DNA from: Scatophagus argus
Lineage: Eukaryota; Chordata; Actinopteri; Scatophagidae
Reading direction: 5' to 3'
Assembly (NCBI RefSeq): GCF_020382885.2
Contig: NC_058494.1
Coordinates: forward strand, 27,476,329 to 27,540,328
DNA length: 64,000 nt
Part shown: positions 1-64,000 of the stretch, piece by piece
How the letters are laid out: each line of letters begins with the position of its first letter
Numbering within the stretch: position 1 is the first letter of the stretch
Program-made: the position numbers and the translations under genes
Notes under the pieces: generated by a model
Databases searched by the model: none
What the model was told of the DNA's origin: nothing
What the model saw: the letters and a program-made list of their open reading frames with translations, nothing else

Positions 1-1108
1 CTTGATTTCACACTTCAGATCTGAGGGTGACAACAAACACTTTAATTAGAGGAAGATGATGCAGGGAAGGGGAGGGAGGAAAAGGTGATAGACGGTAACA
101 AATCCCCCCACACACTCCAGACGGCCTAAATATACAGCCAGCAAAGCGAAATATAATAATTTCTTTCACCTACTTTTCATATCTTATTATTTTTCTCTTC
201 ATTCTCCAGCTTGGAATTGTGAATATTTTTGCATAGCTTAAAGCCCGGCTGCTATCTCGCCCAAACCTACGTGGTTCATTTGCATTGTGGAGGATCTGAA
301 GGGGGGCCTGTGTGTGCCACAATTAAGCCTTTGAGGTTGAGGTTTGGACCGGACAGGGTACCTGCTGTCCTGGCTCGTAGCCGGGGTAGCGCCGCAGCCT
401 GAGTGGCACCTTGTGGCCTTTTGAACCTGGCCTCTTCACAGATTATCTCCTTTGAGAGGGCCTCCATCCCCTGAGCGCTTGTTTCTACACTGATAGAAGA
501 GACGGAAAGGGAACGAAGAAAGACACTGGACAAAAGGCTCGCTGCTCCCGATGCTGCAGGCGTTACTGAGGGGACCGGGCTGATCAGCACAATTGATAAA
601 CGCCGTCTAATAATCGAGACCTCCACCTCTCTCTACAACGGCAGAACCAAACGCCACCTCTGCGCTCAGTTTGGCCTTTATTGGTCAGAAACAATCAAAG
701 CACTTTTTCCTCGTCTGGAGGGGATTAGAAGGGGGAAGCTTAGCCCGCCGGACCAGACACTAGCGGGGAGGCCAGGGGGTCTCCTTATCAAGGCTCGGCT
801 GCTGGATGCAGCCCTGCTACAGGACAGATTGCTTTCACTGTCGCCCGTCTGCAGGGAAGAACAAAGACGAGCCGCCGCCGCCGCCATAATGCCCCGGCTC
901 TGGTGGGACACCAAAAACGCCTTTATGTATTCATTAGGATGAGCCGTGAGATCATACATGCCTCCTCCTCCCCTCGCCTCCCTCCTTTCTTCTTCTCTTC
1001 TTTTCATCCATCCATCTGGCCTCCATTAAATGGGGTTAATTTCTTCCTCATAACCTGTTTTCTCTGATTGTGTGAGCAGAGGATATGATCAGTATACAGA
1101 TACCTGAG

Positions 1109-1110
<2 letters not shown>

Positions 1111-1156
<46 letters not shown>
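1111..1156. repeat. (GT)n microsatellite
   Basis: An uninterrupted run of about 23 GT units. Confidence 0.95.
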
Positions 1157-1157
<1 letters not shown>

Positions 1158-1239
1158 GCACCAGGTAGATGACTCTCAGACTCTCTGTGGTACATGCTGA
1201 CCAAAACCTGAATATTTTAAGTGCATTTTGCTGATCAGA

Positions 1240-1352
1240 ATTAATTACTAAAGTGAAATTATGAATGCAGGACTTTTACTTGAAGTAGACTAAATTAATG
1301 TGGTGTTAGTGGTATTATTTTACTTATCTCAGTACTTCTTCCACCTCTGGTA
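1240..1352. repeat. Relic of a dispersed AAGTACTTGAGTA-type element
   Basis: The stretch carries degenerate pieces of a motif seen at several places in this window: an ACTTTTACTTGAAGTA block, then a CAGTACTTCTTCCACCTCTG end. The better copies are at 12205-12300 and 43262-43352. Family assignment rests on motif resemblance only. Confidence 0.35.
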
Positions 1353-3315
1353 GTGTGGTTCTCAGGTATGATAAACACCCGGATGGTTAAATGAAAAACC
1401 TTTTGGATTTGGAGAGAAACGCTCCAGTGTACTCGAGTTGTCGGTGTTTTTTGCTCGGATGGCACACGATCTTCTGTTCAAAAAACACAGAAAATATTTC
1501 AACATATTTACTGCTGTAAATCAGTGGTATGTGAACGTAACTTCTGCAACACAGAACTATGAAAACAATGTGACGTTGTCAGCGGTGACGTCCTTGTGGA
1601 GCAGAGAAACGATAAACTTTGGGCGTAACTCGTTCACGAGAGGCGACGCGTGTTTGAATTGGTCTGATGAAGGAGTGAACTGAACTGCTGATGAATTAAA
1701 GAAGTGACGCTTTGCCATCCTTCCTCCGGTCCACCTGTCTGCATGAAGCAACACCACATCGTCCTCCTGACTGTTCTGCTTCGCCTCTTCGGTGAACATA
1801 CTCATCTCTTCCCTCTTATTTCCAAAGCGGTGCTAAGGAAGGCTGGGGCTCGCAGTGGCCATAAAGCACAAAACCTGTCAAAGTGTCATGACAAAAGCAA
1901 ATTGAAAATTGGTCGGTTTTGTAGCTGAACACCTTAAGCCCAGGTGTGTGCGTTTGTGTCTCGATGAACAGTTTGTAGAAAAGGAGCTGACAAGAAACCT
2001 CTGTAAACAGACGGACTGCAAACGCTCTCGCCGGCGGCCATGTTGTTGCTGTCCTGACATCTCACCCCAATTTGCGTCACACTAATTCCAAGTTTTAAGT
2101 TACACCTCTTTCTCTCTCTCCTCCATCTCTCTCTTATTGCCTCTTATTACTCCTCGTCGGTCCTTTGCTCTCGCTCTTCCTCTCTCTCAGTGTTTCAGCC
2201 CCTCGAGGCTTTGGCTCGTTTCTTGCGGAGAAGAAAGGCGAAGTACAAGCGACATAAAGGAGCGAGCGGCCTGAGGAGGTGGCGTGGCGTTTGGCGGACA
2301 GAGCGGCGCCAGGCCTCGCCACCATCCAGCAGGCGTCTTCAGCTTCTCCGAGAGCAGACGGAGACACGTGACCTGTCAGGTGAAAGTAACCGCGGTTTCA
2401 CCTTCTCAGAAGTGTCGCAGGTATTTTTAGACTGTTGACACTCATGTAGTGTCTCAGTCTGAAAATTTTAGGGCGGAAATATTTCAGTGATTAAAGTCCG
2501 TCTTGTCAGGTTGTGTAAGAACCCGTGGAGAGAAGACAAGGGGTGGGTACACCTGAGTGTCTCGCCATGTGCTTCATGTTGGTTTCATCTGAACAGCTTT
2601 TGACAGATGAGATCTGAGATGTGAAAGTGGATGTACCTCCTCCGTCTCTCAGGCTCTGCACGTAAAACCAAAGCTCTCTGCATGACTTGACACCAGGACG
2701 TGTCAGAGGGAAAATGTGTTGGTTTGTTTGTTGTTATTTGGGTGAACTGAGCCTTTAAAACAAATGTTCTCCACACTTTGGTTCCCAGTTTCCACACTTA
2801 CTGTATTATGATGTCTGTCTTCACGGGGGACATTATGGAGGTGACCCACATCGAGGAAAGACACACACACCTGTGGGTGTCTCAGTGACATCATTCAGGC
2901 GGCCTGTAGAGCATCAGCGACGGCGGGTTTTGTTTTGGAACATCAGAACCGCTTGATGTTTGAATGATGTTTGAAAACATAACCTTTTGTTTCAGTGGCG
3001 TGCCAGCATTCAAACTGGCGAGTTTGGAGTCTGTTGTCCCGTCTTGCTCTGAATACACTGAGGCAGTCATTCAGCAACATGACTCTCACGATCGTCTCAC
3101 GTCTGACGATCCAATCGTTCAACACGTGTTGTCAGAATTTTAAACCAACTGCAAGTCTTTACGAAAACGTCAGCACGCACTCATAATATGTCTTCTGTGT
3201 GGCTCTTTATATTCTGGCTATAAGTGGAACATGAAGCTCCAGGTGTGTTTTCCTGTTCCTGGTTTAGCCATATTCTGCCGGATGCTACACCAGTACAACC
3301 GGTCCATGCTGGCGG

Positions 3316-3503
3316 CGTTGGATAAAAGCGTCCGCAGGGTGACAGATGTCGTGTCGGTGCTCGTGACTGGAATGCGTCTTTTCAATGGACAGATGGCTGA
3401 ACTGAAATCTGCTTCTTCTCTGTGTGCAGACTCGTCGATGGCACATCTGTCAGCGTCCTCATCAGGCTGCCTCTCCTCCACGTCTGCGTTTATCCAACAT
3501 GGC
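3316..3503. repeat. Imperfect inverted repeat
   Basis: GTTGGATAAAAGCG near 3318 and GACAGATGT near 3341 recur in reverse complement as GTTGGATAAACGCA (read on the minus strand from about 3500) and GACAGATGT (from about 3450). The order is the same on both arms, with about 90 bases between the inner blocks. A fold-back mobile-element relic is one explanation. Confidence 0.45.
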
Positions 3504-6069
3504 CGCGGGACTCGCAGCCGGACAAGAGGTGACATGACGGCGTGGGTGAATGCGAGACGGCAGGTTTAAAAGGTCACAGAAAAGGACACGAAGCCCTTGA
3601 GGACTCGGCCTCTCGTCCCCGAGGACGAGGGCAGAGTTGAAGGGTTGAAAAGTTCATCCACAGGGGAGAAGAAAGGTGGGCGAGGCAGTCATGCAAAAAT
3701 CTGACACGAAGACAGGACGGGGGGCGGGCCGGGATTAGTCCGGGCTAAGGTGACAGCGGACAAATAATAGGTGGAACACAAGTGAGTGCTTTACAAAGCA
3801 AACTGAGGCGGCTTATGTTTCCTGAGCGCTGAGTAATCATTTCCAGCTGCAGGTTTCTCTACGGCTGTAAGTTTGGTGACTCGGGAGAAGCTGCAGCGAC
3901 AGAACTGACACCAAAATCCAGAAGTCGTCCTGGACCTTAAGAGCACCGGCTGAAATTTCCCTGAGCTTGTGGGTTTTTGCATGTTGAGGTATGGGAAACC
4001 TCAACACCCTCATGACCCTCAGCGTGAAACCCAAACATCACAACAGTTTGTGAAATAGTGATTACATTTAATTTAATCTACAGGAATCATGAGTCAGACT
4101 TTTCATTTCTTCTAGTAAAAACAAAAAAAGAAAAGTTTGTGTCCATGTGCATGAATCCTAAATATTAGATGTAATCAATGTCTCACAAACTGAGTTTTGA
4201 ACATACAATGGAAATCACAATCTTTTCCTAACCTCAACCAAAGTCCTGGATTCTGGTGTGACAGTCCTGGACTTTGTGACACCCAGCCAGACCTCCTGCC
4301 CTGTGACTCCGGTCCGGTTCGTAGAAGTGGTGTTTGATTCCATTGATTTGCACCCATGTACACAAATCAAAATGATCACAAACTCTCGCATGTCAGGATG
4401 CAACCTGCACAAAGTTGAGTTGTGGTTTGGTTACGGAGGAGATAGCAGTCGGATGGGCGTGAAGGCGCCGAGCTGCGGCGCTCCGACGCAGCGACGTGAT
4501 CCGAGGTGACAGACTGAGAATTCCTCACATTGCTGTGTTCATGTGAACGGCTTTCATGTCAGACTCTGAGCAGAGGGAAGCACCTCTCTGGCCTGCAGAC
4601 CGAGGACAACTCCACTCTCCTCCGTCTTCAACGCTAACCATTAATCAGCGCACAGACAGCCGGGCCCTGGCCCCGCACCAGCACTTTAGGGTGTTTTCTA
4701 TCAGCGCCATTCCAGGCAGATGGTGGAGTAAGTGTGATTGGCAGGAGAAGTGGAAGAAACAGCGACGAAGTGGATTCTGTTGCCAGGGAGCGTGGGGAGG
4801 GGAGGCCGGGATGAGAGGTGAACAGGGGGGTTTGTGGGGCGTGACCAGTCTTAATTATCCCAAAGGGTTGCCAAGCGTTGGCGCCCTGACAAGCGTTCAG
4901 AGCCGAGCGGCGGCTTTCTGAGCCCACAGATGAGTTTTGTTTCTGATTCCAAAACGTGGGTGACTAATGCGTTTCTGCAGCCTGTTTGTGTTTGTTTCCA
5001 TCAGCAGGTTTGACAGTCGTTCCCATGAAGCACACGGCAGCCGCGGTGAAGGGGAGCGGCCGGCGGTTGCTATCGGAGCATCTGAACAGGAGTTTTAATC
5101 CCTGGTTTAGATGAGTCGCCCCGATCCACTCTGCAAATCCCCGCTGGAATGTGAGCGCGTGCACGTCGCCCTCACGGAGATCGACTGATGCGGCCTGCAG
5201 AGCTGCCTCGTGAACAAAGCCAACCGCCTCCAGGTCCGGATACCTCAGGTGCAGCGTAACTGCCGAAGAGGCACCAAAATGGCGGATTGGTGTTGGGTTC
5301 ATAGGGGCGATGAGGAAGACGGCGTCGGGAACAGAGACACCAGGCCGCCAGTCCCGCCCCGGCCTCTGCTATCTGAGTCACGCAAGGAGGAGGAGATAAC
5401 CGGCCATCGCAGGTGAGATCACCGACACCGGGTTCGCCCTGAGGGCAGGAGGAGCTCCCACAATGCCCCTTGTTTCCACGGAACACACCAGCATTGACCA
5501 AGAAAACCGTCGCTTCGATGCAATCGCGTTTCCTCTCTGCTGTCTGCAATGTTGTTGTGGCGCTTCAAGGTAAAGAAAATATTCATAATCCCCACATTGT
5601 TGCTTCGCCAGCCATAACAAACAGGCGGCGAGCTACGGCGCCAACGCCAGCCAAGCCCCGAAATGGTCACAGTGGACTCAGACGACCGAATGCACTCGTT
5701 TGTCCTTATAAGTTCAACGGAGGAGCGATGAAAGCTCAGCGGCCGGAGGAGTGCATTCCCCACATTCCTCCTCCGTCCTGACAACCTGAGCTGCTGAAAG
5801 ACGGCTTCACTGAGGGCTGCAGTTACTGCCAACGCACGCTCACGGGAAATATCATCAGCTGTGTGTGTGTGTGACGCGTTTCTGCGAGTGTGTCACGGTG
5901 AGGCCAAATGCTGGTCAACTGAAGGCACCAGACATGAACTCGTCCCACCCTGACATGGCAGTGAGGTGTTACAAAAGTTAAACTGGTGTCAGACGTCAGG
6001 GATTTCGTCCCTGAAAGTCTACTTCATCAGTGAGCTTCCCACTTGGCGTCCGACGCCTCAAAGTCTCCC

Positions 6070-6250
6070 GTAAGCATTCGTCTAAATGCTGCTTAGCTCC
6101 ACCTCCACTTCTGCACAGACTCTGGCTCCAAATGACATCACGCTCCTATCGGGGATATTCTGGCTTCGCTTCTTTCCAAATACTGCAGCTGTCATCTGTC
6201 GGAACAGGAAGCTGCAGTTTGGTCATCATCTTCCCGTGGAAAGTGTTTCT
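6070..6250 (+). repeat. Dispersed repeat family R1, partial copy
   Basis: It shares the blocks CTCTGGCTCCAAATGA and a following ATATTxTGGCTTC segment, in the same order, with the longest copy at 57955-58460. Only the distal part of the unit is present. Confidence 0.5.
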
Positions 6251-7309
6251 GATCCACTTATTAGACGGAGCCAATCAGAGGAGGACGTGAACTCCGTGTG
6301 TGCATGTGTGTGGGCAGGTGAGCGCCGCAGTCGCCCCCGTCCTCAGGCGCTTGTCACTGACTGACAGTTAAAGCGGAGGCCACGGAGGACAGACAATGCG
6401 GAGTAATGAGAGATGTGGCGAACAGGCCCGGCCGTGCCTCCGTCAACGCCGCCGAGCAGCTAACGTGACACGTCAGCCCCACGCCGCAGCGCTTTGTTTA
6501 CCTGTCAGCCCTGCGAGGGGGCTGAAGTGCGCCGAGGCCCTCGTCAACACAAGCTGATGATGAATGTCTCCAACACGCAGCTGTGAGCGAGTCACGTGAC
6601 GAGTCTTCACGCCGAAGACTCGCGGCCGACGCTCTGCTCCTCCTCAGCCGACTCTGACTTGAATCTTCGGTTGTTGTTAAAGTTGCCGCCTCGCTGCCTG
6701 ACCTCACCTGAAGTTTGCTGCAAGCTTTAACTGTTTTACACAAAGTCTGACTGAAACAAGCCCGACTTATCTGCTTAACCCTTAGTGGATCAGGTCTCCT
6801 TGGCGGAGAGGAGGTCACGTGACTCGGGACTCGACGTCCTCCTGATCCACATCGTTCATGTCTGTGTATCACTGTGTCACCTGGACTCTGCTGGTGTGTT
6901 CTGTGCTCACCTCCAGTCAAGTCCCAGTCTTCAGGTGGAGACTTTGTGATCCCGATGAGATTTTGGGTGGAGAATTACTTCAACCACACAGCCTGTGTGT
7001 GAGTGAGTGTGAGTGTGTGTGTGTGTGAGTGTGTGTGTGTGTCTGTGTGTGTCTGTGATGTGTAATCTACTTGACGGACAGACTGACTGTCTTGTTAGGA
7101 CCTGTTGCGCAGATCACTCGAGGCTGCCTGATCGTGCATCGCGTGTGCCAGTGAAGACTGCGTGCAGGAACGCCAGACGTCAGCTCGCGGTCACCGCCGG
7201 GCCTCGTGGAGTCAAGCAGGGACAGGCCGCCCTGTCAGGGTCAGGACGCGAGGCGCACTTTCCCCGCAGCTCGTCTTCAGCACGTTTACGCGAGGCTTAA
7301 CCAAATCAC

Positions 7310-7615
7310 CAGTGCGTTCAGAAGCTAACGTGGGTTACAGGCTCCAGACCACCCATGTTGGAGAAATCCTGCAGCTTCAAACCAGACTGATCAGGAAAAT
7401 GACCTCCTGAACAAACATCAGTGCGATATGAACTTCCTAAAATGACAGAAATCATCTTTGGGAAAGATTTATTTGACGTGTACTTTGAGTTTTTAGTTTG
7501 GCTCGTGTCCCATCTGCTGACACGGAGGGGGAGGAGCTTATGAGCTGTACTGCAGCCAGCCACCAGGGGGCGACGAAGAGGTTTTGGCTTCACTGTTTGG
7601 AAGCTTTCATGTTCC
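7310..7615 (-). repeat. Dispersed repeat family R1, inverted copy
   Basis: The reverse complement matches the 57955-58180 copy in three consecutive blocks: CAGCCAGCCACCAGGGGGCG with GGAGCTTATGAGCTGTAC, then the ACGTCAAxTAA segment, then GACATTTTAGGAAGTTC-like sequence followed by a CAC/GCACTGATG block. Block order and spacing are preserved, so this is a real dispersed repeat. No coding capacity is seen. Confidence 0.65.
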
Positions 7616-7794
7616 TGTTTCAGCTATTCTGTATGTTCATATTATTTTCGGGCTGTGAGCACTTTGAGTTGAAGCCAAGTCGTCTGGAGATTTTTATCTA
7701 TTTTTAAAAATCATGTTTGGTGCCAGCAAATGGCCAAAAAAACATTCCAAATGGGAAACAACTTCATGTGTTATTATATAGAGCTCACAGCACA

Positions 7795-7965
7795 TCCACC
7801 TGTTCACTCCAACAACACCTGCTCATCAGGAGCGACCCTGGAAGAGCCTCAGTATGTTGTCCAGGACACGTCGGCAGGTAGACTGCGGGGGGGCCAGGGG
7901 TCGACCCTCCTGATTGGACAGATGCTCCACCACCTGAGCCACAGAAAGAGACCAAACACACAGGA
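7795..7965 (-). repeat. tRNA-derived SINE fragment
   Basis: On the minus strand it begins with a tRNA-like head (GTGGCTCAGGTGGTGGAGCA, box-A-like) and a GGGTCGACCCC box-B-like element. A teleost SINE body follows, with pieces resembling the usual 'GAAGTGTCCTTGGGCAAGACACTGAA' and 'GCTCCTGATGAGCAGGT' segments. It is degenerate and truncated and is not a functional tRNA gene. Confidence 0.55.
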
Positions 7966-9489
7966 AGCAAAGTTAAGGATGAATGTGACTGCTGGTGTTT
8001 TTGTTTCCATCGTTATGATTGGTTCTTTTGGGCAGCGACTTATCTGAGATTTAATTACTGTTGTATTGAAATAAAATATTCTGACCCTTAACTCAACAGT
8101 CACAGCCTTGATGAGCCTTCAACAGATGTGTTCCTCTGCACCATCCTGCCTCTGAGCTCAGCAGGCCTTCCACCTGTTTGCAGTTGTTGTTGTTTTGAAA
8201 AAAGACAGGTGTGTACCGTTTCAGACCCGTCCAGTCAACTGTGCTCTCCTCAGGTAGACGCCAGGTGAGGTGTACAAACCCGGTGTGTTGTCTAAAACTT
8301 GTTCTACACGAATGTGTCATCAAGCTGCTTTTCCTGCGACACACTGCTCGTGTACGATCGGTTCCTCAGGCCTGCAGCGACCTCTGCTGGCAGCAGGCAG
8401 GAGTGACACGTCCAGGTGTGTCAGCACGCTCACAGGTTCCCTCTGAGAATGAGACGAGGCCTCTTTAGCGCAGGTATTCGCGTACCCTTCAAGCTGCTGC
8501 CCCTTCAGGCCGAAGTGTCCTCTGCCCTGTGAAATGTCTCAGGGTCGGCTCAGCACGGGATCACAGGTGACTCGGGGTCGAGGTTCACCGCTTTGTCACG
8601 TTGGGGAAAACTGTTGTCACTAATCACAGTTTGTCTGCGCTCTGCTTTTGTTTAGTCCGTTTTGTCTGAAATCGGGGTTGTGTTGAATAAAGTCAGATTT
8701 GTCTTGTTTAATGACAATGAAAAGGCACGAGGGAACAACCGGAACTGACACCATCGGTGACCTCGACTGTCAGACGGACAAGTGCGGAGTCTCCAGTGTG
8801 GCCTCTCTGATTGGTCGAAGTAAAGTCTTTACAAACACGGAATGTGCTGCAGCGTCCACCTGTGGGCGCATCAGACGTTTGGCGCCGTGACTCGTTCATC
8901 CATGTAGTTTTCACCGAATGGTCCTGACAGCAGCGGGTCCCCTCATCCAGCATCCTGCCAGTATTTTCGTGTCCTGCAGGACTCGCCTCAGGACCATGCC
9001 GGTCAGTAATGACAAAACAAACACGCGAGCATGGATCAGTCCACAACGTAAACACAGCGCATATATGCGTGAGCTCGTATTGCTGTGACGACGTAAAGGT
9101 GCACAGGTGCCGGACACCACGTGGCTCCGTCACTGCAGGTCAGCGCCGTCTGAGCGGAAGTGACAGAGCGAGCGGTCTGACCTGCAGCTCATGACAACAC
9201 CTGTACAGCATGCAGGTCAGTGTGTTTCACTGCGTCGTTGTCATGGCTTCAGTGACTCGTGTGTGACGTCACAACCCATCTGTGGGTTTGACTGTGGGTC
9301 CACGTCCACGCTGAGCGTTTCTTGTCTAATTTTGTGTGAATGACACGAAGGGGAAAAACGTCTGTTTACTGTTACCATGGCGACGAAGGTCCCCTGACTG
9401 CGACAACGAATGATGATAAAAACAGATGAAACGCACGCGGTGTTAAATGATACGCAAACAGCATAATGTTCATAATCTTTGGGAAGTTT

Positions 9490-9545
9490 AGAATGTTGGT
9501 GTGATGGCCCTGTGTCCCAATACTTTTGTCTATATATTGTACCTA
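9490..9545. mobile_element. Tc1/mariner-like terminal fragment
   Basis: The block GTGTCCCAATACTTTTGTCTATA matches one terminal repeat of the Tc1-like relic at 47924-48462 (TGTCCCAATACTTTTGTCCA). No transposase sequence is attached, so it is probably a solo end or a heavily deleted copy. Confidence 0.5.
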
Positions 9546-9819
9546 TATTTGAGCCTTCCTGAACTTCAAGCCAATACATTAAAGATGGATTTGAGCCTTC
9601 TGAGTTCACCCTGAGGCTTTGCTGACTGCTTTTAAGGAGTCCGAGGCCAAAACTCCGAGGTTCCCTGAAGCGCTCAGTCTGTCAAAGTGTCCGCTCCCGC
9701 ACCTCCTCGGTTCCTCCTCACTCTGCTGCAGTCCTCATGTGACCATAAAACATACATTTTGGGTTGTAGCCGCCATAATACCTCCTACCCACTGCAGTGA
9801 CGTCACCTGCACCCCCCGC

Positions 9820-9844
9820 GCGCACACACACACACACACACACA
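9820..9844. repeat. (CA)n microsatellite
   Basis: A short CA run of about 11 units, preceded by CG-containing units. Confidence 0.85.
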
Positions 9845-9984
9845 AAGCTCCCCTTTGTTTTTCAGAGTCCTATAGCTTCTGTGATTACTATTAATTAACG
9901 CTGTGATCATCAAAGAGCTTCAACGGTCCGATCGGCAGCTATTTCCGTCCTCAAAATCTTATTAAGGGACTAGACTGACTGCCG

Positions 9985-10283
9985 CGGTGTGCGCGTGTGT
10001 GTGCGCGCGTGTGTGTGTTTAAAGGTAGGGGTGGAGGTGTGTAACAGAGTCCCGGGCAAACGAGGCACAAGAAGCCGTGAAAGTCGACCTGCGGCGCGGT
10101 TTGGGGTCGCCTTATCCTGTCGCACCTGTCTGCCTGCCTGCCTGTCTGTCTGTCTGTCTCTGAGGGTGTCCACCTGTCTTCTCTCTAGCTGTCTCTCTCC
10201 CGGTATCGTGTCGGGTCGAGCCGCCATTTCTGCTCTAGAGGACGTCAGCTGTCAGTGAACGACAACACAGCACCGGCGGGACC
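9985..10283 (+). promoter_or_regulatory. GC-rich promoter-like stretch upstream of an orphan exon candidate
   Basis: This is a locally CpG-rich interval inside AT-richer DNA. It contains (GCGTGT)n-like alternation, a tetranucleotide CTGT/CTGC run near 10131-10160 and a pyrimidine-rich tract. It directly precedes an ATG in a good initiation context (ACCATGT). No TATA box is evident. Promoter function is inferred from composition and position only. Confidence 0.3.
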
Positions 10284-10337
10284 ATGTTGACTCTGCTGAC
10301 CTCCATGTATCTGGTGGTGCGGGCGGTTTCCTCGCAG
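10284..10337 (+). CDS. Orphan first-exon candidate with a signal-peptide-like frame
   Basis: The ATG lies in a favourable context (GGGACCATGT). Its frame, MLTLLTSMYLVVRAVSSQ, is hydrophobic like a signal peptide and runs into a consensus donor (CAG|GTGAGT) in phase 0. I could not find a convincing partner exon with family similarity downstream. The next phase-compatible acceptor I noticed is at 15316/15317, just before the mdh1 start, and joining the two would be in frame with malate dehydrogenase. It could equally be the first exon of an unrelated secreted-protein gene or a chance frame. Confidence 0.25.
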
Positions 10338-11329
10338 GTGAGTTCAAAGCAGCCGTTTGATAGCAGGACCCCCGCGCGTCCTGAGCTGACCGCGCGTCCT
10401 TGAACGCAGCACTAACGACAGAATCTGGAGCAGAAGCTGACCGTCACGGGGCGGCTGGACTCCGTTTGTCTCTCAAACGGAGTCGCCTTCAACATGTCAG
10501 GTGTGTGTCGCCATCGTTTATTCATCTGGCTGAACAGAAAGCGGCTTGGCGAGGACACGGAGCCCGTGTTTTACCAGGGGGCATTTCCGTTTGACTTCAG
10601 GTGTGAAAATGGCCGCCTTCATGTAGGTGGAGGGACTCGGCAGGTTGCGTTTCTGGTCCCGTCATCATTAATTCAGTGAGAGTCGTCTCCACTTGGCAGC
10701 TTTGGCAAGTTGTTCAGCGCCACCGTGAAACCAATCACAGTAATCAATGCGACTTCCGGTCTGAGTTTTCACAATAAACGCGCTAACTTCGATTTCTAAT
10801 TCGATTACTTAATCGCAAACCAAGAAAGGAAAGTTTTCATAAAAAGTAAGAAATGTGACTTATTATGGCACATGTTTTTTACTTGTAAATGTTCCTCTTA
10901 ATTATGACTTAGTATTTCATTATTATGAATACTTTTATTACTTTTGCCATGCTTTAACTTTCCGTCTGATTTTTTTTTTTTTTGTTCCAACAGGAATTAT
11001 TAGGCCCTCAAATGGTTAGTAAAAGCTAATCTTAAAAGGACGTAGTTTTGTTTTATGTGTTATCCTTATGGTTATGTTGTATTTAATGTTTTAAAAAATG
11101 ATGTGCAATGTCATCATAAATTAATCCAGCACTACAACAATCATTTGATTAACCAAGCCGTCAATCAAAAGAAAATTAAGTGCAAACTATTTTAACAACT
11201 GATGATAAATTATTATTTTTCACGTAAGAATGTCAAACACCTACTAAACCCACAAAAACCTACACAAAAAGATTAATAAAACTATATCAAAGATAGAAAA
11301 CGATGTGCATTGTGGACAAAACTAACTAC

Positions 11330-11665
11330 TAGAGTTAGTGTATTCAAAAAATATGGCATGAAATTCTGTTCTTTCCTAAAAAGTCCGCCGCACGGAAGCA
11401 ACGTTTGTGCTTTTATTTTGAAAGCTGTGTCAGAGGGGCTTCCGGCTCCGTTCTCCGTTTTGCCGCTGCCTTGCTGCAGCAGTTCCGGCTGCAGATTATC
11501 AGCACCGCGGTCAGCTCCTGACAGGCGGCCAGCAGCACAGAACTGCAGCCTGTTTCTATCTCCGGGCAGCTTCACAGAAACTGAACCGGGCAAACAGCAC
11601 GCAGATCCAAAATGGCTGCCGGTGTCCTCGATAGGCCGAGGGGGTAACAGAAAACCTCGTCTCAC
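11330..11665. repeat. Probable dispersed repeat with a chance open frame
   Basis: The sequence from AAATTCTGTTCTTTCCTAAA through AAAATGGCTGCCGG resembles, as far as I remember, a repeat seen in many teleost genomes. It has a long minus-strand open frame without stops but no recognisable domain. No second copy was located in this window, so the call rests on recall. Confidence 0.3.
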
Positions 11666-11754
11666 TGAATCTGATACCCGCCATGCTCTGTCAGAAAGAA
11701 CATCCGCCTCCCTCACTGACTTTCTGAGCTCCTGTCCTTTCAGGTAGTAGCTGG

Positions 11755-11995
11755 TTGACAAAAGTATGTGGACACCTGAATGTCCCAGCTGCAGGCGACA
11801 TAACTGAAAATGTCCATTAGTTAATCTGCTGCAGGAGTCTCAACTCCACCCAGCCTGGCTGCCCCGTGCCTGCTGAGGTTTACGTCCAGGCTGGAGGCAG
11901 ACCAGTCTAGTGTCCACATCTGAATGGGAAAACCTTTTCTGCATGGACCTGCATGAAGATGAGTTATCGTTGTATACTGCAGCATTGAAGTGTCC
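11755..11995. mobile_element. Tc1/mariner-like relic
   Basis: It starts with GACAAAAGTATGTGGACACC, matching the terminal repeat of the relic at 47924 (GACAAAAGTATCCAGACATC). Degenerate internal sequence such as GTGTCCACATCTGAATGGG follows. It is non-coding and truncated. Confidence 0.5.
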
Positions 11996-12204
11996 CCTCA
12001 TTGGAACTAAAGGTGCCCAACCGCCTCACACCAGAAGTACACCTGTCCACAGGCTGTCTGTCACACAATGCCCCGCCCACATCACAATCTGATTGGTCAC
12101 ACGTCAAATCTGCGAAGTAAAGTTATGACATACATGTAGTGGAGCAAAAAGTACAAGATGTGCCTTCAAAATGCAGGGGAGTCGGGGTATAATGTGGCAG
12201 AAAA

Positions 12205-12300
12205 TTAAATTAGAAGTACATAAACTACAAGTATCTCAATATTGCACAAGTACAAATACAAGTGCTTGAGTAAATTGTACTTTCATCACTGGTTATTCTT
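12205..12300. repeat. Dispersed AAGTACTTGAGTA-type element
   Basis: The blocks AGAAGTACATAAACTACAAG, TACAAGTGCTTGAGTAAATTG and a TACTTTCATCACTGG end occur in the same order as at 43262-43352. This is a short, non-coding, degenerate dispersed element. Confidence 0.5.
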
Positions 12301-13569
12301 AATACTTTAACGCTAAAGATTTTACTGAATGAAGACACTTTTTTGTGTTTTATTTTGTTCGCTTCCAGTTTGATTGCAGTGCGTTTTACGATGATAAAAT
12401 GTCTGTTTCTGTAAATGGAGTCTGGTTGGGAGAGCAACATAGTAGCCGTTTCTGGTTAAACAAAACAGATTTTACTATGTAACAAAAAGGTGCCTCTCTG
12501 TGGGGATCCTTCCTGTAATGCTGTCACACAGTCGTCTGAGTCACAATCTCACTCTTTGATTGGCTGAAAATTACTTTCACTGGAAGTAACTTTGGCGGTC
12601 GGAGTTGCCCCAGAGGATTACATTGCAGCCAGCAGATGATCTGCTGGACCAGTTCCAACACTTTTACTAAGTATGAATCATGATGAACAATATGTAAACC
12701 TGGGGCCCTGGTTTAAAAATCTCAGAATTCCTCTTTGGGTTTGTGTTTATTTGTCATTCCACTTCTATAAATTATTATTTATTTAAAGGCTCTAATCAGG
12801 CCCAGGTTTACTGAACAGTTCTGGTTGGTGATTTCATTGTAAAGAATTTGAGTGGGGAATTCAGGGTGATATTATTCAGCTTCAGGCTTGTTTGCTTAAG
12901 AAAAGAGGAAAAATAATTCCCAGTTTTTGGTTAAAATGGTCAGATTTGACGAGATGTAAGCAGAGTTTCATATTTCATCTTTAACCTCCCGACTGCTGGG
13001 TTTAATCTCGACTTAACGTCGTTCTGATCTGTAAACGTCTGCAGATCAGACAGCTCAGCTCTGCTCCTCCTGCGACGCCACAGATAACAGGCTCAGTGAC
13101 GACTTAATGTGGTGACTTCCTGCAGTCTGGGGAGTGAACTCGACCTCAAGTGACCTTTCAACTTTGACCCTTTGTCTCTCTTGCATTGGTGTGGCATCAT
13201 GTAATAGAACCATAACAGCCTACATGGCCTGGTCGGATGGACTCTTGGAAGTTGAAGGTGGGCTTTTGTGTAAGATGGGAGATTTTTGGAGCCAGGGGTT
13301 CAGAAATACTCTGAGCTCCAACACAGCAAGTCCGTCAGACTGCCACAAAAAGAACTGTAAAACTGATTATTTTCAAATTTTCATCATAAATACGTTCTCT
13401 CCCTGCCTTCTCCAAACTACCAGGAATGTAATGCAGCTGGAAGAACACTAAATTTGTTTATTATATATTTGATTTGATATTTTAGCTTAAAACAGGTTGA
13501 AATATGAAGGTATTTGGTCCTGTAAGTATTCAAATCGCCCATCAAAATCCAGCAGAAAAGTGCAGCCAT

Positions 13570-13835
13570 AGAGCTCCTGCATTCTTTCTAATGTCCAGCA
13601 GGGGGCGACTCCACTGGTTTCAAGTCTGATTGTAGGAAAGCCTATGAGAAAATAAGTCAAGTTGATTTATGACCTCAGTAAACAGTTTCCTGATGTGTTT
13701 ATGGTCTCAGTCGCTGGTTTCACGTCTTCCTAACTACAAATTATTGACCCATTTAGAGTCAAATAGACCATAAGTCAGGGAAGCTTTAGGGCGGTCCTAC
13801 CTTGTGATTGACATGCCGCTATGAGTGCATTTCCT
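13570..13835 (+). repeat. Dispersed repeat family R2, copy 1
   Basis: It aligns by eye with 26665-26905: TTTCTAAxGTCCAGCAGGGG, GCGACT.CAC.GGTTTCAA, GTCTGATTGT, TATGAGAAA, AATAGACCATAA.TCAGGG, TTTAGGGCGG and TTGTGA.xGACATG in order. Two copies about 13 kb apart and of similar length indicate a mobile, non-coding element. No terminal repeats were identified. Confidence 0.7.
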
Positions 13836-14389
13836 CATGTTCTCAGTCAGATCCAGTCCATGTGCTCCCCAGCTCCATCCTCTCATCCAAACATGGTCAC
13901 TTCTGGATCCTGAATACCAGGATAAGAGCAGCTGCAATGCAAACCTCCCAATCCACGAACCAAAGGATATGTGGCTCCCAAATTCCCAGAAAAATAACAT
14001 GGACTTGATCTTGGTATCATCAATGGTAGATAAAAAATCAATCTCCAGATCTAAGAAACAAAATACAGTCCAGTTGTCACCTTTTGTGAATGTGCTCAGA
14101 TCCAAAGTGCTTCAGTGAAAAAGTTGTGACTGAAGAGAAAAGGTGAACGTTTGGCATCAAACCACCCTTAGAAATGCATGCTAGCAACATGAGGAAAGCA
14201 CTTTCCCTTTCATGGGAGCTTTAAGTCACTTAAGGGATCACAACATGAAGCTGCTTAGCTGCCTGCAGGCAGCAGAGGTATGGTGCTCGTTGTACTCCTT
14301 ATCCCGAGTACATCAGGGAGGTCTGAGGTTGTAATGCTTCACGAAATCTAGTGACTCATATGATCAATAGTTCTCATCTTGATGGGCTA

Positions 14390-14935
14390 AAACAATCTGA
14401 GCGGTTGTTAAGTATGTATCAAGTGTTTTGGAAGTTCTTAAGCAAGTTTCAAGAGTTTTCAAGATTTCAGGGGTCAGATTTTGGTTGAATTTCTAGAGTC
14501 CGTCGGATCCTTCAGGGCTTTCTATAGGAAATATAGCTTTTTGAAGTATTTAATGGCTCCTTAATGGGTCCTAGTTCTTTGTGTTCTTCAAAAGTATCTT
14601 GATGGGGTTCCGATGTTCTTTGAGGGGCCTCCAGTGGTTTTGTGGGGCCCCATGAAGAATTACTGTTAGTTATTTGGGAGGCTAACTTCAAGTGACTTTA
14701 GGTTTGTAAAGGGTTGTATACAAGTGAAGTTCTGCAGAGTTTTTGAGGGTTTGTGACAGGTTTCTAAAGGTGCCTTTGTGTGAGTTACGTGGGTTTGTGA
14801 TGGGACTCAAATGACGTGATGAGTTTTGATTGATAACAGGTACTGTTAAAGGAGTATGTGGAACTCACTGAGAAGGTTTTTAGAAGATTAAAGTTGCTCT
14901 TAAAGGTTTTCACAGGGTTGTTGAAGGGATTGAAG
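14390..14935. repeat. Degenerate T/G-rich repeat field
   Basis: This is a long purine/thymine-biased stretch in which variants of 'TTTTGAAGxxTT', 'GGGTTCxTGATGGG' and 'TTAAAGG' recur without a strict period. It looks like a decayed minisatellite. No open reading frame of interest is present. Confidence 0.35.
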
Positions 14936-15231
14936 ACACAACAACATCGACCTCTCCTTATTTTATAAATAAATATTACTGCTTTACAGTTTATGAGACA
15001 GCATCAGATTCAATTGTGTCATCCTGCAGGAGAAGCGTTGCAGTTCCACTGTTGGTCACACGGTGTCGCCAAAGAGTCTGGCGTCTCGGTAAAAAAGGAC
15101 TCTTTTCAGAAAATCCTCTGCCGTATATGGCACGGATGGGCGCGGTGTGACCGGTGCGGTGCATCATGGGAGAATGTGTTTCTTTTACGCGGTGGGCTGG
15201 TTTGAAAAGCTTGCGTTTGTACTCTAAAACG

Positions 15232-15249
15232 ACTACAAGTCCCGCAGTG
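15232..15249 (+). promoter_or_regulatory. ZNF143/SBS-like promoter motif of mdh1
   Basis: ACTACAAGTCCCGCAGTG resembles the ZNF143/Staf site ACTACAATTCCCAGCATGC, common in vertebrate housekeeping promoters. It lies about 125 bases before the mdh1 start codon in a CpG-richer stretch (15115-15260) that also has a CATCATGGGA block. No TATA box is visible. The match is partial. Confidence 0.4.
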
Positions 15250-15316
15250 AGTGTGGACGAGTCGTTTCACCGCCTGACTTTACAGTAAGAAGATAGAGGT
15301 GACCCTTCTCTTCTAG

Positions 15317-15373
15317 TCCGACTCCGAGCAGGGCAACCAGGCAGACCTGAAGCATCTCCACCCGCTAGCAGAA

Positions 15374-15376
<3 letters not shown>
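15317..15376 (+). other. mdh1: mdh1 first exon, 5' UTR part with start codon
   Basis: The sequence before the ATG is open in the mdh1 frame for 20 codons, back to an in-frame TAG at 15314-15316. That TAG is also the end of a good acceptor (CCTTCTCTTCTAG). In the unspliced case this is simply 5' UTR, with the promoter at about 15230. If the acceptor is used, translation could enter from an upstream exon and extend the enzyme N-terminus. Confidence 0.5.
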
Positions 15377-20319
<4,943 letters not shown>

Positions 20320-20322
<3 letters not shown>

Positions 20323-20385
20323 CTACCTGGCCAAGAGCAGCACCAGCACTTAGATCCCCCAAAGTCTCGCTGCTCGCGGCTCTGA
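20320..20385 (+). CDS. mdh1: Predicted stop-codon readthrough extension of MDH1 (MDH1x) with peroxisomal signal
   Basis: The mdh1 stop is TGA followed by CTA, the strongest known readthrough context in animals. The frame continues without a stop for 20 codons (it starts LPGQEQHQ and ends SRCSRL) until TGA at 20383-20385. The C-terminal tripeptide SRL is a good type-1 peroxisomal targeting signal. In mammals a small fraction of MDH1 is extended in this way (MDH1x, ending CRL) and imported into peroxisomes, where it helps regenerate NAD+ for beta-oxidation. The readthrough context and a terminal PTS1 are both present here, while the intervening residues look unrelated. That is the pattern expected if selection acts only on the two ends. 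Expression is inferred. Confidence 0.8.
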
Positions 20386-20595
20386 AGAAGAAGAAGCTTC
20401 ACTCTGACTAACCGTCCCAGCTGTGCGTCACCTGTGTGTGTGTGTGTGTCAGTGTGTACGAGTGTGTGTGTCGCGGGGCCACCTCTTCAAAACCTGTTTC
20501 ATGACCACATCCTGGCCTCCTGAGCGATTGTCTCTGTCGGTAGGTTATAACACACACTAGCTGTTCAGAAACTGTTAACGGAACAAGTTATCACC

Positions 20596-20601
20596 AATAA
20601 A
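20596..20601 (+). terminator. Polyadenylation signal of mdh1
   Basis: AATAAA lies about 275 bases after the stop codon, giving a short 3' UTR that includes a (TG)n stretch at about 20432-20472. Confidence 0.7.
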
Positions 20602-21569
20602 ACCACAGGAACCCGACTGCCCACAGCCTTGTTTCTTTAGCGCTCTCACGCCTCGTGAGGCTGCCGTAAAGTTACCGCACATGTTGTCATGTCGGAGGTT
20701 CGGCCCAGAATAAACCGTTAGCACCGATTCGTCACGTGTCACATGCACACGAGTCCACTTGGCCAAGCAGCAAACCAACTCCTCACCAAACGGGTCATTT
20801 TAACTCCGAGTGTCAAAGTGTTTTCAGTGTCTGGACCCGTCCGGACCCGTCCAGACCCGTCCGGACCTCAAACTCAGAGCTGTCACAACATGAAACCGCA
20901 GCGTAAAGTTTCAGCATGGTCCCTGGTTTGCAGAAATGTTCCTTGCCAACGTTTATTCTGGTGACAAATCAATGAAACTCACTCATGAATTTGGTGTATA
21001 AAAACGACCAACGTGAATGACAAACTACAAGTCACGTGAGCCCTGACAGCATGTCAGAGCACAGAGATGTTAAACCTTTATAAACTCCCTCAGGATCGTC
21101 ATAAACCTCAGGTTATTAACACAACACGCGTGTCCTTTCTGACATCTGAACATTTTTTTAAAAAAAATATCCAATTCAGGATTTGAATCCAACGCAGGTA
21201 ATTAAATCTGATGAGTCCTTCAGGCTCCGCATCCACATGATGTGATTCCGGTCACGTCCTCCAGTGAGTCACTTTCACCACACGGGGGCAGCATCCACTC
21301 AAACTGAACAGGATCAGCTATTTATTCATAATACTCGACATTTTTCTTAACTTACGTGGAGAAATGACATTAACAGTTTTGATAAACATTAACAAAGAAA
21401 AATGGGACGACACTGACATGACACGGGCCTGAAATGTGAGGAAAGTGAATTGAAAGAAAAGCACAGGCAAGTTAAATGGAAGAAAAAGTATTCAACAGAA
21501 TAAAGTACATGAAGTATTCGCTTACTTTGGAGTAAAAATAGACCATCTTTGGTGGGCGGGACATGCTGG
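20602..21569. other. mdh1-ugp2 intergenic spacer
   Basis: No gene is seen. It contains a 10-base tandem repeat (20838-20870) and ordinary AT-rich sequence. The two genes run in the same direction but have separate promoters and poly(A) signals. Confidence 0.6.
20838..20870. repeat. Short tandem repeat, 10-base unit
   Basis: About three copies of a CCGTCCGGAC-type unit in a row, with one base change between copies. Confidence 0.8.
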
Positions 21570-21879
21570 CAGCCTCATCCGATTGACGGGCCTCGTAGAC
21601 CAATCACCGCTCTTCTTTGATGCTCGTGCGCTACGTCATTCGCTGGCGTCGGCGGGCGGGGCTCGCGCGGCAGGCAGCGGTCAAGCTAACCTGGCTGTCA
21701 GCTACAGGAGCTAACGGCAGGAAGATGAAACTACGCCGACTTCAGACCGCCTGAGCTGACCTTTCTGTCTCAGACTGAGTCCTCCGGGTCCGGGCGGTAG
21801 TGTGTCCCGGGTTCAGCTTGTCCGTGTTGTCCCCGGCTGTGTTTTTGAGGCTCTCCCGGTACTTTGACGGTGTGTTCAG
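21570..21879 (+). promoter_or_regulatory. ugp2: Probable ugp2 CpG promoter and non-coding first exon
   Basis: This is a CpG-rich block with a CCAAT box (21600-21604), a CRE-like TACGTCAT near 21632 and GC boxes (21651-21662). It is followed by a probable transcribed exon ending at a donor, TTCAG|GTGGGT, at 21879/21880. The exon carries a short upstream ORF starting ATGAAACTACGC at 21725 and ending about 9 codons later. The next acceptor that fits is GAGCAG|ACTCAG at 23161/23162, seven bases before the ugp2 ATG. Assignment to ugp2 rests on position and splice compatibility. Confidence 0.5.
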
Positions 21880-23068
21880 GTGGGTACGTTTGGCGCTCGA
21901 ACCTGTCGCTGTTTGTGCACGAAAAGTTTCAGGTGTCGTGTGTGTGCTTTTCAAATGGAAGTACAAAGCGGTGAAACATGTGTGACCTGCTGGCAGGAAC
22001 CTGCTCCTGCTGCCACCACCCATAAGATTACAAGATCCCACAAAAGCAACAACTTGCTGCCCTCCAAAATCTTTTCATGTACGCAGGTTTGGTGATATCG
22101 AAATTAGAGATTAATACTGATGGCTAAAATTGCATATTTTCTAATGATAAATAAGCGCGTGTGCGGTTTGTTTGCCTTCCAACAACAGCCGTAAAGACAA
22201 CACCGATAAGGTTACGTAAGAGACAAGATAAAAGTTAGCCAGAAACAAATAGACAAATACAAACACGACTGATAAAACGAACATAAAACAGTAATAGTAA
22301 GTAGTTCCAGGAAACAAGACAGGGAGATATTTGTTGTTTAAACTCAATTTAAACCCCCTACATGCAGTCTGCAGCTGTGATGGATTCAGGTGACGCTCGG
22401 ATTTCCTGCTGCCCCCCCCCAAAACCCACTTTAAAAGTCTGTGGGTTTGACTGTGAAGGTCGCCACGAGAGCCTCACTGACGTCTTTCTACGTGACAACC
22501 ACTGAAGCACAACCTGATCAGAGTTTAGATGTTTGAAAACACGACGTGAACGAAGCCCCTGAACACACCTGGATGGACACAGTGAAGACAAACACACTGT
22601 GGACCCCTGATGTCAACAACAACCATTAGAAAACATGAAGTGTGAGGATGAACAGGACGGAGAACAAAGCTGAGCACATGTGACACACCCACGCACACGC
22701 ACACACACACACACACACAGGAAACACACTCGGCCGACACACACTTCACCTGTAGACTGGAAGAGGAAAAACAGCCAACTGATTAACCAAATTATTGTGT
22801 CCGCTTTGATTGTGTCTCAGCATGAGACAGCAGAAACGAGCTCGTGTTTAAAGAGTGTGTGACGTGGTGTGGACACACACACACACACACACACAGGCGG
22901 TGGCCGTGTGTGATTGGTGTGTTTGTGTGTGTCTGTGGGCAGGCCTTGTGTTGAGTTCAGGGTCTGAGCTGAGGATGAGGAGGACGTCTGTTGTCCTCTG
23001 ACAGCTGCTCACTTTGTTTTCTCTGGACGAACGTATGGACTCAGTGTGAGCCGACTCGTCCGCCACCT

Positions 23069-23124
23069 GAAGCGTCCTCGTCCTCCTCGTCCTCCTCGTC
23101 CTCCTCGTCCTCCTCGTCCTCCTG
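23069..23124. repeat. Tandem pyrimidine repeat (GTCCTCCTC)n upstream of the ugp2 start
   Basis: About five to six copies of a 9-base pyrimidine-rich unit end some 45 bases before the ugp2 initiation codon. If the acceptor at 23161 is used, it sits in the upstream part of the intron's pyrimidine region. If transcription starts nearby, it is 5' UTR. Confidence 0.85.
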
Positions 23125-23168
23125 CTGCGGCCGTACTTTCGTCCATCTTGTTGTTGAGCAGACTCAGA

Positions 23169-29358
<6,190 letters not shown>

Positions 29359-29551
29359 GGCCTTCTGGGAAAAAACACACAAACAAAGAAGCCACAGGCA
29401 ACTCGAAGAGCTTTTTCTGGTCTTCACGAATGAAGCGTCACAGTTTGTTTTCGTCCATTTTCAACAAAACGCCAAAGCTGCTCCTCGTCATGCAGACCAT
29501 CAGGAAGAAACTTTGTGTTATTGCAAACAGAATCGACTTCTTCTGCTGTCA

Positions 29552-29557
29552 ATTAAA
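29552..29557 (+). terminator. Candidate polyadenylation signal of ugp2
   Basis: ATTAAA lies about 195 bases after the stop, with a TG-rich stretch soon after (GAGTGTCGTGTGATTTTG). Confidence 0.45.
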
Positions 29558-29558
29558 C

Positions 29559-32106
29559 AAGTGCAATAAGGGTGAGCCGAGTGTCGTGTGATTTTGAAGT
29601 AAAGTCCAGGGACATCTCTGGTTTCAGGTTGTAGTTTTATTTAAATTCCACCTTTTGAATTCCTTTTTAAAAGCTCAGTTTTCGGCTTTAAAAATCGAGC
29701 CTCTAGAAAGACACAGGATGCGGAAATATGCAGATGAACCTGAATCAGCAGGTCTGCAAAGGGGAGACCCAGAGAACACGTTTTCATTCAGATATGTTGA
29801 GGTCAGAGGTCAGCGGCAGCCAAAGTTTAGCCTCCACACCTGCTAGCTAGCAACACGTGACTGGCAGCAGTGGATGCCTGCTGTTGGTCAGCTGTCATGT
29901 GAGAAATCTACACTGGTTAGCTTAAAAAATGAAGCCTCTTTAAATCAGTAAAGAGGGCCGAAATCAGCAGCGTCAAAAAGAAATCACGCAGGGAAAAACA
30001 ATAAACAAAACAATTTTAAAGGATCATTTCGTGCCAATCGTCACAGCTGGACTTTACTGATCTGACGGGAGCATCAATAAAGTTTCTACAAGTAGTGAAC
30101 TCGAGCAGAGAAACAGACTGAACTCGCTCCGTCCTTCAGGTGTGAAGGATTCTGAGACATGCAGCTCGACTCGTTCGCTCGCTCACACACACACACACTC
30201 TCTCATTCACACACACACTCACACACACTCACACACTCTCTCACTCACACACACAGTGGTATGGTAGGCACACTGTAGTGGGGAGCTCAGACGTGTCGAT
30301 CGTAAGCAGGCACTTCTGAAGCAGACAGTGGAGTCTCTCACAGGAAGCTGGCGGCGGAGGTCACGTCACGCCTCCGTCATCACGGTCTGAGTGTTAACGG
30401 GATTAATAAACTTGGGTCGTATCGTAAGCGACGAGCTGCTTAAGGAGACAGAAGAGAGTCGGCGTCTCCTCTCCTTCAGTCCGTCTCCGGGAGCCGAACG
30501 CTGCCCGAGGCGTCGCTGCAGGTTTCAGGCGAGTTCTGCCGCACAGAAGGTGACGTGACCTCACACTCGACGGGTGTGTGTGTGTTTTGGTTTGGTCGGA
30601 GCTCATAGCGACTGAACTCCACTCAGGAACAGAAAACCCGAAGCTGAATTTGGGAGCGGCAGGGTGAGCGCAGCACACACCTGCACAGGTGCTGTCAGGG
30701 CTTCTCTGGCCACGCCCAGGTCTGCTCAGAGGGACTGTTTCAGCGCTGCTCTGAGCCGGCTGGAGGTGGTGGGTGGAGACCAGTAGGTGATGTGGGGGCA
30801 AAAAAATGATAAAAACCAACAGGAAGCACAGACCACAAGTGACGTAAAGGCTGGAGACGCGGCGGCGGAAACAGTAGAACAGAAATGTTAACATTTAACG
30901 AGTGAATCAAGTCTCTCAGACTGCGTTTGGGTCCACATGTGGACTTCAGCTGTTGGGAATTAAGAACTTTGGATGGAGCTTTTCTGACCTTCACGGTACC
31001 AGCAGCTCAGTTACACGCAAAGTTTAAAAAAAAAAAAGTCACGTGGTCAGAAATTTGTTTTTCCTAATTTTTTCTTAAAAAAAAACAAAAACAGGAAAAT
31101 AATTAAAAAATAAATCAGATTTTCTGTTCCCTTTTGTGTCGTTTCAGCCTCGCAGGAAACAAAAACCTCATGCAGATCAAATAAAAGTACATCAGGAGGG
31201 AAAAGGTGGACAGTAGTTTGAGTTCACAGCTGATTTTCATGCTTCGCGTTCTGCAGTCAAACTCATCGATGAGCTTCATGCAGAAGAATTAACTTTGCCT
31301 CTGGATCATCACCACAACTGGGCCCCGAACACAAAACCTAACGCATGTTTGGACTGTTGAAAGGAAAATAAAGTGCAATTGAAGAGTTCATTTCCCAAAT
31401 TATGAGATGTTTTACTTTGGTAACAACAGGAAGTAGCTGAGGAGCTGAGACGCTTTCACAGTCTGGACTCGTTTTATCTGAAGAAATCAACTCTTCAATG
31501 ACACGTTTTCATGAGGTCCTGCAGGCCTCAAACCGGATGTCGTCCAGGCCCTGAACACAACACGCCTGGAAAATGTTCCTGTGCGGAGTATAAAAAGAAT
31601 CCTTTTTATGTTTTCAGAGAAGGAAACGAGGAAACGCTGACGCAGGAACCCTGTTGATTCCTCCCGAGCGGTTTGCGTTGGCCGCCGAACCCTGAATCCT
31701 CAGCTGCGAGATTTTAGCTAAAGTCTGCGAAACCAGCGACAGAAAAGTTCGGTGATAAAAATCCCTTCGGCTGCGACGTCCCGGCCGGCTGGAGGAAAAG
31801 TCCGCCACAGTATAGAATGTTTTCAAGACGACAGAAAAATAAATTACCCCGCCATGTCACACCCTCCGCCTCACTACAGCAGTCTAATAAGTTACTAGTG
31901 TTTCTGTTGAATTGCACACAGTGAGATGAGGTTCAGCAGTTTTTAACGAGGATCCGAGCAGGAAGCCCCCGCGGGTCGCTGCTCTCTTTTGGTCCCTCCG
32001 GGCCTCCTCCTGCCTCAGCTGGCCGCCGTTGGCCCTCGAGGTCGCCCCCACCCCTTCCCATCGCCGGGTCGGTGGGTCCAGGACGGCCCGCCGTCGTCGT
32101 CCTCCA
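29559..32106. other. Convergent ugp2 / vps54 intergenic region
   Basis: ugp2 ends from the left and vps54 from the right, so their 3' ends face each other. The stretch contains (CA)n/(CT)n repeats (30183-30257) and A-rich tracts (31025-31110). It presumably includes the vps54 3' UTR near 31.9-32.1 kb. I saw no clear minus-strand AATAAA near the vps54 stop. Confidence 0.5.
30183..30257. repeat. Compound (CA)n/(CT)n microsatellite
   Basis: Interrupted CA runs separated by CTCTCT and CATT units. Confidence 0.85.
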
Positions 32107-32268
32107 TCACCTTTTCTGCTCCCAGATCTCGGCCATGTTCAGGTCGAGCCGCTCGAGGCTCTTCAGCGCCTGGATGTTCTCCGAGTAGAAGGCAACGTCC
32201 ACGACCACCAGCCTGCAAACGACAGGCAGCCGGTCACACCTCACAGCGTTACCTGTGACCATCAGCTC

Positions 32269-32303
<35 letters not shown>

Positions 32304-33066
32304 CCGTGCTGGGGTCCCCCGTCATTGACGACTCCGAGTCGCGCCAGCTGCCTCTTCAGGTGCATCTTGAAACTGCCGTTGATCCTCAGAAACAACATCT
32401 GTACAGGAGGAGAGACACGTCAGCCTGAGGCCAGCAGCTGGACTTCTGTCAGACCAGTTTGGAGGACAAACGGCGTCACACGTGTTGAACAAAAGCAGAG
32501 CGGCGTGTCGAGGCTCACCTGCGTCTGCTCTTCAGGCAGAAGCTCATAAATGGCTTCGTGCATCTTCGCCATCTGCTTGCAGACGTTCCTGAAGCAGGCC
32601 GAGGGCATCGGGGCCTTCACTTCATACTGAGGGAACAACAAGACAACATCAGTGAGCGCCGGGAGCCGACAGCCCGCCTGCGGCGCCGCAGAGCAGCCGA
32701 CAGCCCGCCTGCGGCGCCGCAGAGCAGCATCGCACGGCTCATCGCACGGCTCATCTCACCTTCGACAAAACCTTCTCAAACAGGCTGTCCATGATGGCCA
32801 CCAGCTTGGCAGAGATCTCAGCGATGTGGTCGTTGTAGTCCTGCAAAGCCACAAACCGTCTCAGCAACCGAGTTTTACCAAAACTACGAGCAGATACTTT
32901 CTGTTGGAGGTCCGACTGTGCAGATGTGAACATCTGTGTGTTACCTTGGTGATGTGGTCAAAGTGTCTGAGGACGCTGAACTGCTTGGGCTGCAGTTTGG
33001 TCTCAAAGTGAGCTCTGATGATGGGAATGTAGTGAACCACCAGCTGCAGGCAGCGGGAAGCTAACG

Positions 33067-33103
<37 letters not shown>

Positions 33104-36100
33104 AGGCCTGTTCTGTCCTCTAATGGACCCTCTAACCTGACTGGTCAGACTGGTGCGGCTGCTGGTCTTACCGAGGTTCTTGGTGGTGATGGTCTTGAGG
33201 CCGACAACCTGCAGAGCTCCGGCGCCCAGAACCAGCTGGCAGCTCCGAGAGTTGAAGTGCTGCGGACAGACGAGAGCGACACTGAACGTTACGCCTACCG
33301 ACAGCAAAGCGGCCTCACGGTGGCGCTGTGGTCTGAGATTCTGCCACTCAGCCGCTCTGAGTTTGGAAAAGTTCCTCGGCTGAACGCGGTCTGAGTGTTT
33401 GCGGCGGTTCTGACCTTGAGGAGATCCGACAGACGCGTCAGCATGTCGGTGGCGACGGACGGGATGTCGTTGACACACTGACAGTATTCCAGGAAGATCC
33501 GGATCAGCAGCAGGACCGTCCTGGACAAACAGACACACAGGGTCACAACACAAACCTTCAGCTGCTGACTTTTTTGTCATACGAGGGTTTCAGTTTGGGT
33601 TTCAGTTACCCGATGACGGCGTATTTTTGCCCGTCGACGAGCAGGAACTCAGTGGGCTTCCTGTCGTCCGGACCTGCAGGCAGAAACCAAACATGTTAGG
33701 GCTGAGGTCTTCCAACACTTTACACTCTGAATGCGTCCTGTGCTGAAGAGTGAAGCGGTTCACGTCCTTCTGCTGACTAAAATGTAGTCCGGACTGCACA
33801 GGAGCCTTTCAACGGCTGCTTGTGCCACCATGAAAACACTTTTCAGGTGCTGCAGCGAAGCGAAGGCACACGACCTGCAGCACGCCATCTGCAGGACGCC
33901 ATCTGCAGGACGCCATCTGCAGGACGCCATCTGCAGGACGCCATCTGCAGGACGCCATCTGCCTGCTCCGCGTTTCATCATAAAACCAGTCAGTCAGTCA
34001 GTCAGTGTTGTTGGGGTTTGTGGAGGGTTTTGGCCCTCGATGGGGGGCAGTTGAGGGTCTTTGGGTACCTGTGATTTTGCGTTCTGGTAGTGTTATTCTG
34101 CCGTCGGCGATGGAGTTCACCAGGTCCTGGAACTCAGCAGGAACCTCCGCCTGCTTCCAGCGCTCGTTGTCCAGCAGGAGGCTGCGGGGACACGAGACAA
34201 ACCACATCAGGACACAAAGACACACTCGACCCGTCAGGGCAGCGAGTTTCCAAACTCAGACTCATCAGCATGAAAGCAGGCCTGAAGTCCTTCACATGGA
34301 AACTCGAACATCACAGCGTCCTGACTCAAACCGTGACTCCTACTGAGGACGTCCTCTCACGCAGCCGTCTCATGAGACACGCAGCCAGCTGAGCTAATCA
34401 GCTTCTTGTTCGGAGGCTAAAGCTAACTTTTCCCGTAACAACAATGAAAATATGGTGGCTGCATCCCTGCAAAGTCCTCTGACTGGATTAACAGGCGGCT
34501 GCTGACCTGAGTTTGGTCTTGCGCTCTTCGTGGAAGCGGTGGACAAAGCGGTTGGCCTGGCTCTGCAGCGCCCCCCGCAGGGAGACGCTGCGCCTGCCGC
34601 ACAGCTCCTCGGTGTCCCGGACGAAAGCCTCCACCGCCTGAGAGAGACACACGAACTCGGCCGAGCTCAGACGCTCCAGAGAGCCGTCCTGATGGAAGAC
34701 GGAGACCAATTTAGGGACATCACACAGAGGAATTTAAATTCAGTACGTTTGTAGTCGTGTTTAGATCCGTAAAAGAATTAAAAAGATAAAACTTTGTTCA
34801 GCCTGAGCAAAACTGGCGTGCAGCCGCTGCAGCACAAAGCAAGAAAGGCCCCAAAAACATAAACAGCTGCAGCAGGACCAGCTGAGCTATCAAAACGAAC
34901 AGCTGAGCAGCACACTCACTGACATGTTAATGAAAACGTGTGGTAAACAACATGATGATGTCATTAATAAACAGGAAATGCGCAAAATGTGGCCAGAATT
35001 TGACGGTCACTCCAAACCTCCAGGGGGCAGCACCTCACCACAGTAACTGCTAGCTGCTGCTAACTGCTGTAGCCAAAGCTGCCATTAGCTCAACGGTAGC
35101 TTCGGCTAGCGGCTTCGTCAGACAGGATGTGCTGCTGCTAGCTGGTTAGCACGCTAGCTTAGATATCTCATCAGCTCATCAGCTTCTGTTTGGGTCGTGT
35201 CGAGTTGTGTGCGCCACACCTGCGGCGGCGGCTAACGCACATCTCTCGTACCTTCGCTCTGGCTGTGAGGACTTTGACGCAGCGGTCGTGGCTGATGTCG
35301 GAGGCCGAGTACAGCAGCTCCTGGATGTTGTTGATGACGCGGTTCAGCTCGAGCTCGGTGGGCATCATGGTCTCGCCGGACCTGCGGACAAACACACTCG
35401 ATGTTTCGGCGCTTTTTGAGCGACACAACATCCACATTTGGCAGGATGGAAGAAAAAGTGAGGTGACATACATGAAGCTCTGCTCCCTGCCGACCGGCGT
35501 CTCGCTGCTCCCAGAGGCAGAGTCGCTACTGACAGCCTCCGTCCGGCTCTGCTGGACCCTGGAGCCCCCCGCAGAGTTCTGATCCTGGACCACCGCCGCC
35601 TGCTGCTGCCGCTGGGCCTCGTTCAGAGCGTCGCTGATGAACAGGCCCTCGTGGGTGAGGTAGGCCAGCTCAGCCTCGCCCTGCAGGAGCGACGGGTTGT
35701 GGGAAGCCTCCTGGCCAGAAGCCCCTGAAACGGCCTCCTCCAGGAGCCGGTTCTTCTGGTTCGAGGCCTGAACCTCCAGGACCACGTTTTTGATCACGCT
35801 CAGAGTGGCCTGACAGACAGACAGACAGAAGGGAAATACAAGCTGCTGTCAGGTTTTATCTTCTGTTTACGAGCGCGTGGGCTCAGATTGTTCTGTTCCA
35901 CACACTTGATCATTTTTTAACTTTTGTCGAGGTCGAGTCCATCAGGTCTGATTCTGACCCACCTTGATCCTCTGCAGGAAGAGAAGAAAACTCTCAAAGA
36001 CGTTTTTCAGCAGCTCAAACCACTGAGGGAACGTCATCACGCGCATCTGGTCAGCGAGCCTGCGGACGAGCGCACGTGTCACACGGCGTTAAAAACATCC

Positions 36101-36881
36101 TGTTCAAACGTGTGTGTGCGTTCACTCTGCGCACACACACACGATGGTTTGGTCAGCTGAGTAAAGAGAAGTTTCTGTTACGGATGAAAGGATCAGACTG
36201 TAACATCAGGAACACAACCACACGGGCTGAACCGTCACGTTACGTTGCCGGCTCACGTCTTCATCATCATCAACATCATCGCCATGGTAACCGCACGCTC
36301 ATGTCAGCACGCTGAGGGTTATGTGGAGAAAATAACCACAAACGGCTGATTTGATGATGATGATGATGTGCAACCGCGGCCAACAGGACGTGTGTTTTCA
36401 GCGTGTGGCGTTTAAGTCGCCTCAGTCATCCCACAACAGAAACCAAACAACTTCAGCTTTGTGCCTGTCGGTTTAACAGAGCAGGTTTGTGGCTCTGCTG
36501 CAGCACGCAGAGCCACAGAGGGTACGTGGAGCTGGGCTCGCTGAGGCTCAGTCCAGATCCTCGGCCCGGAGCCTCAGGACTGAGCCTCAGCCCAGAGCCT
36601 CAGCCCAGAGCCTCGGCGCTTCTACTTACTTAGTGACGACTTCGGTGTCGATTTCTTCGATGTGTAAAACACTTTCTGCTACACACTGTGGACACAAACA
36701 GGACACATCAGGTGGGCTCGTTTGCTCGTGTCTGATGGCTCAGGTGCATTCACACAGTCGGGAGGCGTACCTGAGTGACCACGGCTTTGGCCGCCACAAT
36801 CGTCTCATCGCTATAAATATCCAGAAAGTCCAGTTTCCTCTGCCGCAGCAGGCCGAACACCAGAGACTCCAGACGGTCCTG

Positions 36882-36913
<32 letters not shown>

Positions 36914-38893
36914 TGAACGGCGCTCACCACAGCGAAAGGCCCAGAAAGTCAATGAGAAACGTGATGCGGTTTGACAGAAATCAGCGTTCAGATCAAATCC
37001 TTCATTCAAATCCTCACAGCCAACAAAATCAGGATCAAATCGATTCTTCATTTGAACAAAGAGCCGTTCATCATTTTAACTGTTTGGTTGAAAGTAATTC
37101 AGTCTACAGCAGTAAACTCCACCCCTCTGGCACTGCAGGCACATTAAAACAAACACACCAATTATCATCTGCGTCAGGCGTCGGCCGATTGACGGCTGAT
37201 CGATTACTGATCAGCTGTGACAACTGAGCCCGATTTCAGCAGCAGGCCTGATTTCATGGATCTGATGTGACTTTAGAGTGTGAGTGTGTGTGTGTGTGCG
37301 TCACCTTCTGCGAGGCAGCGTTTGGTTTGTGAACCTGTGACGGACACGACAAAAGTTAAACACACACACACGTGTTTCCACAGGACCACAGACGAATATT
37401 GATCTGATCTGAAATATTCCGGATTTTTGGTTTGTTTGATTTTCAGGCTCTCAAACTATCAATAAAGGTGACCTGCAAAAGAGGCTGATTACTGTTCAAG
37501 GGCTTTCAAGGACTTTCAAGGCCCTAAATCAAACATTTCCAGGTTCCCAGCAGTCGTCACTGTGGTCATAAATGACGTGAAGCCTGAAGAGCTGCACACG
37601 TTTTCAGGTCAAAGCAGGCTGAAACTGATGCCTGAACTCTGAGGACCCGAGTCCCTCAGGCGTCTCTGAAGCGACGGATCCGGCGGTCCGGACCGGATCA
37701 GAGGCGCTTCTGTGCCTGATCAGAGTGTGTTTAGTGCTGCTGTGGTCTCATGTGGACTACAGGACAAAACAGGACGAAGGCTTTGGGGGGAGTTTGTTCA
37801 GACCTTCTCCAGGACCTGCGGCTCGTCCCTCAGGCTGCGGTTCAGGTCACTGCGGGCGAACATGCTGAAGTCCTCCACCATCATCTTATCGATCAGCTTC
37901 TCCAGCTCGCACAGCTGGGAGCCCAGATGTCTGAGGGAGGGACAGACAGGCAGAGAGACAGTCAGAGAGACAGACAGGCAGGCAGACTGCAGCTGCAGTT
38001 TGGTGACCGCGTCCACACTCATCAGACTGCGGACAAAGTCCTCCTGTCCTCACCTGAAGCTGTGGACTCCCTGCAGCTCCTGCTGCAGCACCTCCTTGGT
38101 GGTGGAGATGAGCTCCAGCGCGCCGACGAACTCTGAGGTGGAGAGCAGCAGCTGCACGGTGGGCTGCGTCTGATGCACCGCCGCCATCAGCTTCAGCTTG
38201 TTGTGCAGTTTGACGCAGTTGTTGCGGGCCAGGGCGGTGCGGAGGGCCCGCAGAGGCCCCTGGCACATGACCCGGTCGATGGCGGCGGTCCGTCCCCGCA
38301 GCACGGCCACGGCCCGCTGCGTCTCCTGCAGCCGGTCCTGCAGCTCGTGCTGCGAGGACATGGCGTGGAAAAAGGCCTCGGAGCGCAGAGAGATCTGCCG
38401 GGCGATGCTCACCTCCACCACGTCCAGATAGTGACTCAGCTGGACGGAGACACAGGACAACCGACTGACACGTGACTCATGAGAAGCAGCTGTGATGTCA
38501 TGTGCGTGTGTGCGTGCGCGTGTGTGTGTGTGTGCGTGTCTTCACCTTCTCCTGCAGCAGTTTGGAGGAGGCCACGTCCCTGCTGCTCCTCCCCCCGGCG
38601 CTGTTGAAGTGCGACCAGGGCAGGACGGCGTTGAAGGTGGCGGGGTCCTCCAGAGCAAAGTCAGGCTTCATGAAGATCTTCATGGGGGACGGAGTGAGAC
38701 ACCCAGACAAACAGTGGACACGTCTCAGATACCAAATCACTTCATCCACATGATAAACTTAATGCGTCACACAGCAAAATGCTGGACTCAGCAGAGCAGT
38801 GGACGCAAGCAGAGAGGAAGTTCAAAGCAGAAAATGAAAGTAAAACCGACCCAATAAACACACGAGAAGCATAAAGCAAAGTACAGCAGCAGC

Positions 38894-38936
<43 letters not shown>

Positions 38937-39830
38937 TCAGTAGAAGTATTACCTTGGGGACCTGTTCCAGCTCAGCTCTGGATTTTTCTGGAGGACACAA
39001 AGAAACTGTGGCTCAGGAACTTGACGTTAGCTTATTTTACACTCTACGAAGTCGCGTGCTGGGGGCCATTTTGGATCAGATGCGAGTCGGCTGGTGACTG
39101 AAGTGTGTGTTACAGCTAACCTGTTTCCATCACCGCAAATGGACAAAACACTAAAACACGCAGGATCCTGTCAGCACGCCGTCGCACCGCCGACGCGAAC
39201 GTTCCTGCACTCAGAGCCTCTGAAGGCTTCACCATCAATGAATCAATATGCAATAAAAAAAGAATATTTTTTATGTCATCTGTTGGCCAATCAGGTGTGT
39301 TGCTGCTCGGCTCGCACGACCAAATTTTAGGCCTGTGCAAAGAATACACTGCGTGTGTACTCTGTGTACTGTGTGTGTACTGTGTGTGTACTGAGGCGTC
39401 CTCAGGGCACGTCCTGCAGCAGCAGCTGGTTGATAATTCATACCGTGGTTGGTGGTGATGCTGGAGACGGCGTCCACGCTGTCTTTGTTGGGACAAATGG
39501 TCTTGCAGCGTTCATGGATTCTTTCCCTCTGAAGACAAAGACACACAAAGACAAAACAGACTCAGCGACTCCCCCTGGAGGCGTGAAATCAAAATGTTGG
39601 GTTTGTCCTGAGGGTGGCGCTAAAGACCACCGCTGTGGAGGTCGAACTGCTTGAGGAGGAAATGAAGGAGGTGGTGACATGAGGGACGTTTATAAAAACT
39701 GGACGGCTCTTACAGGAAGACACAAAGTCGTCACCAAAGGCCTTCATGAGAAAACAAAGAGGGAATAAAAAGCTGCTGTGAGAGCACATTTCTGATGAAA
39801 CACAAACAGGAAGAGCAAGTCGAGCAGAGT

Positions 39831-39871
<41 letters not shown>

Positions 39872-40915
39872 GTAATGGAAGGAAGGATCCTGCATGAGAA
39901 AAAAGTTACCAAACTAAAAATCAGAACATCAACAGTAAAACTGATTTTAATCCACAAACTGCTGGAACATAAATGCTTTATTTTTGTGTCAGACTCAAAA
40001 GCTGAAGCTGCCGCAGTTCACAGACGCCACCGCTTTAAAACACTCACAAAGTGTGTCAAAGTGACCCAGTGACATCAGCGGCTAACAGGAGATGCTAACA
40101 GGAGCGGCTAACAGCTAATTAGCAGGGCATCATGGGAACCTAAAAGTCCCGGTCTCAGTCTGAAGATCTAAAATGTGGCTGGAAACACCAAAATCGAGCC
40201 AAAATGTCTGAGGGCTGCAGAGAATAAAACACGATGATGTGAATGTGAACGACCCTCAAACACGCTGAGCGAGCAGGTCGGCGTGGGGCTTACCTGAGCC
40301 GTCTCCTGCAGGTAGGGTCCGAACTGTTCCCTGGTGATGCTGGGCAGGCAGAAGGAGGGCATCACCTCCGTCTCGGCGAAGTCCAGCCCCCACGTTTTGG
40401 TGAAGAAGTCGGACTCCCGCTTGGCGAGCCGCGGGTCGTTCAACGCGGCGGGCAGGTTGACCTTGGAGCTGTACACCGTCCATCTGTCGTGCTCTGCCAC
40501 CACAGACGGGCCGTCACACAGGCCCCGCCCCTCGCCTGCGGGACCACGACAGAGTCAGCACAAGTCTGATACACAACATCAAGTTATTTAACAAACACGT
40601 CCTGATTCCAGCTTCTGCAATTTAAAAACACTCTTTGTTTCACATCAGCTGAACCGACAAAACCAAATCATTTCAGGTTCAAGACATTCTGACGCTCTAA
40701 TTCAGGCTGGCAGGCCAGTCTGTTCAGTGAAGACCACGTCTATGAATGCTAAGACGCCAAAGGCGGCGGCGGCTCCCACCGGTGGGCTCCTTGGGACAGA
40801 CGTCGGGCAGCGAGCGGACGGGCCGGCAGCGAGGGGGGGAGGGATCCCGCTCCTTGTGATAGATCCTGTCTCGGCCTCCGCGAGGCACTGGGGAGGAGCT
40901 GTGGCTGGAGGCCAT
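32107..40915 (-). CDS. vps54: VPS54, GARP/EARP complex subunit, 22 coding exons, 976 aa
   Basis: It tethers endosome-derived vesicles at the trans-Golgi with VPS51, VPS52 and VPS53; Vps54 is the subunit that places GARP at the TGN. Coding exons, 5' to 3' on the minus strand: 40780-40915, 40294-40535, 39444-39528, 38953-38987, 38546-38677, 38054-38439, 37804-37930, 36771-36878, 36630-36685, 35963-36059, 35472-35809, 35252-35381, 34507-34688, 34069-34181, 33610-33673, 33415-33520, 33172-33259, 32945-33060, 32760-32840, 32519-32626, 32304-32398 and 32107-32212. They sum to 977 codons including the stop; human is 977 aa. Recognisable segments are the N-terminus MASSHSSSPVPR, then WTVYSSKVNLPAALNDP, IFMKPDFAL, the coiled N-terminal half and the conserved C-terminal domain (FHEERKTKL, LLLIRIFLEYCQCVNDIPSV, KTITTKNLASRCLQL), ending DLNMAEIWEQKR. 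Acceptor 36878/36879 and the acceptor at 33061 are formed by (TG)n. The 338-base exon (35472-35809) is the least conserved part. Confidence 0.96.
32270..32300. repeat. (GT)n microsatellite abutting a vps54 donor
   Basis: About 15 GT units. On the minus strand the intron starts GTAACACACAC, so the repeat begins within the splice donor region. Confidence 0.9.
32665..32726. repeat. 31-base tandem duplication in vps54 intron
   Basis: Two exact adjacent copies of a GC-rich 31-base unit (starts GCCGACAGCC, ends GCAGAGCA). They are closely followed by two copies of a TCGCACGGCTCA unit just before the exon at 32760. Confidence 0.9.
33069..33101. repeat. (CA)n microsatellite forming the acceptor region of a vps54 exon
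   Basis: About 16 units. On the minus strand a (TG)n run ends eight bases before the acceptor AG, replacing a normal pyrimidine tract. Confidence 0.9.
33884..33966. repeat. 14-base minisatellite in vps54 intron
   Basis: Five exact copies of GCCATCTGCAGGAC followed by a partial sixth, each containing a PstI-type CTGCAG site. Copies are identical, which suggests recent expansion. Confidence 0.95.
36879..36911. repeat. (CA)n microsatellite forming the acceptor region of a vps54 exon
   Basis: On the minus strand the repeat reads (TG)n and runs directly into the acceptor TGTCAG of the exon at 36771-36878. Confidence 0.9.
38886..38938. repeat. (AGT)n / (AGC)n trinucleotide repeat in vps54 intron
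   Basis: Three AGC units then about 14 AGT units. On the minus strand it lies just inside the intron, starting about 14 bases after the donor of the 35-base microexon at 38953-38987. Confidence 0.9.
39833..39867. repeat. (CA)n microsatellite in vps54 intron
   Basis: About 17 CA units. Confidence 0.9.
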
Positions 40916-40945
40916 GGCATTGGGACTCGCCTCCCAGGAGGCTAG
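40916..40945 (-). other. vps54: vps54 5' UTR part of the first coding exon, with an overlapping upstream ATG
   Basis: The exon starts after a good acceptor (CTGTCCCCAG|CTAGCC). An upstream ATG (40918-40920) lies five bases before the main one, in another frame and a weaker context (CCCAATGC versus GCCATGG). After splicing, its frame would overlap the start of VPS54 for roughly 78 codons. Confidence 0.6.
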
Positions 40946-41075
40946 CTGGGGACAGACGAGACACACAGAGACAGGAAATGACATTTTGTCTTGTCATCAA
41001 CAAATCTCCTGTTCAGACTCAAACAAAGAGTTTCCACTGATGCATCTTCTTCCTCTGAGTCTCCATTAACATCAG

Positions 41076-41101
41076 TTCACACACACACACACACACACAC
41101 A
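41076..41101. repeat. (CA)n microsatellite in vps54 5' intron
   Basis: About 13 CA units. Confidence 0.85.
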
Positions 41102-42704
41102 CAGCGTGGAGCTGAGAGCCACAGACAGGAAGTCAGACAGCACAGACAGACGGACTAACATGCTGATGGTCGTTGTACTTGACAAGAGTAAGAAAACTAC
41201 AGAATAACGTCGGCCTCATCTCATCCTGCCTGACAGCCTTACAGCCTGACTCAAACCGCCGCTCTTCTCTGCAGCACAGGAAGTGACGCCTTTCACGCAG
41301 CGAGGTCGACTTCTGGCAGCCGTTCACAGCAGAACCGAAACCTCAGCGTTGTTTTGAGACAACATCATGACTCGCTTCATCGTGTTACTGATCATCGTTA
41401 CTTACAGGTCTGTGCTGGACTGCAGTCCTGTTCGTGTCCACTCCTTTCAGCTGTTTTCAGGTCTGTTGAACGTCCCGCTTAGCTCACCAGCTGGTCTCTA
41501 AACTGACACCGAGAGCTGCTGAGCGGAGCCCCGCTTCATCAGATCTGCTGAACCAACCCGGGAACCGAAACTATGAATGACACTCACAGCGTGAGAGTCA
41601 CTCTGAGCAACAGGTTTCATATGATACCTGAGTCACTGACAATATGAACCATCACTGCAGCCTTTTCCCACTTTGAAAAGCCGCCTCAGCAGAACTGAAA
41701 GTTGGTTAACTGATTGGAAATAACCGGCTGGTTTATTTTTGCAGAGATTTGCGACTTTGAAAAACGTGAGCGTGGCTCACGTGCTAACAATACTGATACA
41801 ACACTGAGTGTATTATCATGAGGCTGCAACCAACACAAACATGTCAAAGTCTAATCTGTTACTGTCTCCACGCCCAGAGGACACACTCCTGTCCTCTCCC
41901 ATTCACTTCAACTGAAGCTCGGACGACTGACAAACACAACGCGTGTTTCCGTTCCAGTGTGACGTCCTGTCAGTTCAGTCATCTGAAGCACACTATGACA
42001 CCACATCAGAACCGGAACATCAGCTGCTCACGTCCCGAAGACGACTGTGACTCAAACCTGATGGACACCACGCTGACACAATCATCGAGTTATTCCCTCA
42101 AACTGTCCAAACATGTCCTTAATATAAAACCAATAATGCTCCCATTAAAGGCGGACTGAAACAAACAAAGTTCTGGGCTGTCAGTAAATCTGTTCAGCAT
42201 CAAATTAATTAGCAACATTAATTTTGACCAATACTTACTGTTATTTCTTCCATGCACAAGTAACATTAGCTCTCAGACGAAGATATTAGGGGTTAAATGT
42301 TTAAATCCAATCAGGTTTTGTATTGTTTATGTCAAATCATTGCATTGTCAATGCAGGCAGCTGTGCCAGAAGCTAACCGGCTAGCTTTAGCTTAGCTTCG
42401 GTGCATTCACTGCTGTATCCGTTAGCGTTAAATCCACTGAGCTGACAGTGAAGCCAAAGGTCAAAGGTAACAGCAGAGACACGAAACAGATTTTACTTTG
42501 AACGACAGGACTGATAAAACTCTGAATATCCGCGGCCCGTGCAAATGCTAAGGCTAATGTTGTCAGCGAGAGCAGCGGAGGTTACACGTAGACTGGCTAA
42601 TGCTAGCAGGCTAGGCTGAGCAGCTGGCTAACGCTGTGGCAGGCGGACAGACGGAGACAAACCTGAGAGGTTCAGTGACTGCGGAGCGTCTGTCGCTTCC
42701 GTAC

Positions 42705-42870
42705 CTGTCGTGTGAAGCACAGCAGCCGGTGTATCTCCTCTTCACCATCACAGGAACGCCGGAAGAACCGGGAGCAAAACAACAGGACACACAGCAGCAG
42801 CTAGCACCATTACACCGACCATCATGCACTGCGGGAGGCGGGGCAGCGGCGGGATCTTCTTCTTCTGCCA
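42705..42870 (-). promoter_or_regulatory. vps54: Probable vps54 promoter and non-coding first exon
   Basis: On the minus strand a donor (CACGACAG|GTACGG) is at 42704/42705. Upstream are CpG-rich sequence, a GC box within GGAGGCGGGGC and a GCAGTGCATGATGG block. The position fits a 5' UTR exon 1.76 kb before the coding start. The exact start is unknown. Confidence 0.45.
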
Positions 42871-43261
42871 TAAAACTCACTGCTGCCACCTTCTGGCCAG
42901 CTCGCACCTCTCCAAGTAAAACTGTCTACCCAAGTGGAAGTAGCAAGACTGCAGTGTAACAATTGTAGTAAGTAAAAACACATTAGCGTTAGCTAAAGGA
43001 AAACTACTGTCCGTGCAAGACAGCTCATTTCACAATAACGTATTACTGCATATTATTGGATTAGGATTATTGGTGCATTCATGTGCAGATGGCAAATGTG
43101 GGGCTAAAATAAAATGATCAACTTATATTTTAAATATATTACTTCATACATGGTGGGGTAGATAGATACATTCTTATTAATAAAACCAAGAATAGATTAT
43201 ATTTGGAATTTATATTTGCATTCTGAAAAGTAACCAGCAGGACTTTCCTCTGAATTATGAA

Positions 43262-43352
43262 GCAGCAGAAAGTGGAAATACTCAAATACAAGTACCTCAG
43301 AACAGAACAGTACTTGAGTAAATGTGAAATACTTTGCACCACTACCAATATG
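43262..43352. repeat. Dispersed AAGTACTTGAGTA-type element
   Basis: AGTGGAAATACTCAAATACA, AAGTACCTCAGA, AGTACTTGAGTAAATGTGAA and TACTTTGCACCACTACC occur in order. This is the best-preserved copy of the family in the window. Confidence 0.6.
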
Positions 43353-44428
43353 GACCATTTAACCTACTTTACTTTGATTTCCCTACTGCACAGCTGCCCA
43401 GCATGGGGCCCACGGGCCAAAGTTGGCCCACCAGTTGTGTCTAGGAGGCACACCTGGGATTTAGTTCCATTTTACATTTTAACACCACAGTATGTTTAGT
43501 CCACAGTGCGCTGTGAAGTTTTGTTTTCGCCCCTGTGAAGGAAAGCGTCAGGTACTCCTGACTGCAGGTCTGAAGATGTGACGGTGAGTGTCTTTGTTTA
43601 TTGGACACACAAACATCGGCAGGGAACGGGGTCTCGTCTGGTCCGGGTTTATCGGACGCGTCTGAAACCAGCACAGGTTTGACTCAGGAATTTTTACAAC
43701 ACTGAAAAAGTTTGGCATCGAAAACCAAACGTGAACTGAAAAAGCCATACAAATATTTGGTGTTTACAATTATTTGCTTTTCTATATATTTATAATTCTT
43801 GTTTTTTTTAATGTCAATCTTCAGATTTTTTTCCTGTTTTTTAATGACAGCTTTCTTAAATGTCATCATTAATCTTTTTATCTGCTGTACCTGTCTGATG
43901 GAAATGATTCAATGCCAACGTTTCCCTTTTATAGTTCAGTTCTCATTTAACGTCATAAATTGTGTGTTACTGTTCTGGCCCAGCTGAAGCTTTACCGTCA
44001 CGCGGCTGAAGTTCATCCTCTCAGGAACGTCGAGGAAATCGCAGTGAAAATCTGCCTTATGACTGACGTCCTCCTTTGAGAGCACTTTGCATTTGGTCGC
44101 TACTCGACCGTCTTCTCGTGCTTGTAGTATATTTTCACTTTGCTTAAAGGTCCAGCGTTTCAATGGCGGCGGCAGACTGCGGCCAAATGAACGCGTCATC
44201 CCGGCCTGCTTCACGGTGGTCCCTGCAGACATGAAAGTCCTGCTGCTGCAGGGACACAAGTGGTGCAGCAAGGCGGACTTGGCCACGAGACCCGCACCCC
44301 GACAGACACAGAAGACTACGTTTCAGGTGACTGCACACTAATGAAAACACGATTCTGAATACTATGTTCAAGTATTTAATTCACGCTCCTAAACCCGACA
44401 CCCTGGACCTCCAAAACCTTCAGTCTGG

Positions 44429-44454
44429 GTGTGTGTGTGTGTGTGTGTGTGTGT
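44429..44454. repeat. (GT)n microsatellite
   Basis: About 13 GT units in the probable peli1 3' flank. Confidence 0.9.
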
Positions 44455-44937
44455 TTCAAATCAGACAGCAGCTGAAGAAGTTTACTGAGAAACAGATGTT
44501 TGTTACGATACAAAGCTTGTATTAAGATCATAAAATACAGTAATTCTGTGTTACAGACGAAGGTCACTTGGTAACTGATTGGCTTTTCATGTTCCTGCAG
44601 AGAAAAGCCGTTACAGTAGAAACAGGATGACAGGGAGACGCCGAGACCGCAGTGATGACGTCCTGTAAGGCAGCGAGTCCGTCATCAGCTGCTGGAAAAC
44701 CTTCCTGCTGGTTCACAAAATCACGTCACTGAGAGGTAAAGGAACAGCTTCAGGCAGGAAGAGGAGGGCGGCGCTGCCCGAATCACACCTGATATTCAGC
44801 AAAGGGCAGGAATCAACCCCACGAAGGCATCGATGTGGTCAAAATTAAGTTAAATTAAGTTATAAAAAATTAAGTTATGTAAAGGTAAAAGTCAAAGCGT
44901 ATTGTTGTGTCTGCCTCTCCTGAGGTAGGAAGTCTTC

Positions 44938-47900
44938 CTAGTCCAACGGGCTTTGGAAGATGAGCCTGATGCAGCCGGACTCTCCGCTCAGCGGCTGGAT
45001 GCAGAACGGGCAGGCGGCCTGGAAGGTGTGCGTGCCGTGCGGCAGCGGGATCTGACTCCAGTACGCCGTCGTCTTCTCCGAGCAGACGTGACCGCAGGGG
45101 ACGAAGGCGTGGGTGGGGCGCTCCACGTCCACGTAGAAGGCCGCCTCGAAGCCCAGCCACAGCGGCACGTAGGGGCCCCGTGCCCGGCACATGGGGCACT
45201 CTCTCTCCTGACACTCCGCCTCCACCTCGGGGTCACGGCGGCTCCCCCAGCCGTGGTAGCCGTGCACGTGGCCGCAGCGCAGGTAGGCCCAGGGCTGCTT
45301 CTTGTCCACGACGTCTCTGCGGTGAAGGCTGGGGAAGGCCAGCGTGTTGAAGCCCACGGGACACTGCGGCCGCCCGGCGTTCAGCTCCTGCCGCAGAGCC
45401 TCCAGGTGTTTGACGGTGGGCGTGTGCGCCAGGCCCTCAGCCGTCCGCCACAGCAAGGTGGCGCCGCACAGGTCGATGAGCGATCCGTCCACCAGCTCGT
45501 TACACTCCGAATCCACCTGACGGAGCAGAAGATTACAGGTCAGTCACAACGACACGATGTGACGCCGCGGGCTGACGTTGAGATCACTTCCTGTCTTACT
45601 GCTGCTCCTGTAGCGTAGGTGGTTTTAACATTCATGTCATCAGAAAGCAATTGCCTTGTGAATTTAAAGTTAATAAAACAAGAAACACAAAACAGGAAAT
45701 GACCGTCTAAACGTGGGCGGGTCCAGTTCGACAACACATCATCACCGCAGACTATTCGGCCGTGACATTTGACCTTTGCATGCACTAAATCACACGCAGC
45801 TCGAGTCACCATCAGAGCAGACGCTTCTTACTAATATGAAGCCTTTTCAAGGAAGGTAAAACGCAGACAAGGTGCAGCAGTCCAGATGAGGACCAGGACT
45901 CTGCAGGCAGGGACAGGAGGGACGTGAAGCAGCAGAGGACAGAGACAGTCGGACAGAGGAGTCACCCACCATCTCGCCCCTCTGCTGAGACGATCTGGTT
46001 TCCCGCAGCATGAAGACGCTGCCGCAGACCGAGATTTCCCTCCACACTCCGGGTTTAGACTCCTGGCTGAAGCCGTGGCACGGGTGCATCACCAGAACGC
46101 CGTTGGTGGTCAGTCCGTCCATCTGACCGTCTTGCATCCTCCACTTGGCCGCCTTCTCCTGCGAAGAGGTCAACAAGCCGTGCTTCATGCCGAGAAACAT
46201 TTTGTCTGTTAATGATCGCCTCTAGTCAGTGCAGCCTACCCCGAGGAAGATGTTCTTGGACGAGTCGAAGCCCGCGGCGTAGATCCGCGCAGAGTAAGGC
46301 GGGTTCCTCTGGCAGATGATGCGGCAGGCGAAGCGGGAGATGGTGCTCTGAACCGTCTGACCGTCGGCGTGGCTCTGACCGCCGGGCACCGTGTCGGTCA
46401 CCACAAAGTCGATGGGATTCTCTGTGGAACGGCCGATCTGCAAACAAGGGGAGTCTGTTCACGCTGACGCCTTTAAGTCAGGTGTCACCCGATGAAAAAC
46501 TTCTACCAAACACCACAGACGACTGTGCAACGTGACTGGGCTAACTAAAGGAAAGAATAGAGTTATTATTTTGATTTAGTTAACTCGAAGACAAACTGAG
46601 CCTGAGTTATTATAAGATAAGATGAGATAATCCTTTATTAGTCCCGTAACTGGGAAATTCAGTCTGACTGACAGGAAGTGGTCCAAAATAAAACCAACCA
46701 AGAGGAGCATATCAGTGTGTGTGTGTGTGTGTGCACTGGATGCTACAGACCTGGAACATGTCTGTGCTGCTGTCGTGGGTGTACTCCACCACCACCGTCT
46801 GGGCCCGGGACAGAGTGTATGAAATACTGTGCTGCTCCTTGTTGCTTATCGCCTTTGGAAACACACGAGACACACACGGTTACTGAGAAAAGCTCCGTGA
46901 TGGCAGCTTTCTGTTCCTGAGGGAACAGGAAGTGCGAGTCGATAAGGTTTTCCTCAGTCTCGTGGCAAAGTAAACACACAAGAGCCAAAGTCCCCTCACT
47001 GTCTGTTTTCTTTTGTGTTGCCCATTTAAAGGCTTCACTGTGGGGCGTTCAATACATCTCACTCATTGACTGACTGATCAATACTTCACATGCAGAGAAA
47101 TAATCTCGACACCTGAGATTCCTTCAGTCTGAAACCTGGAGTTCTCTAACATGACATCAAGCCAAATGCGCTTTAACTGATTCTGGTCTTCTGTTGGGTC
47201 GTGTTTCTTCTTCACACGACCAAACCACTAAGCCGCATGGCCCGGCTGGTGACTGAGGGGGATCAGGGTTTCTGTGGTCCAGATGCTGGTGGCTTTTAGT
47301 TTCACCTGAACGTGTCTCACCTTGGCAGCCTGAGGCGTGCAGGACGAGTGCACGGTGCTGGGCTTCACGCCGTTGGCCTTGTTCCTGCGACACAGAGCGA
47401 AGCGGCTCTTCCGCCGCCCCTTGTCTCCGCCGGGCAGAGAGCCGTTACACCTGAAGGCACAACATGGTGGACGTGTTAAACTGCAGTGCAGCAGTCAGAG
47501 CAAACCATCAGTGTGTTTGTTGTTTCATCCTCTGCAGCATATTTCTCTAACAAGACAAACACACAGTTTGGTTCACGTAAACCTGCCATAATGACTCAGT
47601 GCTGGTGTGAACTTGAGTGTTGAGGTGGTGTGACGGTCTGGGGTCACATTCATTTCAGTTCTGGATACAATAATACGAAAGCAAACAAAAGGTCCGAATC
47701 CACAGCAGATGACCTCCCTGAACCTCAGTGTCCTCAGTGAAAGACCTTCAGTCAGGGAGTGGGCTGAGTTCTGGGTTCAGGCTCAGTTATTCTGCTGCCC
47801 AAACAATAACCAGCATCAACCGGCAGTGGGACGGAGTCACTGTTTTCTAAGACACAAGCAAGTCTCAAGTCATGGCTATGAAATCCTCAGTCAAGGGGAC

Positions 47901-50536
47901 AGTTTACTAAATCTATATACAGTATATAGACAAAAGTATCCAGACATCCCTCTCTATGGGCCTGTTCCTCAGAGTTGGGGCTCAGCCCCTGACCTCCAGT
48001 GAAGGGAAATCTTAATGCTTCAGCACACCAAGACATTTTGGACAATGCTATGCTTCCAACTTTGTGGCAACAGTTTGTTGAAGGCCCTTTTCTATTCCAG
48101 CATGACTGTGCCCCAGTGCACAAAGCAAAGCTCCATAAAGACATGGTTGGATGAGTTTGGTGTGGAAGAACTTGACTGGCCCACACAGAGCCCTGACCTC
48201 AACCCCATCCAACACCTTTGGGATGAACTGGAACGGAGATTGTGAGCCAGGCCTTTTGGTCCAACATCAGTGTGTGACCTCACAAATGCTCTACTGCATG
48301 AATGGGCACAAATTCCCACAGAAACACTCCAACATGTTGTGGAAAGCCTTCACAGAAGAGTGGAAGCTGTTAGAGCTGCAAAGCTGTCTGTGTGTTTACA
48401 ATGAGACGTCATTAGTCCCTGTTGGGGTGTTGGGCAGCTGTCCCAATACTTTTGTCCATACAATGTATGGTTGATAAGTTAAAAGACATGAACTATAAGT
48501 CACAATCAACAGGAAGCTGTGATAATGTGGTTTCAGCCACCAGGAAACTAAACTTAAGCTGAACTGCATTCAAAACGTCAGGGACTGACAGGAAGTTGTT
48601 CTCGTCCTGAGCTGCATCTGAAAATCAGCTAAGTGTTGTCAGACCTGTAATGAAAAGCCCGTTCAGCCGGCGGTTATCTTTGGAGCCAGACTGCCGCCAG
48701 CCGCAGGTCACGTAAACACTGGAGTTCAGTTAGTGATGGAGCCATTCTTTGAGTGGATAATGCAAACTTCCTGTGGCTCAGATAAAGTGACGTCCACCTC
48801 CTTTTCTTACGCGAGCTGGGACCACCCGAGTCCGCCTTCACAAACCGCATCGCTCTTTCCAATGAAAGCTCACAGCTTGCAGCCGGACCGTTTGATTCCA
48901 CGTGTGGACGTATGATACGACAGCAAACAAAAGGTCTGAAGCCACAGCAGACGACCTCCCTGAACCAGACAGGAAGTTGGCTGCGTTCTTCGCTCTGCTG
49001 GACTCTCGCAGCACATTTCATTATAAAAACCAACACACTCAATTTCATACTGCAAATAAAAATCCAACAAGCGAGCTCAAACCAAAGGCCCCAGTTATTT
49101 ATCTGGAGACACACGAGGGCGAAGCTGCCGTCGACTGGTCGATCAAAGGAACACTCGTCTTTTTTGTTTTTTGATAATTGATGAGTCGTTTAGGTCACTT
49201 TTGAACAATGTCAAACATCTGCTGCTTCCAGCTTCTTAAATGTGAGGATTTGCTGCTTTTCTTTGTCACTTATGACAGTAAATGAAGAGTCTTTGGGTTT
49301 TGGACTGTTGGTTGAACAAATAAAACATTTTTCAGAGTAACACCAACAACTTGTCTGCAATATTTTTAAAACTTTAAAACAAAGAAAACTCTGAACCTCT
49401 GTTTTTGTCCAGACTCCCTGTCGTGACGCCAACACACAAAACAGGAAGCAGCAGGTTGTTTTTAGCTGCTGCTGTTGCTAAATAACCATTTTCCTCCATT
49501 TCTTTCCCAGGCTCCACATTCTGCCTTCTTGTTTTGGATAAACTTCTTCCATATGTCACAAAACCAGAAATTTCATGTAACCTGGTCCTGCATGGGCGGC
49601 CCAGCCTCTGAGGCATCATGGGATCACCACCACCAACAACAACAACAACAGCTGCCGCTCCTCCTCTTCAGAACAAACACACCTGCTAATCAAACCCGGT
49701 GAGAAGACTCGGCTCATCCTTCACCTGGTGACAACACGCAGCCCGAGTAAAACGACCAAGATCTGAATCAGTGAGAACGCGGTCTGACGGAAACGTCTTA
49801 ATGTCCTGACCTACTAAATCCAAATCTGTGCAGCTTCTGGAGTTATCACCAACATTTCACTGCCTTCTGTGTCTGACTTACCGAAAGGTAAAAAAACAAA
49901 CAAGAGCAGCTAAAAGAAAAACTGCAGTTCGGGTGATCTGGAGTCGGTCTTGACTGGCGCTGTGCGTGAGGCGAGTGGGACTTGAACGCTGCTTGAGGTT
50001 GGCAGTCGCCAGCAGTCATCCCTTTGCTGCTTTATTTAGCGTCAGTGCTGTGCTGTAACGATGCATTCAGGAGCACAGGAACAACCAAAACCACACTGTT
50101 CCTTGTCCATGTTTGGCTGCTGTGTGTCTTCTGGGTTTGGCACTGGGACAACGTACCTCATGAAGGCTCTGCTTTGTTGTCTCCAGCTGATTCTGCAATA
50201 CCGGATGTCCCCGTCTCTAAACTATGAAAACAAGGCTTCCGGCCAAACAAATTTAGCAAACTAAGTTTACTCTGCGGTGGATTACAATCTAAAGCAAGTC
50301 AGTGCAAGTCGGCTGGCATACCGCACTGAAACAGCTCGGTCTGACTGCTGCCTGAACAGCAGGAACCTGATCGAACACCACATCCAGTCAGCAGTCACGT
50401 TAAGCACGTGAATGAGCGGTTCAGGTCTGAAACGTGTTGTGTCGTCTTACCCCAGAACGATGAGCTCTCCATATTTGACCGGCCCTTTGGTGGAGGCGGG
50501 GGAGGTGGAGATGTTGTCCTGGCCGAGCGAAAACAT
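44938..50536 (-). CDS. peli1: Pellino E3 ubiquitin-protein ligase 1, 6 coding exons, 427 aa
   Basis: It ubiquitinates IRAK1, RIPK1 and others downstream of Toll-like and IL-1 receptors, in the cytosol. Coding exons, 5' to 3': 50451-50536, 47321-47450, 46751-46852, 46240-46437, 45970-46158 and 44938-45516. Phases agree. The N-terminal part forms the FHA-like phosphothreonine-binding domain (KYGELIVLG, GRRKSRFAL, MFQIGRSTENPIDFVVTDT, QSTISRFACRI, AAGFDSSKNIFLG). The C-terminus is the Pellino RING-like domain with CGHVHGYHGWG, ECPMCRARGPYVPLWLG, CGHVCSEKTTAYWSQIPLPH and CPFC, ending IRLIFQSPLD. All metal-binding Cys/His pairs are present. It is nine residues longer than human PELI1; an acidic insert, EVEAECQE, lies between CGHVHGYHGWG and CPMC. 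Paralogue choice (peli1 over peli2/3) rests on sequence and on the neighbour vps54. Which teleost copy it is cannot be decided. Confidence 0.92.
47665..47730 (+). repeat. Left member of a duplicated segment
   Basis: AAGCAAACAAAAGGTCCGAA through CAGATGACCTCCCTGAAC recurs at 48908-48966 with a few changes. The two copies have the same orientation, on either side of the Tc1 relic. Confidence 0.7.
47924..48462 (+). mobile_element. Degenerate Tc1/mariner-like transposon
   Basis: Inverted ends are TAGACAAAAGTATCCAGACA at 47927 and the complement of TGTCCCAATACTTTTGTCCA at 48439. Inside, the frame at about 48091-48243 reads WLDEFGVEELDWPTQSPDLNPIQHLWDELERRL in pieces, the C-terminal signature of a Tc1 transposase with the last D and E of the DDE triad. 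The transposase is broken by frameshifts and a large 5' deletion, so the element is dead. It lies in the large peli1 first coding intron. Confidence 0.85.
48675..49160. repeat. Probable dispersed repeat, including the right duplicate member
   Basis: 48908-48966 duplicates 47670-47727. The neighbouring sequence (CCAATGAAAGCTCACAGCTT and following) resembles teleost interspersed repeats as I remember them. The long minus-strand open frame here has no recognisable domain. Confidence 0.4.
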
Positions 50537-51739
50537 CTGCGCAGCCTTCGACGGGCACGGGGAGGGGGAGACGGGTGAGGACGTTCCCGCTGTCACCCCT
50601 CAGAGTGTCTCCATCACTACAGGTACACACGTCACCTGCAGAGCCAATCAGAACAAGGTGTTTTTGTCTGATGTTTAAGATAAAGGACACACACTGGGAG
50701 AAAACGTCACTTTGGACATTTAAACATTCAGAAACCTCCTTCAGACATTCAACCAAACACACACACACACACGCTTCAACACAACGGCATTCATGACCAC
50801 AAAGCGCCCACACTGCCTCACAATGTCTGCATTCACAGCAGGAGGCCGAGCAGCACACTGGAGCTCCTGTAGTCGTCCTTTGTCCCGCTAAAAAGACAAA
50901 ACACAAGCAGAGCATTCAGAAGGCCGAAGAGGACGCGACGTCATCACCGGCCTGGAGGTCGCACGTGGTGGGTTTAGGTGTCACGTTTAGTACAAAAGAT
51001 TCATTACGTTTAAACCGACGAATCGACACGCCCTCGCTCGTTACAGCTTTGTCGGTAACCCGCACGGAAGACGAGTCTCAACTTCCACGCACTGATGTCA
51101 AAACTCTGGAGACAAAAATTTATTTGGGGTTTTATGTTCTGCAGGTAGGACGGCTCCAGTGTGGGAGGACGTATCCAGACCCTTTACTGAAGTACTAATA
51201 CCACACTGTGAAAATACTCTGCTATTTTCCACCCTCTTCTTCAGCCCTCTTAGAGCTGAACACATGAACCAGCCTCCACTGCTTCACTGGCTCAGCCAAT
51301 CAAAAGCATCAGAGCGCCAGCATGAAAAATCTAAATCCACAGCCAGTAGGAGTAAAACACACTTTTACATGAATTTATCATTTGATGTGTTAAAAAAACA
51401 CTTAGCTATAAGTGTGACTCAGGCTTCCTCTTAACTGAACTTTAAGATAAAAATCACAAGAGCCAAACGACAGGAAACAAAAACAACATCAAGAGTCACT
51501 GGTGTCAAAGCAACAAATGCAACACGTAAAGTAAGAGCGGGGTCAGTAACGCGTTACGTGGGCGCCACGTGATGGTGATGATGATAATCAATATCCTGTG
51601 TTGACATGTGAGCCAGCGCCGACAGCAGAAAGGCCCGAGATGCTGCCTGGAAACAGGACCCTGGGAATCACCAGAGACCTTATCAAAGACTGATCTGAGA
51701 GCAGCCCGCGGCCACGGCAGCCGAGTGCCGCGATGTGAC

Positions 51740-52076
51740 GCGGACCCACGCTGGCTGCCTCTGGAGAAGCGGCTTGTGATCAGAGGGTCATCGGTTCGAT
51801 TCCCCCACCGAACAGGGTGTGGTGGAGTGATTAATGTGAAAAGTGCACCCCTCCTTCATTAGCCAGCTGATGTGCCCTTGAGCAAGGCACTTAACCCCCC
51901 AATATGCTCCCCGGGCGCTTGATGCTGCCCACTGCTCCTGTGTGTGTTTCACTGTGTGTAATTTGCCGGGTGTTGCATGTGTGTGCTCAACTAAGGATGG
52001 GATAAATGCTGTAGTAAAATTCAGTATGTGTGTATGTAAAAATATATATACTGCCAATAAAGCTGATTCTTAATTC
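51740..52076 (+). repeat. tRNA-derived SINE, nearly full length
   Basis: A pol III box B (GGTTCGATTCC, about 51793-51803) follows GATCAGAGGGTCATC. The body has the teleost signature TGCCCTTGAGCAAGGCACTT, then CCCCGGGCGCTTGATG, CACTGCTCCTGTGTG and a tail ending TATATACTGCCAATAAAGCTG. The same family occurs inverted at 54637-54850 and truncated at 63353-63475. It lies in the peli1 5' intron. Confidence 0.85.
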
Positions 52077-52622
52077 AGCGGCTGCCAGCCTCGGCCCTCC
52101 GTCCCGGCTCGGAGCTCGTTTCAGGAGCCATGAATACGTCCAGTGAACCGCAGGGGGACAGTGTCCCATTCACCGCCTGTAACTGGACGCCACATAAAGA
52201 GGACGACTTCTGAAGTGACTTCACTCCTCCACAACAAAGCAGCCTTTTGTGCGTCTCTTTCCTCTCGTGACGGAGACGCGGCGTCCCCTCGAGTGTGACA
52301 TCGAGGCGGATCACACGCCGCGGCCCAAAGCTGACTTCATCCCTCACTTGTGACTCAGATGTCACGGCGTCTAACCGGCCTGAACGACACAAAGCAGCGC
52401 GGCGTCACGGCTCGTCACGCAGAACACGGAGGAAAGAGAAGGACGTGAAATGACAGCTCAGGCTCATCAGAAACTTAAACATGGACATGACGACGACTCA
52501 GTGGGTCCCACTGAGGGACTCCAGGCCTGACTCGCAGTCCTTAGACCTGCCAAACAGATCAGGGCTACACCAGCTGGGTGTGTTTCCACATGAGCCCTGA
52601 GGAGGAAATACCCCCATGACCC

Positions 52623-52645
52623 ACACACACACACACACACACACA
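52623..52645. repeat. (CA)n microsatellite
   Basis: About 11 CA units in the peli1 5' intron. Confidence 0.85.
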
Positions 52646-52745
52646 ACCCAGTTCACCATGGCAACAGACAAAGATAAAGGCTGTGGCTGCAAAGTGTCAG
52701 TGAGCAGCCTGTCAAACACATCAAACTGCCTCCATTAACAGGCCA

Positions 52746-52796
52746 AGTGCGTGCGTGCGTGTGCGCGCGTGTGCGCGTGTGCGTGCGTGTGCGTTC
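52746..52796. repeat. Alternating GTGC/GCGC repeat
   Basis: A purine-pyrimidine alternating stretch of TGCG/TGTG units with Z-DNA potential. A similar one is at 53572-53625. Confidence 0.8.
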
Positions 52797-54317
52797 CGTG
52801 GTTTGGAGGTCACAGTGACAAAGCCACGGCAGGCATCGGTCTGGTCCCACTGCTGCACCGAGATTATTTCAAACAGGACACGTTTAACCAGATCAACAAA
52901 GCCGGGATACTCATCAATCTGTGACTTCAATCACCAGAGACGTAAAGCAGACGTAACGATCAACATCATAACTAAATCACTTTAATCCAGTTTTAGGAAT
53001 TTCATTTCTTGCCACGTGTTGTTAAGGATTACGTCAGCTGACACGAGAGCCAACGGACGGCTGCAGGACAGAGTTAAACACGTTAAAACGAAAAGCCATC
53101 GAAAGACTTTCACGACCGACGTGCCACACTGAAACACGGCTCGCGGCTTCTCACGTCAGGTGCGATACACTTTGAACCAAAATCCCGCTGCACGTCACGT
53201 CTGGTTCCCGTGAACGTGCTTCCGTTCGTGTTCCTACTTTACGTTTTGATCGTCCCGTGCTGTCAAAAGTGTTTGCACGGTTTAACCCGTGAACACTTTT
53301 ATGACCCTCCAAACCGTTAAGCTGTCCCTGGCAGTTTCCCTCAGGACGAATAAAACCGTCTTATCTACCGTGACTGATGCTCCAACGAGGCAGGCGGGCC
53401 GCTCTGCTGCTGCTGCTCCCACAGCCTCTCTCTCACTTTGTACAGGTGACCAGGTGTGTACAGGTGACCGCTGTGGGGGATCCTGTGTCCCTGCAGCAGG
53501 TCTGCCACGACGGGCCGCTTCAGCTGGGACCCTGCCGGCTGCAGGTCTGCTTCAACCCACCCACACTGAACTCTGTGTGTGCGTGTGCACGTGTGTGTGT
53601 GTGGGTGTGCGCGTGCGTGTGTGCTTGACGTGACTATAAGCGTTTAATATGAGTGGACAGCTGGACAAAAAAGGGTCAACTTTCAAGTTCCAATGGGGAA
53701 CAAAAGCAGCGTCTGCGGGGACAGATGCTCTGGTGGGATGCTGCATGCTAATCACTTTCTGTGGCCCGGAACAAAAGAGGCCAGCTGGGCTGCTCAGAGC
53801 CGGACAGACCGGCCTGGCAACCGCAGCCACGGCTGGACCCCCTGCCTGGGACAGCACACGACGTGTACACACTGTGGTAACTGTACACGGAGTAATACTC
53901 ATGACGAGCCTGTGAAAACACAAACTAAAACCCTGAAGTGTTTTCTAATCACTTAAGCAAACATTAAAGCATCAACTCGCAGCATTTTAACCACTAAACG
54001 TCCCAGTGAGCGGAACATCAACGCGACGTTTGACATAACATTCAGTGTTAAAGTCAAACGTGTGTAACATGAGAGCTCATAACAGCGAAGGATGTTGACG
54101 TTAGATTTAAACAAACGGCTTTATACTGAGCGGTTAGCCGGTTAGCGTCACCGCCGCTTCACGAACTGTGGAGGCTAAAAGTTAACTTCAGCAGGCAGCT
54201 AATTCGTTAGCTAACCGGCTCGTTGTTCGGCGTTAACGCAGACCGCACGGTGACACCTCCTGAAGCGGGTGACGTCCGTGACAACGAACTGAACTTAGCT
54301 TTAAACCACAAACTTAC

Positions 54318-54560
54318 CAAAGTTACGCCGACGCTTTAAAACATTTTCACGTCCCGGGTGGTTCCGCTCCGGTTTCCGGACGGGTAAAAGTGTTAGTGTG
54401 CTGTCCGGCAGCGGAAGCTTAGCACGTTTTCATCGGCACAGGACTCGTTAGACTGGGTCAAAACTCGACCAGGTTCAGGTTCTACTGCGTCTCTGCTGCC
54501 CCGATCCTAACTGAGGTGCATCCAGAGCGCGTCCACAGTGTAAACGGTACCTTCTTCCGG
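54318..54560 (-). promoter_or_regulatory. peli1: Probable peli1 promoter and non-coding first exon
   Basis: On the minus strand a near-consensus donor (ACTTTG|GTAAGTTTG) is at 54317/54318. Upstream lies CpG-rich, TATA-less sequence with CCGGAAACCGG and CTTCCGG ETS-like sites. The exon would splice about 3.8 kb to the acceptor just before the peli1 ATG (GCTGCGCAG|ATG). The assignment is positional. Confidence 0.45.
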
Positions 54561-54636
54561 TACGCATTTCAAAATAAAGGTAGTTGTGTGTCCCAGTTGT
54601 CTTGACCGAGATTTCTTTTTTAAAGAAGAAGAAGAA

Positions 54637-54850
54637 TCACTTTATTGACAGTATATATATTTTTACATACACACACTGAATTCGTCTTCTGCATTTGACC
54701 CATCCTTAGCTGAACACACACATGCAACACTCGGCAAATTACACACAGTGAAACACACACAGGAGCAGTGGGCAGCATCAAGCGCCCGGGGAGCATATTG
54801 GGGGGTTAAGTGCCTTGCTCAAGGGCACATCAGCTGGCTAATGGAGGAGG
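54637..54850 (-). repeat. tRNA-derived SINE, 3' part, inverted
   Basis: The reverse complement matches 51860-52070 closely, including the AAGTGCCTTGCTCAAGGGCA complement, the CGCCCGGGGAGCATATT block and the TATATATTTTTACATACAC tail. The tRNA-like head is missing, as in typical 5'-truncated copies. Confidence 0.85.
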
Positions 54851-55461
54851 GGGGGGGCATTTTTGATGAGGCAGACTCGGGAAATTATTCAGCTGTTGTT
54901 GGTAGGAACATTTTATAATGTATTAACTTGTATTCCAAGTTAATGGTACTGATATAAAATGTAGCACATTTTAATATCGCTGATATGACCTCTGACCACA
55001 GGTGCCCCTGTTGTGGGTGAAAAAGCCCTCTGGGGTGGCGTACGGCAGATAAAACAAGCCCTGTAGACTGTGGAGACTGCACTGCATCTGTGAAAAGGCT
55101 TTAAAACTGTTTCACCAAAAGGCCAGCTGGTGCCCGATTTAATTTTTTGCCCCCTCAAACAGCATGAGTCCATCACTGTCACCGAGAACGACTGCTGCTT
55201 AACCAAAAAACATTCACACAGAAGAATAATCCTGAGAATCATCTCATCAGAATCAGTGAGACCTGCGAGTTCTGTATAGTTTTACAGTTTGAGAATGGTG
55301 TATGGCCTGTATTTGATTTAATGGCATGACGCAAACCAGACAGTTCTGTCCGTATTATTTTTAGCTGTCAAGAGACACTGGTGCCAAAATTGCACCATAA
55401 ACCGGGGTTTTATTGTGACACTTCAAAACCAGAACTTCCTCTGCTTCAGGGGTTCTCTCTC

Positions 55462-55463
<2 letters not shown>

Positions 55464-55509
<46 letters not shown>

Positions 55510-55531
55510 CCACTCACACACACACACACAG
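55464..55531. repeat. Compound (CT)n(CA)n microsatellite
   Basis: About 15 CT units passing directly into (CA)n with CACTCACA interruptions. Confidence 0.9.
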
Positions 55532-55715
55532 TCATGTTTCCATCACTTTCGGGTACATTACGCACACTTGCATTCATTTCCTGGAGGTTTAACCATAACA
55601 ACAAACATAACGAGCCCAATTGTAACCTCAACATAACCTTAAAGCAACTCTTCGTCCCAATGTTCAATGGTTTACTTTGTGTAAGGTAAAGTAAGGCGGG
55701 TCCGCACCATGTGAC

Positions 55716-55718
<3 letters not shown>

Positions 55719-55760
<42 letters not shown>
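55719..55760. repeat. (CA)n microsatellite
   Basis: About 21 CA units. Confidence 0.9.
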
Positions 55761-55762
<2 letters not shown>

Positions 55763-56739
55763 TTTGGTGTACAGGTGCTGCTGTGTGCGGACATAATGCA
55801 GCTAACAGGTAAATTTCCACGAAGCTGCTCGTTGGTTCTCATGATGTTTTTAATGCTTTAATATCCTACCTGTCAGCAGGTGTTTCTTTAAGTGGAGCAA
55901 ATGATTGGTGAACAAAGTCATCACGACAGAAGCGGCGCTGCCATCAGTCCGTTTATTGTTTATTTACCTCATGCTTTATGGCCGCAGAGGCTGTCAGGTT
56001 CTGGATTATTGATTATTGATTATTAGAAGTGACCCTGTGTTTTTCTGCTGGGTAAGCTGAGGGACACGCGGGTGCTGGCTTTGTCACATATTACACAATA
56101 ATAATCAGAATTAAGAGCACAGAGTGTGAACATGAAGGGCAGGACTGACTGGTTACAGCAAAAAACTAACCTGGAATCCTGGCGGATGAGTCACTTCCGT
56201 TTCCGTGATGCCGGTGTGTCATCGTGCTGGTTTAATTGTCTACTGGGATCATTTTACAAACATCTCTAACAGTCTTTTTAATAAATGTACGTTTCTTTTC
56301 TTTTCTCCAGTCTGTTTTCCAAGCTTAAACGTGCTGTGTTTATGGGCAGCAGGTGTGCGATCATCCGGTGTTTAAGGTGTGAAGTCACCGCAAACCAAAT
56401 GATCGAAGCCCCAAAGAGACGACAATAAGACAGCAAGAACAGAAAAAGGCCAAAACGTTGAGAATATCTTTCAGTTTGTGCTCCTAAACACACCCAAGTC
56501 AACGACAAAGAGCCCGAAGCCAACACACTAAACACACTAAACAGGAACCTCAACTTATGTCCACAGGACTTCATTTGTAAGGACGTCTTCCACCTCGGGG
56601 ACAGTCAAGACTCGGTCACCGTAAGGACACAGGGGGCTCAAACGGTCCGGGGTCCAAACAGGACGGGGTTCAAACCGCGACTTGTTATGGCAGGCAAACA
56701 CGTGTTGGCAGCGAGCCCAAAACAAGAACCCCAACGGGA

Positions 56740-56824
56740 AATGACGTCAGATACTGATTCAGATCCCGCCTTCAGTCAATCAGGACCAGCAGACGGACCG
56801 GCCGCGACCCGCTTCGACCCTCAG
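56740..56824 (+). promoter_or_regulatory. Probable promoter / non-coding first exon of the nucleoside transporter
   Basis: The sequence CGACCCTCAG|GTGAGCTCC ends a plausible exon at 56824. It is preceded by a CRE-like TGACGTCA (about 56742) and a CAATCAGG block. The acceptor before the coding start (TTTTTACAG|GCCTCTGG, 58569/58570) is a fitting partner. Confidence 0.45.
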
Positions 56825-57654
56825 GTGAGCTCCGTCCGCCTCCTCTGTGTCACCCTCACCTGAATGTCATGGTTTTATCCCGGTGTTCTGGGTGGTTTGT
56901 CGCGAGTCTCAGCGCACGTGTTTAACGTCGAGTGACGAGAAGGCGCGTTTTTCAAAGCGTTCGGGTGAATGAAACGTCATTTACCGCGCGGACGGTCACG
57001 GTACTCTGATCACTTTAATGTCCCATCGGTGTTGTTATTACTATGGAAGGTTTTATTGTTCATTTTTATCACTACCGAAAACGTAAAAGTTCACTTTGAT
57101 GTTAGTAATGGTTCATCGGCTGAGATACTCCGTGTACTACTACCGGGTGTGAAGTACAGTGAATACTGCATCATATCTCATAAGTTTAGCTGTATGTGAA
57201 AGCAGACTTTAAGTATGCAGTATTTGTGTGTGTGGTGTAGCAGAAGAAAATGGAAATAACAAGTAAAAGAAAGTGCGAGTAATCTCAGACTTTCCTCCAC
57301 TTCGCACAGTTTCCATTAAAACATTACAGATGTTTCCAGATGTTGGAGTCCTGTCAGTCTCAGTCTCACAGCTGGAGGACAGCAGGGACTCGCGTATGGG
57401 ACTAAAACCGAACTTTTTGACCCACAACGAGTTTTCCCCCGCCTAATTAAATGAAAGGGATGCGGAAAACACGTCTGATGTCCCGCCATGTGCATATGAC
57501 GCAATCAGGATGAGTCATAACGTGTACAAAACTACTGTGTGAACCCTGCAGGACCGGAATGTGAGACCAAGAGAGCCGGGACGCGTTGAGTTAATGTTGA
57601 TTTTGTTCGTTCATCCTGTCATAATTAACTATGGATTGAGCAGTAGTGGAGAGA

Positions 57655-57912
57655 AGAGGCTTCAGAGGCTTTACTTCAGTAAAAATACCAGTCCCACGCT
57701 GAAAACATGTCGAGTAACAAAGTATTACTTCAGTGAAAGTATGTTGTATGCGCATTATACCAGCAAAATGCACTTAAAGTAAAAGTAATCGTTCCCTGTC
57801 TCTGTCTAACTGCTGTATCTGAGGCTTTTCACTGAATATTACTGCTGCATTATTGTGTACGTTGAATAAAACGGAAATACTCAGGCGCAAGTACATTTTT
57901 AAAAAGTCGTAA
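57655..57912. repeat. AAGTACTTGAGTA-type relics
   Basis: TTTACTTCAGTAAAAATACC, CACTTAAAGTAAAAGTAATC and GGAAATACTCAGGCGCAAGT are degenerate pieces of the element seen at 43262-43352. Confidence 0.4.
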
Positions 57913-57954
57913 CGTCTTGTACCCTAAACATTTGACTGTATGTAAAGATAAATC

Positions 57955-58460
57955 GATCGCAAACATCTGGACGCCCCCTGGTGGCTGGCTGCGGTACAGC
58001 TCATAAGCTCCATGTTAGCAGATGGGACATGACACGTGAAAACTCAACATACACGTCAATTAATTTTTTTTCTCAAAGATGGTTTCTGACATTTTAGGAA
58101 GTTCTTATCACACTGATGCTTTTTCAGGTGTTCATTTCTCCGATAAGTTTGGTTTTAGTTAGTTATTTGATGCTATAAAAAGGGACTGCAAGTTCGTGAT
58201 TGACAGCTGAGCGCTGCTCCTGATTGGCTCACATGGGTGTGTGGGCGGGAACTCGATACCACACCTCCCAGGCACTGCTGCACACGCTCTGGCTCCAAAT
58301 GATGTCACCAGAACAAGATGGCAGCGCTCGTATCAGGGATATTTTGGCTTCTCTCTTCACGGCAGGAGGAAGCGCAGAACCGTCGGCTGTTTTTTCCATG
58401 TCAGCACACGACTCCATTCAGACTTGGGCTCAAGTCAAAGTACAAAAATGTTCCTCCGTC
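57955..58460 (+). repeat. Dispersed repeat family R1, longest copy
   Basis: It contains all blocks found separately elsewhere: CGCCCCCTGGTGGCTGGCTG, GCTCATAAGCTCCATG, AGATGGTTTCTGACATTTTA, CTGATTGGCTCACATGGGTG, CTCTGGCTCCAAATGATGTC and GGGATATTTTGGCTTCTC. Partial copies are at 6070, 7310 (inverted) and 24795. No open reading frame or terminal repeats are seen, so it is probably a non-autonomous element. Confidence 0.7.
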
Positions 58461-58596
58461 TGACAAACTCCATTTTCCACTTCATTTTGAAGTCAGGAGC
58501 AGCTGAGGGCGATGTGGTCTCCTAATACACAGAACCTGTACTGTAAACGCATCGTTTGTGTTTTTACAGGCCTCTGGACTCAGCTGAACAAACAGG

Positions 58597-61500
58597 ATGT
58601 GGAACGAGAAGAAACAGAGTCCGCCTGCCGACCGGTGAGTTTGCACTTTACTCGTTTACTCGCAGTTTTCAGATAAAACAGTGCCGAGTCAGACGGTGTT
58701 TTGTCTCCACAGCGGCCAGGCTGTAGCTCTCATCATCTTTGTGCTCGGCCTGGGAACTCTGCTGCCCTGGAACTTCTTCATGACGGCGTCTCAGGTTTCA
58801 TGTTTCTTCTTCTTCTTCTTCTTCATGAGAACAAAAAGAAATGCTGAAAATGTCTCGAAGTGAACGCCACCCGACACCCATGATTTCATTTGAATGAATG
58901 TAAGCAACATTAAAATGAAGGCGTTAAAGCTTCTGCTTCCTTCTCCCCTCTTTGTTTAGTATTTCAACAAGCGCCTCACCCTTTCCAACGTCTCCTCTAA
59001 CGGCACGTCAGGAGGTGCGACTCGAGACTACAACTATGACAGCTGGATGGCCCTGCTCTCCCAGCTGCCCCTGCTGCTGTTCACCCTGCTCAACTCCTTC
59101 CTGTATCAGTGGTGAGCTAACGAGACACGAGGACGGATGAACGTCCAGTGGTGGGCGTCGATGATGATGATGATGATGATTTGTCTCTGCAGGGTGAGGG
59201 AGCGTCTCCGCGTGGCCTTCAGCCTGGTCGTCATCTTCATCCTCTTCTCCCTCACGGCCGCTCTGGTCCGGGTCCCCATGCAGCCGGACACCTTCTTCTC
59301 CGTCACCATGGCGACCATCTGGTTCATCAACAGTGAGTTCGCTCTGTCATCTCTCCTCGGTTAGCCGACTCAGCTCGTTCGCTGTGGGTGAACTGTCCCT
59401 TTAAGGTGACGGTCAGCAGCAGGCACATAGCGGTCATGGTTACGATTGATGAATGTAAGTGTATGTGACATGTGGAAACGTGTGTGTGTGTGTGTGTGCG
59501 TGTGCGTGTGTGTGTGTGTGTGCGTGCGTGTTGTGCGTGCGTGCAGCGTTCAGCGCGGTGCTGCAGGGCAGTCTGTTCGGTGTGGTCGGGCTCCTCCCTC
59601 CTCGGTACAGCACTCTGTTCATGAGCGGTCAGGGTCTGGCCGGGATCTTCGCCGCGCTCGCGATGCTCTTCTCCATCCTCAGTAAGTGAAGACCGCCTGA
59701 AGTGTGTGTGAGCAGAGACACAAACCTCGTGTGGCCTCACGCTTGATTTGAGTTTCTAATGACGTGAATTTTGCCCTCTGCTGGGCAGGTAATGCGGAGG
59801 AAAGCTCGGCCGCGCTGGGATACTTCATCACCCCGTGTGTGGCCACTCTGGGGACGCTGCTGTGTTACCTGCTGCTGCCACACCTGGTGAGACACACGTG
59901 AAAGCACGACCGCAGAGGCCACAAAGGAGCATCACGAACGCCTCAGATGCTTTCTTTGTTATTTAGCAGTTTGGATAAATTGTACTTATGGGCAAATCAG
60001 CTGCAGAAGCCCTGAAGTGATGATGGATCACTGATATTTCTGTTGTGGTTCAGAGGCCCTGTGGGACCAGGTGATGTGGTTCAGAGGCTCTGTGGGACCA
60101 GGTGATGTGGTTCAGAGGCTCTGTGGGACCAGGTGATGTCGTGGTTCACAGACTCTGTGGGACCAGGTGATGTCGTGGTTCACAGACTCTGTGGGACCAG
60201 GTGATGTGGTTCACAGACTCTGTGGGACCAGGTGATGTCGTGGTTCACAGACTCTGTGGGACCAGGTGATGTCGTGGTTCACAGACCAGGTGATGGTCCA
60301 CTGACAGTGTTGTCTCTCCTCTGCAGAAATTTGCTCGTTTTTACCTGAACAGAAGTCCCCCTGACAGCGTGGAGGTGTCGGAGAAACTCGTCAGCAGTGC
60401 AGGTCAGTTCTCAAAAGGTCTCACTCATGGGTTCGGGACCGGACCAGGACTGGACCAGCTCTAGATTCACACCTGCTGAATCAGGTGGCACCACTAAACC
60501 TCAACAAACTCATTTGTATTTCTTTCCTGTCAAAGACAAAAAAGACTTGAACAGCGCCGACCAAGAGGAGAACCAGGAGCGGTCCTCCGTGCTGGTCGTC
60601 TTCAGAAAGGTGAGCGACGTTTCGCCTGCTGGCGGCCATTTTGTTTTGTGTTTTCAAAAATCTGCTGCTCACCTCCGCACACACTGACCACACGAGTGTG
60701 CATGACCCTGCAGATCTGGCTGATGGCTGCGTGCGTGACGTGCGTGTTCGCCGTCACGCTGTCGGTGTTTCCTGTGATCACCGTGCGGGTGCGGACCGTC
60801 TACAAGGGCGCCGCCGCCTGGGGTGAGACGTCACGTCGGAGTCGAGGTGCACATCAGTGTCACCGGTTGGTTGAGTTCTCGGCGCTCACTTCTGCTCTCC
60901 GACTCTTACAGAAAAAGTGTTCACCTGCGTTTGCTGCTTCATCGTCTTCAACGCCATGGACTTGGTCGGCCGCAGCGCCCCGTCCCTCGTCCAGTGGGTG
61001 AGTCCGCCGCCTGCTCTCAGGGCTTCCTCTGTCCTCTCTCGGTCTCAGCGCCTGAACGACTCTGCTGATGTTTGTGCAGCCGTCCAAGGACAGCGTCCTG
61101 TTTCCCATCGCCGTGTTGTCCCGCCTGGTCTTCATCCCGCTGCTCATGATGTGTAACGTGGAGAACTCCAGACTCACCGTCCTGTTCAGTCACGACTTGG
61201 CCTTCGTCACCATCATGGCCCTGTTCTCCTTCTCCAACGGATACCTGGCGAGCCTCTGCATGGCCTACGCCCCACAGTGAGTCTTTTCTTTCTGTTTTCT
61301 GATCGACCAAATCCCCCGCAGCTCCTGAATGGACTCCGGCGAGCCTCGCGGCCTCTCAGACGGACTCGATCTGAGCCGAGGCTGACACACACTCGTGAAG
61401 TGTGTGGAGTGTGGATGTGGCTGATGAGGTCATGCGGTTTGTTCCGTCGTCATGACAACACGTTACTGCTCTTAGCGACCACAGCTTGGGTTTCAGATGA

Positions 61501-62305
61501 ACATGATGTCTGCGACGCTGCTGACTGTGGTTCAGGTGGCTTCACTTCGTCAGTCAGACTGCTTCCTGGCGCGTGCACACATCAGAAAGTCAAACGGCGA
61601 CTGACGCACTGCAGCGCCGACAGGTTTGGCTGAGAGGTGATCTTTGGGAATTTGACTGAAGTTTGAAATTGATCCTGAAAATAGTGAAACTGATGAGGGC
61701 TTCAGTCTGGTCATCAGGCCATAAATAACCACCGCAGAGAGTTTGGTGGGGACGCCTGTCCTGTGGCGCCACCTGCAGGACAAACTCTGTAAAGATTACA
61801 AACTGTTTGGGTCATTTTTCATCCATCCAGCAGTTTAATTAGATTCATCAGAGACGAGATGGTTTCAGTCCTGACTGGAGGTTTTTCACAGCTGTGTTTC
61901 GGTTTACAACAAGTAAAAGTGCAGACACGTCAGGCTTCATAAGAGAAACACAGAAGACGGAAACAAACCGTCCAGCATCTTAAACCCACTCAGAGTACTG
62001 CAGTGAAATGTCCCCTGGGACTGCTGTCCTGTCCCGTCAGAGTTCACTGACTGGTCCAAACAACAGCACAAACCTCATTAAAAATCAGATGAAATGAATC
62101 AAAGGAAACGACCTGAACTCACATCACTGTCTGTCTGTCCACCTGTCTGCCTGCCCTCCCGTCTGCCTGTCTGTCCACCTGTCTGTCTGTCAGGCTGGTG
62201 AAGTGTCGGGACTGCGAGACAGCTGGTTCTCTCATGACCTTCTTCCTGGTTCTGGGTCTGGCACTGGGAGCTTCATTCTCCTTCCTGCTGGGGAAACTGG
62301 TTTAG
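58597..62305 (+). CDS. Equilibrative nucleoside transporter (SLC29A1/SLC29A2 type), 12 coding exons, 432 aa
   Basis: A plasma-membrane facilitator of nucleosides (and nucleobases for ENT2). Coding exons: 58597-58634, 58713-58794, 58960-59111, 59193-59332, 59547-59681, 59789-59886, 60327-60402, 60536-60609, 60714-60822, 60912-60997, 61080-61276 and 62194-62305. All are phase-consistent. About 11 hydrophobic segments are expected. Diagnostic pieces are LGLGTLLPWNFFMTASQYF (TM1), an extracellular loop with NVS and NGT sequons, LLSQLPLLLFTLLNSFLYQW, FSAVLQGSLFG, YSTLFMSGQGLAGIFAALAM, LGYFITPCV, FNAMDLVGRSAPS, SNGYLASLCM and LGLALGASFSFLLGKLV. The central loop (KFARFYL to FRKIWL) is about 45 residues, shorter than in human ENT1/2 (456 aa). 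Middle segments favour ENT2 (SLC29A2), whereas FFMTASQYF and the C-terminus favour ENT1 (SLC29A1), so I leave the symbol open. Confidence 0.9.
59477..59545. repeat. (GT)n/(GC)n repeat forming a transporter exon acceptor
   Basis: A (GTGT/GCGT)n stretch runs directly into the acceptor GTGCGTGCAG of the exon at 59547. Confidence 0.9.
60049..60296. repeat. Minisatellite with 31/34-base units in transporter intron
   Basis: Seven full units and one partial unit, each starting TTCA(G/C)AG and containing TGTGGGACCAGGTGATG. Unit lengths run 31, 31, 34, 34, 31, 34, 34; the longer form has an extra GTC before the final GTGG. It ends 30 bases before the next exon acceptor. Confidence 0.95.
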
Positions 62306-63145
62306 ACGACGGGGACGAGTGGACGGCGTGAGACTCTGCGTCAAACGAGGTGAAGAAGAAGAAGAGAGAAAGAATGAACGTGAATACGAGGACTCGCGTT
62401 TCAGAAGCTGGAAACAGCAAACGACATTTTGATTCGAAGAACAACTGAAGCAGTTTATCGATTGTGAAAATATTTCAGGCCTTTTTCAGTCCGTTATGAT
62501 GATTATGGCAGCTCTAAACACGTCAGCAACATCACTGACTCAAATTAAATTATATTTCTGTTTTATCCCTGCTTTTATTCTGAAGGTGTCCTCTCCTTCC
62601 AGATGTTCTGATTAAAAGCATTTCCTCTGCAGTTTGTTTTTCTCCCCTGTGGCCTTTGAGGAAGTCTGTAAAAATCATCGCTGTTAGATTTGTAGTTTGG
62701 TTATGACATTTTGTTATGTCGTCTGGTGCCTCGCGGTGACATCACAGCATCGCTGTACTCCCATTGGCTGCAGACCAAACTGTGTCGAGCACTGAGGGGC
62801 TTTAAGGCTAACAGAAAGGGAAACTGATTTTATCTTTTACTTCTTATTACTGTATTTAAAAGTTCACTTTGCCTTTTGATCACTTCTGTTGTGTAATTTA
62901 ACTTTTCATATACTGAGTTTGTTTTTTCACTGCACTTTGCTTTTCTTTTCGTGTCTCGCTGTGACGTTTGTCCTCCAAACTTTGTTTTTTTAAAAAAAAA
63001 AAAAATTTAAATTTTTTTAACTATTTTTATTTATTATTATTTTTTATTATTGTCTTTTGTATCGTGATGAGCCTGTCTTTCTCAGGATTTTTTTTATATA
63101 TAAAAAGTCATTTTCTCTTTCAAAATAAAACGAACAGGCTTGTCA
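62306..63145 (+). other. 3' UTR of the nucleoside transporter
   Basis: An untranslated tail of about 840 bases, ending at the AATAAA at 63124-63129. An earlier ATTAAA (62611-62616) could give a 300-base UTR. AT-rich runs (62985-63060) precede the distal signal. Confidence 0.6.
63124..63129 (+). terminator. Distal polyadenylation signal of the transporter gene
   Basis: AATAAA is followed within 25 bases by a GT-rich downstream element (GTCAGTGTGGTGTGTTTC), a canonical arrangement. Confidence 0.65.
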
Positions 63146-63352
63146 GTGTGGTGTGTTTCATTACAAGTCAGGACAGAAAGGTGTGAATGGTGAGGAAAAA
63201 CGAAACGAGCTGCACGGATTCACGGCTGTGAAAACGTCACGCAGGCTGAACGTCAACGCACAGGATCCTCCAAGTTTCCATTTTATTCCAGATCAGGTTA
63301 GTATTGTCACGCGGTTTGTTTTCCATTTCATTTGGATTATGGATTTGGATGG

Positions 63353-63475
63353 GGGCAGTCGTGGCCTGGAGGTTGGAGAAGTGACTTGTGATCGGAGGGT
63401 CACCGGCTCGATTCCCCCACTGGACGGGGTGTGGTGGAGTGATTAATGCAACAAATGCTCCCCCTCCTCCATTAG
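63353..63475 (+). repeat. tRNA-derived SINE, 5' part
   Basis: The head (GGGGGCAGTCGTGGCCTGGA, box-A region; GGCTCGATTCC, box B) and the first body segment (GGTGTGGTGGAGTGATTAAT) match the copy at 51740. It stops at CCATTAGCCGCTGA with no 3' tail. Confidence 0.75.
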
Positions 63476-63739
63476 CCGCTGACGCTGCTGATGTGAGGTC
63501 AGTGCTGCACGTGGACACACACACACAGCGTGTTGATGTGCTGCCTCTCCTTCCTCCAGCTCGGCCTTTTCCTTTGACCTCACGTCCTCCTGCTTCCTCC
63601 CATTCTCTTCCTCTCTCCGAGGAGCATGAAAAGGAAAGCTGCGACGGGACCAGGAGGCTCGACTGCAGGCTCGTGAGGTGAGTTTTCCTGGACTCTCTGA
63701 AGTCAGGAGTGTTGGCGGGTATTCGATCATGAACATTTT

Positions 63740-63935
63740 GAGCAGTCAGTAGTGTTAAATCAACTCTGAGACGCTCAGCTCTGACACTCTGCTGGTGTTC
63801 AGTCAGTTCATTTAACACTTCCTGAAGTGTTAACAATACGGCTCAGATCCAGAGTTAAAACTGGACTCTGCGTAACACCAGAGATCCAGGGGGAACCGTG
63901 TCATCTCAGCTCTGAATCTGAACACTTTGAGACTG
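63740..63935. repeat. Possible dispersed AGTGTTAA-type repeat
   Basis: AGTGTTAAATCAACTCTGAG, GAAGTGTTAACA and AGAGTTAAAACTGGACTCTG recur as variants in both orientations. This resembles a short repeat common in fish genomes, from memory only. Confidence 0.3.
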
Positions 63936-64000
63936 ACTGATGAGATTTTTTCTGCGTACTTTTCAAGTTATTTCACCTCACACAAAGTCAGTGGATCACC

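Follow-up and report, generated by a model that had tools for sequence, protein, structure and literature searches.

The mdh1 gene in the analysed stretch of Scatophagus argus DNA (64,000 nucleotides, called the window below) very probably carries the arrangement described for vertebrate MDH1x, with a probability of about 93% on our assessment. In this arrangement readthrough of a UGA-CUA stop would yield a minor peroxisomal isoform ending in the peroxisomal targeting signal PTS1 SRL. The gene, the motif, the frame, the tripeptide and the improbability of their coincidence were established from the sequence here, and readthrough, import and function are carried over from published orthologues. 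Gene, motif, mechanism and SRL end are all already known, as described in the texts of PMC5133446, PMC4207609 and PMC8919083.

The window gene is a cytosolic NAD malate dehydrogenase (MDH1). It consists of nine exons and eight introns, all eight with GT-AG borders, and its 1002 nt including the stop encode a product of 333 amino acids (Table 1). The product scored 544.7 bits against the equivalog profile TIGR01758, MDH_euk_cyt, for which the cut-off is 470.4. In the alignment to the top PDB chain, named 'Malate dehydrogenase, cytoplasmic', residues 1-332 of the total 333 were paired with residues 1-332 of 334 (E 4.1e-180). Because this alignment covers practically the whole of both chains, the first TGA is taken to be the usual end of the enzyme. 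The profile score and the PDB match together bear out the name mdh1 that the gene had been given in the initial annotation.

Table 1. Positions, in window coordinates, of mdh1, its stop site and extension, and two neighbouring genes
Feature	Position	Strand	Basis
mdh1 coding region, complete	15374..20322	+	spliced frame; TIGR01758 match; near full-length PDB match
mdh1 exons 1-5	15374-15376, 16294-16392, 17133-17229, 18415-18590, 19255-19377	+	
mdh1 exons 6-9	19521-19697, 19777-19890, 20012-20101, 20200-20322	+	
Core motif for readthrough, TGA CTA (ordinary stop and positions +4 to +6)	20320..20325	+	sequence
Readthrough extension, 20 codons, LPGQEQHQHLDPPKSRCSRL	20323..20382	+	translation
Predicted PTS1 tripeptide Ser-Arg-Leu (TCG CGG CTC), with KSRC just before it	20374..20382	+	translation
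Second in-frame stop TGA	20383..20385	+	sequence
First AATAAA polyadenylation signal 3' of the mdh1 stop	20596..20601	+	pattern scan
Exons of UGP2 (UTP-glucose-1-phosphate uridylyltransferase), 3' of mdh1	26202-29358	+	
Pellino-family exon with stop	44938-45516	-	Pfam Pellino_RING

From stop to stop (20320-20385) the sequence reads TGA CTA CCT GGC CAA GAG CAG CAC CAG CAC TTA GAT CCC CCA AAG TCT CGC TGC TCG CGG CTC TGA. As in the MDH1x context, the UGA of mdh1 is followed by CUA, and the short open extension leads after 20 codons to a PTS1 end, SRL. Position +7 is a C, and the favoured but non-defining G of UGA-CUAG is thus absent. The extension is contiguous with the coding part of the last mdh1 exon and lies upstream of the AATAAA signal, which places it inside the presumed mRNA. 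CTA is used for none of the 26 leucines in the mdh1 coding sequence, and the stop contexts of the three adjoining genes are different (UGP2 TGA GGC, Pellino TAG GAA and a VPS54-like gene TGA TGG). The initial annotation had noted TGA followed by CTA, 20 open codons to a second TGA and the SRL end, and each of these was recovered in sequence and translation. Its description of UGA CUA as the most efficient natural readthrough context in animals applies in part, since the UGA-CUA motif is present here, but the strongest motif in print is UGA-CUAG and the site in this gene is UGA-CUAC.

MDH1x has been reported in vertebrates with an SRL end in non-mammals, from which the discussion of the paper excepts amphibia, and with CRL as the mammalian PTS1 (Hofhuis 2016, PMC5133446); the SRL of the present extension is thus the published norm outside mammals. 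Human MDH1 readthrough was 4.3% in that work, fell to background when UGA or the C at +4 was mutated and to 0.4-0.8% when +5 or +6 was mutated, and both Trp and Arg were inserted at the UGA in HeLa cells. Import was blocked when the human extension lacked its final Leu, and the SRL tail of zebra finch was functional in HeLa cells with more efficient import than the human tail (PMC5133446). The cryptic PTS1 of MDH1 was described as highly conserved in animals and traced to Hydra (Stiebler 2014, PMC4207609). A zebrafish Mdh1x with an SRL end (Mdh1aa, NP_001303854.1) is listed in a 2022 inventory (PMC8919083); compared by its description, this fish orthologue likewise reaches a PTS1 SRL through readthrough of UGA, but its second stop is UAA and not UGA as here. 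Since the published orthologue work gives readthrough, SRL, import and deep conservation, mdh1 of S. argus would be an ordinary source of MDH1x. The same published layout in vertebrate MDH1 (PMC5133446) and in zebrafish Mdh1x (PMC8919083) supports the dual-targeted enzyme that had been proposed for this gene. The present mdh1 adds to the sequences in which the MDH1x signal is intact, in agreement with the published retention of SRL in non-mammalian vertebrates.

Human MDH1x resembles the present case in the gene, the UGA-CUA context and the short in-frame extension with a PTS1 end, and differs in an extension of 18 codons (57 nt with the second stop; PMC5133446) compared with 20 here. The first three extension codons are CTA GAC AAT (L-D-N) in human (PMC4359377) and CTA CCT GGC (L-P-G) in S. 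argus. The earlier statement that only the stop context and the tripeptide are retained thus agrees with the change of codons 2-3 from D-N to P-G, a comparison confined to these first three codons. The extension is described as conserved among vertebrates in the text of PMC5133446. Mammalian LDHBx shares the UGA-CUA readthrough and the hidden PTS1 and is also an NAD dehydrogenase, but it is the product of a different gene whose PTS1 extension is reported in mammals only in the text of PMC4359377.

The surroundings of the stop are CCTGTCCCAG TGA CTACCTGGCC in S. argus and TTCCTCTGCC TGA CTAGACAATG in human MDH1 (PMC4359377). Where human has G at +7, G at -3 and C at +9, S. argus has C, C and T, respectively; the two share C at -5 and T at -6. 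With these bases in place of the favoured ones, readthrough efficiency may therefore be low. UGA-CUA alone gave about 1.5% readthrough (PMC4132726), and the first six of the seven nucleotides of UGA-CUAG were universal in vertebrates for four other genes in the same report. The +7 base was critical also in the OPRL1 context (PMC4132726) and was called of particular importance in PMC4207609. In HeLa reporters of human MDH1, G to C at -3 lowered readthrough from 7.8% to 1.4%, and AT to GC at +11/+12 raised it to 18.9% (PMC12233894); the latter pair, GC, is the one found at +11/+12 here. The effects of context positions are not additive (PMC12233894) and the flanks differ from those in human, so the efficiency in S. 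argus is unpredictable. No fish measurement of readthrough was found in the titles and text passages covered by the literature search. Despite these context differences the system is, judged by its arrangement, of the human MDH1x type. The lineage might use a signal UGA-CUAC in place of UGA-CUAG, with the efficiency set by other positions such as GC at +11/+12 or by a local stem-loop and with a ratio of peroxisomal to cytosolic malate dehydrogenase unlike that of tetrapods, which we regard as a tentative and rather unlikely proposal. C at +7 together with the altered flanks makes the gene a natural variant useful for dissecting the context positions that set efficiency.

The chance expectation was estimated from the 3039 TGA triplets of the window, counted on both strands and in any frame, 3035 of which have an in-frame next stop. 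CTA followed directly in 10 of the 3035 and the extension ended in [SAC][KR]L in 8, and the two occurred together once, at the mdh1 site alone. TGACTA is not enriched in the window (10 observed, 15-17 expected). When all three stop codons with extensions of at least 3 codons were considered, 13 of 4580 ended in [SAC][KR]L, 7 of these 13 in SRL. A random 3'UTR model, first-order Markov and trained on 20323-20620 with the extension included, produced the tripeptide in 0.3%, CTA in 1.4% and both in 0.006% of 200,000 sequences (12/200,000; about 6e-5). A coincidence of TGA CTA and SRL by chance or as a relict, in a gene that has no functional peroxisomal isoform in this fish, would fit the departures at +7, -3 and +9 from the favoured human context and the GC3 of the extension, 65% as against 87% in the mdh1 coding sequence. 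However, such a coincidence is very unlikely in view of the joint chance of about 6e-5 in the orthologue of a gene for which the feature is published across vertebrates, and of TGA, CTA, frame and SRL each being intact.

PTS1 isoforms can arise by splicing in other genes, and in principle a transcript spliced so as to bypass the stop could encode the extension without readthrough. No support for this was found, and the stop and the extension are contiguous after the last acceptor found. Alternative splicing was rejected when a scan of 20194-20400 limited to the narrow donor-like pattern GT[AG]AG gave no site, and we consider this route extremely improbable. An imperfect potential stem-loop at 20329-20381 spans most of the extension. 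Were it to boost readthrough, replacing the missing G at +7, it would add to the MDH1x readthrough and be compatible with it. The 66-nt slice from stop to stop folds at -21.5 kcal/mol with a z of -2.13, and 5 of 200 shuffles were as good, but the signal is gone in slices of 100 nt and 101 nt (z -0.41 and -0.81, with 64/200 and 43/200 shuffles as good). Being notable only in the exact stop-to-stop slice and absent in the two longer ones, a stimulating RNA structure was rejected as a robust signal. Scrambling of the 50 nt after the human MDH1 context, moreover, left readthrough unchanged, these nucleotides being dispensable (PMC5133446), and a boosting role of the stem-loop is on the whole improbable.

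Under the preferred reading, UGA-CUA readthrough of mdh1, most ribosomes would terminate at the UGA at 20320 and produce cytosolic malate dehydrogenase. In a small fraction a near-cognate tRNA would decode the UGA in its weak UGA-CUA context, as with Trp and Arg in HeLa cells, adding 20 residues, and termination at the second UGA would expose the PTS1 SRL. The receptor PEX5 would then import the PTS1-bearing extended subunit into peroxisomes, probably paired in a dimer with a subunit that lacks the extension. Peroxisomal malate dehydrogenase is thought to re-oxidise the NADH from beta-oxidation.

Downstream of mdh1, the identity of UGP2 was given by a Pfam UDPGP match of the single exon tested (26998-27294). 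A 36-residue VPS54-like piece had no match in a Pfam search, and its name is our assumption from the gene order beside human MDH1 and UGP2. The neighbours in the window presumably follow the human 2p15 order MDH1-UGP2-VPS54-PELI1. The window also holds a minisatellite at 33875-33962, with 6.3 copies of the 14-base unit CTGCAGGACGCCAT and 98% matches, and a perfect tandem duplication at 32664-32728 with 2.1 copies of a 31-base unit.
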